From: Streptantibioticus ferralitis
GTDB taxonomy: Bacteria > Actinomycetota > Actinomycetes > Streptomycetales > Streptomycetaceae
Length of the DNA: 64,000 bases
Assembly: GCF_029223525.1 (NCBI RefSeq)
Contig: NZ_JARHTQ010000002.1
Location: forward strand, 248,001 to 312,000
Direction of reading: 5' to 3'
Below the pieces are notes generated by a model. That model worked only from the letters and a program-made list of their open reading frames with translations. It was not told the origin of the DNA and did not search any database. The translations under genes and the position numbers were made by a program. Positions 1-64,000 of the stretch are shown here, one piece after another (within the stretch, counting starts at the first letter, position 1; each line of letters begins with the position of its first letter).

Positions 1-1
1 G

Positions 2-958
2 CGCATGCTGCGCGACGTACAACGCCGTGATCTCTCGGTCGAGTTGCTGGGTGCCCGGCTGCCGGCACCGCTCGCCCTGGCCCCGGTGGGGGTGCTGTCG
101 ATCATGCATCCGGACGCCGAACCCGCCGCCGCCAGGGCCGCCGCGGCGCAGGGCGTCCCCTTCGTCCTGTCCTCCGCCTCCAGCACGCCGATGGAGGAGG
201 TCGCCGAGGCGATGGGCGAGGCGGAGCGCTGGTTCCAGCTGTACTGGCCCAAGGACCGCGAGGTCACCAAGAGCCTGCTGGGCCGGGCCAAGGCCGCCGG
301 ATACACCGCGCTGTTCGTCACCCTTGACACCTGGCTGCTGGCCTGGCGGCCGCGTGACCTGGACCAGGCGTACCTGCCGTTCCTGCACGGTGTCGGCACC
401 GCCAACTACTTCACCGACCCCGCGTTCCAGGCGGGGCTGGCCAAGCCGGTGCACGAGGACCGGGACGCCGCCGTACTGCACTTCGTGCGGATGTTCGCCG
501 ACCCGGCGAAGACCTGGGACGATCTGGCCTTTCTCCGCGAGCACTGGGACGGGCCGATCGTGCTCAAGGGGATCCTGCACCCCGACGACGCCCGCCGCGC
601 CGCCGACGCGGGGATGGACGGCATCGTCGTCTCCAACCACGGCGGCCGCCAGGTCAACGGTTCGATCGGCGCCGCCGACGCGCTGCCCGGTGTGGTCCGG
701 GCGGTCGGCGACCGGCTGACCGTCCTGTTCGACAGCGGCATCCGCACCGGCGACGACATCTTCAAGGCCCTCGCGCTCGGCGCCCGTGGCGTGCTGCTCG
801 GTCGGCCCTACGCGTACGGGCTCGGCCTGGACGGCCAGCCCGGCGTGGAACACGTCATCCGCTCGGTGCTGGCCGAGTTCGACCTCACGCTGGCGCTGTC
901 CGGACACACCGCGCCAGGACAGCTGACCCCCGACGCCCTCACCCGCGCCAACGCCTAG
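2..958 (+). CDS. FMN-dependent alpha-hydroxy-acid oxidase, lactate 2-monooxygenase-like (5' truncated by window edge)
   Basis: Cytosolic flavoenzyme of the lactate 2-monooxygenase / glycolate oxidase family, expected to oxidise lactate or a related 2-hydroxy acid with FMN. The frame is open to the window edge and lacks roughly the first 70-80 residues of a family that is normally about 390 long. The active-site block VVSNHGGRQVNG carries the catalytic His and following Arg, and the LFDSGIRTGDDIFKAL then GARGVLLGRPYAYGL blocks are the FMN phosphate-binding C-terminus. It ends in TAG overlapping the Shine-Dalgarno of the next gene, so it is co-transcribed with the 2-hydroxyacid dehydrogenase, pointing to shared 2-hydroxy/2-keto acid metabolism. 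The exact substrate is an inference. Confidence 0.85.
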   Translation, partial: RMLRDVQRRDLSVELLGARLPAPLALAPVGVLSIMHPDAEPAAARAAAAQGVPFVLSSASSTPMEEVAEAMGEAERWFQLYWPKDREVTKSLLGRAKAAGYTALFVTLDTWLLAWRPRDLDQAYLPFLHGVGTANYFTDPAFQAGLAKPVHEDRDAAVLHFVRMFADPAKTWDDLAFLREHWDGPIVLKGILHPDDARRAADAGMDGIVVSNHGGRQVNGSIGAADALPGVVRAVGDRLTVLFDSGIRTGDDIFKALALGARGVLLGRPYAYGLGLDGQPGVEHVIRSVLAEFDLTLALSGHTAPGQLTPDALTRANA

Positions 959-968
959 GAGCCCTCCG

Positions 969-1955
969 TTGTCGAACGAGCAGAACACCCTGCGACATGT
1001 GCTCGCCGTCGTCTCCCCGCACGTCGGCGGCCGAGCCGCCGGAACCGCGCTTGCCGCCGTCTTCGCCGACCGGGCCCAGGTCACCGCCGTCGAGGCAGCC
1101 GACGAGGACCCGAACGCCCTGCGCCAGGCCCAGGTCATCATCACCGGTCTGGGCCCGGTGACCGCGGAGCACATCGCCGCCGCGCCCGACCTGCGGCTGA
1201 TCCAGTGCGCCAGCCACGGCTACGACTACGTCGATCTGGCCGCCGCCGCAGACCGGGGCATCCCGGTGTGCACCATCGGCTCCAGCGGCGCGGAGCAGCA
1301 GAACGTCGCCGAGCAGACCTTCGCCCTGATGCTCGCCCTGGCCAAGCAGCTCATCCCCGCCCACACCGCCCTCGTCGAGGCGGACTGGGCACTGCCGCGG
1401 CTGCAGCAGTCCATCACCGAGCTGTCCGGCAAGACCCTGGGCGTCATCGGCTTCGGCCGCATCGGCCAGGAAGTCGCCCGCCGCGCCGCCGCCTTCGAGA
1501 TGCACCTGCTCTACACTGACCGGTCGGCCGGATCGCCGGAGGCGGAGCGCCAACTCGGTGCGCGCCGGGTGGAGTTGGACGAACTGCTGCGCGCCTCGGA
1601 CTACGTCTCCCTGCACGCCCCGCTGACCGAGGAGACCCGGCACCTGCTCAACGCGGAGCGGCTGCGCCTGCTCAAACCCACCGCGTTCGTCATCAACACC
1701 GCCCGCGGCGCCCTGATCGACCAGGACGCGCTGGCCGACGCGCTGGAGGCGGGAGCGCTCGCCGGAGCGGGCATCGATGTCTTCGACCCCGAACCGCCCA
1801 CCGCCGCACTGCGGTTGCTCCGCGCGCCGAGGGTGGTCCTGTCGCCGCATGTCGCCGGAGTGACCAGGGAGACGCTGGTCCGTATCGGGCTGGCCGCGGT
1901 GCGGAACGTCGCCGACTACCTGGACGGCAAGGAGCCGCGCGACGTCATCCGGTAG
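969..1955 (+). CDS. D-isomer-specific 2-hydroxyacid dehydrogenase
   Basis: NAD(P)-dependent reductase of 2-keto acids to D-2-hydroxy acids; 328 residues, normal family length. The Rossmann signature VIGFGRIGQEVARRAA lies near residue 160. The catalytic set is visible as Arg in NTARGALI, Glu in DPEPP and His in LSPHVAG. The start is TTG at 969, chosen because AGGAG at 957-961, overlapping the stop of the upstream oxidase, sits 7 bases before it. Coupled to the upstream FMN oxidase, the pair could interconvert a 2-keto acid and 2-hydroxy acid; the substrate (glycerate, phosphoglycerate-like or other) cannot be read from the sequence. Confidence 0.88.
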   Translation: MSNEQNTLRHVLAVVSPHVGGRAAGTALAAVFADRAQVTAVEAADEDPNALRQAQVIITGLGPVTAEHIAAAPDLRLIQCASHGYDYVDLAAAADRGIPVCTIGSSGAEQQNVAEQTFALMLALAKQLIPAHTALVEADWALPRLQQSITELSGKTLGVIGFGRIGQEVARRAAAFEMHLLYTDRSAGSPEAERQLGARRVELDELLRASDYVSLHAPLTEETRHLLNAERLRLLKPTAFVINTARGALIDQDALADALEAGALAGAGIDVFDPEPPTAALRLLRAPRVVLSPHVAGVTRETLVRIGLAAVRNVADYLDGKEPRDVIR

Positions 1956-2105
1956 CCCGGCGGCTCGCCGTCGCAACGGATCGAACCTCTCCGCCGCGAC
2001 GGCGAGCATCCACGCGGGCCCGGAACGGGACAGCCCGCGAACGCCGTTGGAGCCCGCCATCCCGGCGACGTGCCCGCGCGCCTTCCGCTCGGGCGTCGAT
2101 GAGTG

Positions 2106-2122
2106 ATACCGCATAGGGGTAT
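2106..2122. promoter_or_regulatory. CsoR/CstR-like operator at the start of the permease gene
   Basis: The 17-base sequence ATACC-GCATA-GGGGTAT is an imperfect palindrome that differs at two positions from the ATACCCC...GGGGTAT type of operator described for CsoR (copper) and CstR (persulfide) repressors. Its right end contains the A and T of the likely ATG start of the permease. That placement implies either a leaderless transcript or repression at the translation start region. The regulator gene is not in the window. Confidence 0.45.
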
Positions 2123-3293
2123 GCCCGCCATCCTGCACGCGCTGTCCATCACCGGCTCGATGACCTGGGAGATCACCTGGGCGCTGATTCTGGGCTTCAC
2201 CCTGTCGGCCATCGTGCAGGCCGTGGTGCGCAAGTCCACGATCGTGCGGCTGCTGGGTGACGACCGCCCCCGCACCCTCGCCCGCGCGGCAGGCCTCGGC
2301 ATGGCCTCGTCCTCCTGCTCCTACGCGGCGGTCGCGCTCGCCCGCTCGCTGTTCCGCAAGGGTGCGAACTTCACCGCCGCGATGGCCTTCGAGATCGCCT
2401 CCACCAACCTCGTCGTCGAACTCGGGGTGATCCTGGCCCTGTTGATGGGCTGGCAGTTCACCGCGGCGGAGTTCATCGGCGGTCCCGTCATGATCGTCAT
2501 GCTGGCGGTGCTGTTCCGGCTGCTGCTGCGGGACCCGCTGCTGCGCGGCGCCCGGGTACAGGCGGAACGCGGCCTGGCGGGTGCCATGGAGGGCCATGCG
2601 GCGATGGACATGTCGGTACGGCGCCCGGGGCCGTTCGCTCAGCGGCTGTTGTCCCGGGAGGGCTTCACCTCGACCTCGCACGTCTTCGTCATGGAATGGG
2701 CCGCGATCCTCAAGGACCTGGTGATCGGGCTGCTGATCGCGGGGGCGGTCGCCGCCTGGGTCCCGGACGGGTTCTGGCGCGGGTTCTTCTTCGCGGGGCA
2801 TCCCCTCGCCGCCAAGCTGTGGGGGCCGCTGATCGGCCCGTTGGTGGCGGTCGTCTCGTTCGTGTGCTCCATCGGCAACGTGCCGCTGGCCGTGGTCCTG
2901 TGGAAGGGCGGGATCAGCTTCGGCGGCGTGGTCGCGTTCATCTTCGCCGATCTGCTGATCATCCCGATCCTGAACATCTACCGGAAGTACTACGGCGCGA
3001 AGACGGCGCTGTTCCTGCTGGCCACCTTCTACGTCTCGATGGTGGTCGCCGGGTACTGCGTCGAGTTCCTCTTCGACGGCCTCGGCATCGTCCCCGAGCA
3101 GGCCAGAGCCCGGATTCCGGCGGAAGGCGTCTCCTGGAACTACACGACCTGGCTCAACATCGTCTTCCTCGTCCTGGCGGGTGTGCTGCTGGTGCGCTTC
3201 GCGCGTACCGGTGGGATCGCCATGCTGCGGATGATGGGCGGCTCACCAGCCGGGCCGGAGCCGAGGGGCGAGCACGGCCACAGCGCCCGGTAG
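2121..3293 (+). CDS. Permease, PF03773 (ArsP_1/YraQ-like) family
   Basis: Polytopic membrane protein of about 390 residues with roughly eight hydrophobic segments in two halves and a cytoplasmic loop near residues 150-190. Diagnostic motifs are the Cys/Ser block MASSSCSYAAVALARSLF in the first half and FVCSIGNVPLAVVLW in the second, typical of PF03773 permeases linked to metalloid, thiol or metal export. ATG 2121 is preferred over the in-frame GTG 2103 because relatives begin shortly before the ITGSMTWEITWAL segment. The CsoR/CstR-like operator overlapping the start supports a role in copper or reactive-sulfur homeostasis, which is an inference. The C-terminal tail is short and hydrophilic. 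Confidence 0.8.
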   Translation: MPAILHALSITGSMTWEITWALILGFTLSAIVQAVVRKSTIVRLLGDDRPRTLARAAGLGMASSSCSYAAVALARSLFRKGANFTAAMAFEIASTNLVVELGVILALLMGWQFTAAEFIGGPVMIVMLAVLFRLLLRDPLLRGARVQAERGLAGAMEGHAAMDMSVRRPGPFAQRLLSREGFTSTSHVFVMEWAAILKDLVIGLLIAGAVAAWVPDGFWRGFFFAGHPLAAKLWGPLIGPLVAVVSFVCSIGNVPLAVVLWKGGISFGGVVAFIFADLLIIPILNIYRKYYGAKTALFLLATFYVSMVVAGYCVEFLFDGLGIVPEQARARIPAEGVSWNYTTWLNIVFLVLAGVLLVRFARTGGIAMLRMMGGSPAGPEPRGEHGHSAR

Positions 3294-3386
3294 GCCGCTG
3301 CGCGGCCCGAACAGCGCTGAGCGACGGCGAGTTGGGCGCCGTGCGCCGGTGGCGAGGCGGCGGCAGGCGCCGCCGGTGCGACGGTT

Positions 3387-3674
3387 TCACACGATGGCGC
3401 GCTCCGGCATGAGCGCCTCTTCGTCGTCGATTTCCAAGGTGCAGTGGGGGATGGCGCAGCCGAACCGCGCCTGATGCACATGGATGCGGAACGGCAGGGG
3501 CGGATCCTCGGGCAGCTCGCCGGTGACCAAAGTGGTGCCGGAGCCGCGCACCCGCTGCAAGAAGACCTCTTTGCCGTCGACGAGCAGCTCGATCTCACTG
3601 GTCGGCGCGGACCGGACGGTCACCGTGATCGAATGGCCGAGGCGGTCGACGTGGAAATGGTGAGGACGCGCCAT
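3387..3674 (-). CDS. Conserved small hypothetical protein (95 aa)
   Basis: Small soluble protein with no recognised catalytic motif, rich in beta-forming segments (HSITVTVRSAPTSEIELLVDG) and His residues at the N-terminus (ARPHHFHVDRLGHS). The start ATG at 3674 is preceded by a GGAGG about 7 bases upstream. It lies downstream of the flavohaemoglobin reductase half on the same strand (33-base gap), so it may be part of that transcript. No signal peptide or membrane segment is seen. Function unknown. Confidence 0.65.
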   Translation of the reverse strand: MARPHHFHVDRLGHSITVTVRSAPTSEIELLVDGKEVFLQRVRGSGTTLVTGELPEDPPLPFRIHVHQARFGCAIPHCTLEIDDEEALMPERAIV

Positions 3675-3707
3675 GACGCACCTCCGTTGTGCCGTGCACC
3701 CTCCAGC

Positions 3708-4520
3708 TTAGGACCGCTTCGCCCGGTTTTCCGGCTGGCCGATCCACAGATCGGGGCCGAAGACCTCGTAGTGGATGTCGGCCGCGCGGACTCCGAGTCC
3801 GAGGAGTTGGGAGCGTGCGGCGCGCATGAAGGGGAGCGGTCCGCACAGATAGGCGGTGGTGTGCGGCGGAACAGGGACGGTGGCAAGGTCGATCAGGCCG
3901 GTGCGGTCGGCGGGCCAGGGGCCCTCGGGGTGCTCGTACCACACATGGGCGGTGGCGTTGGGCAGCTTGGCCACGAGCTGGTCGAGCTCGGTCCGGAAGG
4001 CGTGGCTGCGTTGGCTGCGGTCGGCGTGGATGGCGATGACCTGGCGCCGTGCGCCGGTGGCGGCGAGCTGGGTGAGCATGGCGTTCATCGGCGTGCAGCC
4101 GATCCCGGCGGAGGCCAGCAGTACGGGGGTGTCGCGGTCGTCCAGGGTGATGTCGCCGAACGGGGCGCTCAGGCGCAGGGTGTCACCGTCGTGGACGTGG
4201 TGGTGCAGATGGTGGGAGACGACGCCGTCGGGTTCGCCGTCGATCCTCTTCACGGTGAACTGCAGCGCGTCGGCGCGACCACCGGACAGGCTGTACTGGC
4301 GTATCTGCCGGGAACCGTCGGGCAGTTGCACCTGGACGGAGACGTACTGCCCCGGCCGGGACGGTGGTGGTGAGCCGTCCGCCGGATGGACCAGGAAGCT
4401 GACGACCTCCCCGGTCTCCTGGAATCTGGCCAGCACCCGGTAGTCCCGCCAGGTGTCCCCGTCCGGCGCCCCGGCCTGCGCGTACAGCCGCTCCTCGATG
4501 GCGATGAGGGCGTTGGCCAT
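3708..4520 (-). CDS. hmp: Flavohaemoglobin reductase half (FAD/NAD domains), separated from the globin by a TGA
   Basis: Residues 1-270 match the C-terminal two thirds of flavohaemoglobin (nitric oxide dioxygenase). The FAD-binding domain has RQYSLSG and the NAD domain has LLASAGIGCTPMNAML and YLCGPLPFM. The ORF begins at MANALIAIEERLYAQAG, the helix that normally links globin to reductase, and is in the same frame as the globin ORF upstream, divided from it only by TGA at 4539-4541. ATG 4520 has an AGGAGG at 4532-4537, 11 bases upstream, so it could be translated on its own. With the globin it would oxidise NO to nitrate using NADH and O2. Either the gene is a true split flavohaemoglobin or the TGA is a mutation or sequencing error. 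Confidence 0.8.
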   Translation of the reverse strand: MANALIAIEERLYAQAGAPDGDTWRDYRVLARFQETGEVVSFLVHPADGSPPPSRPGQYVSVQVQLPDGSRQIRQYSLSGGRADALQFTVKRIDGEPDGVVSHHLHHHVHDGDTLRLSAPFGDITLDDRDTPVLLASAGIGCTPMNAMLTQLAATGARRQVIAIHADRSQRSHAFRTELDQLVAKLPNATAHVWYEHPEGPWPADRTGLIDLATVPVPPHTTAYLCGPLPFMRAARSQLLGLGVRAADIHYEVFGPDLWIGQPENRAKRS

Positions 4521-4531
4521 CAGCCAGTAGA

Positions 4532-4537
4532 CCTCCT
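4532..4537 (-). promoter_or_regulatory. Internal Shine-Dalgarno following the in-frame TGA of hmp
   Basis: Reading on the minus strand, the codons TGA GAG GAG GTC contain AGGAGG directly after the stop of the globin ORF and 11 bases before ATG 4520. In an intact flavohaemoglobin these codons would encode the linker (Trp-Glu-Glu-Val). The site gives a plausible route to re-initiation and separate production of the reductase. Confidence 0.4.
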
Positions 4538-4538
4538 C

Positions 4539-4913
4539 TCAGGCAGCGGCGACCTCATCGGTCACCGCCTCTCCCAGCACATCGGCGATGGCCGCGAACA
4601 GGTGCGTACGCACGATCTCGTACTGGTCGCGGGTGATGCCGAGCGAGGCGTGCTTGTGGGCGATGCGGGTGAGCATCGTGTCCGGCCGTACGTCGGGGTG
4701 CTCGATGAGCGCGGAGGCGAACGCGGCGACGGAGCCCGCCAGGGCCTGCCGCTGGGCGCCGTTGGCCTGGTTGCCGCGGTTGAACAGATCGCGCTCCAGC
4801 TCAGGATGTGCCGCGAAGAGCTTGGTGTAGAACACGGCGGCGATCTCGTCGATGGCCGCGCCCACCGCGGGAAGGGTGGCGCGGATCGTCCTGGTCGACT
4901 TCTCCGACAGCAT
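4539..4913 (-). CDS. hmp: Flavohaemoglobin globin half, ended by an in-frame TGA at a conserved Trp position
   Basis: Globin domain of 124 residues with the haem-pocket residues of Hmp-type globins: Tyr29 (B10) in VFYTKLF, the E-helix NGAQRQAL, and proximal His88 in IAHKHASL. Normal Hmp is a single chain of about 400 residues; here EVAAA is followed by TGA where E. coli Hmp has the Trp of DAWGKAY, and the frame then continues into the reductase half. ATG 4913 has GGAGG 6 bases upstream. Directly upstream is an NsrR-type site and the nsrR gene. The NO-detoxifying role follows from the family; whether the halves work separately or by stop readthrough is unknown. Confidence 0.8.
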   Translation of the reverse strand: MLSEKSTRTIRATLPAVGAAIDEIAAVFYTKLFAAHPELERDLFNRGNQANGAQRQALAGSVAAFASALIEHPDVRPDTMLTRIAHKHASLGITRDQYEIVRTHLFAAIADVLGEAVTDEVAAA

Positions 4914-4925
4914 CAAGGGCCTCCA

Positions 4926-4948
4926 AACGAGTATGTCAGATTCGTATT
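4926..4948. promoter_or_regulatory. Putative NsrR operator upstream of hmp
   Basis: On the minus strand the left half reads AATACGAATCT, close to the AACACGAATAT half-site reported for Streptomyces NsrR targets, within a 23-base imperfect inverted repeat (ACGA/TCGT arms at 4927-4930 and 4942-4945). It lies 13 bases upstream of the globin start, in front of a flavohaemoglobin and beside nsrR, exactly the expected context. Confidence 0.6.
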
Positions 4949-5013
4949 TTCGGGCGAGTGGAACCTGTCGTCGGGTATGGAACGGGACTGGACCGGTGTG
5001 GCGCCCGGTCGGC

Positions 5014-5460
5014 TCAGCCGCCGCCGGTTCGCAGCGGCAGCCCCACCAGGACCGGTCCGGTGGGGGAGGCGACCAGGTCCTCGACGGTGATCGGGTCGAG
5101 CGTGGTGTAGAAGGCGTCCTGTGCGGCGCGTAGCGCGGTGCGCAGTCGGCAGGCCGAGCGCAGCGGGCACGGTGGATCGTCCTCGCAGCCGACCACGTCT
5201 CCCACCCCCTCCAACTCCCGCACGAGTCGGCCGAGGGAGCTGGTCCGTCCGATGTGGGTGAGGGAGAGGCCGCCGCCCCGGCCGCGGCGGGCCTCGACGA
5301 CGCCGAGGTGCTGGAGCCGGGTGACGACCTTCGCGGCGTGGGTGTACGGCACCGCCATGGCGTCGGCCACCTCGCGGGTGGTCGGCGCGGTCTGCGCGTC
5401 CGCCACGGCGAGGCGCATGGCGATGCGCAGTGCCAGGTCGGTGCTCTTGGTCAGTCGCAC
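5014..5460 (-). CDS. nsrR: NsrR, Rrf2-family nitric-oxide-sensing repressor
   Basis: A 148-residue Rrf2 regulator. The N-terminal winged helix contains the recognition segment PYTHAAKVVTRLQHLGVVEARRG. Three Cys ligands for an NO-reactive [4Fe-4S] cluster are at residues 92, 98 and 104 (GCEDDPPCPLRSACRLR), the spacing known in Streptomyces NsrR. The start is GTG 5460. It is transcribed toward hmp with a 100-base gap holding the NsrR-type operator, so repression of hmp relieved by NO is the expected circuit. An AT-rich segment at about 5468-5487 (TGTATCTAATGCGAATATGA) immediately upstream of its own start may be an autoregulatory site. Confidence 0.9.
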   Translation of the reverse strand: MRLTKSTDLALRIAMRLAVADAQTAPTTREVADAMAVPYTHAAKVVTRLQHLGVVEARRGRGGGLSLTHIGRTSSLGRLVRELEGVGDVVGCEDDPPCPLRSACRLRTALRAAQDAFYTTLDPITVEDLVASPTGPVLVGLPLRTGGG

Positions 5461-5642
5461 GACAGGAGTGTATCTAATGCGAATATGAGACTCCGGATTG
5501 GCCCCGGTAGTACGTCACCTACCGCCCGCCGCGGTACCTCCGCCGGGCAACCGGCGATCGACCGCCGCGTTCATCCAGGTCTTAGGGTTGTCCATGCCGG
5601 TCGCCGGGACGGCGGGGAATCAGAACATGCGTGGAGGAATGG

Positions 5643-6515
5643 ATGTCGGTGAGTCGCCGCGCGGCACTTGCGGTCATGGCGGGTGGTGTCCTGGCGGGCT
5701 GCGGCACCGCGCGGAAGACGTCCGCCGACGCGTCATCGACACCGGCGGCGAGCCCCTCGGGGAGCGGCGCCGCGAGCCCGGAGCCCTCGGCGTCGGCGGC
5801 GGGTGGCCCGACGCGCGCCGAAGTGGTCGCCCGGTATGGACGTCTCGTCCCCACCCAGTGGGGGCTGGACGGCGTTCCCGGCATGGTCGCGAGGCTGCCC
5901 GCCGCACAGCAGGCGATCGTGCTGACCTTCGACGCGTGCGGCGGCCCGGGCGGCAGCGGCTACGACAGCGCACTGATCGACTTCCTACGGGCACACAAGG
6001 TACCCGCCACCTTGTTCCTCAACTCGCGCTGGATCGACGCCAATCGGGCCACGTTCGACCAACTCGCTGCGGACCCGCTGTTCGAGATCGCCAACCACGG
6101 GACCCGGCACCGCCCGCTGTCGGTCTCCGGACGCTCCGCCTACGGCATTCCCGGCACCCGTAGCGCGGCAGAGGTGTACGACGAGGTGGCGGGGAACCGG
6201 GAGAAGCTCGCCAACCTCCTCGGACGTCCACCGCGCTTCTTCCGGTCGGGCACCGCCTACTGCGACGACGTGGCCGCACGTATCGTCACCGACCTCGGCG
6301 AGCGGTTCGTCAGCTTCGACGTCAACGGAGACGGCGGAGCGACCTTCACCCCGCAGCAGGTCCACCAGGCCGTGCTCACCGCACGGCATGGATCGATCAT
6401 CATCAGCCATATGAACCACCCGAAGGGCGGCACCGCTCGGGGAATGGCCGGCGCCGTACCGAGACTGCTGGAATCCGGCCACCACTTCGTACGGCTCTCC
6501 GACGCGCTGACGTAG
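5643..6515 (+). CDS. Polysaccharide deacetylase-family lipoprotein
   Basis: Predicted cell-surface lipoprotein of 290 residues. The signal peptide has twin Arg (SRRAALAVMAGG) and a lipobox LAGC placing the lipidated Cys near residue 19, followed by a Ser/Ala/Pro-rich linker and then a NodB-like domain. Metal motifs are LTFDACGGPGG (the usual TFDDGP is altered to TFDAC) and ANHGTRHRPLS, with FRSGTAYCDD and SHMNHP later, so it is probably a peptidoglycan or glycan deacetylase of the divergent clade. ATG 5643 is selected because GGAGG at 5633-5637 precedes it. It stands alone, 20 bases before the DNA glycosylase gene. Confidence 0.8.
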   Translation: MSVSRRAALAVMAGGVLAGCGTARKTSADASSTPAASPSGSGAASPEPSASAAGGPTRAEVVARYGRLVPTQWGLDGVPGMVARLPAAQQAIVLTFDACGGPGGSGYDSALIDFLRAHKVPATLFLNSRWIDANRATFDQLAADPLFEIANHGTRHRPLSVSGRSAYGIPGTRSAAEVYDEVAGNREKLANLLGRPPRFFRSGTAYCDDVAARIVTDLGERFVSFDVNGDGGATFTPQQVHQAVLTARHGSIIISHMNHPKGGTARGMAGAVPRLLESGHHFVRLSDALT

Positions 6516-6535
6516 GCGATCCCGGGAGGTGGAGC

Positions 6536-7351
6536 ATGCGCGACGAGCAGCGGAACCGGCGGCCCGAGGCGCGCCGCCCCGGGCCCGGCGACCCGGGGTA
6601 CCCGGCGCAGCGCGCGCCGCGTCTGGCGTCGCTGGCGGAGCTGGACGCCGCGGTGCCCGACTGCCGGGCGTGTCCACGTCTGGTGGAGTGGCGGGAGCAG
6701 GCCGCACGGGTCAAGCGCAGAGCCTTCCGGGACTGGGACTACTGGGCGCGGCCGGTGCCCGGATTCGGGCCGCCGGACGCGGCACTGGCCATCGTCGGGC
6801 TGGCTCCGGCCGCGCACGGCGGCAACCGTACGGGGCGGGTCTTCACCGGTGACCCTTCCGGCGACGTCCTGTACGCGGCGCTGTACGACGTGGGCCTCGC
6901 CTCGCAGCCGACCGTCACCCACCGCGGCGACGGGCTGGAGCTGTACGGGGTGCGGATCACCCTCCCGGTGCACTGCGCACCGCCGCAGAACCGCCCTACC
7001 CCCGCCGAGCGGGACACCTGCCGACCCTGGCTGGCGCGGGAGCTGGAACTGCTGCGGCCGACGCTGCGGGCCGTGGTGGTGCTCGGGGCGTTCGGCTGGC
7101 AGGCGCTGCTGCCGGTGCTCGCCGGCGCGGGCTGGCAGCTGCCCAGGCCCCGTCCGGTGTTCGGCCACGGGGCCCGGGTGCTGCTGCCGGACTCGCGTGG
7201 CGGCCCGGGACTGTATCTGCTCGGCTGCTACCACCCGAGCCAGCGCAATGTGTTCACCGGCAGACTCACCCCCGCCATGCTCCGCGAGACGCTGCGGGAG
7301 GGCGCCGAACTCGCCGGTCTGCGCCAGCCCCCGGCCGCCGACCGTCGCTGA
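6536..7351 (+). CDS. udgB: Family 5 (type B) uracil-DNA glycosylase
   Basis: Base-excision repair enzyme that removes uracil and hypoxanthine from DNA, common in GC-rich actinobacteria and thermophiles. Cys residues for a [4Fe-4S] cluster are visible in DCRACPRL near residue 44 and later in VHCAPPQNRP and DTCRPW. The family motif GLAPAAHGGNRTGRVFTGD contains the uracil-binding loop and lacks the catalytic Asp/Asn of family 1, as expected for UdgB. C-terminal GCYHPSQRNVFTGRLT is the DNA-intercalation motif. Its 271 residues are typical. The start ATG at 6536 has GGGAGG just upstream. It follows the lipoprotein gene by 20 bases. Confidence 0.88.
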   Translation: MRDEQRNRRPEARRPGPGDPGYPAQRAPRLASLAELDAAVPDCRACPRLVEWREQAARVKRRAFRDWDYWARPVPGFGPPDAALAIVGLAPAAHGGNRTGRVFTGDPSGDVLYAALYDVGLASQPTVTHRGDGLELYGVRITLPVHCAPPQNRPTPAERDTCRPWLARELELLRPTLRAVVVLGAFGWQALLPVLAGAGWQLPRPRPVFGHGARVLLPDSRGGPGLYLLGCYHPSQRNVFTGRLTPAMLRETLREGAELAGLRQPPAADRR

Positions 7352-7430
7352 CGCCCCGTGCCGCGGGCCCGCCGCTGCCGGACGGCACGCCCGACATGCG
7401 CCGTACGCCGACCTGGCGGATGGTGAGCAT

Positions 7431-7718
7431 ATGAACCAGCATCACCACCACCATGGCTCCTCAAGGGCGCTCGACATCGACACCCGCCTGGTCACGGCCG
7501 GAGCGATGCTCACGATGTGCGGCTCACTGGTGGCGTTCGCCGGTGTGGCACTCGTCGGTGTCGCGGTGGTCAATGCCGGGCGGCGGTGGGTACGGCGGAT
7601 GGAGGTGCCGCCGGGCGAACTGGCGGCGGCCAAGCTGCGCCAGGCCAAGCAGGCGTCCCTGGCGGGAATGCAGGCGTGGCAGGCGGCATCGGGCGACGGC
7701 GGTAGGTCGGCCCAGTAG
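7431..7718 (+). CDS. Small His-rich membrane protein, unknown function
   Basis: 95 residues beginning MNQHHHHHGSS, then an amphipathic stretch and one strong transmembrane helix (AGAMLTMCGSLVAFAGVALVGVAVV) near residues 22-46, followed by a basic cytosolic tail rich in Arg, Lys and Gln. The five consecutive His near the N-terminus are native sequence, not an obvious vector tag, since the reading frame and codon bias continue naturally. Its start is ATG 7431 with a weak GGTGAG upstream. No family recognised; a metal-linked or envelope role is only a guess. Confidence 0.6.
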   Translation: MNQHHHHHGSSRALDIDTRLVTAGAMLTMCGSLVAFAGVALVGVAVVNAGRRWVRRMEVPPGELAAAKLRQAKQASLAGMQAWQAASGDGGRSAQ

Positions 7719-7781
7719 CGGGACGGGCGGTCCGGTCGGCCCGCCCGGCGCCCGCGTCTCACGCCGTGCTTCAATCGCCGG

Positions 7782-8441
7782 ATGATTGATCTTGTCGAGC
7801 TGCGCGTGTTCATCGGACCTGACGGGCGTGGCGGAAATCCGCTCGGCGTCGTGACCGACGGTGCTCAGGTCCCGGGCACCGCCGACCGGCAGCGGCTGGC
7901 CACCCAACTCGGCTTCAGCGAGACCGTGTTCATCGACGATGTCATACGTGGCGCGGTCGACATCTACACCCCCAGCGCCCAGCTGGCTTTCGCGGGGCAC
8001 CCGCTGGTCGGCACCTCGTGGCTGATGCGGGAGCGCGGGCAGGCGGCTGAGGTGCTGCGTCCGGCGGCGGGGGAGGTACGGACCTGGGCGGAGGACGATT
8101 TCACCTGGATCCGCGGGCGCGCGCAATGGGCTTCCGGGCGGCGTACGCACCAGTACGCCACGGCGGCCGAGGTGGACGCGCTGCCCGCACCGCCACCGGG
8201 TACGGGATGGCTGTACGCCTGGGCCTGGCTGGACGAGGCGGCCGGACAGGTCAGGGCCCGGGCGTTTCCGCGGCGCGGGGACAACATCGTGGAGGACGAG
8301 GCGACGGGCGCCGCCGCCGTCGTCCTCACCGGCGAACTGGGCCGTCCGCTGGACATCCGGCAGGGCGCCGCCTCACAGATCCTCACCCGGGTGCATCCCG
8401 GCGGCTGGATCGACGTCGGTGGCCGCGTCGCCCGGTCCTGA
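7782..8441 (+). CDS. PhzF-family (phenazine biosynthesis-like) isomerase-fold protein
   Basis: 219 residues, shorter than the usual 260-300 of PhzF proteins, with family motifs GRGGNPLGVV, LGFSETVFI, LAFAGHPLVGTSW and EDEATGAAAVVL in the expected order. The Glu of the SET/SETVF motif is the catalytic acid in PhzF and is kept. The shortening falls in the middle, where the domain-swap region is reduced. ATG 7782 is the only good start. Stand-alone, with a strong bidirectional hairpin after the stop. Substrate unknown; no phenazine genes are nearby, so a housekeeping or detoxification role is likelier than antibiotic synthesis. Confidence 0.8.
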   Translation: MIDLVELRVFIGPDGRGGNPLGVVTDGAQVPGTADRQRLATQLGFSETVFIDDVIRGAVDIYTPSAQLAFAGHPLVGTSWLMRERGQAAEVLRPAAGEVRTWAEDDFTWIRGRAQWASGRRTHQYATAAEVDALPAPPPGTGWLYAWAWLDEAAGQVRARAFPRRGDNIVEDEATGAAAVVLTGELGRPLDIRQGAASQILTRVHPGGWIDVGGRVARS

Positions 8442-8457
8442 GGCGGGTCACAGCAGA

Positions 8458-8496
8458 GACGGTGCCCGTACCGGAAGAACCGGTACGGGCACCGTC
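8458..8496. terminator. Bidirectional rho-independent-type hairpin
   Basis: A perfect 17-bp stem (8458-8474 with 8480-8496) closed by an AAGAA loop lies between the convergent PhzF-like and CBS genes. There is no long T tract, as usual in Streptomyces. Confidence 0.85.
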
Positions 8497-8506
8497 ACGC
8501 CGGGGA

Positions 8507-8944
8507 TCACCGTGCGGCGTACACCTTCTCGCAGAACTCGGCGACCTCGTGCTCCGGAAGGCTGCGCACCACGTCCGCCTCGCTGATCACGCCGACCAGC
8601 CGTTTCTGCTCCAGGACCGGAAGCCTGCGGATCTTCTGGTCCTCCATCAGGTGCAGGGCCTCGCCGATGTCCGCGTCGGCGTCGATCCAGTGCAGATGGC
8701 TGGCGAGTTCGCGGGCCTTGACGGTCGACGGGTCGCGGCCTTCCGCGACGCACTTGATCACGATGTCGCGGTCGGTGATGATTCCGGTCAGCTTGTCGTG
8801 GTCGCAGATCGGCAGCGACCCCACGTGGAGGTCACGCATCGTTCGTGCGGCCTCCTGGAGGCTCTCGTCCGCCTGGACGCACTTGGCGCCCTGATGCATG
8901 ATGTCGCGGGCTTTTCCTTGGATTGCTGACTTCCGCTTCGCCAC
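8507..8944 (-). CDS. Two-CBS-domain protein, Hrp1-like
   Basis: 145-residue cytosolic protein made of two CBS motifs (about residues 10-65 and 75-135), e.g. DIMHQGAKCVQADESLQEAARTM and LTGIITDRDIVIKCVAEG, then RRLPVLEQKRLVGVISEADVV. Closest in layout to the hypoxia-response protein Hrp1 of the mycobacterial DosR regulon; CBS pairs bind adenosyl nucleotides. The start is GTG 8944 with GGAGGTG upstream. The related genes further along (two USPs, a second CBS protein, DevS/DevR) suggest it belongs to the same stress regulon although it lies more than 20 kb away. Confidence 0.88.
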   Translation of the reverse strand: MAKRKSAIQGKARDIMHQGAKCVQADESLQEAARTMRDLHVGSLPICDHDKLTGIITDRDIVIKCVAEGRDPSTVKARELASHLHWIDADADIGEALHLMEDQKIRRLPVLEQKRLVGVISEADVVRSLPEHEVAEFCEKVYAAR

Positions 8945-9116
8945 TGTGGCTCACCTCCTCGGTGAATCCCGGCCATGCCGGTAGTCCTCTGCCAGGGCGA
9001 ACCCGTGCATACCGAGAAAAGTGCAGATCGCTTCCATACTGGACGCCCGGCGGGAATCACACCATTGGAAACCGCCGAACGGGTGAATCTTCCCGGCGGA
9101 TGCCACCGTCCTCCCC

Positions 9117-10118
9117 CTACAGCACGAACCCGTATGGAAACGGATCATCGGGGTCGAGCAGGTAGTTCGCGGTGCCCGTGATCCACGCCCGGCCGGAGAA
9201 CTCCGGCACCACCGCGGGCCGACCGCCGACCTCCGTTTCACCGACCAGCCGGCCGGTGAAACGGGTGCCGATGAACGACTCGTTGCTGAACTCCGTGTGC
9301 AGCGGCAGTTCGCCGCGTGCGTGCAACTGAGCCATCCGCGCCGAAGTGCCGGTACCGCACGGTGAACGGTCGAACCAGCCCGGATGGATGGCCATGGCGT
9401 TACGGGAGTGCCGGGCGTCCGATCCCGGGGCCAGGAACTGCACATGCTTGCAGCCGTTGATCAGCGGATCGACGGGGTGCACCGGGCGGCGCTGTTCGTT
9501 GACGGCCCGCATCGTCGCCAGCCCGGCGGCGAGGATCTCGTCCTTGCGCGCGCGGTCAAACGGCAACCCGAGCTGTTCCAGCTCGACGATGGCGTAGAAG
9601 TTCCCGCCGTACGCCATGTCGTAGCGGACCTCGCCCAGCGCCGGAACCTCCACCCTCGCGTCCAGCGCGAGCGCGAACGCGTCCACATTGCGCAATGTCA
9701 CCCGCTCCGCGACGCCGTCCCGAACCGCCACCCGCGCCTCCACCAGGCCCGCTGGGGTGTCCAGGCGTACGACCGTCTCCGGCTCGGTCACCGTGACCAT
9801 TCCGGTCTCCACCAGCACGGTGGCCACCCCGATGGTGCCGTGCCCGCACATCGGCAGGAAGCCGCTGACCTCGATGTAGAGCACACCCCAGTCCGCGTCC
9901 GGCCGGGTCGGCGGCTGCAGGATCGCACCGCTCATCGCCGCATGCCCGCGCGGCTCGTCGACCAGGAACCGGCGCAGCCCGTCCAGCCGGTCGACGGCGT
10001 ACCGGCGCCGCTCGGCCATCGTCCCTCCGGGAACCGGCCCCACTCCACCGGTGACCACCCGGGTGGGCATGCCCTCGGTGTGCGAGTCGACCGCGCTGAT
10101 CGTACGGACAGAACGCAT
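9117..10118 (-). CDS. 4-hydroxyproline 2-epimerase (proline racemase superfamily)
   Basis: Converts trans-4-hydroxy-L-proline to cis-4-hydroxy-D-proline. The two catalytic Cys are seen at 91 (MCGHGTIG) and 254 (RSPCGTGTSA), so it is an epimerase/racemase rather than the Cys-to-Thr dehydratase subfamily. His after the first Cys-Gly and the cluster context favour hydroxyproline over proline. 333 residues, normal length. It is the last gene of a five-gene operon read right to left, starting 9 bases after the DapA-family gene. No terminator was obvious downstream before the CBS gene. Confidence 0.88.
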   Translation of the reverse strand: MRSVRTISAVDSHTEGMPTRVVTGGVGPVPGGTMAERRRYAVDRLDGLRRFLVDEPRGHAAMSGAILQPPTRPDADWGVLYIEVSGFLPMCGHGTIGVATVLVETGMVTVTEPETVVRLDTPAGLVEARVAVRDGVAERVTLRNVDAFALALDARVEVPALGEVRYDMAYGGNFYAIVELEQLGLPFDRARKDEILAAGLATMRAVNEQRRPVHPVDPLINGCKHVQFLAPGSDARHSRNAMAIHPGWFDRSPCGTGTSARMAQLHARGELPLHTEFSNESFIGTRFTGRLVGETEVGGRPAVVPEFSGRAWITGTANYLLDPDDPFPYGFVL

Positions 10119-10127
10119 CCGTGGGCC

Positions 10128-11051
10128 CTACCTTCCGAGGGCCGCGACAGCCCTTGCCATGTCGGCCGCGACCTGTTCGCGGTGCGCCGGGACCAGTGGG
10201 CCGCGCGGTGGGCGACAGGGGCCGCCGTACCGCCCGACCAACTCCATCGAGGCCTTGATGGCCTGTACGAACTCGGTGCGCGAATCCCAGCGGAACGCCG
10301 CCACCAGCGGCTCGTACAACGCCCTGGCCTCGTCCAGCCGCCCGGCGGCGGCCAGTTGGAACAGACGGACGGACTCGGCGGGGAAGACGTTCGGAAACCC
10401 CGCGAACCAGCCCGCGGCCCCCATCAGCAGGCCCTCCAGGACCACGTCGTCCGCGCCGCACACCACCTCCAGGCCGGGTGCCCGCTCCCTGATCTCCAGC
10501 ACCCGCCGGACGTCGCCGGAGAACTCCTTCACCGCGACCACGTTGTCGATCGCGGCGATCTCGGCGAGCAGGTCAGGGGTCAGGTCGACCTTGGTGTCGA
10601 TCGGGTTGTTGTAGACCATCACCGGCAGGCCGACCCGGGCCACCGCCTCGAAGTGCGCCAGGACCTCACCGCGGTTCGCCCGGTACATCGTCGGCGGCAG
10701 GCAGAGCACGCCGTCCGCACCGTCCTCGGCCGCGGCCTCGGCCCACCGCACGGCCTGGTGCGCACCGACCCCGTGCACCCCGACGACCACCGTGCCACCG
10801 CCGCCCACCGCCTCGATCGCGGTACGGGCCACGGCGCGCCGCTCCTCGTCGGTCAGCGACGAGTACTCGCCCAGCGAGCCATTGGGGCCGACCCCGTGAC
10901 AGCCGTTCGCCACCAGCCATGCGCAGTGCTCCGCGTAGCGGTCGTGGTCGACCGCCAGACCGGCGGGCGCGGACGCCTTCTCGTAGAACGGCAGCGCGGT
11001 GGCCACGATGACCCCGCCCAAACCGCTGATCTGCGATCGTGTTGCGTTCAT
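10128..11051 (-). CDS. DapA-family lyase, probable 1-pyrroline-4-hydroxy-2-carboxylate deaminase
   Basis: 307-residue (beta/alpha)8 aldolase of the dihydrodipicolinate synthase family. Motifs: GPNGSLGEYSSLTDEER near residue 55, Tyr in MVYNNP, and Schiff-base Lys in VAVKEFSGD near residue 173. In hydroxyproline catabolism this family deaminates the dehydrogenase product to 2-oxoglutarate semialdehyde; the flanking epimerase and dehydrogenase subunits make that role likely. The start ATG at 11051 overlaps the stop of the upstream FAD subunit (ATGA), indicating translational coupling. A longer in-frame extension upstream is a shadow of the FAD gene and was excluded. Confidence 0.85.
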   Translation of the reverse strand: MNATRSQISGLGGVIVATALPFYEKASAPAGLAVDHDRYAEHCAWLVANGCHGVGPNGSLGEYSSLTDEERRAVARTAIEAVGGGGTVVVGVHGVGAHQAVRWAEAAAEDGADGVLCLPPTMYRANRGEVLAHFEAVARVGLPVMVYNNPIDTKVDLTPDLLAEIAAIDNVVAVKEFSGDVRRVLEIRERAPGLEVVCGADDVVLEGLLMGAAGWFAGFPNVFPAESVRLFQLAAAGRLDEARALYEPLVAAFRWDSRTEFVQAIKASMELVGRYGGPCRPPRGPLVPAHREQVAADMARAVAALGR

Positions 11052-12532
11052 CAACTCCACTCCTCGGTATCGGAGTTCGGGATCCGCTCGGGCGGGGCGG
11101 CCAACTCGCCCAGCCTGATCGGCTGGGCGATCGGCCGTCGGTGCGGGCTGGCCGCCGGCAGCCCCTGGACCTGGCGTCCGGCGGCCTCGCCGGACAGCCG
11201 CTCGGTCAGCTCGGCGACCGTCGGTCCGCAGACCCGTGCCTGGCAGGGGCCGAGTCCGGCGCGGGTGCGCAGCCTGATGACGCGGGGATCGGCACCGGCC
11301 TGGCCGGTGGCGGCCCGGCGCAGTGCGTCGTAATCCGTCTCCTCGCAGCGGCAGATGACCGTCCGCGGTCGCAACCACCCCGGCCACTGGCCGCCGATGG
11401 GGTGTGCCCGGGCCAACCGCCGGGCGAACGCCCGCCCTTGGTCACGGCTGCGGCGCAGCGCGAGCAGGGCGGGCAGCCGGGAGTCACCGCCTCCGGCCAC
11501 CCATCCGGCGAGCGCGCCCTCGGCCCGCGCGGCCTGGGCCCCGGCGATCCCGGTGATCTCCCCTGCGGCGTACACCCCGGGACAACTGGTGCGCTGGTCG
11601 CGGTCGACGGCCACGAACTCGCCGGATGACACGGCGCGCAGTGCGCAACCCGCGGCCACGGCGAGTTCCAACCGCGGGCTGAAGCCGTGGGTGACGCACA
11701 GCGCGTCCACCGGTACGGTCCGCTCGCTGCCGGGCACCACCGACCAGTCGGCGCGCAGCCGCGCGATGACCACTTCCTCGACCTGGTCCGCACCCCGCGC
11801 CTCGATCACGGTACGGCCGGTACGGTACGGCACACGGTGGCCCGCCAAGTCGGCCGCGTACTCGACGAGTTCGGGAAGCTTCGCGGCCTGGGCGGGCAGT
11901 TCCCATGGGCGCCGCAGCCAGCCGCGCGCCACGGTGGCCGCCGGATTGGCCTCGAGCACCTCCAGCACCCGTGATCCCGCCTCGAGGAGTGACCCGGCCA
12001 CAGGGAGCAGGAACGGCCCGGTGCCCGCGACCACCACCCGGTCGCCGACCACTACCCGCTCGCCCTTCGCCAAGGCCTGTGCGGCTCCGGCGGTGAACAC
12101 TCCGGGCAACTCCCAGCCGGGGAACGGCAGTACCCGGTCATGCGCGCCGACCGCGAGCACCAGTGCCCCGGGCTCCAGCACATGACGGCTGCGTCCGCCG
12201 CCGTCGGCGGGGCCGCGCAGCAGATGGACCCTCGGCGGACCCGGCGTTCCGGGGTCCGGGCGCTCCAGCGCCCACACGGCGGTCCGCGGCCACCAAGCAC
12301 AGCGCGGATGGGCCAGCACCCGCCGACGGCGGCGGTCGAAGGCGTTCCAGCCGTGCTGGAGGCGTTCCGGGTGCGTGGCCGCGTAGGGCTCCGGCAGCAT
12401 CCGGTGGTACTGGCCGCCGGGCTGCTCCTCGCTGTCGATCAGGGTCACCCGGGCGCCCGCGCCCAGCGCGGCCTCGGCTGCCGCGAGACCCGCGGGTCCC
12501 GCGCCGATGACGGCGACATGGCGGCGCGTCAT
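11051..12532 (-). CDS. FAD/NAD(P)-binding subunit of a D-hydroxyproline dehydrogenase (HcnB/LhpF-like)
   Basis: 493 residues. The N-terminal dinucleotide fold AVIGAGPAGLAAAEAAL binds FAD; a second fold VVVAGTGPFLLPVA near residue 172 and the ATG motif VYAAGEITGIAGAQAA near 315 complete a two-dinucleotide flavoprotein. The C-terminus has a BFD-like [2Fe-2S] region with Cys in VICRCEETDYDAL and LGPCQARVCGPTVAEL. This is the alpha subunit architecture of heteromeric amine dehydrogenases related to HcnB, octopine/opine and D-hydroxyproline dehydrogenases. It overlaps both neighbours by ATGA (start with the ferredoxin-like gene, stop with the DapA-family gene). Confidence 0.86.
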   Translation of the reverse strand: MTRRHVAVIGAGPAGLAAAEAALGAGARVTLIDSEEQPGGQYHRMLPEPYAATHPERLQHGWNAFDRRRRRVLAHPRCAWWPRTAVWALERPDPGTPGPPRVHLLRGPADGGGRSRHVLEPGALVLAVGAHDRVLPFPGWELPGVFTAGAAQALAKGERVVVGDRVVVAGTGPFLLPVAGSLLEAGSRVLEVLEANPAATVARGWLRRPWELPAQAAKLPELVEYAADLAGHRVPYRTGRTVIEARGADQVEEVVIARLRADWSVVPGSERTVPVDALCVTHGFSPRLELAVAAGCALRAVSSGEFVAVDRDQRTSCPGVYAAGEITGIAGAQAARAEGALAGWVAGGGDSRLPALLALRRSRDQGRAFARRLARAHPIGGQWPGWLRPRTVICRCEETDYDALRRAATGQAGADPRVIRLRTRAGLGPCQARVCGPTVAELTERLSGEAAGRQVQGLPAASPHRRPIAQPIRLGELAAPPERIPNSDTEEWS

Positions 12533-12849
12533 CGGGGCAGCGTCCCCGGCGCGGTCCGGGACTGGGTGGTCACCGCATCACCGTCGCGGGCCGGGCGGCG
12601 GCAGGCGCGGACATCGCGCTCGGCGTTGACCGTCACCAGGCAGTCGAAGCAGACGCCGATCCCGCAGAACACCCCGCGCGCCGCGCCGGAGGGGCCGCGC
12701 CGCCAGGCCAGCCGCCCGGCGGCGAGCAGCACGCCCGCCACGCTCTGGCCGTCGACGCCCTCGACGGTCTCGCCGTCGACGGTGATCCGCAGTGGTCGCT
12801 CGCACCGCCCGACGGCGTCGGTCTCGGCCGGAACACGTCGTGGGCTCAT
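12529..12849 (-). CDS. [2Fe-2S] ferredoxin-like subunit (HcnA/LhpE-like)
   Basis: 106-residue protein of the (2Fe-2S)-binding subunit type. The cluster Cys are in RGVFCGIGVCFDCLVTVN and a final DVRACRRP. In three-component D-hydroxyproline dehydrogenases this small subunit carries electrons between the two flavoproteins. Start and stop both overlap adjacent genes by 4 bases (ATGA), so stoichiometric production is expected. Confidence 0.85.
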   Translation of the reverse strand: MSPRRVPAETDAVGRCERPLRITVDGETVEGVDGQSVAGVLLAAGRLAWRRGPSGAARGVFCGIGVCFDCLVTVNAERDVRACRRPARDGDAVTTQSRTAPGTLPR

Positions 12850-14054
12850 ACCGTCTCCTCACTCGAACCGGGTGTGCCCGGCCCCACCACTGCCGGGCGG
12901 TCCACCCGGAACACGGTCGCGTCGATCCGCGTCGGCCGCCCCAGCACCAGGTCGCGCAGCAGCCGCGCGGTGCCCAGCGACAGACCGATCCCGGCGCCCT
13001 CGTGGCCGGTGGCATGCCACAGGCCGGGCAGCCGTGGATCGGCGCCGATCACCGGCAGATGGTCGGGGACGTAGGGCCGGAAGCCGCCGTACGCGCGCAT
13101 CACGGGGACGTCGGCCAGGCAGGGGAACAGCCGCAGCGCCTTGGCCGCGATCGACGACAGCACCTCGGGGCGCGGCCGGTCGTCGAACCCGGCGTACCGG
13201 CGCGACGAGCCCAGGAGCAGGGTCCCGGCCGGTGTGGACTCCACGACCGCCGAGGTCTGCGACTCCTCGGTACCGCTGCCGACCGCGGCCACGTAGTCGG
13301 CGTCGTAGACCTTGTGGAAGACCGTCGGCGGCAGGGGTGCGGTCACCAGGACATCGCCCCGCCGCGGACGGACGTGCACCGGTACGCCGAGCCGGTCGGC
13401 CAGTTCCGCCGCCCACGGGCCCGCGCAGTTGACGAAGGCATCCGCTTCGATGAGTCCGGCACGGGTGCGCACCGCGGTGAGCCGGCCGCCGCGGACGGCT
13501 GCGCCCAGCACCTCGCATTCGCGCCGCAACCGTGCCCCGGAGGCGAGCGCGTCGGTCAGCAGGGCGACGGCCGCGGCGGCCGGCTGGACCTGGGCGTCCT
13601 GCGGGTAGTACACGGCGGCGGTGTTGTCACGGGTGACGAACGGCTCGGCTTCGGCGAGCGCCGCGGAGTCGAGGACCTCGGCGCGTACCGACGCGGCGCG
13701 CTGCTCGGCGGCGAAGCGGGACAGCCGCCGGGCCCCGGGGTCGGTGGTCGCGATGACGATGCCGCCCTTGGGCTGCCATTCGACCGCCGCCACCGCCTCG
13801 GCGGCTTGGGCGGAGCGCTCGGCGACGGCGGCGAGCACCTCGGGCCACAAGCGCCGGGAGAGCTGGGCCAGTTCGAGTTCCGGGCCGGGGGCCTTGTCGG
13901 AGACCAGGATGTTGCCCTCGCCGTGCGAGGTGGTGGCGGCCGCCGCGCCACCGCGGTCGACTACGGTGACGTCGAACCCGGCGAGGGCCAGTTCGCGAGC
14001 GCAGGCGGCGCCGATGATCCCGGCGCCCAGAACCGCCACCCGCGTTCCCCGCAT
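12846..14054 (-). CDS. FAD-dependent D-amino-acid (D-hydroxyproline) dehydrogenase subunit, DadA-like
   Basis: 402 residues of the DAO/DadA fold: N-terminal FAD motif VAVLGAGIIGAACARELAL, substrate region YYPQDAQVQP typical of DadA-type enzymes near residue 165, and C-terminal YGGFRPYVPDHLPVIG followed by ATGHEGAGIGLSLGTARLL closing the FAD site. Expected to oxidise cis-4-hydroxy-D-proline to 1-pyrroline-4-hydroxy-2-carboxylate. First gene of the operon, with GAGGAGG at 14061-14067 as ribosome binding site, immediately preceded by an operator-like palindrome. Promoter control by the XRE-cupin regulator upstream is likely. Confidence 0.87.
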   Translation of the reverse strand: MRGTRVAVLGAGIIGAACARELALAGFDVTVVDRGGAAAATTSHGEGNILVSDKAPGPELELAQLSRRLWPEVLAAVAERSAQAAEAVAAVEWQPKGGIVIATTDPGARRLSRFAAEQRAASVRAEVLDSAALAEAEPFVTRDNTAAVYYPQDAQVQPAAAAVALLTDALASGARLRRECEVLGAAVRGGRLTAVRTRAGLIEADAFVNCAGPWAAELADRLGVPVHVRPRRGDVLVTAPLPPTVFHKVYDADYVAAVGSGTEESQTSAVVESTPAGTLLLGSSRRYAGFDDRPRPEVLSSIAAKALRLFPCLADVPVMRAYGGFRPYVPDHLPVIGADPRLPGLWHATGHEGAGIGLSLGTARLLRDLVLGRPTRIDATVFRVDRPAVVGPGTPGSSEETV

Positions 14055-14065
14055 GGAAGCCCTCC

Positions 14066-14085
14066 TCGTTCGATAAAACGAACGA
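14066..14085. promoter_or_regulatory. Operator-like palindrome before the hydroxyproline operon
   Basis: A perfect 7-6-7 inverted repeat, TCGTTCG-ATAAAA-CGAACGA, lies 12-31 bases upstream of the first structural gene and overlaps its Shine-Dalgarno. Its core TTCG-N6-CGAA is shared with the palindrome upstream of the regulator gene at 14740-14757. Confidence 0.7.
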
Positions 14086-14093
14086 TGGTGAGG

Positions 14094-14714
14094 CTATGGC
14101 GCCACTGATGGAGAGTCAACAGTCAGGTCGTGCGGCGCGGCCGGGTGCAGCCGCTGGCCCTTCTGGTACTGCAGCAGCAGCACCGAGCGGACCGCCGCGC
14201 CGAGCGCTGTGTAACTGTGCGGCCGGGCCGCGTTGAAGCCCACGTAGTCGCCGGGGCCCAGCTCCACCCGGTGCCCGTCCACCTCGACCCGCAACCGGCC
14301 CGCCTGCACGACGGTGTGCTCGGTGCCGACGTGGCCGAGCGAGTCCTGCCGGCAGTCCGCCCGCACCAGTTGGTCGTAGACGTCCACCACGGCATCGCCC
14401 GACGTGATGCGCCGCAGTGCGCGCAGGTCGACGCCCGCACCGCTGAGCACCTCCACCTGCGCGGCGCGCACCACGGTCAGTTCGCCGGGCGGCTGGCTGT
14501 CCAGCAGGTCGGCGATGGGTACTTCGAGCACCCGGGACAGGCTGAACACCGTCTCGATGGTGGGATTGCCGCTACCGGACTCCAGTTGGGACAGCGTCGC
14601 CTTGCCGATTCCGGAACGCCGTGCCAACTCGGAGAGGGAGAGCCCGCGTTGTGCTCTGACCCGCTTGAGGTTGGCTGCCAGCATCTCCCGGATCGAGGCC
14701 TCAGGGACGCTCAC
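14094..14714 (-). CDS. XRE-family regulator with C-terminal cupin domain
   Basis: 206 residues: HTH at about 12-66 (LKRVRAQRGLSLSELARRSGIGK then LSQLESGSGNPTIETVFSLSRVL), cupin at about 115-190 (TVVQAGRLRVEVDGHRVELGPGDYVGFNAARPHSY). This architecture is common for regulators of amine and amino-acid catabolism, where the cupin binds the effector. It lies 39 bases upstream of the hydroxyproline operon on the same strand, with TTCG-N6-CGAA palindromes before both itself and the operon, so autoregulation plus control of the operon is the simplest model. The effector is inferred to be a hydroxyproline intermediate. Confidence 0.87.
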   Translation of the reverse strand: MSVPEASIREMLAANLKRVRAQRGLSLSELARRSGIGKATLSQLESGSGNPTIETVFSLSRVLEVPIADLLDSQPPGELTVVRAAQVEVLSGAGVDLRALRRITSGDAVVDVYDQLVRADCRQDSLGHVGTEHTVVQAGRLRVEVDGHRVELGPGDYVGFNAARPHSYTALGAAVRSVLLLQYQKGQRLHPAAPHDLTVDSPSVAP

Positions 14715-14739
14715 GCACGCTCTCCTTCATCCCATGATG

Positions 14740-14757
14740 TTCGTTATGGCGAACGAA
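14740..14757. promoter_or_regulatory. Operator-like palindrome upstream of the XRE-cupin regulator
   Basis: Perfect 6-6-6 inverted repeat TTCGTT-ATGGCG-AACGAA, 26 bases upstream of the regulator start, sharing the TTCG-N6-CGAA core with the site at 14066-14085. Confidence 0.7.
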
Positions 14758-14786
14758 GGCGGCAAGCGCAGCGTTCGATGTAGCGG

Positions 14787-15142
14787 TCAGTGTTGGGGCA
14801 GGCGGCACCGCCGCGCAACCGGGGGCGGGTCCTCGCGCAGCACCAGCGCCAGCAGTCCGGGGAACCGCCGGTCGAACTCCGCACGGGGCGGCCGGTTGAC
14901 CCGCTTGGGGCCCGCGTCTCGCTGTTCGATGAGACCGGCCTGCCGTAGCACGCTGAAGTGGTCGCTGAGCGCGGCCTTGCCCACTGGTACGTCGAAGCTG
15001 CCGCAGGCACGTGGCAGTCCTCGGAAGCGGCCAGTTCCCGGACGAGTCCCAGCCGGACCGGGTCGGAGAGGGCGGCCAGGGCGGTCAGCAGCGGGACCTC
15101 GTCGGGGTGGGTGTGCTCTGGTGCGGGCCGGTGGCTGCGCAT
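14787..15142 (-). pseudogene. ArsR-family HTH regulator with a -1 frameshift
   Basis: The first frame from ATG 15142 gives VPLLTALAALSDPVRLGLVR, the start of an ArsR winged helix, but then turns to nonsense. The recognition helix and C-terminus continue in a different frame from about 15014 downward (ACGSFDVPVGKAALSDHFSV, then LRQAGLIEQRDAGPKR), ending at 14787. The two halves join perfectly if one base is added in the segment 15003-15017, giving a normal regulator of about 118 residues. It follows the lipoprotein gene by 21 bases on the same strand. Either a recent single-base deletion or a sequencing error. Confidence 0.75.
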
Positions 15143-15163
15143 GGGCGGATCCTTCCCTCGTGC

Positions 15164-15682
15164 CTACCGGGTGGCGACCCGCGCCTGCAGGTGCACCAGT
15201 CCCGCGACACCGAACTGGAGCGTCAGCGGCAGGGTGTGGCTGGCGTTGCCGACGTTCACCTTGGGGAGCAGGATGCTGGGTGCGTCCTGACTGCCGAACG
15301 TGATGGTCGTTCCCGGCCTGAGCAGGATGCCGGCGGTCGACAGTGATCCGTTGGCCGCACTGCCGCCCCGCAGCGTGGCGCGGCCGCCGTCCGCGGTCGC
15401 CAGCATGGCCAGGTGCTCCGGCACGCTGCCGTTGTTGCGGAGGGTCATGGTGAGCTGGCCGGTTCCGGACGGTCCGATGTGGGCGACCGCGTCATGGATC
15501 GCCAGGTCGGTGCCGGTGCGGGCGTCCTGGATCACCAGCTCGCCCGGGGTGGTGGGGCTGCTGGACGTAGCGGGGGCTGAGGGCTGGCTCTGGCCACCCG
15601 AACAGCCCGCTCCCAGGCCGATGATGGCGGCCGAGACCACGGCCGCGCGACTGGTTCGGGCAAAGACGCCATTGCGTGTCAT
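15164..15682 (-). CDS. Secreted lipoprotein, possibly PCu(A)C-like fold
   Basis: 172 residues from ATG 15682 with a signal peptide (RTSRAAVVSAAIIGLGAGC) ending in the lipobox GAGC at about residue 26, a Ser/Thr/Pro linker, and an all-beta domain (LAIHDAVAHIGPSGTGQLTMTL, then LTLQFGVAGLVHLQARV). The order of strands recalls small copper-chaperone-like lipoproteins of actinobacteria, but the His/Met copper ligands of PCu(A)C are not clearly present, so metal binding is not claimed. It may share a transcript with the frameshifted ArsR gene. Confidence 0.65.
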   Translation of the reverse strand: MTRNGVFARTSRAAVVSAAIIGLGAGCSGGQSQPSAPATSSSPTTPGELVIQDARTGTDLAIHDAVAHIGPSGTGQLTMTLRNNGSVPEHLAMLATADGGRATLRGGSAANGSLSTAGILLRPGTTITFGSQDAPSILLPKVNVGNASHTLPLTLQFGVAGLVHLQARVATR

Positions 15683-15795
15683 CTCTGCATTATGCGAAAC
15701 GTGGTTGGCCGTTCCGTGGTGCACCCCACCGACAACGGCCTCGGTCCGCACCGGTCATGGTGCGGGCCGAGGCCGAGGCCGTGGGCTTGGCTGGT

Positions 15796-16740
15796 TCAGC
15801 GTGCCGGGTAGCTGTAGGTGTAGCCCTGGGCGTCCAACTGGTCGAGCAGCACCGCGAGCGCCGCGACGCTCTGCGAGCGGTCGCCGCCGGCGTCGTGCAT
15901 CAGGATGATGCCGCCGGGCTTCAGCTCCTGGTTGATGGTCTGCAGGATGGCCGGCACACCCGGACACTTCCAGTCGTTGGTGTCGACCGTCCAGCCGAGC
16001 GGCCGCAGGCCGTGGTCCGCCGCGATGTTCCGGATCGCCGGGCTGAAGTCACCGCCGGGCGCACGGTAGTACCACAGCTTCGCCCCGGCCCCGGCGGCGT
16101 CGGATATCTCGCGCTGGGCGTCGACTATCTCGTGCGTGTTGTAGTCGAGGGACTTGTGGCTCTGCTGCTCGTCATGGTGGACCGAGTGGTCGCAGAGCCG
16201 GAAGCCGGCCGCGGTGATCTCCTTGGTGAGATAGGGGTAGCGCTGGGCGTTGGGGCCTATCTCGCAGAAGGTGGCCTTCGCGTGGTGCTGCTCCAGCAGT
16301 GCCAGGACCTGCGGCGTCCACCGCGGGTCAGGCCCGTCGTCGAAGGTCAGTGCCACCGACTTCCCGCCGTCCTCCGTGCCGTGCTGGATGGCGGTGCTGA
16401 CCAGCGGCACGCCGGTCGGACGGGTGCCGGACGGGGTGCCCGGCTGCGGGGTGGGACTCGGCGTCGGAGTGGCGGAGGGGGTGTGCCGCGCGGACGCCGA
16501 CGCCGAGGAGGCGGTCGACGACGGTGCGGAGGCGGAGTGCCCGTCCGAGGTTGCCGAGGGAGTGCCGGACCCGGAGGCGGAGGCGGAGTTGGCGACGGAG
16601 GCGGAGGCGGAGGGCGAGGGGGACGGCGGGGCGACCGGAGCGGTGTGTGCGCTCACATGCGGACCGCACGCCGCCAAGGCGGCCCCGGACAGGGCCACCA
16701 CCAGGGCGGCTGTCGCCTTCTTCGCACTGGCGAATGCCAC
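15796..16740 (-). CDS. Polysaccharide deacetylase (NodB domain) lipoprotein
   Basis: 314 residues. The signal peptide ends in LAACGP (lipidated Cys about residue 25), followed by an 80-residue Ser/Ala/Thr/Pro low-complexity linker that should span the wall, then a canonical NodB domain: ALTFDDGPDPRWTP (catalytic Asp and first metal Asp), CDHSVHHDEQ (metal His), YYRAPGGDFSP and ILMHDAGGDRSQ. A peptidoglycan N-acetylglucosamine or chitooligosaccharide deacetylase is expected. Unlike the one at 5643, all catalytic motifs are intact. Single gene. Confidence 0.87.
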   Translation of the reverse strand: MAFASAKKATAALVVALSGAALAACGPHVSAHTAPVAPPSPSPSASASVANSASASGSGTPSATSDGHSASAPSSTASSASASARHTPSATPTPSPTPQPGTPSGTRPTGVPLVSTAIQHGTEDGGKSVALTFDDGPDPRWTPQVLALLEQHHAKATFCEIGPNAQRYPYLTKEITAAGFRLCDHSVHHDEQQSHKSLDYNTHEIVDAQREISDAAGAGAKLWYYRAPGGDFSPAIRNIAADHGLRPLGWTVDTNDWKCPGVPAILQTINQELKPGGIILMHDAGGDRSQSVAALAVLLDQLDAQGYTYSYPAR

Positions 16741-17249
16741 AGCTGTACCTCCAACGGCATCCTGACGGACGCCTGAGTTGCACCTTCAGTAACTACATAT
16801 GCGCGGTCAGTACGGATCGGGCGGGGAGTCGGGTTCGGCCAGTCCGGCCGCGAGCATCTGATGCGACGGGCCGCACCTTATGACTGATGGCGGCTGGCTC
16901 GCTCAACTCCGCTTCACCCCATGCAGGGGATCGGGTACGGAGAGTCCGATTTGCGTACTATGTCGTCAACCGTAGGGGAAGAGTGGTGGGTCAGCCCAGG
17001 CTGTTTGGATGTGAGATACGTCCCTTATGCGCTACGGCTCGCGTGTGACATGAGGGGAGGCGGGGTGACGTTTCCGCTCGTTCGGCTGACGCCGGCCGCT
17101 CGGTCGTGACGGCAGCCCCGCTGCCTCAACTCACTCAGTATGGGGGCGCGTTGCGGGATTCCGCACCGGTGCGTGCACGGTACGGGCGGCGAGGCCGCGC
17201 TGCGGGGTGGCGGGGCCTGGACCCTGGAGATGATGTGTGAGGGAAGCCT
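16741..17249. other. Intergenic region, promoter for the deacetylase; no protein gene recognised
   Basis: About 500 bases, less GC-rich than the surroundings. It must hold the promoter of the deacetylase (minus strand) and perhaps one for rightward transcription. A 14-codon frame at 17065-17109 (GTG start after GGGGAGGCGGG, ending TCG TGA) has a good ribosome binding site and could be a leader peptide, but there is no other support. Confidence 0.4.
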
Positions 17250-17342
17250 GTGGTTCGTGTGACCGGTGATCACTGGGATGCCGACGGCGGCAGGCAGGCG
17301 GTGGTCGCACTTCCGCCAGGAACGCTGGACGACGATGAGTAG
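17250..17342 (+). CDS. Possible 30-aa small protein
   Basis: A short frame from GTG 17250 to TAG 17340-17342 is preceded by AGGGA at 17240-17244, a well spaced ribosome binding site. The product is acidic at its end (ALPPGTLDDDE) and starts with VRVTGDHWDADGGRQAV. It converges on the lsr2-like gene. No homologue recognised; supported only by its ribosome binding site and biased composition. Confidence 0.3.
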   Translation: MVRVTGDHWDADGGRQAVVALPPGTLDDDE

Positions 17343-17375
17343 CCGCCTGCCGCGTACGGGGTTTGCCGGGCGAGG

Positions 17376-17705
17376 TCAGCTCGCCGCTTCGTACCGCTCC
17401 AGTACGTCGCGGGGAATCCGGCCGCGCGGGCTGACCTCGATGCCCTGCTCCTTGGCCCAGGCGCGGACCTTGACCGGGTCGGGGCCGGTGGCGGCCGACT
17501 GCTTGCCGAGGCTCCGGCGCGACCCTCCGGTCTTCCTGCCGTGCCGGATGAAAGGCGCCAGCGCCTCCAGGAGTTTGTCGTAGTTGTCGGCTCCGAGGTC
17601 GATCTCGTAGCCGATGCCGTCCACACTGAAGGTGTGGGTGGCAATGTCGTCACCCGGTTCACCGTTGATGTCGTCGGTGAAAAGAGTGATCACGCGCTGA
17701 ACCAT
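17376..17705 (-). CDS. Lsr2-family nucleoid-associated protein
   Basis: 109 residues, full length for Lsr2. The N-terminal dimerisation domain includes the hallmark FTDDINGEPGDDIATHTFSVDG, then YEIDLGADNYDKLLEALAPF. After a basic linker (GRKTGGSRRSLGKQ), the C-terminal DNA-binding domain ends with VRAWAKEQGIEVSPRGRIPR; the RGR triplet is the minor-groove hook that selects AT-rich DNA. Lsr2 silences horizontally acquired genes. Streptomyces usually have two paralogues (Lsr2 and LsrL); which one this is cannot be decided here. Confidence 0.93.
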   Translation of the reverse strand: MVQRVITLFTDDINGEPGDDIATHTFSVDGIGYEIDLGADNYDKLLEALAPFIRHGRKTGGSRRSLGKQSAATGPDPVKVRAWAKEQGIEVSPRGRIPRDVLERYEAAS

Positions 17706-17829
17706 TGTCTTGGATCCTTTCCAGGCAGGCCAGTGGATGCTACCCGCGTCTGCTGCACGGACCCAAAGGCATGGGGAAGTAATGGCTGTTCCGGGCTCCT
17801 TGACGGCCCCGGCCGACAGTCATAACCCC

Positions 17830-18417
17830 TCAAGTGGTGCGCGGCGGTAGGGGGAGCGGGAGACCTGGCAGGCCGTCGAGACTGAAGCCCACGTGCTCCT
17901 TCTTCTCGCAGTAGGCGGAGAAGGACTCCTCGGTCTCCCGGGCGAAGCGCTGGGTGTGCAGGGTACGGTCCTCGCGGTAGTCCAGATAGGGCACCGCGTA
18001 TCCGCAGGTGTCACTGATGCGTTCCGCGGTGACCACGATGACCGCGCGCAGGTCGGTGCGGCCGCGGAACTCGTCGCCGAAGTGCGGGAGCAGCTCGTCC
18101 CAGCGTGGGTCGTCGCGGAAGACCGGCTCACCCCGCCCGTGGATGCGGACGATTTTGGGCGGGCCGGTGAACGCGCACCACATCACGGTGATGCGGCCGT
18201 TCTCCCGCAGGTGGGCGATGGTTTCGGCGCCGCTGCCGCCGAGGTCGAGGTAGGCGACGGTGCGGTCGTCCAGCACCGCGAAGGAACCGGCGAGGCCCTT
18301 CGGCGAGACATTGACATGGCCGTCATCGGCCAGTGGCGCGGTGGCCGTGAAGAACAGATGCTGTTCCGCTATGAACTCCCGCAACCGGCCGTCGATTCGC
18401 GCATGAGTCTTTCCCAT
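17830..18417 (-). CDS. Pyridoxamine 5'-phosphate oxidase-family (split-barrel) protein
   Basis: 195 residues from ATG 18417 with an FMN-binding split barrel: FFTATAPLADDGHVNVSPKGL, VAYLDLGGSGAETIAHLRENGRITVMWCAF and IVRIHGRGEPVF. The motif set is that of the PPOX class that includes general stress flavin or F420 proteins, and not true PdxH. The C-terminus LPGLPLPLPPRT is Pro-rich. The in-frame GTG 18441 is an alternative start. Reaction unknown. It is flanked by a divergent permease gene. Confidence 0.82.
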   Translation of the reverse strand: MGKTHARIDGRLREFIAEQHLFFTATAPLADDGHVNVSPKGLAGSFAVLDDRTVAYLDLGGSGAETIAHLRENGRITVMWCAFTGPPKIVRIHGRGEPVFRDDPRWDELLPHFGDEFRGRTDLRAVIVVTAERISDTCGYAVPYLDYREDRTLHTQRFARETEESFSAYCEKKEHVGFSLDGLPGLPLPLPPRTT

Positions 18418-18602
18418 GACGCCATTGTCACCACCCGGCACCGTGACCGCCCACGGTTTTCTCCGTTCATGGCAACGGCGGCCCGGCGCGCCATGATGGT
18501 CCGAATCGCGTTACGGGCGTGTCATCCGGGGCCGACCACCGTAACCGCGTGGTAATCGGGTAGGCCGACGGGCTGTCACATCCGGCTCTTACCGTCCGTC
18601 GC

Positions 18603-20321
18603 ATGACCGATACAGCCGTGCACTCCGCCGAAGGATCCTCCACCGCTTCGCCGTCCGCCGACCGAAGCGCGGCGCCGCTGCGCAACTATGCCAAGTCGGC
18701 CGCCGACGAGAGCCGGGAGGACTACTCGCTGCGCTACGCGCCGCATTCCTTCCGCCGGTGGTCTCCCGGGATGGTCACCTCCACGGCATTGGGCGGTATC
18801 GCCTATCTCGCCGACTTCGCGATCGGCGCCTCCATCGTGATGGCGTACGGATTCACCAACGCGGCGGCGGCCATCGCGACCGCCGCCGTGGTCATCTTCC
18901 TGACCGGGATTCCGATCGCCCGTGCGGTCGCCCGACACGGTGTGGACATGGATCTGCTCACCCGGGGCTGCGGATTCGGCTACTTCGGTTCGACGTTGAC
19001 GTCGCTGATCTACGCCAGCTTCACCTTCATCTTCTTCGCGCTCGAAGGCTCGATCATGGCGCAGGCCTTCCACGAGGCGCTCCATCTGCCGCTGTCGGTC
19101 GGGTATTTGGTCACCACGCTCATCGTGATCCCTTTCGTCTTCCGGGGGATGAGCGCGCTGGCCAAGCTGCAGGCGTGGACGCAGCCGATCTGGCTGATCG
19201 GCATGGCGCTGCCCTTCGTCGTCCTTGCCGCGACCGCGCCCGGGAAATTCGCGTCCTTCACCCAGTTCGGCGGTACGGACGGCGCCGGATCCGGCTTCTC
19301 GCTCATCGGTTATGGCACGGGCATCGGCATCGCGCTCTCGCTCATCGGGCAGATCGGCGAACAGGCCGACTATCTGCGCTTCATGCCCGCCAGGAGCGAA
19401 CAGAACGCCAGGAAGTGGGAGTTCGCCGTGCTGGCGGCGGGGCCCGGCTGGGTGGTGATCGGGGCGCTCAAGCAACTCGGTGGCGCGTTCCTGGCGTTCT
19501 GCGCTCTGGAAGCGGTCGGCAAGGCCCATGCCCTGGAACCGATCGCGCCGTACGTGCAGGCGTTGCGGCCCTGGTTCGGGGCGGCCGCGCTGCCGGTGGC
19601 CGCGGTCTACGTCGTGGTCTCCCAGATAAAGATCAACACGACCAACGCCTACTCCGGCTCGCTGTCGTGGTCGAACTTCTTCTCGCGGATCACCCACCGG
19701 CACCCGGGCCGGGTCTGGTACATCTTCCTCAACGTCGGAATCTCGCTGGCGCTGATGGAACTGAACATGTTCAGCGCGCTGAACACACTGCTCGGCTTCT
19801 ACTCCAACGTCGGTATCGCGTGGATCGCTTCGGTCGCCGCCGACCTGGTGATCAACAAGCCGCTGGGGCTGAGCCCGAAGTACATCGAGTTCAAGCGGGC
19901 CTATCTGCACCCGGTGAATCCGGCCGGCTTCGGGTCCATGGCCGTCGCGTCACTGGTGTCGATCGCCGCCTTCTTCGGTGCGTTCGGCAGCCTCGCGAAG
20001 GCGTTCAGCACCTTCATCGCACTGGGGCTCGCGATGGTGCTCAGCCCGTTGATCGCCCGGCTGACCCGGGGGCGTTACTACCTGGCCCGGCCGAACCCGG
20101 TGAGCGGTCCGGGCGTTGAGGTCGCCGACATCACCGCCACCCACACCTGCGCGGTCTGCGAGACGGCCTATGAACTGCCGGACATCGCCGACTGCCCGGC
20201 GCACGGCGGGGCGGTCTGCTCACTGTGCTGCAGTCTGGACGCCGGGTGTCACGACAGGTGCACCAAGCAGTCGGGAGACGGGCCGGTCCTGCTGCCGCCG
20301 CCGACGCTGCGCGGCGCCTGA
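18603..20321 (+). CDS. NCS1-family (cytosine/purine) permease with a Cys-rich C-terminal domain
   Basis: 572 residues. About residues 50-490 form a 12-helix nucleobase:cation symporter of the NCS1 family (SFRRWSPGMVTSTALGG, GYGTGIGIALSLIGQIGEQADYLRFMP, QIKINTTNAYSGSLSWSNFF). The N-terminus is an unusually long Ser/Ala-rich tail. The last 60 residues form an extra cytosolic module with eight Cys and several His (THTCAVCETAYELPDIADC, AHGGAVCSLCCSLDAGCHDRC), probably a zinc-binding B-box or ring-like domain, absent from ordinary cytosine permeases (about 400-450 residues). The tail suggests sensing or partner binding coupled to transport. The substrate is inferred from family only. Confidence 0.82.
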   Translation: MTDTAVHSAEGSSTASPSADRSAAPLRNYAKSAADESREDYSLRYAPHSFRRWSPGMVTSTALGGIAYLADFAIGASIVMAYGFTNAAAAIATAAVVIFLTGIPIARAVARHGVDMDLLTRGCGFGYFGSTLTSLIYASFTFIFFALEGSIMAQAFHEALHLPLSVGYLVTTLIVIPFVFRGMSALAKLQAWTQPIWLIGMALPFVVLAATAPGKFASFTQFGGTDGAGSGFSLIGYGTGIGIALSLIGQIGEQADYLRFMPARSEQNARKWEFAVLAAGPGWVVIGALKQLGGAFLAFCALEAVGKAHALEPIAPYVQALRPWFGAAALPVAAVYVVVSQIKINTTNAYSGSLSWSNFFSRITHRHPGRVWYIFLNVGISLALMELNMFSALNTLLGFYSNVGIAWIASVAADLVINKPLGLSPKYIEFKRAYLHPVNPAGFGSMAVASLVSIAAFFGAFGSLAKAFSTFIALGLAMVLSPLIARLTRGRYYLARPNPVSGPGVEVADITATHTCAVCETAYELPDIADCPAHGGAVCSLCCSLDAGCHDRCTKQSGDGPVLLPPPTLRGA

Positions 20322-20533
20322 CCCGGCGCCGGTGAGAGTGCGGTATCAGCCCGCCGATGCGGTGTTTATCGGCTGCTTATGGGGGCCCTGGACGGTGGTG
20401 AGCGCAGTTCCGCCGTCGGCGAGAGAAACCGGAGTACCCCATGGGCCCCCACGCTGTCGATCGTTTCAAGTGCAGTGCTCTCGTGGTCCGTCGTGGCGTG
20501 TAACGGATGGACCTTCCACAGGGCCAGGCCCTG

Positions 20534-21553
20534 ATGCGGATCGAGCTGGACGCCCGCGCGCTGGGCCACGTCAGGTTCGCCCTGTCGCCGCTGCACACTC
20601 TCACCGAGGCGCTGCTGCTGATGCGCGGCGCCGCGGCCCCCGGCCGTGCCGGGGTGGCACGGCGTGTCGCGGAGACCCTGCGTGCCCGCCGACTCGACCT
20701 GCTGGCCGCACTGTTCGGCGAACCCTGCGACTACATCCCCGACTTCATCACCCCGCGGCCGGTCAGCTACGAGGAGTCCATGGACGGCGAACTCCACCGG
20801 ATAGCGACGGCGCGGCCAGCAGAGGTCCGGGAGGAAATGGCCCTGCTCATCCACGGCGGTCCCGGGACCCGCGGGCTGGCCGGCAGCCCCGTGCCCCGGC
20901 CGCTGCTGCGGGCGTTACGCCGCGGCGAGCGCGTGCTGGCGGAACAAGTCGCCGCGGAGCTCGCCCAGTTGTGGCAGACGGTCGTGCACCCGCACTGGCC
21001 CGGTTTGCGGGCCCGGATGGAGGCCGACATCGCGCACCGGGCCCAGCTGATCGCCCGCCAGGGCATGGTCAGCATGCTCGTCGGCCTCCACCCGTGGATC
21101 GAGTGGGGCGGCCATCAGGTGCGGCTGGCCGGTCCGGCCCGTACCCAAGTCCGCGGCGCCACCTCCCTGTTGCTGGTGCCCAGGGGGTTCGGTTCCAGCC
21201 TGATCACCATCAGCGGCTCCCGCGACCACCGCTACCGCCGTCAGCCGCTGCTGATGTACCCCGCCCTGCCCGTGCCGGACGCCCCACGGCCCGCCCCACC
21301 CGCCGCCCATGAACTCCTCGGCAGCACCCGCGCGATACTGCTCGCCGATGTGAGCACCCCGCGCACCACGGCTCAACTCGCCGGTCGGCACGGCCTCAGC
21401 AAGAGCACCGTCTCCTACCACCTCGGAGTCCTGCACCGTGGCGGCCTGGTCACCAAGACCCGCGACGCCCGCCAGGTGCTGTACCAGCGGACCCACCGGG
21501 CGGACCGGCTGCTGCTCGATCCGTCGCTTGGCCTCCCGGTGCGTACCGGTTGA
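20534..21553 (+). CDS. ArsR-like winged-helix regulator (DUF5937 type) with a TTA codon
   Basis: 339 residues: N-terminal region of the DUF5937 kind found in actinobacterial regulators (MRIELDARALGHVRFALSPLH), and a C-terminal winged helix at about 265-325 (TTAQLAGRHGLSKSTVSYHL, then LGVLHRGGLVTKTRDARQVLYQR). ATG 20534 fits the family start better than ATG 20507. The codon at 20915-20917 is TTA (Leu128), so translation should need the bldA tRNA and be limited to late growth. A long-loop hairpin (9-bp arms at 20380-20388 and 20453-20461) lies in its leader. The target is unknown. Confidence 0.8.
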   Translation: MRIELDARALGHVRFALSPLHTLTEALLLMRGAAAPGRAGVARRVAETLRARRLDLLAALFGEPCDYIPDFITPRPVSYEESMDGELHRIATARPAEVREEMALLIHGGPGTRGLAGSPVPRPLLRALRRGERVLAEQVAAELAQLWQTVVHPHWPGLRARMEADIAHRAQLIARQGMVSMLVGLHPWIEWGGHQVRLAGPARTQVRGATSLLLVPRGFGSSLITISGSRDHRYRRQPLLMYPALPVPDAPRPAPPAAHELLGSTRAILLADVSTPRTTAQLAGRHGLSKSTVSYHLGVLHRGGLVTKTRDARQVLYQRTHRADRLLLDPSLGLPVRTG

Positions 21554-21585
21554 GTCGAGGGTGGACCTGACGCAGGAATTGAAAA

Positions 21586-21618
21586 GGATTCGAGGGAGGA
21601 TTCGAGCCCCTTCGAATC
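21586..21618. repeat. Short direct and inverted repeat cluster
   Basis: GGATTCGAG occurs twice (21586-21594, 21598-21606) and the second copy forms a 7-bp inverted repeat with TCGAATC (21612-21618). It is AT-richer than its surroundings and lies between the stop of the TTA regulator and the convergent PP2C gene, so it may act in termination or as a protein site. Confidence 0.5.
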
Positions 21619-21762
21619 AATTGCCCCCATCGCGGCACCTGGTGTTCCGTGATGGCGCTCACCCGTCGTCAGACGGGCGCCATGAACGGGCTGCGGTCGC
21701 CGGTCTGCAGGGGGGACCGGCGGCCGTACGCCTGTGTCGTGGAGTCCCGCCCGGGCAGCGGT

Positions 21763-22518
21763 TCAGGAAGCGGGGGACCACTCACCGATGCGCACCACGG
21801 CAAGCGTGATGTTGTCCGGGCCGCCCGCCTCGATCGCCGCCTTCCACAGCTCGAAGGCCGCTCGGCCGTCCTCGTACTCGCGCAGCAGGCGCTCGAGCAC
21901 GTCATCGGGCACCGGATCGGTCAGACCGTCGGTACACACCAGATAGCGGGCGTCCTCGGTCAGCGGGTGACGCAGGACGTGCGGATGGACTTCGCTGAAC
22001 TCAATGGTGCCGCCGAGCGTCTGGGTGACGATGGGTGTGGTGCGCTGCCCCGGAGCCAGCGGTGGATTGTCGTCCACACTGAGCTGACGCAGCCCGTCCT
22101 GGCCGATGTGGAAGACCCGGCTGTCGCCGACGTTGAAGGCGAGGACAGACTCCGGCAGTACGACGACACCCGCGACCGTGGTGCCCATGGTGAGCAGGTC
22201 GGGGTTGGCCTCGGCGGCCGCGTACACATCGTGGTTGCAGGCGTTCAGGGCTTCGCGGACGGCCGACTCGGTGTCGAGCGCACGGCCGACCCTGGACAGC
22301 CGGCGGACGGTCAGCGCGCTGGCCACCTCACCCCCCGGCTGCCCGCCGAGACCGTCGGCGACCGCTACGGCCAGCGGCGTGCCGAACGGGAACAGCAGGG
22401 TCTGCGGGTTGTCGGTCACGGTGCCACACAGCGTCCACGGCCCGACCGCCAGGCTGTCCTCGTTGTGCTCCCGCACCAGTCCGACGTGGCTCAACGCGCT
22501 CACCGCGATGTAGGCCAT
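21763..22518 (-). CDS. PP2C-family Ser/Thr protein phosphatase
   Basis: 251 residues of a stand-alone PPM/PP2C catalytic domain: LSHVGLVREHNEDSLAVG (motif 1 with Asp for metal), AVADGLGGQPGGEVAS (motif 2), MGTTVAGVVVL, FNVGDSRVFHIG, VCTDGLTDPV and GGPDNITLAVV (last metal Asp). All metal-coordinating Asp are kept, so it should be active. Cytosolic, no membrane anchor, so not the PstP cell-division phosphatase. Likely reverses Hanks-type kinase phosphorylation; the kinase partner is not in the window. Confidence 0.9.
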   Translation of the reverse strand: MAYIAVSALSHVGLVREHNEDSLAVGPWTLCGTVTDNPQTLLFPFGTPLAVAVADGLGGQPGGEVASALTVRRLSRVGRALDTESAVREALNACNHDVYAAAEANPDLLTMGTTVAGVVVLPESVLAFNVGDSRVFHIGQDGLRQLSVDDNPPLAPGQRTTPIVTQTLGGTIEFSEVHPHVLRHPLTEDARYLVCTDGLTDPVPDDVLERLLREYEDGRAAFELWKAAIEAGGPDNITLAVVRIGEWSPAS

Positions 22519-22698
22519 GACGGCTCGCCTCCCGTCCCGGCAGGCGTACTGCCCTCTGTCCCATTGTCGCGCCCAGCCCGACGGTGTGCGCAGTGTTCGG
22601 GCCGTCCGTGCCGACCGCGCTTCACCTGCGAGCTCACCGCAGGTACGCGCTGACCGCTGGAAAGCGCCGACGCGAAGCGGCCACCGCGCGGCGCTGGG

Positions 22699-22870
22699 TC
22701 AGGGCAGTTGTGCGGACTGGGCGTGCCGGAAGACGTTCTTCGGGTCCCACTTCGCCTTCGCCCGGCGCAGACGGGCATGGTTGTCCTTGTGGCAGAGCGT
22801 CGACCACGGCACTTTCGAGGTGTTCCACTCGGCGTCGCCGAGGTCGGTGTCCTCCCTGCCTGCTCGGGCG
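22699..22870 (-). pseudogene. Remnant of an FAD-linked (BBE-domain) oxidoreductase
   Basis: The minus strand encodes only the C-terminal end of a berberine-bridge-type oxidoreductase: DLGDAEWNTSKVPWSTLCHK, then DNHARLRRAKAKWDPKNVFR and HAQSAQLP before TGA at 22699-22701. The WDPxNVF block is the family's closing motif. No N-terminal FAD domain is present upstream and there is no usable start, so this is a decayed 3' fragment. Confidence 0.75.
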
Positions 22871-22953
22871 TCTCGGAGCGCTCAGGGGCAGGCCTGCCCG
22901 GGCACCGCCCGCGGCACCGACGTGGCGAAGGCTCAACTGCCCGTCGGCTGGCG

Positions 22954-23655
22954 TCACTTGTGGAATGCCGGCGACAAAAGTGCGTACCCCAGCAGTCCGA
23001 AGGTCGCGACTGACATGAGCGGGACCAGGAACTTGGTTTCGACGCTGTTGCCGCTGCTCTTTATCAGGACGATCTCGTAGCGCTGCTTATGTGGCCACAG
23101 CAGCGGTGCACCCATCTTGGTGAGGCAGTCGCCGATGAGATGGGCGAGGGTGCCCAGTGCCACGGTGTACGGGAGCCAGACCGGAGCGCTCGGCATGAAG
23201 CGGTCGAGCACGAAGGTGCCGGCGACCGCGAGGACCATCACGGTGAGCCACGTGTGGTGACCGCGGCCGGGCCAGTGCGCGTGCAGTGCCTTGAGCGCCA
23301 GCGCAAGGAGGACGAAGGTGGTACCCAGGGTGAAGTCGCGTCCCAGGTAGGTGATTCCCGCCCAGGTCCCGCCGCCGACGAGCGCGGTGAACAGCAGCGA
23401 GTGGGTGGCGTGCCGGTGCCCGCCGGAGATCCAGGCCACGATGCGGCACAGCGCTTTGGAGAGCGGACCGAGGAAGTTTGCGATCGTCCCGTCGTGGTGG
23501 TCGAGATCGGGCAGCAGCGCGGCGCCGGCGCACAGGATGGTGCCCAACACGATGTCAGCGGGTTTGAGATGGGTGTGCAACAGCAGCGGCGGAAGGAAGG
23601 GCGCGGCGCCCGCGTACAGCATCGCTCCGCTGACGGCGTGTGAGTGACCCATCAT
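22954..23655 (-). CDS. DUF457/YdjM-type membrane-bound metal-dependent hydrolase
   Basis: 233-residue inner-membrane protein with five or so hydrophobic helices. Polar motifs characteristic of DUF457 are visible: MGHSHAVSGAMLY at the N-terminus, LLPDLDHHDGTIANF near residue 50, GGHRHATHSLLF near residue 78 and LAHLIGDCLTKMGAPLLWP near 170; these His/Asp residues would bind a metal. In E. coli the relative YdjM is an SOS-induced membrane protein. Two adjacent ATG codons (23655, 23652) are possible starts. It lies at the edge of an accessory patch. Confidence 0.85.
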   Translation of the reverse strand: MMGHSHAVSGAMLYAGAAPFLPPLLLHTHLKPADIVLGTILCAGAALLPDLDHHDGTIANFLGPLSKALCRIVAWISGGHRHATHSLLFTALVGGGTWAGITYLGRDFTLGTTFVLLALALKALHAHWPGRGHHTWLTVMVLAVAGTFVLDRFMPSAPVWLPYTVALGTLAHLIGDCLTKMGAPLLWPHKQRYEIVLIKSSGNSVETKFLVPLMSVATFGLLGYALLSPAFHK

Positions 23656-24120
23656 GGTTGGTTCTCAACCCCCGTTGACCGTCTGAGATGCCGGCCTGGT
23701 CAGGCCGCCCGCTTCGGTGAGCGCGGATGACGTTATCAGCAGAGGCTGGCACAGGATTCGGGGGCGGCCATCCCGTCTGACACCGACCCAGGCGGAGCCA
23801 AGCAGCCTTGGCACCCAGGGGCGAGCTCGCTTCACGTTCGTATGGGTCGATGGCAGACGGGATGGCAGCCAGGACCCGAACTGGTCGTCCAGGGGCGCGG
23901 GGAGTGCGGCGCCGGCCAGTTGGCCCAGGCCGGCGGGGATGGGCGATGATGAGCGGGTAGGCACGGTCTTCCGTCGTGAGGATCAGGGACGCGACACCTC
24001 ATGATCACCGGAAGCCATGCCTACCTCCGACTCACCGCCGGACAGCCGACCACGAAACATCGCGATCCACCCGATCGCCTGTCAACCGGATAGAGCGCGA
24101 GAACCACGACGCCCTGGGCG
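23656..24120. other. Intergenic region without a recognisable gene
   Basis: Frames of about 95 codons are open here on both strands (23665-23964 minus, 23717-24004 plus), but neither has a convincing ribosome binding site, codon bias or family resemblance. It lies in the accessory patch and may be decayed coding DNA. Confidence 0.4.
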
Positions 24121-24591
24121 TTACTCCACGTGTCCGTACCAGACATGGGCCGTCCAGATGCGCTCAAGGCGGACACGTGAGCCAGCCCTGGAGGCATGCC
24201 AGATCCTGTCGTGCCCGGCATAGATGCCAACGTGGTAGATGCTGCTTCCGTGGTGGAAGAAGACCAGGTCACCGGGGGCACGAGAGGCGGCAGCGACATG
24301 ATGTGTGCGGGAATACTGAGCGGTTGCGGTCCGTGGCAGTAGCCTGCCTGCCGCGCGGAACGCGTACAGGGTCAGCCCGGAGCAGTCGAATCGGGACGGC
24401 CCGGCGGCGCCGTACTCATACGGTGATCCCTGCTTGGATGCTGCCACCTCCAAGGCCCGCCTGGCCACAGTCGTTCCTATGGCTTGGGAAGGAAGGCTGG
24501 GAACGAGGGCGCCCGCGGTGAGAGCTGCAGCGGCGAGGATCGACGTTGCCTCTGGCCGGGAGAACAGGGCGGATGCAAACCGAACAGTCAT
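24121..24591 (-). CDS. Secreted NlpC/P60-family endopeptidase
   Basis: 156 residues from ATG 24591. The N-terminal hydrophobic segment (ATSILAAAALTAGALVPSLPSQA) is a signal peptide, followed by a compact NlpC/P60 domain: SPYEYGAAGPSRFDCSGLTL with catalytic Cys, APGDLVFFHHGSSIYHVGIYAG with catalytic His and a C-terminal HVWYGHVE. Catalytic Cys, His and a third polar residue (His) are present. It should cut the D-Glu-diaminopimelate bond of peptidoglycan stem peptides. It has no wall-binding or coiled-coil domain and is therefore a minimal enzyme. Confidence 0.88.
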   Translation of the reverse strand: MTVRFASALFSRPEATSILAAAALTAGALVPSLPSQAIGTTVARRALEVAASKQGSPYEYGAAGPSRFDCSGLTLYAFRAAGRLLPRTATAQYSRTHHVAAASRAPGDLVFFHHGSSIYHVGIYAGHDRIWHASRAGSRVRLERIWTAHVWYGHVE

Positions 24592-25096
24592 GCACACCCC
24601 TATCGTTTGCCTGCGAAGGATGGCCTGTCCGGGGTCGGGCAGGCCATGATGCCCGGCCACGGCTGCGGTTCCATCCCAAAGGGCTGTCCTGCGGTCTCGG
24701 GAGGCGCACTGTGATCGGGCCCTTCGTTCCTGCCGTTTCTGTGGTGTCGACCTTGCGTCCGAGTGCCGACAGGACTCGGCGTACCCCGGACCGCCCCGCC
24801 GTAGGGACGGGGAATGTCAGCAGGGATGATTGCGCACGAATGCGACCGTTGCCAATCGTAATGAACGAGGGTGTCGTAATCTGTGTGGCCCCAATTGCCC
24901 CGCAATGTAGGTAAGTTGAGGTCGCACAATTGTGTCGGCCCGGTCTGTGCAAGTAGCGCGGTAAAACCCTCGGATGGCGCATATCAGGTCGCACGGCAGC
25001 CCCGGGACGGTATCGGCGGTGACGGCGCCTGCAGATCACCTTCTTCAACTTCCGTACCTTGTCAGAGGCGGTAAGCCCAACCCTTGCTTGTGAAGG
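24592..25096. other. Intergenic, AT-richer region; no gene recognised
   Basis: About 500 bases between the divergent NlpC/P60 and Nudix genes. The stretch 24830-24950 is notably AT-rich for this genome and may be a promoter region or Lsr2 target. The two gene-proximal ends share a related 20-base motif (24604-24623 and 25084-25103, 15 of 20 identical). Confidence 0.4.
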
Positions 25097-25490
25097 GTGG
25101 GCGTCCGCAGCCCCCTTGCAGGCATTGTCCTCGATGGCCGTGTCCTGCTGCTCCGCCGGGCGGTCGCGGAGGGTGCCCTGCTGTGGGCGTTCCCCGCGGG
25201 CAAGGTCGAGGCCGGGGAGTCTCCCGAACCGGCTGCTGTCCGTGAGGCGTTGGAGGAGACCGGGCTGGTCGTGGAGGCGCTGCGGGTGCTGGGCGGCCTG
25301 GTACATCCGGCGACGGGGCGTCGGATGGTGTACGTGGCCTGCCGGGTGGTCTCAGACACGGCCTGTGTGGGGTCGCCGCGGGAGGTGGCGGAGGTGGCCT
25401 GGGCCGACCGCGTACAGCTCGCAGAGCGCTGGGGTGTTCGGGCCTGTGCGGGGGTATCTCGACGAGGCATTGGGTGGGGGTGTGGGCTGA
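25097..25490 (+). pseudogene. Nudix hydrolase with a +1 frameshift in a G tract
   Basis: From GTG 25097 the protein has a complete Nudix box GKVEAGESPEPAAVREALEE followed by TGLV, the magnesium-binding helix of nucleoside-diphosphate hydrolases. After residue 112 the reading frame gives unnatural sequence, while the next frame gives VFGPVRGYLDEALGGGVG and stops at 25488-25490, a normal Nudix tail. Removing one G from the run 25431-25434 restores a protein of about 130 residues. A strong terminator hairpin starts 10 bases after 25490, supporting that stop as the original end. Substrate unknown. Could be a sequencing error. Confidence 0.72.
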
Positions 25491-25499
25491 CGGTCCGAT

Positions 25500-25523
25500 G
25501 TCCGGGCGCCAAAGCGCCCGGAC
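25500..25523. terminator. Bidirectional terminator hairpin
   Basis: Perfect 10-bp stem (25500-25509 with 25514-25523) and a CAAA loop, lying between the Nudix stop at 25490 and the convergent profilin stop at 25546. Confidence 0.85.
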
Positions 25524-25545
25524 GTTGTGTGCGGGCTCCGTGGTG

Positions 25546-25938
25546 TCAGTAGTTTGATTGCTTCAGGTAGTCAGCCGTGCTTTCGATGGCCGTTCGTGCC
25601 TGGGCAGCTTCGGAGGACTGGCCCTCGAAGAGGGCGACGATGATGGTCTGGTTGGTTGAGGTGGCGAAAACGCCCTTGGTGCCGGCCTTGCCGAAGATGA
25701 GGTTTTCGTCGACGCGCGGGACGATGTATTTGGTTCCGGCGACGGTGACGCCGGTGGCAGGGACGCCGTTCAGGTCGGTGAATGCTTTGGAGAGGGCGGT
25801 GCATTCGTCGGTGGTGATGGCGAAGTTGTCCGGGAGCTTCCCCCAGAGGCTGCCGTCTGTTTTGCCGATGATGGCTCCCTGCTTGATCGCGTCAGCGTTG
25901 TCCATCATGTTCTTCACGTAGTCCGCCCAGCCTGACAT
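25546..25938 (-). CDS. Profilin-family protein (eukaryote-type fold in a bacterium)
   Basis: 130 residues, the length of eukaryotic profilins, and aligned to them end to end by eye. The N-terminus MSGWADYVKNMM matches the MSWQxYVD start; GAIIGKTDGSLWGK matches AAIIGxDGSVWAQ; VTVAGTKYIVPRVDENLIFGKAG matches the GTKYMxxxGxxxxxIxGKKG block; NQTIIVALFEG matches xQAIIVGxY; ADYLKQSNY is the C-terminal helix. All five aromatic poly-proline-groove positions are kept (Trp4, Tyr7, Trp32, Tyr124, Tyr130), as is the Gly-Lys (84) of the actin face. ATG 25938 has AGGGAGGG upstream. No signal peptide. Codon use is adapted (about one codon in six ends in A/T), so any transfer is not recent. No actin gene is near; partner unknown. 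Confidence 0.85.
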   Translation of the reverse strand: MSGWADYVKNMMDNADAIKQGAIIGKTDGSLWGKLPDNFAITTDECTALSKAFTDLNGVPATGVTVAGTKYIVPRVDENLIFGKAGTKGVFATSTNQTIIVALFEGQSSEAAQARTAIESTADYLKQSNY

Positions 25939-26141
25939 GGCCGTTCCCTCCCTTGGTCCCGTCCGACGCGGGACTGCGGCGTGATCATGGCACAAGGCGA
26001 GTGCCGCCCCGGCGTGCTACGTCGCGATCTGGCCAAGGTCTACGGGGGGCTATCGGTGTAGAGCACCGGCCCGCGGTCCGGGCCGGTCCGGGCGTACCTC
26101 GGTGGGGTGCCGCGGGAGTTGTGGCGGTGAATTGGAGTCGC

Positions 26142-26384
26142 TCAGCCGCGAGGGATCGGTTGGCCGCCTACGAGGATGATCTGGGCTGAGCCTGTTTGCC
26201 AGCCCAGTGCTTCCTCGATGTGTTCGATTGCCCTTGGGAGGCGCGCGAGTTCGCGGCCACTCTCAAGGCCTTGGACGGTGGCAGGGGACACGCAGGCGAG
26301 CAGGGCGAGTTCGTGCCGGGTGAGGCCCTTCTCTTCGCGGGCGGCGAGAATCGCGTCGGCTAGGAGGTTCCAGTCCCTGTCCAT
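26142..26384 (-). CDS. Small XRE-family HTH protein
   Basis: 80 residues from ATG 26384 (GTG 26390 is an alternative). A single HTH_3 domain: LADAILAAREEKGLTRHELA, then LLACVSPATVQGLESGRELA, and a short tail ALGWQTGSAQIILVGG. This truncated type is common in Streptomyces accessory regions. It lies 203 bases upstream of the profilin gene on the same strand and could regulate or be co-transcribed with it; no effector domain is present. Confidence 0.75.
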   Translation of the reverse strand: MDRDWNLLADAILAAREEKGLTRHELALLACVSPATVQGLESGRELARLPRAIEHIEEALGWQTGSAQIILVGGQPIPRG

Positions 26385-26447
26385 GGGCACATGATGCCGG
26401 AGCTGACCCGGTTGGATGGCGGGGTCTGCGGAGCGTGAGCGTGTGGT

Positions 26448-26474
26448 GCACCGGCCCGGGTGTCGGGCCGGTGC
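26448..26474. terminator. Hairpin, probable terminator
   Basis: Perfect 11-bp stem GCACCGGCCCG (26448-26458) with CGGGCCGGTGC (26464-26474), loop of 5. It lies between the start of the XRE gene and the phosphoesterase 3' end and could terminate the latter, 200 bases downstream of its stop. Confidence 0.6.
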
Positions 26475-26676
26475 GTGCCGGAGTCAGGGCTGGCGTCCTG
26501 CCCGTCGTTTGGCTGCTACCCCGGCGGCGACGCTGCTGCCCGCAGCGCCGGATGACGCCACTGGCACCCACATCGAGCACCGCACCCTGGACGAGGTCCA
26601 CGCCTGCCTCCGCTGCGGCAACCGCGCACGGCTGGCGTGGGTCGGCCGGTGGACCGGCCGAACCCGCTGGCGGGTG

Positions 26677-28419
26677 TCAGCCTTGCGGCTTGGCCAGGAG
26701 CAGTTCGGTGTTGTGGTCCGCCGGTGTGCCGATCTTCTTGGCCGGGGTGGCGTACGGGTCGTTGTAGGACAACTCGCGGTAGAGCGCGGCCAGTCCGGCG
26801 TCCGAGGTGTCGCCGAAGTCGGTCGCGTAGCGGGCGGCCGACTCCACGAGGGTGGTGAACAGCGACAGTGTGCCGTCGCCGTTGTCGGCGATCTCGATGA
26901 TCCGCGCGTGCTGCGGGTAGTCGATGTGCGAGGCGGTGTTGATCTCCCAGAAGGCGCGCTCGGGCACCGCGTGGCCGTGGGCGATGATCTGGTTCTGGTG
27001 GGTGTGGCCGTTCACCCAGGCGACGACGTTGGGGTAGCGCTGCAGCAGTGCCACAAGGGCGTTGCCGTCGTGGCGCCCTTCGAACGGGTTGTACGGGTCG
27101 GGCAGCAGATTACCCATGGACCCGCTGGTGTGGTGGCTGAAGATGACGATCAGCTCGTTGGACTGACCGCCGCGCACCGGGTGGCCGTCGGTGTCGTACC
27201 AGTGGTTGCTGTGCGACTGGAGCACCGACTCCAGCCAGTTCAACTGCGCGGTGCCGAGGGAGCCGTCGGCGAATCCGGCCCGGTTGGTGGTGTCCAGGCT
27301 GATGCCCAGGACACCGTCCGAGACCGGGAACGTGTAGTACAGCCGCCCGCTGTCGGCGGCGGACGAGGTGAAACCGTGGCCCACGGGACCCGGACCGGTG
27401 TAGGCGGGGTTGAGATGGGCCCGGGCGAACTCCTTGGGCGTGAACGGCAGACGCCGCGGATCGGACGTCACCTGGCGCACCGGACCGCCTTCGCCCAGCA
27501 GCCGGGCGAGCAGCGCGACCGCCTTCGCCGGATCGTTGCGCAGGGCGTCGGCCAGCGCGGCGGCGTCGGCGTCGTCACACCCTTCGAGTTTGCGGTCGCC
27601 GGTGTAGAGGGAGTTCAGCAGCCCCAGGTCCGGCAGCGAGCCCTCGATGCTGTCGTCGTGGTTGCCGACCGTGGTGTACCAGGGAGTGCGCAGACCGGGG
27701 GCGGTGAAGGTGCCGCCCGCCGCGGACAGGAAGCCGGGTATCTGGGGGAAGCCGTGCGCCTTGTAGGTGTCCTGGAAGGACGACTCCGGGTTCCAGTACG
27801 CCGAACCACCGGAGTTCTGCACGCCCTCGTAGCGCTTCGGATCGCCGCTGTTCGGGGTGATCGCACCGCCGCTCATCACGGACAGATACCAGTCGAGTTC
27901 GATCTGCTCGTGGTTGTCGGTGTTGTCACCTGTCGCCATGACCAGGGAGAACGGTGTGCCGGTGAAAGGGCCGCCGGACAGCGAGTTGATCCGCTCCACC
28001 AGGGCGGAGGCACCGCGTACCGTCAGCGCCTCGTGCGGGCGGTGCGCGCTGTCCAGGTACTGGGCGAGGTACTCGAACCGTACCGGGGACTCGGTGTCCA
28101 CCAGGTGCAGGTCGGTGAACTGTACGAACGAGGCCAGTGCGGTGCGCCGGTCATCGCGCGCAGCCCCCGCCGCGGCGAGATCGGTGCGCACCACGAGCGG
28201 CCAACCGGGTCCGGACTGAAGCCGCTTGTATGCTCCGCCGCCGGTCGGTGTGGCGACCTGTTCGAGCGTGGTGCCCGCGGTGCGGACGGCTCGGGTGGCG
28301 GTGGTGGCGAGGGCGCGATCGCGCGTCGCGGCGGACGCGAACGGGCCGTAGCTCAGGGCCAGGGCCGCTGCCGCGGCCGAAGCGCCGGTGATGAACTGGC
28401 GTCTGCTGTATGCGGGCAT
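26677..28419 (-). CDS. Tat-exported metallophosphoesterase (TIGR03767-type)
   Basis: 580 residues. The Tat signal YSRRQFITGASAAAAALAL is at residues 4-22. The calcineurin-type metal motifs appear in order: FTDLHLVD, ATGDNTDNHEQ, TTVGNHDDSIEG, IFSHHTSGSMG and NGHTHQNQII. Length and motif spacing match the actinobacterial TIGR03767 phosphoesterase group. Expected to hydrolyse phosphate esters outside the cell. ATG 28419 follows AGGAGA. Preceded by a 182-base gap from the ABC exporter; single transcription unit. Confidence 0.87.
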   Translation of the reverse strand: MPAYSRRQFITGASAAAAALALSYGPFASAATRDRALATTATRAVRTAGTTLEQVATPTGGGAYKRLQSGPGWPLVVRTDLAAAGAARDDRRTALASFVQFTDLHLVDTESPVRFEYLAQYLDSAHRPHEALTVRGASALVERINSLSGGPFTGTPFSLVMATGDNTDNHEQIELDWYLSVMSGGAITPNSGDPKRYEGVQNSGGSAYWNPESSFQDTYKAHGFPQIPGFLSAAGGTFTAPGLRTPWYTTVGNHDDSIEGSLPDLGLLNSLYTGDRKLEGCDDADAAALADALRNDPAKAVALLARLLGEGGPVRQVTSDPRRLPFTPKEFARAHLNPAYTGPGPVGHGFTSSAADSGRLYYTFPVSDGVLGISLDTTNRAGFADGSLGTAQLNWLESVLQSHSNHWYDTDGHPVRGGQSNELIVIFSHHTSGSMGNLLPDPYNPFEGRHDGNALVALLQRYPNVVAWVNGHTHQNQIIAHGHAVPERAFWEINTASHIDYPQHARIIEIADNGDGTLSLFTTLVESAARYATDFGDTSDAGLAALYRELSYNDPYATPAKKIGTPADHNTELLLAKPQG

Positions 28420-28601
28420 GCCGCGTTCTCCTGACGGTCGATCGGGACAACTCCATGCGCGCGGGTCGCCCGAGCACCCCCTTGGCCCCGGCGCCGGGCT
28501 ACCAGCAAGTAACGCGCCGTCGGACAGCATGCCTGAACGATGTTGGTTGTCCTGTGAACAACCGGCGAAGTATTGGTGAGGAATCGTCGTCCGATCGGCC
28601 C

Positions 28602-30518
28602 TCAGGAGACCTCGTTCGCCGGGGCGGACGTCCTGCGCGAGGTGGGGACACCGCGGTCGTTCTGCAGCGACCACAGATCCCGGAACAGGCCCGGCACGGC
28701 GACGAGTTCGGCGAACGTGCCCTGCTGGATGACGCGGCCGTGGTCGAGGACCACGATCCGGTCGGCGATGGTCACGTTGGTCAGCCGGTGGGTTACCAGC
28801 ACGACCGCCCGGTCCGCGGCGATGTCGCGCAGACCGGAGAAGACCCGGTGTTCGGCTCGCGCGTCGAGCGCGGCCGTCGGTTCGTCCATGACCAGCAGCC
28901 CGGCGGGCCGGTGGAACGCGCGGGCGAGCGCGATGCGTTGCCACTGGCCGCCGGAGAGCTCTTCGCCGCCGAGCCACTCCCGCGCCAGCAGGGTGCGCAG
29001 GCCGTAGCGGAGACCGCTGACCACCTCGTGGGCGCCGCTGGCCTCGCACGCTTCCCACACCGCGGCGTCACCGTGCGCCGCGGGCTGCCCGAGGGTGATG
29101 TTCTGGCGTGCCGACAGCGGCCAGCGCGCGTACTCCTGCGGCACCACGGCGACACGTTCCCACGCGGCGATCGGATCCACTTCCCGGGTGTCCACCCCGT
29201 CCCAGCGGACCACACCGGACGTGGGCAGGTAGAGCCCGGTGAGCAGCTTGGACAAGGTGGTCTTCCCGGAGCCGTTCTCGCCCACCAGCGCCAGCACCTC
29301 GCCCCGGCGAACCGTCAGCGTGACACCGTCCACCGCGTTGCGGTCCGCACCCTCGTACCGGTACACGAGGTTGTCCGCCCGGACCTCCCGCGGCTCCGTG
29401 GGCAGCGCCTCACCGCGCCGCAGGCGGTAGCCGCCGGCCTCGTCCAGGAACTGCGACCAGTCCTCCACGTACATCCCGGTACGGAACATCCGAGCGCCGC
29501 CGCCGACCAGGCTCTGCACCGACGAGGTGACGGTGCGCAGGGCGAAGATCGCCGTACCGGCCGATGCCACCGACATCCGCCCGGTGGCGAGCAGCAGCAT
29601 CAGTGCCGCCCACACCAGGCTCGACGCCAGACCACCCGCCGCCGCGCCGAGCAGGGCGGTACGGGCGCCCTTGCCGACGGCCCGCCGTTCCGAGGCGTTC
29701 ACCCGGTCGGTGATCCGCCGGTACTTGCCGAGCAGGAAGCCCGCCATGGTGCCGGAACGGATCTGGTCTGCGGCGTGGGTGTCCGCCATGTGCCAGCGCA
29801 GGACCGACAGCATCCGGCGGTGGCCCACCATCTCCATGGCCGCCAGATAACTGATCCGTGCGCTGCGCACCTGCGCCAGCCCCTGCGGAAGTCCCGCCAG
29901 GAACAGCAGCGGCAGCAGGACGGGGTGCAACGCGGTGAGCACGCCCGCTCCGGCGATCAGTGAGGCGGTCGCGGAGAGCAGGTCCTGGCCTTCCTGGATG
30001 AGGTCCTGCGACACCTGCGCGCCGCGCTCCGCCGCCTCCCTGCGGTCGTTGAAGCCGGGGCTGTCGTATGCGGCGAGTTCCACATTGACCGCCGCGTCCA
30101 GCAGCATCAGTTCGGCTTCCTGGGACATCAGCGGGGCCAGCCGGGAGGACAGCCAGGTGACCGCGATGCCGAGCACCGCCCGCAGTCCGGCCGCCGCCGC
30201 CAGCACCGCCAGCGAGGGCCAGGCCGCCCACAGCCGTTCGGCGATCCGGCCGGAGGAGATGAGCGCCGTGATCGTCCCGGTGGTGGCGAGCAGCCCGAAC
30301 GCCTGCGACACACCCGAGACGACCTGGCAGACCAGCAGCCCGAGGACCGAGGCCCGGTCCGCGCGCCAGGCCAACGCCAGTGAACGGCGGACCAGTTGCG
30401 GAAGCTTGCGTGCCATCTGCCGTGTGGTGATGGACTTTCCGGCCTTCCAGCGCTGGTCGTCGTCGCGCTGGAAGTCCAGTTCCTCGTCAGATTGCGCTGG
30501 AACAGTGGTTTCGACCAT
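28602..30518 (-). CDS. ABC exporter, fused membrane and ATPase domains
   Basis: 638 residues. Six transmembrane helices fill about residues 40-340, then the ATPase: Walker A LVGENGSGKTTLSKLL, Q loop VVPQEYARWPL, signature LSGGQWQRIALARAF, Walker B LLVMDEPTAALDARAEH, H loop VLVTHRL. The layout is that of a type IV exporter half that works as a homodimer. Substrate not predictable (lipid, peptide or drug). ATG 30518 is used; ATG 30530 four codons upstream is an alternative. No accessory gene adjoins it. Confidence 0.87.
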   Translation of the reverse strand: MVETTVPAQSDEELDFQRDDDQRWKAGKSITTRQMARKLPQLVRRSLALAWRADRASVLGLLVCQVVSGVSQAFGLLATTGTITALISSGRIAERLWAAWPSLAVLAAAAGLRAVLGIAVTWLSSRLAPLMSQEAELMLLDAAVNVELAAYDSPGFNDRREAAERGAQVSQDLIQEGQDLLSATASLIAGAGVLTALHPVLLPLLFLAGLPQGLAQVRSARISYLAAMEMVGHRRMLSVLRWHMADTHAADQIRSGTMAGFLLGKYRRITDRVNASERRAVGKGARTALLGAAAGGLASSLVWAALMLLLATGRMSVASAGTAIFALRTVTSSVQSLVGGGARMFRTGMYVEDWSQFLDEAGGYRLRRGEALPTEPREVRADNLVYRYEGADRNAVDGVTLTVRRGEVLALVGENGSGKTTLSKLLTGLYLPTSGVVRWDGVDTREVDPIAAWERVAVVPQEYARWPLSARQNITLGQPAAHGDAAVWEACEASGAHEVVSGLRYGLRTLLAREWLGGEELSGGQWQRIALARAFHRPAGLLVMDEPTAALDARAEHRVFSGLRDIAADRAVVLVTHRLTNVTIADRIVVLDHGRVIQQGTFAELVAVPGLFRDLWSLQNDRGVPTSRRTSAPANEVS

Positions 30519-30713
30519 GGCGCCCCCCATTCAGGTCGGGGTGCTTCACCCGACGGGATGGCCGGACGCTATTGGGGACGGCCGATGCCGTGTCGGTCGT
30601 TCGCCGGAAGAACGCCCGATCGAGTGGGGGCGCGTGGTGGCCCTTTCAACGGTGGGGGGACCGCTGGCGCGAGCCACCGGTGGCAGCGGCGAAGCGGCCC
30701 GCGCCGTGCGGCG

Positions 30714-30750
30714 CGGCCGCGGCGGTGGGAACTGTCCGCCGCCGCGGCCG
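30714..30750. terminator. GC-rich hairpin, probable terminator
   Basis: Perfect 12-bp stem (CGGCCGCGGCGG at 30714-30725, CCGCCGCGGCCG at 30739-30750) with a 13-base loop, 75 bases past the stop of the proline-rich protein gene. Confidence 0.6.
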
Positions 30751-30781
30751 TCGCTTCCCGTCGCGGATCCGCGTCCGCGCC

Positions 30782-30817
30782 GGACGGGGCGTGGAGGTCG
30801 GACGGGGCGTGGAGGTC
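30782..30817. repeat. 18-bp perfect tandem duplication
   Basis: Two adjacent identical copies of GGACGGGGCGTGGAGGTC (30782-30799 and 30800-30817) just before the stop end of the proline-rich protein gene. Probably slippage; no function proposed. Confidence 0.7.
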
Positions 30818-30826
30818 GTCCGGGGT

Positions 30827-31258
30827 TTAGAAGAAACCGCCGTCATCGTCCGAGACGTCCTCGTAGACGTCCGTGTTCTCGTAGTAGTTGTTCTCGATGA
30901 CGGTGCGCGGCTCGTCGTCCTCCAGCATCTCGCCGATGAGCGCGCCGCCCACCAGGCCCGCCACGCCCGCGCCCACCACGGCGGCGGTGCTGTGGCCGGG
31001 GCGCTGCTGCGGATAGCCGGGCTGGGCGTACCCGGGCTGGGCGTACCCGGGCTGCGGGTATCCGGCCTGCGGGTAGCCCGCCTGCTGCGGGTACCCGGCC
31101 TGGGGCGCGCCCTGCGGCATGTAGTACGGCGGGGGTGTGGTCTGCACACGCTGGGCGCAGGGACCGCAGGCCTGGATGGGGCGGGCCACGCCCCACTGCG
31201 GCGACCACATCACGCTCACACTGCCCGGCGCGTGCGCGGAGTCGAAGAAGCAAGTCAC
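30827..31258 (-). CDS. Pro/Gly/Tyr-rich repeat protein with a glycine-zipper segment
   Basis: 143 residues from GTG 31258. N-terminal 45 residues hold a Cys pair (QACGPCAQR); the middle is a degenerate tandem repeat of the type GYPQ(A/P) or GYAQP (about ten units, preceded by TTPPPYYMPQG); then a Gly-rich hydrophobic helix (AAVVGAGVAGLVGGALIGEML) and a very acidic tail (LEDDEPRTVIENNYYENTDV). It lacks a signal peptide, so it might be a membrane-tethered low-complexity scaffold. The long opposite-strand frame over phosphoketolase in the same phase is a shadow. Function unknown; its PPP and PQ repeats are the best poly-proline-like candidates in the window. Confidence 0.65.
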   Translation of the reverse strand: MTCFFDSAHAPGSVSVMWSPQWGVARPIQACGPCAQRVQTTPPPYYMPQGAPQAGYPQQAGYPQAGYPQPGYAQPGYAQPGYPQQRPGHSTAAVVGAGVAGLVGGALIGEMLEDDEPRTVIENNYYENTDVYEDVSDDDGGFF

Positions 31259-31519
31259 GTGTGCCCCCTTGAGGTTACCGGCGGACTTCGCCGGATAGAC
31301 GATCGGTAGCGCACCCTGCCCGATCCCTTCCGTACAGGGTGCCGCCAGCGTACCCGCGGCCGGTGCGGGGTCTCGGCGTGGGCCGTTCGGCTCTCCTTGG
31401 CCTCCCGGACGGCCCGTGCCCGGTGTTACGGGTAAACCCCAGCTGAAGGGTGGCCGCCGCCCGTGACACCCGGCCGCCGCGACCGCATCCGGTGTACCGA
31501 CGACGATTCGGAGGACGTC

Positions 31520-33913
31520 ATGACCGACGCTGTGGCGGACACCGCCAGCCCCGTCACCGACGAGGAGCTGGCCGCACTGGACGCCCACTGGCGGGCCGCC
31601 AACTACCTCGCGGCAGGTCAGATCTATCTGATGGGAAACCCGCTGCTGACCGAGCCGCTGCGCCCCGAGCACATCAAGCCGCGGCTGCTGGGGCACTGGG
31701 GGACCTCGCCGGGGCTCACCTTCGTGTACACGCACCTGAACCGGGTCATCAAGGGCCGCGGGCTGGACGCGATGTGCGTCTGGGGGCCGGGGCACGGCGG
31801 GCCCGCGGTGCTGGCGGGCGCGTGGCTGGACGGCAGCTACGCCGAGAAGTACCCGGATGTGAGCCGGGACGGGCAGGGCATGGCGCGGCTGTTCCGCCAG
31901 TTCTCCTTTCCCGGCGGTGTGCCCAGCCATGTCGCGCCCGAGACGCCCGGCTCCATCCACGAGGGCGGTGAGCTGGGCTACTCGCTGGCGCACGGCTACG
32001 GGGCCGCGCTGGACAACCCTGATCTGCTGGTCGCCTGCGTGATCGGGGACGGCGAGGCCGAGACCGGGCCGCTGGCCGCCGCCTGGCACTCCAACAAGTT
32101 CCTCGACCCGGTCTACGACGGCGCGGTGCTGCCGATCCTCCATCTGAACGGCTACAAGATCGCCAACCCGACGGTGCTGGCCCGCCTCCCCGAGCCGGAA
32201 CTCGACGCACTGCTGCGCGGCCACGGGCACGAACCGCTCTACGTGACCTGCGAGGACGGCGACGAGCCGGAGTGGGCCCACCGGGCCATGGCCGCCGCCA
32301 TGGACACCGCCGTCGAGCGGATCGCCCTGATCCAGCGCGCGGTCCGCGAGGAGGGCGCCGCCGAGCGGCCGCGCTGGCCGCTGATCGTGCTGCGTACCCC
32401 CAAGGGCTGGACCGGGCCCGCCGAGGTCGACGGCCTTCCGGTGGCCGGCACCTGGCGCTCCCATCAGGTACCGCTTCCCGCCGTTCGGGAGAACCACGAG
32501 CATCTGCGGCAACTGGAGGTCTGGCTGCGCTCGTACCGGCCGGAGGAGCTGTTCGACGCCGATGGGCGGCCGCGTCCGCCCGTGCTGGCCTGCGTACCCG
32601 ACGGCGACCGCAGGCTCGGTGCCACCCCGCACGCCAATGGTGGGCAGCTGCTGCGGGAGCTTCCGCTTCCGCCGCTGGAGCGCTACGCCGTCGCGGTGGA
32701 CAAACCCGGTGGCACGCTGCACGAGCCCACCCGGGTGCTCGGCGCGCTGCTTGAGGCGGTCATGGAGGCCACCGCGCAGCGCCGTGACTTCCGGGTGGTC
32801 GGCCCGGACGAGACGGCCTCGAACCGGCTGCAGGACCTCTACAAGGCAACGAGCAAGGCATGGCAGGCGGAGGTGCTGCCCACCGACGAGAACCTGGGCC
32901 GCCACGGCCGGGTGATGGAGATCCTCTCCGAGCACACCTGCCAGGGCTGGCTGGAGGGCTATCTGCTCACCGGGCGGCACGGGCTGTTCTCCAGCTACGA
33001 GGCGTTCGCGCATATCGTCGACTCGATGGTCAACCAGCACATCAAGTGGCTGAAGTCGGCCCGCGCCCTGCCCTGGCGCGCACCCATCGCCTCCCTCAAC
33101 TACCTGCTCACCTCGCATGTCTGGCGGCAGGACCACAACGGCTTCTCGCACCAGGACCCCGGCTTCGTCGACCACGTGCTCAACAAGTCGCCGCAGATCG
33201 TGCGGGTCTACCTGCCGCCGGACGCCAACACCCTTCTCTCGGTGGCCGATCACGTGCTGCGCAGCCGGGACTACGTCAATGTGGTCGTCGCGGGAAAGCA
33301 GCCCTGCTTCGACTGGCTCACCCTGGACGAGGCCCGGGCGCACTGTGCGCGCGGCGCCGGGATCTGGGAGTGGGCGGGCACCGAGACCGCGTACGGGGAA
33401 CCGCAGGTGGTACTGGCCTGTGCGGGCGATGTGCCGACCCAGGAAGTGCTGGCGGCGGCCCAACTGCTCCGTACCCACCTGCCCGAGCTGGCGGTCCGGG
33501 TGGTGAACGTGGTCGACATGGCGCGGCTGATGCCCGAGCGGGTCCATCCGCACGGCATGCCGGACGCGGAGTTCGACGCGCTGTTCCCCCCGGACAAGCC
33601 GGTGATCTTCGCCTACCACGGCTACCCGTGGCTGATCCACCGTCTGGCCTACCGCCGGGCGGTCCATCCGCAGCTACATGTGCGCGGCTACAAGGAGGAG
33701 GGGACCACCACCACCCCGTTCGACATGGTGGTCCGCAATGACCTCGACCGGTACCGGCTGGTCATGGACGTCATCGACCGTGTGCCGGGGCTGGCGGTGT
33801 CCGCGGCGGCGGTACGGCAGTCGATGGCGGACGTCCGCACCCGGCACCAGGCGTGGATCCGTCAGCACGGCACGGACCTGCCCGAGGTGGCCGACTGGAC
33901 CTGGACCGGCTGA
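31520..33913 (+). CDS. xfp: Phosphoketolase (xylulose 5-P/fructose 6-P)
   Basis: 797 residues, typical of Xfp. ThDP-dependent enzyme cleaving xylulose 5-phosphate (or fructose 6-phosphate) with phosphate to acetyl phosphate and glyceraldehyde 3-phosphate (erythrose 4-phosphate). Motifs: [73 protein letters not shown] (ThDP/Mg site) and KYPNVS-like C-terminal [20 protein letters not shown] 31520 has GGAGG at 31510-31514. It opens the sugar/energy part of the dormancy island; acetyl phosphate gives ATP without oxygen. Confidence 0.95.
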
Positions 33914-34011
33914 ACGACCCCTCCCGAGCCCGGCACGGGATGCCGTCCAGAGCGCTCGCGGCGACCCTTGAGGGACGGCAGCGATCAGGGAGAGGTGAGT
34001 GGAGAGGCGCG

Positions 34012-36450
34012 ATGCCGGAGGACTGGACGTGGGAGTACGAGGGCTGGGACCCGGCCGAGGAACGGCTGCGGGAATCGCTGTGCACCCTGGGCAACGGCTA
34101 CTTCGCCACCCGGGGCGCCGCCCCCGAGACCACCGGCGGCCCGGCGCACTACCCGGGCACCTATGTGGCGGGCTGCTACAACCGCCTGGTGTCATCGGTC
34201 GCCGGACTCTCGGTGGAGAACGAGGACCTGGTCAATCTGCCCAACTGGCTGCCGCTGCGCTACCGCATCGCCGAAACCGTCGACCGGCCCGCCTCCGCCT
34301 GGTTCGGCCCCAACCATCGCGGTCTTCTGACGTACCGTCAGGTGCTCGACTTGTGGCGGGGCACCCTCACCCGGCAGCTGCGCTTCACCGACCGGCTGCG
34401 CGGGGACCGCCGACACCTCGGTGTCGAGCAGGTGCGCCTGGTCCACATGGGCAGTCCGCACCTGGCGGCGCTGCGCACCACCTTCACCGCCGAGGACTGG
34501 TCCGGCGCACTCCTCATCGAATCCGCGATCGACGGCCGGACCACCAACGCCGGAGTGGAGCGCTACCGCGAGCTGGACGGACACCATCTCGGCCGGATCC
34601 GCACCGCGGCGGAAGGCCCGGACATCCTGCGGCTGCGGTGCGCCACCAGGACCTCCGGCATCCGCGTCGCCCTGGCCGCCCGCACCACGGCCTGGCCGAA
34701 CGCCGCCGACGGCAGGGCGCCGCAGCCGGTACCGCTGCGCGTCCGCCTCGGGGAGCGCACGGCGGCCCATCATCTGACCGTGCCGATCACCCCTGGGCAG
34801 CCCGTCGTGGTGGAGAAGGTCGTGGCACTGCACACCTCGCACGATCCGGCGACCAGCGACCCTGACGCGGCGGCCCTCGACCAGGTGGCGCGCGCCCCGG
34901 GCTTCGCCGATCTGCTCGAGTCGCACCAGGCGGCCTGGGAGCGGCTGTGGCGGCGGGCCGAGCTGGACGTGTCCGGGGAGCCCGGCCGCATCCTGCGGCT
35001 GCACCTGTTCCATGTGCTGCAGACGCTCTCCCCGCACACCGCGGAACTCGACGTCGGCGTGCCCGCCCGTGGACTGCACGGCGAGGCGTACCGCGGGCAC
35101 GTCTTCTGGGACGAGCTGTTCGTGCTGCCGTATCTGAACCTGCACTTCCCCGAGGTGTCCCGGGCGCTGCTGGAGTACCGGCACCGCCGACTGCCGCGAG
35201 CCTGCCGGGCCGCCGAGCAGACCGGGCGGGCGGGTGCGATGTACCCGTGGCAGAGCGGCTCGGACGGGCGCGAGGAGGCCCAGAAGCTGCACCTCAACCC
35301 GCGCTCCGGCCGCTGGGTGGCCGACCACTCCTATCTGCAGCACCACGTCGGCTCGGCCATCGCCTACAACGTCTGGCGTTACGGACAGGCCAGCGGGGAC
35401 ACCGAGTTCCTGTACACCAAGGGCGCCGAGACGCTGCTGCAGATCGCCCGCTTCTGGGCCAGCGCCGCCGAGTACGATCCCGCGGCGCACCGGTACCGCA
35501 TCCGCGGTGTGGTCGGCCCCGACGAGTACCACGACGCCTATCCGGGCGCCCCCGAGCCCGGGGTGGACGACAACGCGTACACCAACGTGACCGCGGCCTG
35601 GGTGCTCGGCCGGGCGCTGGAACTGGCTGAGACGATGCCCGAACCGCCCAGACAGGAGCTCTTCGAGCGGCTCGGGCTGGCCGACGAGGAGCTGGCCGGC
35701 TGGGAGGACATCTCCCGGCGCGTGCGGGTGCCGTTCCACGCGGGCGTCATCAGCCAGTTCGAGGGCTACGGCGACCTGGCGGAGCTGGACTGGGACGGCT
35801 ACCGGGAACAGTACGGCGACATCCGCCGCCTGGACCGGATCCTGGAGGCCGAGGGCGACACCACCAACCGCTACCAGGCGTCCAAGCAGGCCGATGTGCT
35901 GATGCTGGGTTACCTGTTCCCGCCCGCCGAACTGGCGGCCGTCTTCCAACGCCTCGGATATGCCGTCGACGACGCGTTGTGGCGGGCCACGGTCGACTAC
36001 TACCTGCGGCGCACCAGCCATGGCTCCACGCTCAGCGGCGTGGTGCACGGCTGGGTGCTGGCCAGGGCCCGGCACTCCGACGCGTGGAAGTACTGCCAGG
36101 AGGCCCTCACCGGCGACGTGGCCGATCTGCAGGGCGGAACCACCGCCGAGGGCATCCACCTCGGGGCGATGGCCGGAACGCTGGACCTCGTGCAACGCGG
36201 TCTGACGGGGCTGGAGATCCGCGACGACACCCTGTGGCTCGACCCGGCACCGCTGCCGGAGCTCTCCGAATTCGGCCTCACACTGCGGTACCGCGGCCAA
36301 TGGGGCATCGGCCTGCGGATGAAGCCCGGACAGCTGCTGACCAGCGTCCCCGAGTCGAACGAGGCACCGGTCCGCTTCGTCCTCGTCGACCGGGCCTGGC
36401 ACGTCACGCCGGGGACGGAACGGGTGGTGGCGCTGCCCCCAGCGGAATAG
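34012..36450 (+). CDS. GH65 family disaccharide phosphorylase/hydrolase
   Basis: 812 residues, usual for family 65 (maltose, trehalose or kojibiose phosphorylases). N-terminal beta-sandwich (ESLCTLGNGYFATRGAAPET) then an (alpha/alpha)6 barrel with the general acid Glu in VVGPDEYHDAYP and phosphate-binding THGSTLS-like segment RRTSHGSTLSGVVHGWVLARA. ATG 34012 follows GGAGAGG; an in-frame GTG-type extension upstream overlaps phosphoketolase's end and is not used. It lies 98 bases after xfp, probably the same operon: phosphorolysis saves ATP and feeds the phosphoketolase. Which disaccharide is used cannot be told. Confidence 0.9.
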   Translation: MPEDWTWEYEGWDPAEERLRESLCTLGNGYFATRGAAPETTGGPAHYPGTYVAGCYNRLVSSVAGLSVENEDLVNLPNWLPLRYRIAETVDRPASAWFGPNHRGLLTYRQVLDLWRGTLTRQLRFTDRLRGDRRHLGVEQVRLVHMGSPHLAALRTTFTAEDWSGALLIESAIDGRTTNAGVERYRELDGHHLGRIRTAAEGPDILRLRCATRTSGIRVALAARTTAWPNAADGRAPQPVPLRVRLGERTAAHHLTVPITPGQPVVVEKVVALHTSHDPATSDPDAAALDQVARAPGFADLLESHQAAWERLWRRAELDVSGEPGRILRLHLFHVLQTLSPHTAELDVGVPARGLHGEAYRGHVFWDELFVLPYLNLHFPEVSRALLEYRHRRLPRACRAAEQTGRAGAMYPWQSGSDGREEAQKLHLNPRSGRWVADHSYLQHHVGSAIAYNVWRYGQASGDTEFLYTKGAETLLQIARFWASAAEYDPAAHRYRIRGVVGPDEYHDAYPGAPEPGVDDNAYTNVTAAWVLGRALELAETMPEPPRQELFERLGLADEELAGWEDISRRVRVPFHAGVISQFEGYGDLAELDWDGYREQYGDIRRLDRILEAEGDTTNRYQASKQADVLMLGYLFPPAELAAVFQRLGYAVDDALWRATVDYYLRRTSHGSTLSGVVHGWVLARARHSDAWKYCQEALTGDVADLQGGTTAEGIHLGAMAGTLDLVQRGLTGLEIRDDTLWLDPAPLPELSEFGLTLRYRGQWGIGLRMKPGQLLTSVPESNEAPVRFVLVDRAWHVTPGTERVVALPPAE

Positions 36451-36604
36451 GGCGGCGGTCAGCGCGGCCGAGGACGGCCCGTGTGCGTACCGCCGGTGCG
36501 CGCGCGACGCTGGATAGCGGGGGCTGAAGGCCATCGGGGGCCTGCGGGACGCGGGACACCGGCCACCCGGCTGACAGCGATCACCCGACGGAAGGGAGTA
36601 GGCG

Positions 36605-37033
36605 ATGAACCACGTGGTAGAGCGACGCCAGAAGAGGCCCTTCGCACTTCAGGACGTGTTCGACTGGTTCGAGACCGGCCTGCCCGGAATCCACGCGCCG
36701 GGCATGCACGGCATCCGGATCGAGGAGCGGACCACCGACGACGCGTACGTCGTGCGTGCCGAACTGCCGGGGATCGATCCGGACAAGGATGTGGAGATCA
36801 CGGTGGACAACGGAGTCCTCACGCTGCGCGCCGAGCGCACGGAGCGCACCGAGGACGTACGGCACTCCGAGATCCGGTACGGGTCGTTCTCCCGTGCCCT
36901 GCGGCTGCCACCGGGCGCGCGCGCCGACGAGGCCGCCGCGTCCTACAAGGACGGCATGCTGACCATCACCATCCCCGTGTCGGAGAAGCAGGCCAGCACC
37001 AAGAAGATCACCGTCAAGCACGAGGGGTCCTGA
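36605..37033 (+). CDS. Hsp20/alpha-crystallin small heat-shock protein
   Basis: 142 residues. The alpha-crystallin domain runs from about residue 35 to 130 (YVVRAELPGIDPDKDVEITVDNGVLTLRAER, SFSRALRLPPGARADEAAASYKDGMLTITIP), and the IXI-like C-terminal anchor is represented by SEKQASTKKITVKHEGS. GGGAG precedes ATG 36605. An ATP-independent holdase, homologous to Hsp20 proteins of DevR-type regulons (mycobacterial Acr/HspX). Its position between GH65 and pncB agrees with the dormancy regulon. Confidence 0.93.
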   Translation: MNHVVERRQKRPFALQDVFDWFETGLPGIHAPGMHGIRIEERTTDDAYVVRAELPGIDPDKDVEITVDNGVLTLRAERTERTEDVRHSEIRYGSFSRALRLPPGARADEAAASYKDGMLTITIPVSEKQASTKKITVKHEGS

Positions 37034-37042
37034 TCCGTCCGA

Positions 37043-37075
37043 TGCGGTGCGCGCGACGCGGTCGGGCGCACCGCA
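37043..37075 (+). terminator. Intercistronic hairpin between hsp20 and pncB
   Basis: Perfect 10-bp stem TGCGGTGCGC (37043-37052) with GCGCACCGCA (37066-37075), loop 13. It could terminate or attenuate so that the Hsp20 transcript is more abundant than the downstream gene. Confidence 0.65.
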
Positions 37076-37096
37076 CGCGGGAAGGAGACGGCACCG

Positions 37097-38521
37097 ATGT
37101 CGAGGGCGACCACCACCGACCTCTACGAGGTGACGATGGCGCTGTCGTATCTGGCGGAGGACATGACGGCACCCGCGACCTTCGACCTGTTCGTACGGGA
37201 CCTGCCGGACGACCGCGGCTTCCTGGTCGCGGCGGGTCTGGAGCCCGCGCTCGACTACCTGTCCGGTTTCCATGTCACCCGTGCGGACGTCGAGGCGTTC
37301 GCGACGGTGCTGCGCCGGCCGTACACGGAGGTCGAGCCGCTGCTGGGGCTGGAGTTCACCGGCGAGGTCCGCGCGGTGCCCGAGGGCCGGATCGTCCTGG
37401 CGGGCGAGCCGCTGCTGGAGGTGACGGCGCCGCTGCCGCAGGCCCAGCTGGTGGAGACGTACCTGCTCAACCTGGTCAGCCATCAGACGATGATCGCGTC
37501 CAAGGCGGCGCGCTGTGTACTGGCCGCGGGCGGCCGAGCGGTGGTGGACTTCTCGCTGCGGCGCACCCATGGCGCGGACGCCGGAATGCAGGCGGCCCGG
37601 CTCGGCGCGCTGGTCGGATTCGCGGGAACCAGCAACGTGGCGGCGGCCGTCGCCTACGGGATCGCCGCCACGGGCACCATGGCGCACTCCTACGTGGAGG
37701 TGTTCCCCAGCGAGGAGGCGGCGTTCCGGGCCTTCGCCCGCACCCATCGGGGCCCGGTGACGTTCCTGGTCGACACCTACGACACCGAGGAGGGCCTGGC
37801 CACGGCCGCGCGGGTGCTGCGCGACCTGGGGCTCGGGCAGGGCAGTGCCGTCCGGCTGGACAGCGGCGACCTGGCGGCGCTGGCGGTACGCGCCCGGCGG
37901 ATCCTGGATACCGCGGGGCTGCCACAGGTGCGGATCGTGGCCAGCGGCGGCCTCGACGAGTACGCCGTGGACGACCTCGTCGGCGCCGCGGCGCCGATCG
38001 ACGTGTTCGCCGTCGGCACCCGGGTGGGGGTGTCGGCCGACGCGCCGTATCTGGACTCCGCCTACAAGCTCGTCGCCTACCACGACCGGCCCGTCATGAA
38101 GCTCTCGTCGGCGAAGGAGACGGCGCCCGGGCTCAAGCAGGTGTTCCGCCGTCCTGGATACAACGATGTGATCGGCCTGCGCGACGAGACCCCGCCCGCG
38201 GACGGTGAGCCGCTGCTGGAGCACGTGATGGTGCGCGGCAGACGGGCCCGCGAGTCGTATCCGGTGCCGTACGCGCGGGAGCGGTTCGCCGCGGACCTGG
38301 CGGGTCTGCCGGCCGCGGCCAGGAGGATCCACCACCCGGAGCCGCCCCGGGCGACCCAGTCCGAAGGTCTGACCGCGTTGATCGGACGGGTGCGGCACCG
38401 GATCGAGGACGATGTGGTCGGCGCCCACCGGCGGCCCGCCCGGGGGGAGTACGTGCCGAGGACGGCCCGCCCCGGGCCGTCCGGCGAGCCGGCCGGGGGA
38501 GACGGAGGCAAACCACGATGA
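37097..38521 (+). CDS. pncB: Nicotinate phosphoribosyltransferase
   Basis: 474 residues. Salvages nicotinate to NAMN with PRPP (and ATP). Hallmarks: TTDLYEVTMALSYLAEDM at the N-terminus, substrate motif DFSLRRTHGADAGMQAARL near residue 150 (His is the phosphorylated residue), and VRLDSGDLAALAVRARRIL near 250, then SGGLDEYAVDDL. The start ATG 37097 has AAGGAG upstream. Its TGA overlaps ATG 38518 (ATGA), as if coupled to a further gene. NAD salvage in a hypoxia island is typical of actinobacterial dormancy clusters (Rv0573c/PncB2 analogue). Confidence 0.92.
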   Translation: MSRATTTDLYEVTMALSYLAEDMTAPATFDLFVRDLPDDRGFLVAAGLEPALDYLSGFHVTRADVEAFATVLRRPYTEVEPLLGLEFTGEVRAVPEGRIVLAGEPLLEVTAPLPQAQLVETYLLNLVSHQTMIASKAARCVLAAGGRAVVDFSLRRTHGADAGMQAARLGALVGFAGTSNVAAAVAYGIAATGTMAHSYVEVFPSEEAAFRAFARTHRGPVTFLVDTYDTEEGLATAARVLRDLGLGQGSAVRLDSGDLAALAVRARRILDTAGLPQVRIVASGGLDEYAVDDLVGAAAPIDVFAVGTRVGVSADAPYLDSAYKLVAYHDRPVMKLSSAKETAPGLKQVFRRPGYNDVIGLRDETPPADGEPLLEHVMVRGRRARESYPVPYARERFAADLAGLPAAARRIHHPEPPRATQSEGLTALIGRVRHRIEDDVVGAHRRPARGEYVPRTARPGPSGEPAGGDGGKPR

Positions 38522-38613
38522 AGGCGCAGACCAGGACGGCACGGGTACCCGAGGCCCGGGTAGCCCAGCGGGCACGCGATCACGATGGTCCAGGGCCATG
38601 GCCGCGGTACTGA
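38518..38613 (+). CDS. Possible 31-aa frame coupled to pncB (ATGA)
   Basis: ATG 38518 overlaps the pncB stop and opens 31 codons ending in TGA at 38611-38613, beginning MKAQTRTARVPEARVAQRAR. It overlaps the start of the methyltransferase in another frame. It may be a coupling peptide that delivers ribosomes to the methyltransferase start, or chance. Confidence 0.25.
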   Translation: MKAQTRTARVPEARVAQRARDHDGPGPWPRY

Positions 38614-39200
38614 CGCGCGTCCTGGACGCGGTGTTCGGCCATCCGCGCGGTCTGGTCGGACGGCTGGGCGGCGCGCTGATGGCCCGCGGCAACGTGGAGC
38701 AGGAACGCTGGGCCGTGCAGCACGCCGGGCTGCACCCGGAGGAGCACGTCCTGGTCGTCGGACCGGGCCCCGGGGTCGGGCTGGCCCTGGCCGCCGAGGC
38801 GGTCGGGCCGGACGGGCTGGTGGTGGGCGTGGATCCGTCCACGACCATGCGCGAGATGGCCGCGGCGCGGTGCGCGGCGCAGATCGCCGCGGGGCGCGTC
38901 CAGATCCGCCCCGGCCGTGCCGAGCGGACCGAGTGTCAGGACGCCTCGATGGACGCGGTGATCTCGGTGAACAACGTGATGCTCTGGGACCGCCCGACCG
39001 GTTTCCGTGAACTGCTGCGTGTGCTGCGTCCCGGCGGGCGGCTGGTGATCACCGTGCACCGGCATGTGCTCGGCGTACCGCCCCAGCAGGTGGTGAGCGA
39101 TGCCGTGGCGGCCGGATTCGTCGAGCCCGAGCTGACCTTGCGCAAGCGCCGGGCCAACAGCGACGCCGTCCAACTGCTGCTGCGACGCCCCGCCCCCTGA
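38598..39200 (+). CDS. Class I SAM-dependent methyltransferase
   Basis: 200 residues: SAM-binding motif I VLVVGPGPGVGLALAAEAV at about residue 45, acidic loop VGVDPSTTMREMA (motif II), SVNNVMLW near motif IV and RPGGRLVITVHRHV (motif VI). The N-terminal helix starts MAAVLTRVLDAVFGHPRG, characteristic of small actinobacterial methyltransferases. The preferred start is ATG 38598, although no strong Shine-Dalgarno exists, consistent with coupling from the overlapping short frame. Substrate unknown. Confidence 0.85.
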   Translation: MAAVLTRVLDAVFGHPRGLVGRLGGALMARGNVEQERWAVQHAGLHPEEHVLVVGPGPGVGLALAAEAVGPDGLVVGVDPSTTMREMAAARCAAQIAAGRVQIRPGRAERTECQDASMDAVISVNNVMLWDRPTGFRELLRVLRPGGRLVITVHRHVLGVPPQQVVSDAVAAGFVEPELTLRKRRANSDAVQLLLRRPAP

Positions 39201-39281
39201 GCCCCCACCGGTCCGGTTCCGGGGGGCCGGATGGCCTATCGCCGGTCGCTGGGGTCTACTGGCGCATAGGGGTGGCTCTCG

Positions 39282-41045
39282 TTGTCCGACAGCCGACGGA
39301 GGGATCGGTGGCTGGTGGGGACGGAAGGTGCCAGGGGAGCTGAGAACCTGCGGCGACTGCAGCTCGATGAGCTGCTGGAGGAGCTGCAGGTACGGGTGGA
39401 CGCGGCGCGCCACACCCGGGACCGGGTGCACAACCTGCTGGAGGCCGTGCTGTCGGTCGGCCGGAGGCTGGAACTCCCCCAGGTGCTCCGGGGCATCGTG
39501 GAGGCCGCCGTCGAACTGGTGGACTGCGAGTACGGGGCGCTCGGGGTGATCGGGGAGCGGCAGAAGCTCTCGCAGTTCGTACCGGTGGGCATGGCCGAGG
39601 AGCAGCAGCGCCTGATCGGGCACTTTCCGGAAGGCCACGGGGTACTGGGCGAGCTGATCCGGCACCCCAAGACGCTGCGGCTGCGCGAGCTGTCCGACCA
39701 CCCCTCGTCGTACGGCTTCCCCCCCAACCACCCGCCGATGCACTCGTTCCTCGGTGTGCCCATCAGGGTGGGCGATGAGGTGTTCGGCAATCTCTACCTC
39801 GCCGAGAAGCACGGCCAGCGGGAGTTCGACCTGGAGGACGAGGCGGTGCTGCAGGCGCTGTCCGTGGCGGCCGGCATCGCCGTGGAGAACGCCCGGCTCT
39901 ACCAGGAGACCCGCGACCGGCAGCGCTGGATGGAGGCGACCGCCGAGGTGACCCGCCGTCTGCTGTCGGGGGCGGACGAGCAGCCGGTGGTGCAGGTGAT
40001 CGTCGAGCACGCCCGGCGCATCCTGTCCGCCGACCTGGGGCTGCTGGCACTGCCGGTCGAGGGCAGTGACAACCTGCAGGTCGCCCTGGCGGTGGGCGTC
40101 GACGCGGAGATCCACCGCGGCCTGGTGCTGCCGCGGGAGGGGTCGTTCGTCGGCGCCGCCTTCGCCGGCGCAGAGCCGGTCACCAGTGTCGACATCGGTG
40201 CCGACCCACGGGTCACCGTGGGTCCGCCGCGCTGGGAGGGGCTGGGCCCGGCGGTGGCGGTGCCCATGATCACCGCTGGCGAGACCCGCGGCGTGGTGCT
40301 GCTGGCCCGCGCCGAGGGAAGGCCCATGTTCAGGGAGACCGAGACTGTCCCGCTGCTCGCCTTCGCCGGGCAGGCCGCGCTGGCCATGGAACTGGCCGAG
40401 CGGCGCCGTGACGCCGAGCAGATGGCGTTGCTGGAGGACCGCGACCGCATCGCCCGCGACCTGCACGACCTGGCCATTCAACGGCTGTTCGCCACCGGTA
40501 TGACGCTGCAGAGCGCGGTGCGTTTCGTCCAGCATCCGGAGGCGACCGAGCGGCTGCTGAGCGCCGTGGACGAACTGGACGAGACGATCAAGATCATCCG
40601 GTCGACGATCTTCGGGCTGCGGGCGCGGGAACGCGGGCCCGCCGAACGCGGGCTCAGGGTCCGTGCCGTCAGCGCGGTCGAGGACGCGGTGCGGGCGCTG
40701 GGGTTCACGCCCTCGCTGCGGATGGAAGGACTGATCGACACCGACGTGCCGCATCCGGTCGCGGACGATGTGGTGGCGGTGCTGGGCGAGGCACTGTCCA
40801 ATGTCGCGCGGCACGCGCACGCGCGGTCCGCCGACATCCGACTCGCGGTCGGCTCGGGCGAACTGACCCTGACGATGACCGATGACGGCGTCGGCGTTCC
40901 GGAGGGGATCCACCGCAGCGGCCTGGCCAACCTCGCCGAGCGGGCCGCCGAACGCGGCGGAGAACTGGTGCTGGACACCCCGCCGGGCGGCGGCACACGA
41001 CTGGTCTGGCGCGTGCCGTTGCGGGAGGCCCCGGCCGAGGGCTAG
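39282..41045 (+). CDS. devS: Haem-type GAF sensor histidine kinase, DevS/OsdK-like
   Basis: 587 residues, cytosolic. GAF-A at about residues 60-205 contains FPPNHPPMHSFLGVP with His150 at the position of the haem-binding His149 in mycobacterial DevS (which senses O2, NO and CO); GAF-B at about 225-375; HisKA_3 dimerisation box DRDRIARDLHDLAIQRLF with phospho-His395; and HATPase with LGEALSNVARHAHA, MTDDGVGVP and GLANLAERA. TTG 39282 is used; GTG 39315 after GGAGGG is an alternative. It stands tail-to-tail with the response regulator, their stops overlapping by 3 bases. Likely regulator of the dormancy island. Confidence 0.9.
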   Translation: MSDSRRRDRWLVGTEGARGAENLRRLQLDELLEELQVRVDAARHTRDRVHNLLEAVLSVGRRLELPQVLRGIVEAAVELVDCEYGALGVIGERQKLSQFVPVGMAEEQQRLIGHFPEGHGVLGELIRHPKTLRLRELSDHPSSYGFPPNHPPMHSFLGVPIRVGDEVFGNLYLAEKHGQREFDLEDEAVLQALSVAAGIAVENARLYQETRDRQRWMEATAEVTRRLLSGADEQPVVQVIVEHARRILSADLGLLALPVEGSDNLQVALAVGVDAEIHRGLVLPREGSFVGAAFAGAEPVTSVDIGADPRVTVGPPRWEGLGPAVAVPMITAGETRGVVLLARAEGRPMFRETETVPLLAFAGQAALAMELAERRRDAEQMALLEDRDRIARDLHDLAIQRLFATGMTLQSAVRFVQHPEATERLLSAVDELDETIKIIRSTIFGLRARERGPAERGLRVRAVSAVEDAVRALGFTPSLRMEGLIDTDVPHPVADDVVAVLGEALSNVARHAHARSADIRLAVGSGELTLTMTDDGVGVPEGIHRSGLANLAERAAERGGELVLDTPPGGGTRLVWRVPLREAPAEG

Positions 41046-41791
41046 TAGGGCGACTCCGGGCGGTGTCCGCAGGCCGGGCCGGGCTTGTGGCCGTGTCGTG
41101 GCTCTTCGCCGTGCGCGCCCGCCTTCGCCGCCTCGGTGGCGAGCACGGCGGCCTGGATGCGGCGCTCGACGCCCAGCTTGGCGAGCAGCCGGGAGATATG
41201 GTTCTTGATCGTCTTTTCGGAGAGGAAGAGCCGCTGGCCGATCTGCCGGTTGGTCAACCCCTCGCCGATGAGCACCAGGATTTCCCGTTCCCGAGGGGTG
41301 AGGACGGCGAGCGTCTCGTCCTGCCGGTGCTCCTGGCCGTCGTCGCGCAGGCTGCTCATCAGCCGCGCTGTGGTGTGCGGATCGAGCATCGACTGGCCGG
41401 ACGCCACCGTGCGTACCGCCGAGACCAGGTCGGAACCCTTGATCTGCTTGAGCACGTACCCCGAGGCACCGGCCATGATCGCGTCCAGCAGGGCGTCGTC
41501 GTCGTCGAACGAGGTGAGCATCAGACAGGACAGCCGAGGCAGCTGGGAGCGGAGCTCACGGCACACCGTGATGCCGTCGCCGTCGGGCAGCCGCACGTCC
41601 AGCACCGCGACGTCCGGCCGCAGCGCGGGCCCGCGGGACAGTGCCTGTTCGGCGGTCCCCGCCTCGCCGACCACCTCGATGTCCGGCTCGACGTCCAGCA
41701 GGTCGTGCAGCCCGCGCCGCACCACCTCGTGATCGTCCAGCAGGAACACCCTTATCGGCGCCTGCGCCGTGAACACGTGCGGCTCAGCCAT
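41042..41791 (-). CDS. devR: NarL/LuxR-type response regulator, DevR/OsdR-like
   Basis: 249 residues. The receiver has acidic pocket Asp19-Asp20, phospho-acceptor Asp65 (VAVLDVRLPDGDG) and Lys115 (YVLKQIKGSD). The C-terminal LuxR HTH is at about 163-210 (LTPREREILVLIGEGLTNRQ, then FLSEKTIKNHISRLLAKLGV), the same recognition segment type (EKTIKNHISR) as DevR/DosR. The tail is His-rich and basic (AGAHGEEPRHGHKPGPACGH), longer than in DevR. Convergent with its probable kinase, an uncommon order for two-component pairs. Expected to bind GGGAC-type palindromes in this island. Confidence 0.9.
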   Translation of the reverse strand: MAEPHVFTAQAPIRVFLLDDHEVVRRGLHDLLDVEPDIEVVGEAGTAEQALSRGPALRPDVAVLDVRLPDGDGITVCRELRSQLPRLSCLMLTSFDDDDALLDAIMAGASGYVLKQIKGSDLVSAVRTVASGQSMLDPHTTARLMSSLRDDGQEHRQDETLAVLTPREREILVLIGEGLTNRQIGQRLFLSEKTIKNHISRLLAKLGVERRIQAAVLATEAAKAGAHGEEPRHGHKPGPACGHRPESPY

Positions 41792-41894
41792 CTCGGCCCC
41801 TTGGGTAGCCCGAACCCCCGCTGACAGCCTGCCCCGTACCGTCACCCGTGCACATGGGCCGAACGGGCGGTCGGGCAGCCGTGGCGCGGCCCGG

Positions 41895-42392
41895 TCACCG
41901 ACGCTTCGACTGCCTCGGCGCAGGGCGCGCACGGCCGTCGGGACCGCGGTCGGCCAGTGCCCGGACCACGATGTCCCGGGTCACCACGCCGAGCACCTCG
42001 CCGTGCGCGTCGACCACCGGGAGAGCGTCCGCCTCGTAGTCGGTCAGCAGCCGCGCGACGGCGGTCAGGCTGGTGCCGGGTGCCAGCGCGGGGCGGTCGA
42101 GGCAGCCGATGTCCCGGACGCGAAGGCTGCGCAGCGACCGCTCGTCGAACGGCGCGCGCGCCGCCAGATGGCGGTCGGACAGCAGTCCGCGGTAGCGGCG
42201 CCGGCCATCCACGACGGCGAGGTGCCGGGTGTGCTGGGTGAGGAAGCGCCGCAGTGCCTCCCACAGCGTGGCGTCCTCGCCGATGGCCGCCCCCACCGGA
42301 CCGACCAGGTCCGCGGCGGTCAGCTCGGCCAGCGGCCTGACCGGCTGCTGGTGCCCCACGCGCACTCGGCGGGCGTTCGCTGTCATGGTCAT
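41895..42392 (-). CDS. Two-CBS-domain protein
   Basis: 165 residues with two CBS motifs (about 27-85 and 90-145): ADLVGPVGAAIGEDATLWEA, HLAVVDGRRRYRGLLSDRHL, and then ALAPGTSLTAVARLLTDYEA, LPVVDAHGEVLGVVTRDIVV. ATG 42392 has GGAGGTG upstream. The promoter region is shared, divergently, with the universal stress protein gene, with a 20-bp palindrome midway. Likely an adenine-nucleotide sensor. Confidence 0.86.
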   Translation of the reverse strand: MTMTANARRVRVGHQQPVRPLAELTAADLVGPVGAAIGEDATLWEALRRFLTQHTRHLAVVDGRRRYRGLLSDRHLAARAPFDERSLRSLRVRDIGCLDRPALAPGTSLTAVARLLTDYEADALPVVDAHGEVLGVVTRDIVVRALADRGPDGRARPAPRQSKRR

Positions 42393-42479
42393 CGCGGCCA
42401 CCTCCTGGCGGCACCGTGCCGCTCTGCTTCGAGGGTTCTGTGCGGTGCGTGCCGCCGACAGGGGCTGACAGGGTCGGGC

Positions 42480-42499
42480 AAGGGGCCGACCGGCCCCTT
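42480..42499. promoter_or_regulatory. Perfect 20-bp palindrome, candidate DevR/OsdR box
   Basis: The arms AAGGGGCC (42480-42487) and GGCCCCTT (42492-42499) flank GACC, giving a perfect 8-4-8 inverted repeat. Its size and GGG/CCC core echo the 20-bp DevR box (TTSGGGACT...AGTCCCSAA). It is centred 97 bases from the CBS start and 100 bases from the USP start, so it can control both genes. Confidence 0.5.
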
Positions 42500-42589
42500 T
42501 CCGCTCGGCCCGCATCACGAGGGAGGCTGGAGGTAGCAGGTCCCGTCCGGTACGGGGCTCGCTCCGCACGCGATCCGGAGGTACGCGCC

Positions 42590-43471
42590 ATGGCTCGCCC
42601 CCTCACCGTCGGCCTGAACGGCTCCGCGGAAAGCACCGCCGCCGCGCACTGGGCGGCGCGTGAGGCACAGCTGCGCGGTCTGCCGCTACGGCTGATGTAC
42701 GCCTGGGAGTGGCTGCCGTCCCATCAGGACCGCGCACCGGACACCGGCGCACGGCAGAGCTGGCCGGAACGCATCTTGAACGACGCGGCGACCGACATCG
42801 AGTCCCGCTACCCGGGGCTGCCCGTCTCGGTCGGCGAGATCGAGAACCTGCCGGTCAAGGCGCTCGTAGCGGCCGCGCTCGAATCCGAGCTCCTGGTCCT
42901 CGGCTCCCGGGGGGTCGGCGGTGTGCACGGATATCTCACCGGCTCCGTCTCCCTCGGCGTGGTGGCTCGCGCGGAGCGGCCGGTGGTGCTGGTACGCGCC
43001 ACCGGGACCGCCGCCGAAGCTGCCGGGGCGGCGCGCGATGACCGGCGCGAGGTCGTCGTGGGGCTCGACCCGCGCCACCCCTGCGAGCCCCTGGCCGAGT
43101 TCGCCTTCGAGGCCGCGGCTGTCCGTGGGGCTCCACTACGGACCGTGTTCGCCTGGCACGCACCGGCCTTGTACGACTACGCGGCGGGCGGCGTCGACGC
43201 CGAATCCGCCGACACCGCGGAGCGGCAGGAACGGCAGGAGCTCTCCGCCGCGCTGCGGCCCTGGCGGGAGAAGTACCCGCGGATCGCGGTGCGCGAGCAA
43301 CTCGTCGCCGGGAGCCCCGCGGAGCACCTGGTCGCCGCAGCGCCCGACGCCGCCCTCCTGGTGGTCGGGCGGCGCACCCAGCGAACGCCGATGGGCACCC
43401 GGCTCGGGCCGGTCGCCCATGCGGTACTGCACCACGCACCGTGCCCGGTCGCCGTCGTCCCGCACGGGTAG
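42590..43471 (+). CDS. Universal stress protein, tandem UspA domains
   Basis: 293 residues, two Usp domains. The first (residues 1-145) has the ATP-binding signature LVLGSRGVGGVHGYLTGSVS; the second (about 152-293) has a degenerate loop GRRTQRTPMGTRLGPVAHAV. GGAGG at 42577-42581 precedes ATG 42590. Tandem UspA proteins are the most frequent members of DevR-type regulons and bind ATP to promote growth arrest. The second at 48671 is a paralogue. Confidence 0.92.
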   Translation: MARPLTVGLNGSAESTAAAHWAAREAQLRGLPLRLMYAWEWLPSHQDRAPDTGARQSWPERILNDAATDIESRYPGLPVSVGEIENLPVKALVAAALESELLVLGSRGVGGVHGYLTGSVSLGVVARAERPVVLVRATGTAAEAAGAARDDRREVVVGLDPRHPCEPLAEFAFEAAAVRGAPLRTVFAWHAPALYDYAAGGVDAESADTAERQERQELSAALRPWREKYPRIAVREQLVAGSPAEHLVAAAPDAALLVVGRRTQRTPMGTRLGPVAHAVLHHAPCPVAVVPHG

Positions 43472-43530
43472 CCGCGCGGACGGACCGCGCCACGGCAGGC
43501 GCGTATTCCTCGGAAGGGCGGGTGAAGCCC

Positions 43531-44109
43531 ATGGGCGCCACGGTGAGGATGTGGAGAGGGCGGCACAATCCGCTCATGCGGCGGTCGGACGTCGCCGAGG
43601 GGTGGATCGGTGTGGCGACGGCCGTGTTGGTGGCCGGGCTGGCCCCGCTGACCGGGGCGGTGCTCGCCGGGAATGTCGATGCGCAGTTGCTGAGCCAGCA
43701 GCAGGGCTGGCACCGCACCTCCGCCGTACTGACCCAGGACGCCGCGTCCGCGGCGACCGCGGTGACGACCGGGCAGGACACCGGAAAGGCCCAGGCGACG
43801 GTTCGCTGGACGGCTCCCGACCACTCGGTGCGCACCGCGCCGGCCCAGGTGACGGCGGGCGCGAAGGCCGGTTCCACCACGCTGATCTGGACCGACCCCA
43901 GCGGGCGGCTCCGGCACCAGCCGATGACCCCGCACCAGACCGGGGTGCTGTCCGACCTCGCGGGCGCCTGCGCCGCGGGCGGGGTGTGCGTGCTGCTGCT
44001 GGGCGGCCGTCGGATCATCGTCCGGGGGGCGTTGGACAGGTGGCGGGCGCGGGCGTGGGAGCGCGCGTGGGCCGAGGTCGAACCGCGGTGGACCCACCGG
44101 CATGCCTGA
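43531..44109 (+). CDS. Rv1733c-like membrane protein
   Basis: 192 residues, two transmembrane helices (about residues 24-48 and 141-160) enclosing a 90-residue extracytoplasmic loop with GWHRTSAVLTQDA and TVRWTAPDHSVRTAPA. This topology and the RMWRGRHNPLMRRSDVAEGW N-terminus are those of actinobacterial homologues of the latency antigen Rv1733c, a DosR-regulated protein in mycobacteria. Molecular function unknown. It lies 59 bases after the USP gene on the same strand. Confidence 0.82.
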   Translation: MGATVRMWRGRHNPLMRRSDVAEGWIGVATAVLVAGLAPLTGAVLAGNVDAQLLSQQQGWHRTSAVLTQDAASAATAVTTGQDTGKAQATVRWTAPDHSVRTAPAQVTAGAKAGSTTLIWTDPSGRLRHQPMTPHQTGVLSDLAGACAAGGVCVLLLGGRRIIVRGALDRWRARAWERAWAEVEPRWTHRHA

Positions 44110-44157
44110 ACCGCGGCTGCGTCAGGGCAGGTTGGCCGCTGTCCACGCGTCGATTGG

Positions 44158-44182
44158 GGCCGGTGTCCACTCGGCACCGGCC
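44158..44182. terminator. Hairpin after the Rv1733c-like gene
   Basis: Perfect 8-bp stem GGCCGGTG (44158-44165) and CACCGGCC (44175-44182) with a 9-base loop, 48 bases after the stop. Confidence 0.6.
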
Positions 44183-44319
44183 GACCGACCTCGAAAAGAG
44201 CCGTTCGGCCCCTGGCCCGGCGCGGAACCGCGCCGTGTGCTGGTAGCGGTGGCGGCAGGCCGTGCCGTTGACCGTGTGTTCGCGTGCGAACGCGCCGGTG
44301 CGCGTGCTGGAGGTGGCAG

Positions 44320-44742
44320 ATGACTGCTGAGAGGCGTTCGCTCGCACGCATGGTCGAGCTCACCAGGAGCGAGGCAATGGAGTTGCTGGCGGGCGTGTCG
44401 TTGGGGCGGGTGGTCTACTCGCACCAGGCACTACCGGCGATCCGTCCGGTCAAGCACATCGTTGACGACGGCAATGTCGTCCTCCTGGCGCAGGACGGTG
44501 CCGCGATCCTGAGTCCGGGGGAACGCGGGGTGGTCGCCTACGAGGCGGACGAGCTGGATCCGTCGCGGCACACCGGATGGAGCGTAACCGTCACCGGTGC
44601 GGCCCGCCTGGTGAGCGACCGCACCGAACTGGCCCGCTACCGACGGACGTTGGCACCGTGGACCGACACCGGGGTGGAGCATGTCATCCGGATCAGCCCG
44701 GACATCGTCACCGGCTACCGGCTGACCATCGGTGAGGATTGA
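44320..44742 (+). CDS. PPOX-family (pyridoxamine 5'-phosphate oxidase-like) protein
   Basis: 140 residues forming a small split beta barrel: LLAGVSLGRVVYSHQALPAI, then RPVKHIVDDGNVVLLAQDGAA and SVTVTGAARLVSD, ending HVIRISPDIVTGYRL. This size and order correspond to the short PPOX proteins that bind FMN or F420 in mycobacteria and are common in DevR regulons. ATG 44320 has GGAGG at 44309-44313. Substrate unknown. Confidence 0.86.
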   Translation: MTAERRSLARMVELTRSEAMELLAGVSLGRVVYSHQALPAIRPVKHIVDDGNVVLLAQDGAAILSPGERGVVAYEADELDPSRHTGWSVTVTGAARLVSDRTELARYRRTLAPWTDTGVEHVIRISPDIVTGYRLTIGED

Positions 44743-44751
44743 CCCCGCGGT

Positions 44752-44982
44752 TTACCCCGGTTTCCTGGCCACCAGGGTGGGCTGCCCGGCATGGATCTCC
44801 ACCCGCAGCTGGTTGAAGATGTCCGGAAGAGTGGAGTCGACGTACCCGGCCGGTACCTCGACCTCGGCCACCTCGTGGCCGTCCGTGGCGATCAGCCGGT
44901 GGCCGGGCTGGCCTTCCTCCACGGCTGTGCCCGACAGGGCGATGAGATTGCCTTCGGTGTCATAGAGCACCTGGACCCTCAT
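44752..44982 (-). CDS. Small conserved hypothetical protein (76 aa)
   Basis: Beta-rich 76-residue protein (MRVQVLYDTEGNLIALSG, then VAEVEVPAGYVDSTLPDIFN and LRVEIHAGQPTLVARK), without membrane segments or catalytic motifs. It is downstream of, and 18 bases from, the gene at 45001-45285 on the same strand, and runs convergent to the PPOX gene. The pair is likely an operon. Function unknown. Confidence 0.65.
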   Translation of the reverse strand: MRVQVLYDTEGNLIALSGTAVEEGQPGHRLIATDGHEVAEVEVPAGYVDSTLPDIFNQLRVEIHAGQPTLVARKPG

Positions 44983-45000
44983 ACCGCTCCTTTCTGCCGT

Positions 45001-45285
45001 CTAGGGCGTGACGACGGTCATGACCGCCTGGAATTCCTGCGGGTTGAAGTGTGCGTTGTGCCAGGTGACGAGGCTGTCGTACCGTCTGTCGCCGGAAACC
45101 ACGTCCCAGTCCTGCGCCTCCTTCTCGATTTCGATCGGAATTCCGTCGCTGCGCGGGGTGGGAGAGGCGGACACACGTTGCCAGGTATGCCAGTCCGCCA
45201 CGCCCGGCCAGAAATACGCCACCGTTACGCGGGCATCCGCGGCCAGCACCGACAGTGGCAGTGTTCCGAAATGAACCTGTGCCAT
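45001..45285 (-). CDS. Small conserved hypothetical protein (94 aa)
   Basis: 94 residues from ATG 45285: HFGTLPLSVLAADARVTVAY, FWPGVADWHTWQRVSASPTP, then IEKEAQDWDVVSGDRRYDSL and TWHNAHFNPQEFQAVMTVV. Rich in Trp (four), His and Asp. No known family. An operon with the following 76-residue protein is likely. The 292-base gap to the divergent capA-like gene should contain both promoters and is AT-richer than average. Confidence 0.65.
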   Translation of the reverse strand: MAQVHFGTLPLSVLAADARVTVAYFWPGVADWHTWQRVSASPTPRSDGIPIEIEKEAQDWDVVSGDRRYDSLVTWHNAHFNPQEFQAVMTVVTP

Positions 45286-45577
45286 GGACCCTGATCTTTC
45301 CTTTGCGCGATGGTTCCGGCCGCGCCATGGCGAGAGCAGCGGCCTGCTGCGGCGCAATACGCGATCCGCCGCGTCATGGAATGTGGACCCCCCCGCGTGC
45401 TGTCGTCTTCCGACCGGCTCTCGTTGAAACGGACAGCCGCATTACCCCTCATTGTGCTCACCACCCAAATGTCCGATACACCGGTCGCCCGGGATTCACT
45501 CGGTTGGCCTACGTGGACGGCTCGTGGCCCGGGGATGCCCGACACTCCGGCCGGTGGCAGGCGCACGATGGACGGTG

Positions 45578-46552
45578 ATGACCGTCAAGCTCGCACTGGC
45601 CGGCGACACGATGCTCGGCCGCGGGGTCGCCGAATGGCTCGCGCGGTACGGGCCGGGGGCGCTGTTCGCGCCAGAGCTGAAGGAGACCGTGGCGGAGGCC
45701 GACGCCTTCGTCCTCAACCTCGAATGCTGTGTCTCCGACCGCGGCCGCCCCGCCCCCGTCCCGGGCAAGCCCTTCTTCTTCCGGGCACCGCCGCTCGCCG
45801 TCGAAGCGCTGGCCGAACTGGGTGTGGACGCCGTGTCGCTGGCCAACAACCACGCACTCGACTTCGGCCCCACCGCCCTCGCCGACACCCTGGCGCTGCT
45901 GGCCGCCGCCGGTATCCAGGTGGTGGGGGCGGGCGCCACCGCTGAGCAGGCCCGCGCCCCCGTCGTACTGACCGTGGGCGGACTACGGATCGGACTGATG
46001 GGCGTCGTCGACCACGCGGAGGAGTTCGCCGCCGGTCCCGGCCGGCCCGGGACCGCCTACGCGGACCTCGCGAGCGGCGTACCGGCCTGGCTCACCGAGG
46101 CGGTGCGCGCCCTGCGCCGGCGCACCGACATCACGCTGGTCGCCGTGCACTGGGGGCCGAACATGGTCGGCCATCCCGTGCCGTACGTGCGCCAGGCCGC
46201 GCCGGTGCTGACGGCGGCCGGTGCCAGCCTGGTGGTGGGCCACTCGGCCCATGTGTTCCACGGATTCACCCGCCAGGTGCTCTTCGACCTCGGCGACTTC
46301 ATCGACGACTACGCCGTCCATCCGCTGCTGCGCAACGACCTCGGGCTGCTCTTCCTGGTGACCCTGGACGCGTCGGCGGTGCGCCGCGTCGAAGCTGTTC
46401 CGCTGACCCTGAAGTACTGCCACACCCGGCTGGCCCGGGGCAGCGACTACACCTGGATACGGGACCGGCTCAGCCGGGTGTGTGCCACCTTCGGCACCGA
46501 CATCACGGACCGGGACGGTCGGCTCACCGCGTCCTGGACGGACCGGTCATAG
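45578..46552 (+). CDS. CapA-family metallophosphoesterase-like protein
   Basis: 324 residues of the PGA_cap/CapA family, a metallophosphatase fold: LALAGDTMLGRGVAEWLARY, VLNLECCVSDRG, SLANNHALDFG, VAVHWGPNMVG and VVGHSAHVFHGF hold the metal ligands. Usually secreted or membrane-bound, but no signal peptide is seen here, so it may act in the cytosol. ATG 45578 (or GTG 45575) is the start. Its stop overlaps the convergent ftsH stop by 6 bases. Role in poly-gamma-glutamate export is not supported by neighbours. Confidence 0.83.
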   Translation: MTVKLALAGDTMLGRGVAEWLARYGPGALFAPELKETVAEADAFVLNLECCVSDRGRPAPVPGKPFFFRAPPLAVEALAELGVDAVSLANNHALDFGPTALADTLALLAAAGIQVVGAGATAEQARAPVVLTVGGLRIGLMGVVDHAEEFAAGPGRPGTAYADLASGVPAWLTEAVRALRRRTDITLVAVHWGPNMVGHPVPYVRQAAPVLTAAGASLVVGHSAHVFHGFTRQVLFDLGDFIDDYAVHPLLRNDLGLLFLVTLDASAVRRVEAVPLTLKYCHTRLARGSDYTWIRDRLSRVCATFGTDITDRDGRLTASWTDRS

Positions 46553-48502
46553 CCGGGCGGCGCGGGGCGCGGCACCGGAGGAGTGCGCATCGTCCGGTCG
46601 CTGCTCCTGGCGCAACACCTCAAGGACCGCGGAACCGTCCACCGTCTCCCGAGCGACGAGCAACTCGGCCAACTGGTCCAGGGCCGCGCGGTGATCCGTC
46701 AGCAGGGCGAGCGCACGCTGCTCCGCCTGGCGCAGCAGCCGGGCCACCTCTTCGTCGACGACACGCTGGGTCTGCTCCGAGTACGGCGGCCGGGCCAGCA
46801 GGTCCTCGGTGTTCTGGCCGAGGTACTGCGGATTGGACGAGGCGTAGCCGATCGGGCCCAACTCCGGGGACAGCCCGAACTCCCGGACCATACGGGTGGC
46901 GATCTGGGTGGCACCGGCCAGGTCGTTGGCGGCGCCGGTGGAACCCTCGCCGAAGACGACCAACTCCGCGGCCCGACCGCCGAGTCGTACGGCCAGCAGA
47001 TCGGTGAGATACCCCTCGCTGTACAAGTGCCGCTCGGCTTCGGGGAGTTGCTCGGTGACGCCGAGCGCCATACCGGAGGGCAGGATGGTGACCTTCGCGA
47101 CCGGGTCGGCGTGCTCGCACAGTGCCGCGACGAGCGCGTGGCCGGACTCGTGGACGGCGACGGAACGCCGCTCGTCGGGCAGCAGGGCGTTGGACGTCTC
47201 CCGTCGGCCGAGCAGCACCCGGTCGCGGGCCGCGTCCAGGTCCTCGGCGCCGATGATCGACCGGTCGGCGCGCACCGCGTTGATGGCCGCCTCGTTGACC
47301 AGGTTCGCCAGGTCGGCGCCGGAGAACCCGGGGGTCGCGCGGGCGACTGCGTCGAGGTCGACATCGGGGGCGAGGACCTTGCCGCGGGCGTGGACGGCGA
47401 GGATGGCCGCCCGCTCGGCCTGGTTGGGCAGCGGCACGGTGACCTGTCGGTCGAACCGGCCGGGGCGCAGCAGCGCCGGGTCCAGGGCCTCGGGCCGGTT
47501 CGTGGCGGCCAGGACGACGATGCCGGTGCTCTCGTCGAAGCCGTCCATTTCGGCCAGGAGTTGGTTGAGGGTCTGTTCGCGCTCGTCGTTGCCACCGAGC
47601 CGTACCCCGCTGCGTCGGCTGCCCACGGCGTCGATCTCGTCGATGAAGATGATCGAGGGCGCCCGCTTGCGCGCGTCGTCGAACAGATCACGGACCCGGG
47701 AGGCGCCGACACCGACGAACATCTCCACGAACGCCGAGCCGGTCACGGACAGGAACGGTACGTCCGCCTCTCCGGCGACCGCCCGGGCCAGCAGGGTCTT
47801 GCCGGTTCCCGGCGGCCCGACCATGATCACACCGCGGGGTCCCTTGGCGCCCGCCGCCGCGTAGCGCGCGGGGCTGCGCAGATAGTCGACGACCTCGCTG
47901 ATCTCCTGCTTGACCCCGCCGTATCCGGCGATGTCGTCGAAGCGCGTGGTCGGCCGCTCGGCCTCGATGATCTTCGCGCGTGACCGGCCGATGGCGCTCA
48001 GCCCACCGGTCAGCGAACTCGCCGTGCGGCGCGCGGTCCACAGGAAGAAGCCGATGAGCAGCAGGAACGGCAGGAAGCCCAGCAGCACCGAGATCAACGG
48101 GCTGCCCCTGCCGCCCTGGCTCGCGGTGATCTGCACGTGATGGGACTGGAGTTGCTGCTGCAACTGGCCGGTGCCCAACGCGGTCGGGATCCGGGTGGTG
48201 AACCTGGTGCCGTCCGTGAGGGTGCCGCTCACCGCGCCCTTGTCGTCGATGTCGACCTTCTGCACCTGGCTGGCGCCCACCTTGTTGACGAAGTCGCTGT
48301 AGGCCAGCTGGGTGTGCGGCGGTCCGGTCGGGGCGCGCGCCAGCAGCACGATGATCGCCAGGGTGGCGAACAGCAGCGGCAGCACCCATCGGCGCCACGG
48401 CGTCGGCGGTGGCGCCCCCGGCCGCTGGGGCGGCTCGCGCGGCGGCCCCGGCTTGGCGGGCGGTGTCAGGTGGCGATGCGGCAGGCGTACTCGTGTGATC
48501 AC
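46547..48502 (-). CDS. ftsH: FtsH-family AAA+ membrane metalloprotease
   Basis: 651 residues. A Pro-rich N-terminus (PPAKPGPPREPPQRPGAPPP) precedes transmembrane helices at about 38-55 and 136-155 with an extracytoplasmic domain between; Walker A MVGPPGTGKTLLARA at 229-236; Walker B IIFIDEIDAVGS; SRH ATNRPEALDPALLRPGRFDR; zinc site AVHESGHALVAAL (HESGH at 451-455). GTG 48502 is chosen for its AAGGAG; longer starts lack one. Streptomyces have another housekeeping FtsH, so this is probably a stress paralogue in the dormancy island. Confidence 0.92.
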   Translation of the reverse strand: MITRVRLPHRHLTPPAKPGPPREPPQRPGAPPPTPWRRWVLPLLFATLAIIVLLARAPTGPPHTQLAYSDFVNKVGASQVQKVDIDDKGAVSGTLTDGTRFTTRIPTALGTGQLQQQLQSHHVQITASQGGRGSPLISVLLGFLPFLLLIGFFLWTARRTASSLTGGLSAIGRSRAKIIEAERPTTRFDDIAGYGGVKQEISEVVDYLRSPARYAAAGAKGPRGVIMVGPPGTGKTLLARAVAGEADVPFLSVTGSAFVEMFVGVGASRVRDLFDDARKRAPSIIFIDEIDAVGSRRSGVRLGGNDEREQTLNQLLAEMDGFDESTGIVVLAATNRPEALDPALLRPGRFDRQVTVPLPNQAERAAILAVHARGKVLAPDVDLDAVARATPGFSGADLANLVNEAAINAVRADRSIIGAEDLDAARDRVLLGRRETSNALLPDERRSVAVHESGHALVAALCEHADPVAKVTILPSGMALGVTEQLPEAERHLYSEGYLTDLLAVRLGGRAAELVVFGEGSTGAANDLAGATQIATRMVREFGLSPELGPIGYASSNPQYLGQNTEDLLARPPYSEQTQRVVDEEVARLLRQAEQRALALLTDHRAALDQLAELLVARETVDGSAVLEVLRQEQRPDDAHSSGAAPRAARL

Positions 48503-48670
48503 GGGAGCGATCTCCTTCACACGGACGTTTACGGGCACGCACCCGCGCACCGCGATCGCGTCCGCGGTCTCTTCCTCCAGTGTCGGCCAGTGTCGGCATT
48601 CCGCCATGCGCCGGTCAGCGGCGTGGTGAGCCCGCCCGCGTCGGCCGGGGGCAACCCGGGGCGCGGGAGG

Positions 48671-49534
48671 TCAGACCGGAACGACCACGACCGGGCAGTG
48701 GGCGTGATGGAGCACCCGTCGGGTCACCCGCCCGAACGGCAGCCCGAAGCGGCCACGGTGCCGACGTGCCCCCACGACCACCAGCGACGCCGCTCGTGAC
48801 GCCTCGACCAGCGCGGCTTCCGGCTCCGCCAGCCGCGCCTCGGTCTCCACCGGTACGTCCGGGAAGGACTCGCGCACCGGCGCCAGCAGGGCATCGAGCT
48901 CCTCGCCCTCGCCGCGATCCCGCTCGGCCGTCTCGTGCGGGGGCACCACCGCCTGACCGGGCAGGGCCTGCGGATGCAGCCAGGTCCGCACCGCGTGCAG
49001 CGGCACGCCGCGCCGTTCGGCCTCCACGAAGGCGAACTCCAGCGGTCCTCGGGCCTCATCCGGCGCGACGCCCACCACGACCGGCCCGGCCGCCGAGCCG
49101 GTCGATCGCACCACGGCCACCGGACATGTCGCGTGTGCCGCCACCGTCTCACTCACCGAGCCCAGCAGCACCGGCTCGAACCGGCCCAGTCCGCGAGCCC
49201 CCACCACCAGCAGATCCGCGCCGTCCGCCATGCTCAGCAGGTTCACCGCGGGCTCGCCGGGCAGCGGTTCGGCGGTCACGTCGAGTTCCGGACGGCGGGC
49301 CAGCGCCCGCCGCGCGGCCCGCTCCACCAGCTCCTCCGCCGCCTTCTGAGCGGCCTCCACCAGGTGCCCGCGGTCGGCGTCCGGCAGCAGATGGGTGGCC
49401 AGGCTCCACGCATGGCCGATGCGCAGCTGGGCGCGGCGCTTGGCGGCGTCATCGACCGCCCAGTCCAGTGCCGTCTCCGCCCCCGCGGACGCGTCTGCGC
49501 CCACGACGATGTACGGGTCGCGGGAATCGCTCAT
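48671..49534 (-). CDS. Universal stress protein, tandem UspA domains
   Basis: 287 residues with two Usp domains. First: IVVGADASAGAETALDWAVD and ATP loop LVVGARGLGRFEPVLLGSVS (intact G-2x-G-9x-G-S). Second: VVVGVAPDEARGPLEFAF and VVVGARRHRGRFGLPFGRVT. ATG 49534 starts 22 bases after the STAS gene stop, so the two are co-transcribed. Paralogue of the USP at 42590. Confidence 0.92.
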   Translation of the reverse strand: MSDSRDPYIVVGADASAGAETALDWAVDDAAKRRAQLRIGHAWSLATHLLPDADRGHLVEAAQKAAEELVERAARRALARRPELDVTAEPLPGEPAVNLLSMADGADLLVVGARGLGRFEPVLLGSVSETVAAHATCPVAVVRSTGSAAGPVVVGVAPDEARGPLEFAFVEAERRGVPLHAVRTWLHPQALPGQAVVPPHETAERDRGEGEELDALLAPVRESFPDVPVETEARLAEPEAALVEASRAASLVVVGARRHRGRFGLPFGRVTRRVLHHAHCPVVVVPV

Positions 49535-49556
49535 CCGCGCCGCCTCGCTCGACGGG

Positions 49557-50030
49557 TCATCCCGGCAGCGGCGCCGCGTCCCCCAAAGCGCGGGTGCCGG
49601 AGAGAGCGGAGACGGGCTGCCCGTCGGCGCCGCTGCTGTGCGCCGCGAGGGCGTCATCGAGCCTGCCGTGGACGTCGAACGCCTTGGACAGCCCGGCCAG
49701 CGACAACGTGCGCAGCACATGCGGGTCAGTGATGACCAGTGCCAGTCGGCCGCCGCGCATCCGGACCCGGCGCCGGGCCCGGCACAGCACCGACAGACCG
49801 GCGCAGTCGATGAAGGTCACCGGACGTAGATCCATCAGCACCACCTGGCGCCGCCCGGCGGTCAGCGCGTCGATGCGGGACTTCACGGCGCGAGCGGACA
49901 CGAAGTCGACCTCGCCGTGCAGTTCCACGACCAGGATGCGGCCGACCGCCCTCTCCCGTACGTGGGGCACCGGCTGGCCGTCTGCACAAGTCGCTGACTG
50001 GCCGTCCTTCGACGACTGGCTCTCCAACAT
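49557..50030 (-). CDS. STAS-domain protein (anti-sigma factor antagonist-like) lacking the phospho-Ser
   Basis: 157 residues; STAS domain at about 28-135 (RILVVELHGEVDFVSARAVK, VVLMDLRPVTFIDCAGLSVL, LALVITDPHVLRTLSL). In SpoIIAA/RsbV/BldG-type antagonists the residue after the Asp of DS(S/T)G is the phosphorylated Ser; here it is Asp75-Cys76-Ala77-Gly78, so kinase control by phosphorylation is lost. It may be a constitutively active antagonist or a Cys-based redox sensor. First gene of an operon with the USP gene. Confidence 0.82.
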   Translation of the reverse strand: MLESQSSKDGQSATCADGQPVPHVRERAVGRILVVELHGEVDFVSARAVKSRIDALTAGRRQVVLMDLRPVTFIDCAGLSVLCRARRRVRMRGGRLALVITDPHVLRTLSLAGLSKAFDVHGRLDDALAAHSSGADGQPVSALSGTRALGDAAPLPG

Positions 50031-50142
50031 CGCAGCCTCAGCCTCTTGGTGGCGCTGGCGCCCGACGGCTGTCGTCGGGCCGGGACACGTTCAGCAAAGG
50101 CCGGATCCGGCAGCGGCTGGAAGAGCGGATGGTCCCTGGTCG

Positions 50143-50162
50143 ATGGGGCCATTGGTCCCTGC
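50143..50162. promoter_or_regulatory. Weak DevR-box-like site upstream of STAS-USP operon
   Basis: The core GGGCCATTGGTCCC (50146-50159) agrees at 11 of 14 positions with the DevR box core GGGACTTTAGTCCC. It lies about 115 bases upstream of the STAS start. Its right half also forms part of the ldh terminator stem, so the match may be due to that hairpin. Confidence 0.3.
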
Positions 50163-50191
50163 CGGAAGTCGGCCGGCCTCCGGCAGGGACC
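50154..50191 (-). terminator. Terminator of the D-lactate dehydrogenase gene
   Basis: Perfect 13-bp stem GGTCCCTGCCGGA (50154-50166) with TCCGGCAGGGACC (50179-50191), loop 12, 3 bases downstream of the stop codon on the minus strand. Confidence 0.8.
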
Positions 50192-50194
50192 GCG

Positions 50195-51196
50195 TCATGC
50201 CTGGTCGTGCGGTGAGGTGAGGGTGTTCTCGCCGGTTCGCCCGGCGAGGTAGTCCTCGACGTTCCGAACGGTGGTGTCGACGATCTCGCCGACGGCGTCC
50301 TGCGTGAAGTACGCCTGGTGGGAGGTGACCAGGACGTTGCGGAAGGTCATCAGCTGGGCCAGGGTGTCGTCGGCCATCACCTCCAGGGACCGGTCGAAGG
50401 AGACCCCGGCCTCCTCCTCGTACATGTCCAGACCCACACCGTCGAGACCGCCCTGTCGCAGCGTCTCCACCAGGGCACCCGCGTCGATCAGACCGCCCCG
50501 GCTGGTGTTGATCAGGATCGCGTCGCGCCTCATCCGCCCCAGCGCGTCCGCACCCAGCAGCCGGTGCGTCTCGGGGACCAGCGGGAGATGCAGGCTGACC
50601 AGGTCGGCTGCCTCAAGCAGGGGGTCCAGGTCCACGTACTCCATGCCGAGGGCCAAACAGCGGGCGTTCTGCGTGATGTCCCATCCGAGCAGCCGCATGC
50701 CGAAGCCGTTCGCGATACCGGCGAAGGCGGTGCCGATCCTGCCGGTGCCCAGGATGCCGACGGTACGGCCGTGGAAGTCGCGGCCCATCAGACCGGTCAG
50801 CCGGAAGTCGAACTCGCGCGTCCGCCAGACGGCGCGTACCACCCTGCGGTTCACCGCGAGGGCGAGCGCCCAGGCGAACTCCGCGACGGCATACGGGGAG
50901 TAGTGCGCGACCCGGGCCACGGTCAGCCCGAGTCTGCGCGCCTGGTCGAGGTCGATGTTGTGGTAGCCGGTGGAGCGCTGCGTGACCAGCCGGGTGCCGC
51001 CCTGGGCCAGTGCGCGCAGGACATCCGCGGCCAGGCAGTCGTTCACACTGCTGATGACCGCCTCGTATCCGGCCGCGGTCGGCGCGGTGTCCTGGTTGAG
51101 CACGAGGTCGAGGCAGCGCAGATCGTGCCGCTCCCCGAAGGCCTGCTCCAAGGCGGAACGCTCGTCGGCGAGCACGCCGTAGGCGATGATGTCCAC
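50195..51196 (-). CDS. ldhA: D-lactate dehydrogenase-like 2-hydroxyacid dehydrogenase
   Basis: 333 residues of the fermentative D-LDH (LdhA) type. N-terminal RSTGYHNIDLDQARRLGLTV, NAD fold GRTVGILGTGRIGTAFAGIA, catalytic Arg in ILINTSRGGLIDAGAL, Glu in LDMYEEEAGVSFDRS (the YEEE block is characteristic of LdhA rather than of other 2-hydroxyacid dehydrogenases) and His in VLVTSHQAYFTQDA. Regenerates NAD+ by reducing pyruvate, in accord with a low-oxygen programme. It follows the SRPBCC gene by 15 bases. Ends in a strong terminator. Confidence 0.9.
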   Translation of the reverse strand: MDIIAYGVLADERSALEQAFGERHDLRCLDLVLNQDTAPTAAGYEAVISSVNDCLAADVLRALAQGGTRLVTQRSTGYHNIDLDQARRLGLTVARVAHYSPYAVAEFAWALALAVNRRVVRAVWRTREFDFRLTGLMGRDFHGRTVGILGTGRIGTAFAGIANGFGMRLLGWDITQNARCLALGMEYVDLDPLLEAADLVSLHLPLVPETHRLLGADALGRMRRDAILINTSRGGLIDAGALVETLRQGGLDGVGLDMYEEEAGVSFDRSLEVMADDTLAQLMTFRNVLVTSHQAYFTQDAVGEIVDTTVRNVEDYLAGRTGENTLTSPHDQA

Positions 51197-51211
51197 GGCG
51201 GTACCCGCCTG

Positions 51212-51661
51212 TCAGCGCTGGTGTTCCACTAGGTCCTTGAACTTTTCGAGGTCGTGCTGGACCAGCTCCTGGATGGCGTCCGACTGGGCGAAGCCCTTGG
51301 GGCCGCCGAACGTGTCCCTGGTCTTCTCCGGGTCGTACTCCACCCGCACCTGGACCTGGGTGTGCTGGTCGTCGATCGCGCGTACGGTGAACGCGCCCTT
51401 CAGCTCAGCCCCCTCACCGTGCGCGGTGTGCCAGAGCATCACGTTCCCCTTCGTGCCGCTCTTCGCGCGGTCGGTGATCTCCGCGTCCACCTCCCGCACC
51501 TTGCCACCCCCTTCGAGATCCAGATGTGCTCGGCGCTTGCCCTCTGGTCGCGCCTCCCGGACACCGTCGACGAACTGTGGATAGCTCTCCACGCTGTGCA
51601 GGCAGTCCCAGGCGACGTCGGCGGGGACGCTGACATCGATCTGCTTCTCGATCGTGCTCAT
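51212..51661 (-). CDS. SRPBCC (polyketide cyclase/dehydrase-like) family protein
   Basis: 149 residues: a START-like hydrophobic-cavity fold (IEKQIDVSVPADVAWDCLHSV, ESYPQFVDGVREARPEGKRR, WHTAHGEGAELKGAFTVRAI, TQVQVRVEYDPEKTRDTFGG) with a Lys-rich helix at the C-terminus. ATG 51661 is preceded by GGAGGTG. This kind of small SRPBCC is a recurrent member of actinobacterial stress islands; ligand unknown. First gene in an operon with ldhA. Confidence 0.85.
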   Translation of the reverse strand: MSTIEKQIDVSVPADVAWDCLHSVESYPQFVDGVREARPEGKRRAHLDLEGGGKVREVDAEITDRAKSGTKGNVMLWHTAHGEGAELKGAFTVRAIDDQHTQVQVRVEYDPEKTRDTFGGPKGFAQSDAIQELVQHDLEKFKDLVEHQR

Positions 51662-51747
51662 CACGCACCTCCGTGATCATCCGTACGTACACGGCCGGAC
51701 CCCACCTCCACGATGCGCCGTCCGGGGGATGGCCGCACCCTGAAGGT

Positions 51748-51987
51748 ATGAGGCACTCCACGAAGGCGACCAGCCAGGACTACCCGGTCGAAGTGGCCCC
51801 GTACGACACCGACAGCCGCTACCGGCGCGTGCACCTGAAGGGAGTTGGATGGGTCCCCTTGGAACGGGAGGAGTTCGAGCCCCGGGTGCACCAGGAATTC
51901 CCGTGGCTCAACCTCGACGACCCGCGCCAGGTGCACTGGGACGACCGCCCCTGGGAGTGGCCGCCCTGGCACCCGGGAGAGGCGTGA
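51748..51987 (+). CDS. Small Trp/Asp-rich hypothetical protein (79 aa)
   Basis: 79 residues: SQDYPVEVAPYDTDSRYRRV, HLKGVGWVPLEREEFEPRVH, QEFPWLNLDDPRQVHWDDRP, WEWPPWHPGEA. Six Trp and many charged residues, no membrane segment. It is divergent from the SRPBCC gene across an 86-base gap holding both promoters. Family not recognised. Confidence 0.6.
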   Translation: MRHSTKATSQDYPVEVAPYDTDSRYRRVHLKGVGWVPLEREEFEPRVHQEFPWLNLDDPRQVHWDDRPWEWPPWHPGEA

Positions 51988-52040
51988 GGGCCCGGCCGGT
52001 TCCCGACGACTGACCGCGGACGGTGGGGGACACTGGCGCC

Positions 52041-52568
52041 ATGACGATGCCGGGGTACAAACGTGTCTACGTCCTGCGGCACGCGAAGTCCGCGTGGCCG
52101 GAGGGCGTCGATGACCGCGAACGCCCGCTGGCCGGCCGCGGGCGCCGGGACGCCCCGGCTGCCGGGCGCTGGCTGCGGACCGCGGGCCGCCTGCCCGACC
52201 TGGTCGTCTGCTCTCCGGCGCGGCGTACTCGCGAGACATGGGAGCTGGTGCGCGGCGAGTTGGCGGCCGAGCCGTCCGCCGTCTACGACGATCGGCTGTA
52301 CGCGGCCGAACTGCCGGAACTGCTCGGTGTACTGCGCGAGACGCCCGAGGAGGTGCGCGCCGTGCTGTTGATCGCCCACCAGCCCGGTGTGCAGGAGCTG
52401 ACGCTGGCGCTCGCCGGTGATGCGGCGGGTGACTCGCTGGATCGCGCGCGGGAGAAGTTCCCGACCTCCGCGGTCGCCGTGCTCAGCGTCGACGGCCCCT
52501 GGTCGGGGCTGGCTCCGGGGTGCGCCCGGCTGACGGAGTTCATCGTTGCGCGCGGTCCGAAGAAGTGA
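52041..52568 (+). CDS. SixA-like phosphohistidine phosphatase (histidine phosphatase family)
   Basis: 175 residues with RVYVLRHAKSAWPEG (catalytic RHG-type His), RPLAGRGRRDAPAAG, VVCSPARRTRETWEL and LLIAHQPGVQEL (second catalytic His). Length and motif RHAKSxW place it with SixA, which removes phosphate from His-containing phosphotransfer domains or other phosphohistidines. Cytosolic. It follows the hypothetical gene by 53 bases. True target not known. Confidence 0.85.
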   Translation: MTMPGYKRVYVLRHAKSAWPEGVDDRERPLAGRGRRDAPAAGRWLRTAGRLPDLVVCSPARRTRETWELVRGELAAEPSAVYDDRLYAAELPELLGVLRETPEEVRAVLLIAHQPGVQELTLALAGDAAGDSLDRAREKFPTSAVAVLSVDGPWSGLAPGCARLTEFIVARGPKK

Positions 52569-52787
52569 CGCGACCCGCACCGGGGTAGCGGACGGCCGGG
52601 GCCGGGCCGACACTGGATGCGGCGCACCCGCGCCGACGCCCGCCGCGGCAGCCGTCGCGCCCGCGCCTCCAGCGGGCCGGGCCCCAACCGCGCGCCTGGC
52701 GGCGGTGGTTGACGGAGCGGCCGACCCGCCCGGCGGACGCGGTGGCGGCCCGCGGGGACGAGGCCGACGGCACGAGTGGAGGACGAC

Positions 52788-53567
52788 GTGCGTCTCACCG
52801 ATCTCCGTACCGGGCAACGCGCCGAGATCCAGTCCACCCGCCGCGGTCTGCTCCGGGTGTGCGTGCACCTGTCGGCGCGCGGTGGTTCGCTCGGCTTCGG
52901 CGATCTACGTGCGCTGCTGGTGGCCGATGTGCTGGCCCGCACGGCCGAGACCGAGGGCGCACAGGTGGTCCTCGTCCACGCCGCGGGCGGACTCACCGAG
53001 GAGCGGGCGAAGGCGTGGGCGCGCGACACCGGTCCACTCGGCATCCACCCGCCCGCCGAGCACGCCGACACCCGCGATCCACGGGCCGCCCTCGGCGGTC
53101 CGGTGGACGTACATCTGGTCGCGGACTCGGCCGAGGCATGGAAGGCGGCCGACGAACCGCTCTTCACCACCGGTCCCGTCCACGCCTCGGGCATCGACCG
53201 TCTGCCACAGGCAGACGCCCCCGAACCGCTCGCCGTCCGCCTGGCGCTGCTGGGTCAGGCACACCAGCGGGCCGCGGACCTAGATCCCGCGGTGCTCGCC
53301 GATGCCCAAACGCTCCTCGACCGCTGGCGGCGGCTGGTCGCCACATGGGCGGACGCGCCTTCCCTGCCCCTGCACATCGAGGCGGTACGACGGGCCTTCG
53401 CCGCCTTCCACGACGACCTGGACACCGCCACCGCGCTGACCGTGCTGCGGGAGCTGGAGTCCGATCCGGGTGTCCCGGACGGTGCCAGGTTCGAAAGCTT
53501 TCTGCGGGTGGACCGGGTCCTCGGCCTCGAACTCCCCAGGGACATCGGTCGCCAGCACGCGTGGTGA
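52788..53567 (+). CDS. Degenerate cysteinyl-tRNA synthetase-like protein without HIGH and KMSKS
   Basis: 259 residues. The order of elements resembles CysRS: LTDLRTGQRAEI.. then RVCVHLSARGGSLGFGDLRA (compare RMYVCGPTVYDYIHIGNAR), then VLARTAETEGAQVVLVHAAG, and a C-terminal helical region FAAFHDDLDTATALTVLREL like the CysRS MDDDLNTPxAL segment. The HIGH motif is replaced by GFGD and no KMSKS is found, so aminoacylation is not expected. GTG 52788 has GGAGG at 52778-52782. The relation is by eye only. Confidence 0.6.
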   Translation: MRLTDLRTGQRAEIQSTRRGLLRVCVHLSARGGSLGFGDLRALLVADVLARTAETEGAQVVLVHAAGGLTEERAKAWARDTGPLGIHPPAEHADTRDPRAALGGPVDVHLVADSAEAWKAADEPLFTTGPVHASGIDRLPQADAPEPLAVRLALLGQAHQRAADLDPAVLADAQTLLDRWRRLVATWADAPSLPLHIEAVRRAFAAFHDDLDTATALTVLRELESDPGVPDGARFESFLRVDRVLGLELPRDIGRQHAW

Positions 53568-53701
53568 CCGGCCATCAGGTTGTAATTTCTCCGCGATATG
53601 CGGGATGTCCGGTCTATGGGGGAACCATTAGCCAGGGTGGACAGTCCCTGACTCCATAGGCGTACGAACGCAACCACAGCCCGAATGTGGGGGGAGCCAC
53701 G

Positions 53702-54772
53702 ATGACACGAAGAATCGCACAGCAGCGTACGGCGAAGGCACACAAGGCGGCCGCGGGTTCGGCGGTGGCGCTGACGGCCGGGCTGGCCCTGGTGGTCGGC
53801 ACGGCCGGGACCGGACAGGCGGCCACCGTTCCGTCGGTGGACGGCACGCAGACGGCGCCGAGCTGCGGCGCCATGCAGGGCGCGGCCACCGCACCCGCGG
53901 ACTCCCAGGCCCCGTCGGTGACCGCGGTGGGGACCGCCGGGCAGAAGATCTCCTACGGCCTTGCCTCGCAGGCGCCGATCGGCCTGTGGTCGTCCTCCAG
54001 CGTCACCCTGCGCACACCCGTCTCGAAGGGCATGGTGCGGCTGGACGTCAGCAGCCGCGGCTTCAGCACCGACTCGCTCGAAGTACAGCGGTACGTTCCG
54101 CAGACCCACCGGTGGGTCGACCTGAACACCAGCCCCGGCAGCGGCAGTTGGCCGCAGCACGGTGTCTTCTCCTTCCCGGTCAGCGCGGCCGCGAGCCCCC
54201 GCCACCCCTACACCGTGGCGCTGCGGCTCCAGGACCTCGACCGCCCGGGCAGCCTCACCGTCGCCGCCTCGGTGAACGACGGCCATGGCCACACCTACCG
54301 CGCGGCGGCCCGCACCGCCACCGCCACCCGCCCAGCGGTCACCGTCAGCGGCTGGCAACGCGGCACCACGCTGGTGCGCGGCGGCGCGGCGCGCGATCTC
54401 ACGCTCACCGTGAAGAACACCACCAACCGGGCCTACCCCGCGCTGAACGCCACCTACTTCGCCTACGGCCAAGGCAAGGCGCAGGCACTGGTGCCGAAGG
54501 ATCTGGTGCTGAAGGAGTACCAGCCCGGCCGCGGCTGGGTGCGGATCTCGCTGCTGCCCAACGGTTGCGACCCGGGCATGGCAGTCCAACTGCGACCGAC
54601 CGGCAAGGCACCGCTGGCCCCCGGCGCCACCGCCGTCTACCGGCTGCGGCTGGCCGTCGCCAAGTCCGCCCCCGGCGATGTGACCCACGCGGACGCGGGC
54701 CTGTCGGTTGGCAACGGGGAACTGCCCTTCACCTCCCAGGAAGTGCCGTTCGCGATCCGCGGCGGCAGGTAG
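53702..54772 (+). CDS. Secreted hypothetical protein
   Basis: 356 residues. The long signal peptide (AHKAAAGSAVALTAGLALVV, cleavage near GQAAT) precedes two beta-sandwich-like domains (about 85-200: SVTLRTPVSKGMVRLDVSSR; about 215-350: AARDLTLTVKNTTNRAYPAL, like a DUF11/NEW3-type module). No wall anchor. It has GGGGAG before ATG 53702. An adhesin-like or matrix protein is possible; no enzymatic motif. Confidence 0.75.
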   Translation: MTRRIAQQRTAKAHKAAAGSAVALTAGLALVVGTAGTGQAATVPSVDGTQTAPSCGAMQGAATAPADSQAPSVTAVGTAGQKISYGLASQAPIGLWSSSSVTLRTPVSKGMVRLDVSSRGFSTDSLEVQRYVPQTHRWVDLNTSPGSGSWPQHGVFSFPVSAAASPRHPYTVALRLQDLDRPGSLTVAASVNDGHGHTYRAAARTATATRPAVTVSGWQRGTTLVRGGAARDLTLTVKNTTNRAYPALNATYFAYGQGKAQALVPKDLVLKEYQPGRGWVRISLLPNGCDPGMAVQLRPTGKAPLAPGATAVYRLRLAVAKSAPGDVTHADAGLSVGNGELPFTSQEVPFAIRGGR

Positions 54773-54782
54773 CGTCGCCGTC

Positions 54783-54837
54783 CTGTCCGGCGGGACCTGA
54801 CCACCGGGTGTCTCGGCGGTTGATGCCCGCCGGACAG
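54783..54837. terminator. Long-loop hairpin after the secreted protein gene
   Basis: Perfect 12-bp stem CTGTCCGGCGGG (54783-54794) with CCCGCCGGACAG (54826-54837), loop 31, immediately after the stop at 54772. Confidence 0.55.
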
Positions 54838-54854
54838 CGTCGCCATGCTCTTCC

Positions 54855-54888
54855 CCGTCGCGGCGCGATCTTCCTGCCGCCGCGACGG
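54855..54888. terminator. Hairpin between convergent genes
   Basis: Perfect 11-bp stem CCGTCGCGGCG (54855-54865) with CGCCGCGACGG (54878-54888), loop 12, between the secreted protein gene and the convergent MFS gene. Confidence 0.7.
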
Positions 54889-54963
54889 CGAGTAGTCCCA
54901 CGGCGTGGACCGGCGGTGTCGCGGCATCCCTCAGCGGCCTCCAGCCGCGCAACCGCACCCCGA

Positions 54964-56286
54964 TCACGATCCGCCGGACAGGCCCACCCGCATCCGCACG
55001 GCGTGCTCGTTGGTGCGCGCGTCGTACGACATCAGCTTCGGCAGCGCGGCGGCCAGCAGCCCGACCGCCGCCGCGCACATCAGGCCGCCCGACCAGACCG
55101 AGGTGCGCGCGGAGGTCCAGCCGGCCATGCCGCCGGACCGCACCTGACCGAGCTGCGGCCCCACCGTGAAGGACAGCAGCTCGATCCCGGCGAGCCGGCC
55201 GCGCAACTCGTCGGGAATCGTCTGGTTCCAGATCGTCACCCGGAAAAGACCGCTGACCTGGTCACAGCCGCCCGCGACAGCGAGGAACAGCAGCACCAGC
55301 CAGACGTTGCCCACCCGTCCCGCGGCCGCCATCGCAAGGCCCCACACCACCGCCGCGTACACCACCATCCGCCCGTGTCGGTGCACTCTCGAAGACCAGC
55401 CGCTGGTCAGGCTGACGACCAGCGACCCGAACGGAACGGCCGCGTACATCAGCCCCAGCGACCAGCGGGCGTGCAGGTCGTCGGCGAGGAAGGGGAAGAT
55501 CGCCAGCGGCATGGCCAGGAACATCGCCGCCAGGTCGACGGCGTACGTGCCCAGCAGTTCCTTGCGGCTCCACGCGTAGCGCGCTCCGTCGACGATGCTG
55601 CGCAGCGACGGCCGATCCGCGTCATGACCCGCGGGCGACGGCCGCAGCCCCGCGCAGAGGGCCAGCGAGACCACGAACGACGCGATGTCCAGTCCGTACG
55701 CCCATCCCAGGCCCGCGTAGACGATGAGCACGCCCGCCAACGCGGGTCCGGCGACCGCACCGGCCTGCCAGCGCATGGCGTTGAGCGCGGCGGCCGCGGT
55801 GAGCTGCTCATGCGGGACGATCCGCGGCACGATGGAGTCCAGCGCCGGGCGCTGTAGCCCGCTCAGCGCGCTGTCCAGCGCCGCCACCACATACAGCGGC
55901 CAGACCGCGGGGTGCGGCAGCAACGTGTTGACCAGCAGGAACACCGAGAGCAGACCGAGGGCCGCCTCGGAGTAGAGGATCAGCTTCCGGCGGTCCACCG
56001 CATCGGCGAGCGCGCCGCCGTACAGCCCGAAGACGATCAACGGCACCAGTTGCACCGCCCCGATCGCCCCGACCGCGAGCGCCGAGCCGGTCAACTCCTT
56101 GATCTGTACGGGTAGCGCGACAGCGGTGACACAACTGCCGAAGATCGTCACCACGCCCGCACACCACATCAGCCGGAAGTCGCGGGAGGAGCGCCACGGC
56201 GCCAGGTCAGGGAGCAGGGCGCGCAGCCTGGGGCCGCGCGCGCCGGGATGGTCGCCGGTCACGAGAGGCCATGGTCCGCCCGGCAT
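54964..56286 (-). CDS. Major facilitator superfamily exporter, EntS-like
   Basis: 440 residues, about 12 transmembrane helices. Loop 2-3 motif GLYGGALADAVDRRKLILYS is the MFS motif A, and the FRLMWCAGVVTIFGSCVTAVALPVQ start and QRPALDSIVPRIVPHEQLTAAAALNA segment are those of the enterobactin exporter (EntS)/MFS_3 family. Substrate unknown; a siderophore or macrolide-type efflux is a family guess. ATG 56286 is used, with GTG at about 56262 as alternative. Divergent from gltD across 109 AT-rich bases. Confidence 0.85.
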   Translation of the reverse strand: MPGGPWPLVTGDHPGARGPRLRALLPDLAPWRSSRDFRLMWCAGVVTIFGSCVTAVALPVQIKELTGSALAVGAIGAVQLVPLIVFGLYGGALADAVDRRKLILYSEAALGLLSVFLLVNTLLPHPAVWPLYVVAALDSALSGLQRPALDSIVPRIVPHEQLTAAAALNAMRWQAGAVAGPALAGVLIVYAGLGWAYGLDIASFVVSLALCAGLRPSPAGHDADRPSLRSIVDGARYAWSRKELLGTYAVDLAAMFLAMPLAIFPFLADDLHARWSLGLMYAAVPFGSLVVSLTSGWSSRVHRHGRMVVYAAVVWGLAMAAAGRVGNVWLVLLFLAVAGGCDQVSGLFRVTIWNQTIPDELRGRLAGIELLSFTVGPQLGQVRSGGMAGWTSARTSVWSGGLMCAAAVGLLAAALPKLMSYDARTNEHAVRMRVGLSGGS

Positions 56287-56395
56287 TCTGCCGCATCAAA
56301 CGAATTACCCGGTCGCAATTCCGAATACTCCTGTCGATAGCCGAACAAACTAGCCGTATCGTGACCAAAAGCCTTAGCAAGCTACTGGAGGCCCC

Positions 56396-57913
56396 ATGGC
56401 CGACCCCAGAGGCTTTCTCACCACCCCGCGCCGCACCTGCGCCCGCCGCCCGGTCGAGGAGCGGGTGCAGGACTGGAACGAGGTCTACGACGGCCAGAGC
56501 CTGCTGCCGATCATCAACGCGCAGGCAGGCCGCTGCATGGACTGCGGCATCCCGTTCTGCCACAGCAGTTGTCCACTGGGAAACCTGATCCCGGAATGGA
56601 ACATGCTGGTCTCCCGGGACGACTGGGAAGCGGCGAGCCACCGGCTGCACGCCACCAACAACTTTCCCGAGTTCACCGGACGGCTGTGCCCGGCGCCCTG
56701 CGAGAGCGGCTGTGTGCTGGCCATCAACGCGGATCCGGTGACCATCAAGAACGTCGAGATGGCGATCGCGGACCATGCCTGGGAGCGCGGCCTGGCCCCG
56801 CCGCTGCCCCCGCAGCGGCTCTCCGGCCGGACCGTGGCGGTGATCGGGTCCGGCCCGGCGGGCCTGGCGGCCGCCCAGCAGCTGACCCGTGCCGGGCACA
56901 CCGTGGTGGTGTACGAGCGCGCTGACCGCGTCGGAGGGCTGCTGCGGTACGGCATCCCCGAGTTCAAGATGGAGAAGCGGCATCTCGACCGCCGGATAGC
57001 CCAGATGCGGGCCGAGGGAACGAAGTTCCGTACCGGTGTCGCCATCGGCACCGATGTCGACGCCGCCGATCTGCGGGCTCGCCACGACGCGGTGATGATA
57101 GCGGTCGGTGCGACCGCATGGCGTGAACTCCCGGTGCCAGGGCGCGAGTTCACGGGCATCCACCAGGCGATGGAGTACCTGCCGCTCGCCAACCGGGTGC
57201 AGGAGGGGGACTTCACCGAGTCGCCGATCACCGCGGAGGGAAAGCATGTCGTCATCGTGGGCGGCGGTGACACCGGTGCCGACTGCCTGGGCACCGTACT
57301 GCGGCAGCGCGCCGCCTCGGTGGTCCAGCTGGACATCAACCCGCGACCGGGCGATGACCGCTCCTACGACGAGCCCTGGCCGGTCCATCCGCGCGTGCAC
57401 CGGGTCTCGCCCGCGCACGAGGAGGGCCAGGTACTCGCCGAGCACCGCGACGTGGACACCGGTGGGCTACCGCTGCCGGAGACCGACGCCGACGTACGGA
57501 TGTTCTCCGCCTCCACCCTGCGCTTCGAGGGAGACGCCGACGGCCATGTGCGGGCGCTGCACCTGGCCGACACCGAGCCGGGGGAGCGCCGCCCGATACC
57601 CGGTACCGAGCGGCTGATCCCGGCCCAACTGGTGCTGCTGGCCCTGGGGTTCTCCGGACCTGAACGGGACAACGGCCTCGTCGAGCAGCTGGGGCTGCAG
57701 CTCACCGCCCGCGGCCATCTGGCCCGGGACGTGGATTTCGCCGCCGACGCGCCGGGAGTGTTCGTCGCCGGTGACGCGGGACGCGGCCAGTCCCTGATCG
57801 TCTGGGCCATCGCGGAGGGCCGGTCCGCCGCGGCGGCGGTCGACCGCTATCTGACCGGAAGCACCGAACTGCCCATGCCGGTCCGGCCGACGGACCGCCC
57901 GCTCGCCGTCTGA
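56396..57913 (+). CDS. gltD: Glutamate synthase small (beta) subunit
   Basis: 505 residues. The N-terminal iron-sulfur domain has Cys in CMDCGIPFCHSSCPLGNLIP and LCPAPCESGCVL; FAD fold AVIGSGPAGLAAAQQLTRAG; NADPH fold VVIVGGGDTGADCLGTVLRQ; C-terminal VFVAGDAGRGQSLIVWAIAEG. Delivers NADPH electrons to GltB; gltB normally adjoins it in Streptomyces but is not present here, so this copy is either an orphan or serves another partner. ATG 56396 has TGGAGG upstream. Confidence 0.92.
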   Translation: MADPRGFLTTPRRTCARRPVEERVQDWNEVYDGQSLLPIINAQAGRCMDCGIPFCHSSCPLGNLIPEWNMLVSRDDWEAASHRLHATNNFPEFTGRLCPAPCESGCVLAINADPVTIKNVEMAIADHAWERGLAPPLPPQRLSGRTVAVIGSGPAGLAAAQQLTRAGHTVVVYERADRVGGLLRYGIPEFKMEKRHLDRRIAQMRAEGTKFRTGVAIGTDVDAADLRARHDAVMIAVGATAWRELPVPGREFTGIHQAMEYLPLANRVQEGDFTESPITAEGKHVVIVGGGDTGADCLGTVLRQRAASVVQLDINPRPGDDRSYDEPWPVHPRVHRVSPAHEEGQVLAEHRDVDTGGLPLPETDADVRMFSASTLRFEGDADGHVRALHLADTEPGERRPIPGTERLIPAQLVLLALGFSGPERDNGLVEQLGLQLTARGHLARDVDFAADAPGVFVAGDAGRGQSLIVWAIAEGRSAAAAVDRYLTGSTELPMPVRPTDRPLAV

Positions 57914-57933
57914 CGGCCGCGGCCGTCGCGGCA

Positions 57934-59280
57934 CTACGGTGTCCGCTGGTCGATCACCCGCCGCAGCTTGCCCACCGAGCGCTCCAGCGTGCCGGGTTCG
58001 ACGATCGCGACCTCGACGGTCACGCCCACCCCGTCCTTGACGCCCTCGGCGATGGCCGTCGCCGCGGTGTCCCGTTCCCGGGAACCGGCCTGCGGCCGGG
58101 CCTCGACGCGGACGGTCATATGGTCCATCCGGCCGCGGCGGGTGAGCAGCACCTGGAAGTGCGGGGAGACGCCGGGGGTGCGCAGCACGATCTCCTCGAC
58201 CTGGCTGGGGAAGACATTGACTCCGCGCAGGATGATCATGTCGTCGCAGCGGCCGGTGATCTTCTCGATCCGGCGGAACGCCGGGCGCGCGGTGCCGGGC
58301 AGCAGGCGGGTCAGGTCGCGCGTGCGGTAGCGGATGACCGGCATCGCCTCCTTGGTCAGCGAGGTGAAGACCAACTCGCCGCTGTCCCCGTCGGCCATGA
58401 CCTGGTCGGTGATCGGGTCGACCACCTCCGGGTAGAAGTGGTCCTCCCAGACGTGCAGTCCGTCCTTGGTCTCCACACACTCCTGGGCCACGCCCGGACC
58501 CATCAGCTCCGAAAGTCCGTAGATGTCCACCGCGTGCAGATCCAGCCGCTCCTCCAGTTCGCGGCGCATCTGCTCGGTCCAGGGTTCGGCGCCGAATATC
58601 CCGATCCGCAGCGAACTGGTCCGCGGGTCGACACCCTGCCGCTCGAACTCGTCGAGCAGGGTGAGCATGTACGACGGGGTGACCATGATGATCTCGGGCT
58701 GGAAGTCCTGGATGATCTGTACCTGACGGGCCGTCATGCCGCCGGATGCGGGGATGACCGTGCATCCGGCCCGCTCGGCGCCGTAGTGGGCGCCCAGGCC
58801 GCCGGTGAACAGCCCGTAGCCGTAGGCGATGTGCACCTTGTGGCCGGGGCGGCCGCCGGCGGCGCGGATCGAGCGGGCGACGACATCGGCCCAGATCGAC
58901 AGATCGCGCTCGGTGTAGCCGACCACGGTGGGGCGGCCGGTCGTGCCGGACGAGGCGTGGATACGGCGGACATCGGCCATCGGGACGGCGAAGGTGCCGA
59001 ACGGGTAGTGCTCACGCAGATCGGCTTTGGTGGTGAAGGGGAACCGCGCGAGGTCCGCGAGCGTCCGGCAGTCGCTGGGCGTCACACCGGCCGCGTCGAA
59101 CTTGCGCCGGTACATCTCGACATGCTGGTAGGCGTGCCGCAACGTGGCCTGTAGGTGGGCCAGTTGGTTGGCCCTGAGCTCCTCGCGGCTCAACCGCTCG
59201 CCGTCGTCCAGCAGTCCCGCCGGCGGGGCTTCGCCCAGTCGCCGCCGCGGACCCGGGGCGGCGGTCAGGTCACTGCTCAT
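57934..59280 (-). CDS. paaK: Phenylacetate-CoA ligase
   Basis: 448 residues of the PaaK adenylate-forming family: FPFTTKADLREHYPFGTFAV, ATP motif HASSGTTGRPTVVGYTERDL, IGIFGAEPWTEQMRRELEER, LSELMGPGVAQECVE, RYRTRDLTRLLPG and GRCDDMIILRGVNVFPSQVE (hinge). ATG 59280 has GGGAGG upstream. Activates phenylacetate with CoA and ATP; other paa genes are absent nearby, so it may feed a distant cluster. A TetR-type palindrome lies in its promoter. Convergent with gltD. Confidence 0.93.
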   Translation of the reverse strand: MSSDLTAAPGPRRRLGEAPPAGLLDDGERLSREELRANQLAHLQATLRHAYQHVEMYRRKFDAAGVTPSDCRTLADLARFPFTTKADLREHYPFGTFAVPMADVRRIHASSGTTGRPTVVGYTERDLSIWADVVARSIRAAGGRPGHKVHIAYGYGLFTGGLGAHYGAERAGCTVIPASGGMTARQVQIIQDFQPEIIMVTPSYMLTLLDEFERQGVDPRTSSLRIGIFGAEPWTEQMRRELEERLDLHAVDIYGLSELMGPGVAQECVETKDGLHVWEDHFYPEVVDPITDQVMADGDSGELVFTSLTKEAMPVIRYRTRDLTRLLPGTARPAFRRIEKITGRCDDMIILRGVNVFPSQVEEIVLRTPGVSPHFQVLLTRRGRMDHMTVRVEARPQAGSRERDTAATAIAEGVKDGVGVTVEVAIVEPGTLERSVGKLRRVIDQRTP

Positions 59281-59302
59281 CGTGCCTCCCACACCCATGC
59301 CG

Positions 59303-59316
59303 ACCGAACATTCGGT
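59303..59316. promoter_or_regulatory. Palindrome in paaK promoter, TetR/PaaR-like operator
   Basis: ACCGAA-CA-TTCGGT (59303-59316), followed by TAGTG, is a near-perfect dyad 23 bases upstream of the start codon of paaK. It resembles the ACCG..CGGT half-sites of TetR-family PaaR regulators of phenylacetate genes. No tetR gene is in the window. Confidence 0.5.
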
Positions 59317-59539
59317 TAGTGATGCGCACGGTCATGTAACCCAGCGTGCGATCCGCCTGTCAAGACCTGTTGAGGGCGAACGCACCGCCGAGCGGCCGGA
59401 CGCGGCGCCGACCCCTGCCTCCCCGCCGCCGACCGGGTGACCCTGCGGGCGGGGCGGCCGAAGGGGTGCTGGGCGGGGCGTCATGATCGCCGTGGCGGGT
59501 CAGGGTTTCGCGCCGCGCCGCGGCGCACGGGAGGTTGCG

Positions 59540-61249
59540 GTGCGTATCCTGCTGATCGCGAGCGCGTTCAACAGCCTGACGCAGCGGGTGTTCGTCGAAC
59601 TGGGCGATCAGGGCCACACGGTGGCGGTGGAGCTCGCGCTGAGGGACGAGTCCGTACGGGAGGCGGTGCGGCGGCACGCTCCGGACGTCGTGGTCGCCCC
59701 GATGCTCAAGACCGCGATTCCACATGATGTGTGGTCCGCGCACACCTGCCTGATCGTGCACCCGGGGCCGGTGGGGGACCGCGGTCCGTCCTCGCTGGAC
59801 TGGGCCGTTCACCAGGGCGCGGACACCTGGGGCGTGACGGTTCTGCAGGCGAACGCGGAGATGGACGCCGGGGATGTGTGGGCCGCGGTGCCGTTTCCGG
59901 TGCCGTCGGTGGGCAAGAGCGACCTGTACCGCAACGAGGTCTGCGACGCCGCGCTGGAGGCGGTGCTGCTGGCAGTGGAACGGTTCGCCTCCGGCACGTA
60001 CCCGCCGCGCCCGCAGCCACAGGGCGCGGCGCGCATTCGGCCGTACTTCCACCAGAGCCTGCGGCGCATCGACTGGACGTCCGATCCGACCGAGACCGTG
60101 CTGCGCCAACTGCGGGCCGCCGACGCACAGCCCGGAGTGCTGGATGATCTGCTCGGCGGTGAGTGGTACCTGCACGGCGGCTGCCCGGAGGACAGCCTGC
60201 GGGGGCGCCCGGGTGAACTGCTGGCGACCCGGTCGGGCGCGGTCTGCCGGGCGACGGTGGACGGCGCGGTGTGGATCGCGCAACTGCGGCCGCGGCGGCG
60301 ACCAGGCGGTCCGGCCACCTTCAAGCTCCCGGCGGTGCTCGCGCTCGGCGACCGGATGCCCGCGCTCCGCGAGGTCCCCGCCCCGCTCTGGCTGCCCGAG
60401 CACCGCAGGACCTGGACGGATCTGCGCTACCGCGAGGACGGCGCGGTCGGCTTCCTGTGGTTCTCCTTTCCCGGCGGTGCGATGAGCACCAGTCAGTGCC
60501 GACGCCTGCTCGCCGCCTACCGCTTCGCCTGCTCCCGGCCGACCTCCGTCCTGGTGCTGGGCGGTGCCCGGGACTTCTTCTCCAACGGCATCCACCTGGG
60601 CGTGATCGAGGCCGCCGCCGATCCCGCCGAGGAGTCCTGGGCCAACATCAACGCCATGGACGACCTGGTCGAGGCGGTGCTGACCACCACCGACCGGCTG
60701 GTGGTGGCCGCCCTCGGCGGCAACGCCGGAGCGGGCGGTGCGATGCTGGCGCTGGCCGCCGACCAGGTGTGGTGCCGCCAGGGCGCGGTGCTCAACCCGC
60801 ACTACCGGCTGATGGGCCTGTACGGCTCCGAGTACTGGACGTACACCCTGCCCCGCCGGGTCGGGGAGGCCGCGGCGGAGCGGCTGACCCGGCAGGCCCT
60901 GCCGGTGACCGCGGCGACGGCGCATCAGCTCGGACTGGTGGACCGCCTGGTGCGCTGCGCGCCCGAGGACTTCGGCGGGGCGGCCGCCCGCCTCGCCGCG
61001 CACCTCGCCTCCTTGCCGCGGACGCAGCGGTACATCGCCGACAAGAAGGCGGTGCGCGAGCGCGACGAGGCCGTCAAGCCGCTGAGCGCGTACCGCGAGG
61101 AGGAACTCACCCGGATGCGCCGCGACTTCTTCGACCCCGAAGCGCCCTATCACGCGCTGCGCAGGGCGTTCGTACGGAAGGAGCCGCCGTCGCAGACGCC
61201 CCCGCACCTGCGGATCGAGTCGGCTCGGCCGACCACCCGGCGGCGGTGA
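59540..61249 (+). CDS. hypX: Hydrogenase maturation protein HypX (HoxX)
   Basis: 569 residues. The N-terminal half (1-260) is a formyltransferase-like domain (ILLIASAFNSLTQRVFVELG, HPGPVGDRGPSSLDWA with the catalytic His); the C-terminal half (about 290-540) is an enoyl-CoA-hydratase-like domain (FFSNGIHLGVIEAA, AALGGNAGAGGAMLALAADQ, QGAVLNPHY). HypX makes the CO ligand of [NiFe] hydrogenases from formyl-tetrahydrofolate in air. GTG 59540 has GGGAGG at 59529-59534. It precedes hhyS by 172 bases on the same strand. Confidence 0.92.
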   Translation: MRILLIASAFNSLTQRVFVELGDQGHTVAVELALRDESVREAVRRHAPDVVVAPMLKTAIPHDVWSAHTCLIVHPGPVGDRGPSSLDWAVHQGADTWGVTVLQANAEMDAGDVWAAVPFPVPSVGKSDLYRNEVCDAALEAVLLAVERFASGTYPPRPQPQGAARIRPYFHQSLRRIDWTSDPTETVLRQLRAADAQPGVLDDLLGGEWYLHGGCPEDSLRGRPGELLATRSGAVCRATVDGAVWIAQLRPRRRPGGPATFKLPAVLALGDRMPALREVPAPLWLPEHRRTWTDLRYREDGAVGFLWFSFPGGAMSTSQCRRLLAAYRFACSRPTSVLVLGGARDFFSNGIHLGVIEAAADPAEESWANINAMDDLVEAVLTTTDRLVVAALGGNAGAGGAMLALAADQVWCRQGAVLNPHYRLMGLYGSEYWTYTLPRRVGEAAAERLTRQALPVTAATAHQLGLVDRLVRCAPEDFGGAAARLAAHLASLPRTQRYIADKKAVRERDEAVKPLSAYREEELTRMRRDFFDPEAPYHALRRAFVRKEPPSQTPPHLRIESARPTTRRR

Positions 61250-61309
61250 GCGGCCCGCGGCGCCGCGGCGGGTGCCGGTCGGCGCGGTGACCGTCACCGG
61301 ATTGGTCCC

Positions 61310-61322
61310 GCATGGGGCATGC
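61310..61322. promoter_or_regulatory. Palindrome in the hydrogenase upstream region
   Basis: GCATG-GGG-CATGC is a perfect 5-3-5 dyad about 100 bases upstream of the hydrogenase small subunit start. The region between it and the gene is AT-rich (61350-61385), typical of a promoter. A regulatory role is a guess. Confidence 0.3.
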
Positions 61323-61421
61323 ATTGGCCGCTTGCCTGGTAGGAAGGGCAGAGATTGATTTGAGGTTTATGTAACTCCTATTCCTTTCGTCCATGCCGCT
61401 GACTTCCCAGGAGGCCTCCAG

Positions 61422-62507
61422 ATGGGTGCACCGCAGACCGCCGTCGACACCGGCCACGGGCGCGCGCAGGCGGGTGATGAGGCCCCCTTGATCCATGTGC
61501 TGTGGATCAACGCGGGTCTCAGCTGCGACGGCGACTCCGTATCGTTCACCGCCGCGATGCAGCCGAGCGTCGAGGAGATCGCACTGGGGGCCCTTCCGGG
61601 GCTGCCGAAGGTGGCCATGCACTGGCCGCTGATCGACTTCGACTCCGGTCCCGTGCAGGGCGCGGACACCTTCATCGAGTGGTTCTTCAAGGGCGAGCGC
61701 GGCGAGCTCGACCCCTTCGTCCTGGTCGTCGAGGGCTCCATCCCCAACGAGAAGGTCAAGGCCGAGGGGTACTGGTGCGGCTTCGGCGACAATCCCGACA
61801 CCGGCCAGCCCATCACCACCAGCGAGTGGATCGACCGCCTCGCACCCAAGGCCGCGGCGGTGGTGGCCATCGGAACCTGCGCCACCTACGGCGGAATCCA
61901 CGCGATGGCCGGCAACCCCACCGGTGCGATGGGGGTGCCCGACTACCTCGGTTGGGAGTGGAAGTCGAAGGCCGGCATCCCGATCGTCTGCGTGCCCGGC
62001 TGCCCGATCCAGCCCGACAACTTCTCGGAGACGCTGACCTACCTGCTGTACCAGATGGCCGGGTCGGCCCCGATGATTCCGCTCGACGACAAGCTCCGGC
62101 CCACCTGGCTGTTCGGGGCCACCGTGCACGAGGGCTGCGACCGGGCCGGGTACTACGAGCAGGGCCAGTTCGCCGAGTCGTACAACTCGCCGGAGTGCCT
62201 GGTGAAGATCGGCTGCTGGGGGCCCGTGGTCAAGTGCAACGTCCCCAAGCGCGGCTGGATGGACGGCATCGGCGGCTGCCCCAACGTGGGCGGCATCTGC
62301 ATCGCCTGCACGATGCCCGGCTTCCCCGACAAGTTCATGCCGTTCATGGACGCCCCGCCCGGAAGCAAGGTCTCCAGTGCCGCCAGCCACACCTACGGGG
62401 GCGTGATCCGCAAGCTGCGTTCCATCACCGCCAGGACCGTGGACAAGGAACCGAAGTGGCGGCGCACCGGCCGCGAGCTGACCACCGGCTACCACCCTCC
62501 CGCGTGA
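61422..62507 (+). CDS. hhyS: Group 1h (formerly group 5) [NiFe] hydrogenase small subunit
   Basis: 361 residues without the long Tat signal of group 1 enzymes. Cys ligands for three clusters: LSCDGDSV (Cys35, with Asp38 where other hydrogenases have the second Cys of the proximal cluster), IGTCATYGG, VPGCPIQPDN, EGCDRAGYYEQG, GCWGPVVKCN, and GGICIACTMPGFPDKFMP. The Asp ligand is a signature of the high-affinity, O2-insensitive group. AGGAGG at 61409-61414. Oxidises atmospheric H2. Confidence 0.95.
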   Translation: MGAPQTAVDTGHGRAQAGDEAPLIHVLWINAGLSCDGDSVSFTAAMQPSVEEIALGALPGLPKVAMHWPLIDFDSGPVQGADTFIEWFFKGERGELDPFVLVVEGSIPNEKVKAEGYWCGFGDNPDTGQPITTSEWIDRLAPKAAAVVAIGTCATYGGIHAMAGNPTGAMGVPDYLGWEWKSKAGIPIVCVPGCPIQPDNFSETLTYLLYQMAGSAPMIPLDDKLRPTWLFGATVHEGCDRAGYYEQGQFAESYNSPECLVKIGCWGPVVKCNVPKRGWMDGIGGCPNVGGICIACTMPGFPDKFMPFMDAPPGSKVSSAASHTYGGVIRKLRSITARTVDKEPKWRRTGRELTTGYHPPA

Positions 62508-62590
62508 ACCGGGCCAGGGATCCAGCCACCACGTTGAACTTCCGCTTGATGACCGGCAGTTACGGCTTGTAGAAGGGCGCGACACACACA

Positions 62591-64000
62591 ATGGCACCGA
62601 CGACGAAAACAGCCGGGGACGGCCTGGTGGAGATGTCCTGGGATCCGATCACCCGGATCGTGGGCAGCCTGGGCATCCACACGAAGATCGACTTCAAGCA
62701 GAAGCGGGTCGCCGAGTGCTACAGCACGTCATCGGTGTTCCGCGGCTACAGCGTCTTCATGCGCGGCAAGGACCCGCGGGACGCGCACTTCATCACCAGC
62801 CGGATCTGCGGCATCTGCGGCGACAACCACGCCACCTGCTCGGTGTACACGCAGAACATGGCGTACGGCGTCAAACCGCCGCACCTGGGCGAGTGGATCA
62901 TCAACCTCGGCGAGTCCGCAGAGTACATGTTCGACCACAACATCTTCCAGGAGAACCTGGTCGGGGTCGACTACTGCGAGAAGATGGTGCGGGAGACCAA
63001 CCCCGGTGTCCTGGAACAGGCGGAGCGCACCGAGGCCCCGCACGCCGCGGAGCACGGCTACCGCACCATCGCCGACATCATGCGCTCCCTCAACCCCATC
63101 GAGGGCGAGTTCTACCGCGAGGCGCTCCAGGTCAGCCGCTACACCCGCGAGATGTTCTGCCTGATGGAAGGGCGCCATGTGCACCCCTCCACGCTGTACC
63201 CGGGCGGGGTGGGCACGGTCGCCTCCGTCCAGTTGTTCACCGACTACCTCAGCCGGCTGATGCGGTACGTGGAGTTCATGAAGCGCGTCGTGCCGATGCA
63301 CGACGACCTGTTCGACTTCTTCTACGAGGCGCTGCCCGGCTACGAGGAGGTGGGCCGGCGACGCGTGCTGCTCGGCTGCTGGGGCGCCATGAACGACCCC
63401 GAGTACTGCGACTTCACCTACCGCAACATGACCGACTGGGGCCGTCGGATGTTCGTCACCCCGGGCATCATCGTGGACGGCAACCTGATCACCAACGACC
63501 TGACGGAGATCAACCTCGGCATCCGCATCCTGCTCGGCAGCTCCTACTACCAGGACTGGCAGGGCCAGGAACTCTTCGTCACCCACGACCCGCTCGGCAA
63601 CCCGGTCGACCCGCGCCACCCGTGGAACCAGCACACCATCCCGGCCCCGCAGAAGCGCGACTTCTCGGACAAGTACAGCTGGGTGATGTCGCCGCGCTGG
63701 TTCGACGGCAAGAACTACCTGGCGCTGGACACCGGCGGCGGCCCGCTGGCCCGCCTGTGGTCCACCGCGCTGTCCGGGCTGGTGGACATCGGCTACATCA
63801 AGGCCACCGGGAACAGCGTGGTGATCAACCTGCCGCGCTCCATGACCAAACCGGAGACCACCTTCGAGTGGAAGATCCCGCGTTGGAGCAACGCCATCGA
63901 GCGCAACCGCGCACGCACCTACTTCCAGGCCTACAGCGCGGCGATGGCACTGCACTTCGCCGAGCGGGGGCTTGAGGAGGTCAGGGCCGGGCGCACCCAG
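62591..64000 (+). CDS. hhyL: Group 1h [NiFe] hydrogenase large subunit (3' end beyond window)
   Basis: Frame open from ATG 62591 to the edge: 470 residues of an expected 600. The nickel-site motif L1 RICGICGDNHATCSVYTQN contains both N-terminal Cys ligands; the C-terminal DPCxxC-type motif lies outside the window. Distinctive group 1h segments include NLGESAEYMFDHNIFQENLV and GTVASVQLFTDYLSR. GAAGGG precedes the start. 83-base gap to hhyS. Translated through the edge without stop codons. Partner of hhyS. Confidence 0.94.
   Translation, partial: MAPTTKTAGDGLVEMSWDPITRIVGSLGIHTKIDFKQKRVAECYSTSSVFRGYSVFMRGKDPRDAHFITSRICGICGDNHATCSVYTQNMAYGVKPPHLGEWIINLGESAEYMFDHNIFQENLVGVDYCEKMVRETNPGVLEQAERTEAPHAAEHGYRTIADIMRSLNPIEGEFYREALQVSRYTREMFCLMEGRHVHPSTLYPGGVGTVASVQLFTDYLSRLMRYVEFMKRVVPMHDDLFDFFYEALPGYEEVGRRRVLLGCWGAMNDPEYCDFTYRNMTDWGRRMFVTPGIIVDGNLITNDLTEINLGIRILLGSSYYQDWQGQELFVTHDPLGNPVDPRHPWNQHTIPAPQKRDFSDKYSWVMSPRWFDGKNYLALDTGGGPLARLWSTALSGLVDIGYIKATGNSVVINLPRSMTKPETTFEWKIPRWSNAIERNRARTYFQAYSAAMALHFAERGLEEVRAGRTQ

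What the first reader, a model, noticed from the sequence alone, without database searches (positions are those of the whole stretch)
25546..25938. Complete profilin gene in a Streptomyces-type genome
The 130-residue product aligns end to end with eukaryotic profilins: N-terminal MSGWADYV, GAIIGKTDGSLW, the GTKYIVPR..IFGKAG loop, NQTIIVALF and a final ADYLKQSNY. The five aromatic positions of the poly-proline groove (Trp4, Tyr7, Trp32, Tyr124, Tyr130) are all present, as is the Gly-Lys loop of the actin face. Codon use is actinobacterial with a good ribosome binding site, so the gene seems resident and maintained. Profilin is normally a partner of actin; no actin homologue lies nearby. The family identification is by eye from remembered profilin sequences. 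It may be a transferred gene re-used to bind proline-rich proteins, or a mimic acting on eukaryotic cells.
Basis: partly seen in the sequence, partly recalled or inferred. Interest (0 to 1): 0.92.

Follow-up and report, generated by a model that had tools for sequence, protein, structure and literature searches.

The report
Profilin gene in an actinomycete chromosome
A filamentous soil-type bacterium carries a complete gene for profilin, a protein that in plants, fungi and animals controls actin, although no eukaryote-type actin was found in its genome; related copies, some broken, are scattered through other actinomycetes, which suggests that bacteria have taken this gene from eukaryotes, perhaps more than once.

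Summary
On the MINUS strand, 25546-25938, lies an intact 130-codon gene whose product matches Pfam Profilin end to end (108.5 bits, cut-off 25). It is not contamination: it sits inside a 613-kb contig, in a 4.1-kb segment absent from two congeners that align on both sides of it. Between three pairs of copies the homologous DNA is little more than the gene and its flanks: a one-gene cassette. Some copies lie nearest to amoebal, others to fungal profilins; a single bacterial clade is weakly disfavoured (p-AU 0.03, only six eukaryotic rows). No eukaryote-type actin showed in the 19 genomes. This copy is one of only two (of 17) that keep all five poly-proline-groove aromatics, so I favour a binder of proline-rich segments working without actin; function is untested. 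No paper listed by seven searches describes actinomycete profilins.

The parts
25546..25938 (-). Profilin gene, 130 codons and stop (ATG at 25938)
   Evidence: PF00235 108.5 bits over the whole model; PDB relatives
25943..26043 (-). Upstream stretch with the ribosome-binding site, conserved with the upstream region of a relative in genome G900 (L048)
   Evidence: Local alignment score 66; 0 of 300 shuffles reach it
22541..26675 (.). Variable segment, 4.1 kb, GC 0.671, absent from congeners G001 and G002, where other DNA lies in its place
   Evidence: blastn of flanking loci: alignments end at 22526 and 22540 and resume at 26676 and 26685; GC
26142..26390 (-). Small helix-turn-helix gene 203 bp upstream of the profilin gene, same strand; no shown relation
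   Evidence: HTH_3 32.7 bits
25097..25552 (+). NUDIX gene, convergent with the profilin gene, their 3' ends overlapping
   Evidence: NUDIX 70.1 bits
24121..24660 (-). NlpC/P60 gene in the same variable segment
   Evidence: NLPC_P60 83.5 bits
22954..23655 (-). YdjM-type membrane protein gene in the same variable segment
   Evidence: YdjM 82.7 bits
21763..22518 (-). PP2C-type phosphatase gene: last conserved gene on the left of the segment
   Evidence: PP2C_2 54.1 bits; about 87% identity to G001 and G002
26677..30530 (-). Conserved block on the right of the segment (metallophosphatase and ABC transporter genes)
   Evidence: Metallophos 26.4 bits, ABC_tran 98.9 bits; 86% identity to G001 and G002

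Best explanation
SHOWN: this is a complete profilin-family gene, resident in an actinomycete chromosome, in a small variable segment between blocks that congeners share. Relatives occur sporadically in Streptomycetaceae and other actinomycetes, on chromosomes and plasmids, in unlike neighbourhoods, and several are broken. No eukaryote-type actin was found in its genome. INFERRED: the gene descends from a eukaryotic profilin (probably by more than one capture among actinomycetes) and spreads as a one-gene cassette with its own upstream region, by plasmids and recombination. INFERRED MECHANISM (about 0.35 on its own): the protein works in the cytoplasm as a small adaptor whose intact aromatic groove binds proline-rich segments of bacterial proteins, without an actin partner, and gives a conditional, dispensable advantage, so that it is often lost.
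For: Family: PF00235 over the whole length, PDB relatives, Foldseek rows 1-44 all profilins or profilin allergens. Residence: 613-kb contig, both flanks align with two congeners that lack the gene, bacterial neighbours. Spread: PF00235 in 10 of 394 genomes of the family, 3 of 394 of the class, 7 of 392 of the genus of G249, 3 of 150 of the family of G534; plasmids. Cassette: homologous DNA of 413-944 bp only between three pairs, upstream conserved. No actin: own PF00022 hits are MreB_Mbl. Groove: all five aromatics kept. Some constraint: dN/dS 0.07-0.12 for one pair, 0.23-0.42 in one clade, 0.37 for window against the N-terminal piece of the G900 copy.
Against: No function was tested. Most relatives have lost groove residues (14 of 17 rows lack one or more outright), so poly-proline binding cannot be the shared reason to keep the gene. 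The nearest relative (G900) is broken by a frameshift and lacks W32 and Y124. dN/dS is 1.08 for the C-terminal piece, 0.91 for L020/L021, 0.43-0.73 for L049/L050 (NG86 on saturated, GC-rich codons is rough). The clade test has only six eukaryotic rows and long branches; p-AU 0.03 is marginal and the window row is unplaced. The own structure model is poor (pLDDT 56). L024, L045 and L046 share some other DNA nearby, so not every copy stands alone.
Confidence: 0.6

Rival explanations
1. Passenger: a eukaryotic gene caught by chance, expressed little or not at all and on its way out; no selected function.
For: 9 of 23 copies found are broken or truncated; the window gene has the lowest GC of 63 called ORFs; no conserved neighbour; dN/dS near 1 in some comparisons; no sigma-70-like promoter found.
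Against: 14 of 19 genomes have an unbroken frame over the match; dN/dS 0.07-0.42 in two lineages; upstream region conserved between divergent copies; the window copy keeps all groove residues.
Confidence: 0.25
2. Effector or mimic: the protein reaches eukaryotic cells (amoebae, fungi, animals) and disturbs their actin or formins.
For: Eukaryote-like product with intact groove and Gly-Lys loop; actinomycetes meet amoebae and fungi in soil (general knowledge).
Against: No signal peptide by eye; the ten scanned neighbours include no secretion genes; no conserved secretion partner among 23 loci.
Confidence: 0.1
3. Partner of a bacterial actin-like protein (MreB or Mbl) of the same cell.
For: Two MreB_Mbl genes in the own genome; Microcystis profilin binds the actin encoded beside it (PMC3254629, passages).
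Against: Those are ordinary MreB/Mbl genes (464 and 514 bits), whereas profilin is sporadic (10 of 394 genomes); MreB differs greatly from eukaryotic actin in sequence.
Confidence: 0.05
4. Assembly contamination by eukaryotic DNA.
For: Eukaryote-like product; low GC for the window.
Against: Uninterrupted frame with bacterial ribosome-binding site; inside a 613-kb contig; both sides align with congeners; a relative with the same upstream stretch in another genome of the family; copies in complete plasmid records.
Confidence: 0.01

Closest known systems
Acanthamoeba castellanii profilins I/II (PDB 1acf, 2acg, 1f2k)
   Same: Same family and length; best PDB sequence match (E 1.2e-16) and best Foldseek rows; same groove residues
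   Different: About 32% identity; works with actin in its own cell, which this bacterium lacks as far as searched
Microcystis aeruginosa PfnM (with ActM)
   Same: A eukaryote-type profilin in a bacterium, held to be horizontally transferred (PMC3254629, introduction and passages)
   Different: PfnM is 84% identical to eukaryotic profilin and lies beside an actin gene (PMC3254629); the window gene is about 32% identical to its best match and has no actin. PfnM's sequence was not at hand for comparison
Asgard archaeal profilins (Loki, Odin, Heimdall)
   Same: Prokaryotic profilins of the same fold; Odin and Loki profilins appear at Foldseek rows 35, 36, 40, 42, 47
   Different: Only 13-18% identity in those rows; Asgard genomes have actin homologues (PMC8410842, passages)
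Streptomyces plasmid genes annotated 'profilin' (WP_164331309.1) and 'profilin family protein' (WP_332881096.1)
   Same: Same family by automatic annotation, same bacterial family
   Different: Both are truncated (114 and 65 codons as annotated); the first is 32.6% identical to the window protein over 69% of it

Membership tests
Profilin (PF00235) | Match to the family profile above its curated cut-off over the whole length | tested here: met
   108.5 bits, cut-off 25, positions 2-127 of 127
Profilin (PF00235) | Profilin fold | tested here: inconclusive
   Model pLDDT 56.3, pTM 0.45 from four rows; Foldseek nevertheless puts profilins or profilin allergens at rows 1-44, TM about 0.73 for the best
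Profilin (PF00235) | Aromatic residues of the poly-proline groove | tested here: met
   W4, Y7, W32, Y124, Y130 align with the eukaryotic rows; which residues form the groove is recalled, except human W32 and H134 named in PMC8410842
Profilin (PF00235) | Binding of poly-L-proline, actin monomers and phosphoinositides | not testable with these tools
   Needs purified protein
Profilin-actin system (eukaryotes; Microcystis ActM-PfnM) | A eukaryote-type actin in the same genome | tested here: not met
   Own genome (99.17% complete): PF00022 hits lie in two loci, both MreB_Mbl by 464 and 514 bits. 18 other profilin genomes: best actin match 47.8 bits; the three best examined are MreB_Mbl at 444-457 bits, the rest not examined one by one

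The most novel reading that the evidence does not exclude
Actinomycetes have captured profilin several times from different eukaryotes (amoeba-like and fungus-like donors) and pass it on as a one-gene cassette, putting it to an actin-free use; profilin would then be a module that bacteria keep for ligand binding alone, and one lineage (G301, G785, G898, G1050) has discarded the poly-proline groove yet appears to stay under purifying selection.
Probability: 0.4. Interest if true: 0.85.

Novelty: new variant of a known kind. Interest (0 to 1): 0.7.

Why it matters
Profilin is a hallmark of the eukaryotic actin system, and the one published bacterial case that I found came with its own actin. Free-standing profilins spread over actinomycetes without a detected eukaryote-type actin are natural experiments on what profilin does when actin is taken away, and a rare replicated case of likely gene flow from eukaryotes to bacteria. 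Phylogeny, simple binding assays and gene deletion in tractable bacteria could test both.

Tried and rejected
Contamination: rejected (contig, synteny, relative with shared upstream DNA). Phage origin: no match in the phage collection for the window protein or for L020's, none in viral contigs by the pattern method. A conserved partner gene: none among 23 loci; apart from the profilin itself (16 loci) the widest neighbour families were in 5 loci (SpoIIE phosphatase in the one member scanned) and 4 loci, the window included (Hsp20, scanned in all 4), both common kinds of gene in such genomes as far as I recall; whether Hsp20 is enriched near profilins was not tested. Defence gene: no PADLOC match of the profilin. 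Actin partner. Terminator or sigma-70-like promoter at 25400-26700: none found. Direct repeats that would bound the 4.1-kb segment: none convincing. The search for related loci in genome contigs gave nothing with the window protein and three loci with a small alignment; its exact peptide patterns are too strict for this family, so the profile searches carry the survey.

Papers: PMC3254629 (introduction and passages), PMC2651865, PMC12050087, PMC8410842 (passages only); of all others only the search listings with starts of abstracts were seen. That no paper on actinomycete profilins was found rests on searches of one open-access library, each listing at most 20 papers.

Full report
What is there. 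The stretch 25546-25938 holds, on the minus strand, an open frame of 130 codons with ATG at 25938 and AAGGGAGGGAAC just upstream. The product matches Pfam Profilin with 108.5 bits over positions 2-127 of 127 and no NCBIfam model. phmmer finds 36 distinct PDB sequences at E<=1, 35 named profilin and one Art v 4.01, led by Acanthamoeba. A structure job on a four-row alignment gave only pLDDT 56, though with the helix-strand order that I recall for profilins; Foldseek put profilins or profilin allergens at rows 1-44, MglB at row 45.

Where it lies. The own genome has 8,795,397 bases in 110 contigs; the gene is its only PF00235 match, at about 273.5 kb of a 613-kb contig. In the two congeners held (G001, G002; no profilin match) DNA aligns with the window up to 22540 and 22526 and again from 26685 and 26676 on. 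The 4.1 kb between holds YdjM, NlpC/P60, NUDIX, profilin and a small HTH gene. The congeners have other DNA at that place: about 13.6 kb in G002, with glycosyltransferase and polysaccharide genes in the two ORFs scanned, and about 2.8 kb in G001, related to the first part of it. The alignment has other gaps too, e.g. window 9.1-15.2 kb is absent from both, so the region as a whole is variable. The profilin ORF has the lowest GC (0.601) of 63 ORFs called by my script; third-position GC is 0.82.

Relatives. PF00235 matches: 1 of 3 genomes of the genus, 10 of 394 of the family, 3 of 394 of the class, 7 of 392 of the genus of G249, 1 of 198 of the phylum, 3 of 70 of the genus of G202, 3 of 150 of the family of G534, 5 of 336 relatives of G900, all five known already. 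The samples overlap; together they name 19 genomes with a match, the own one included. In 14 of the 19 the frame is open over the match; G130, G257, G534 and G900 are broken and G666 lacks the N-terminal part. G1239 has a second match with a stop. Named copies: Streptantibioticus cattleyicolor megaplasmid pSCATT (contig length equal to that of G007:C1), Protofrankia coriariae and Streptomyces sp. NRRL F-6131 (contig lengths equal to those of G666 and G202), S. tricolor with an internal deletion, and truncated genes on plasmids of Streptomyces sp. RLB1-9 and NBC_00513. Counting G1239's second match, S. tricolor and these two plasmids, 9 of 23 copies are broken or truncated. Phages: none.

A one-gene cassette. 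Among 23 loci compared, no gene but the profilin was shared by more than five. Pairwise DNA homology is limited to 944 bp (L026/L027, 87%), 561 bp (L049/L050, 81%) and 413 bp (window/L048, 72%), apart from one short 39- or 52-bp match in two of the pairs: the gene with 100-400 bp of flank. Of 91 upstream pairs the ten best were tested: L026/L027, L049/L050, window/L048 and, weakly, L020/L021 beat all 300 shuffles, the other six did not. Against the cassette reading, L024, L045 and L046 share other DNA within 10 kb.

Origin. L020's best PDB match is Acanthamoeba (E 5.5e-32); L049's is the S. pombe chain (1.5e-29, against 1.5e-22 for Acanthamoeba). The window protein is nearest, by score, to Acanthamoeba (32% over 122 residues) and to the broken G900 copy (59% over 64 residues of its N-terminal piece, 31% over 87 of the other). 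A tree of 17 bacterial and 6 eukaryotic rows (L048's pieces left out) needs three changes of label; holding the bacteria together costs 19.2 log units, p-AU 0.03. With so few eukaryotes and long branches this is a hint only, and the window row has no supported place.

Function. The five groove aromatics (recalled; human W32 and H134 named in PMC8410842) are all present in the window copy and in L049; L050 has Phe for one; the other 14 of 17 rows lack one or more by substitution, deletion or truncation. dN/dS: L026/L027 0.12 (NG86) or 0.07 (YN00); four pairs among L024, L045, L046, L047 0.23-0.42; window with L048 N-piece 0.37, C-piece 1.08; L049/L050 0.73 or 0.43; L020/L021 0.91; L017/L034 0.54; YN00 failed for most pairs. 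So some lineages look constrained and others do not. Eukaryote-type actin was not found: own hits are two MreB_Mbl genes; in 18 other profilin genomes the best score is 47.8 bits and the three best are MreB_Mbl. I therefore favour an actin-free binder of proline-rich segments for this copy (about 0.35 for that mechanism), with a decaying passenger as main rival.

What is known. PMC3254629 (2012) calls the Microcystis profilin the only one known in prokaryotes; PMC2651865 (2009) lists no prokaryotic orthologues; Asgard profilins followed (PMC8410842, PMC12050087). Public plasmid records already label two Streptomyces genes as profilin, so the family call is not new; the actinomycete distribution, cassette behaviour and lack of actin were in no paper listed by searches.

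Noticed in passing
L023 6780-8126 (S. cattleyicolor pSCATT, genome G007): The profilin of this megaplasmid lies next to a set with a Roadblock/LC7 protein and a small GTPase-like protein, and by eye a sensor-like protein and two cytochrome P450s, like the 'conservons' of Streptomyces (recalled).
   Followed up: partly
L046 11694-13216 (genome G1050): A groove-less profilin lies about 1.5 kb from a gas-vesicle gene set: GvpO, Gas_vesicle, GvpL/GvpF.
   Followed up: partly
window 36605-37030; L024, L034, L045: Hsp20 genes lie within about 11 kb of the profilin in 4 of 23 loci; enrichment not tested.
   Followed up: partly
window 25561-25595 and 25912-25946: The two ends of the profilin gene share a 35-bp direct repeat, 77% identical, that encodes the similar ADYVK and ADYLK stretches; chance or an old duplication.
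   Followed up: no
window 9.1-15.2 kb: A further stretch of about 6 kb that both congeners lack; content not studied.
   Followed up: no
window about 30830-31250, minus strand: A frame whose end has repeated GYPQ/GYAQP motifs, rich in proline, tyrosine and glutamine, 5 kb from the profilin gene in the conserved flank; not a poly-proline tract.
   Followed up: no
L026 9777-10142, L027 9803-10168 (genomes G111, G087): A very divergent profilin type (48.6 Pfam bits for L026), 96% identical between two genomes with otherwise unlike surroundings.
   Followed up: partly
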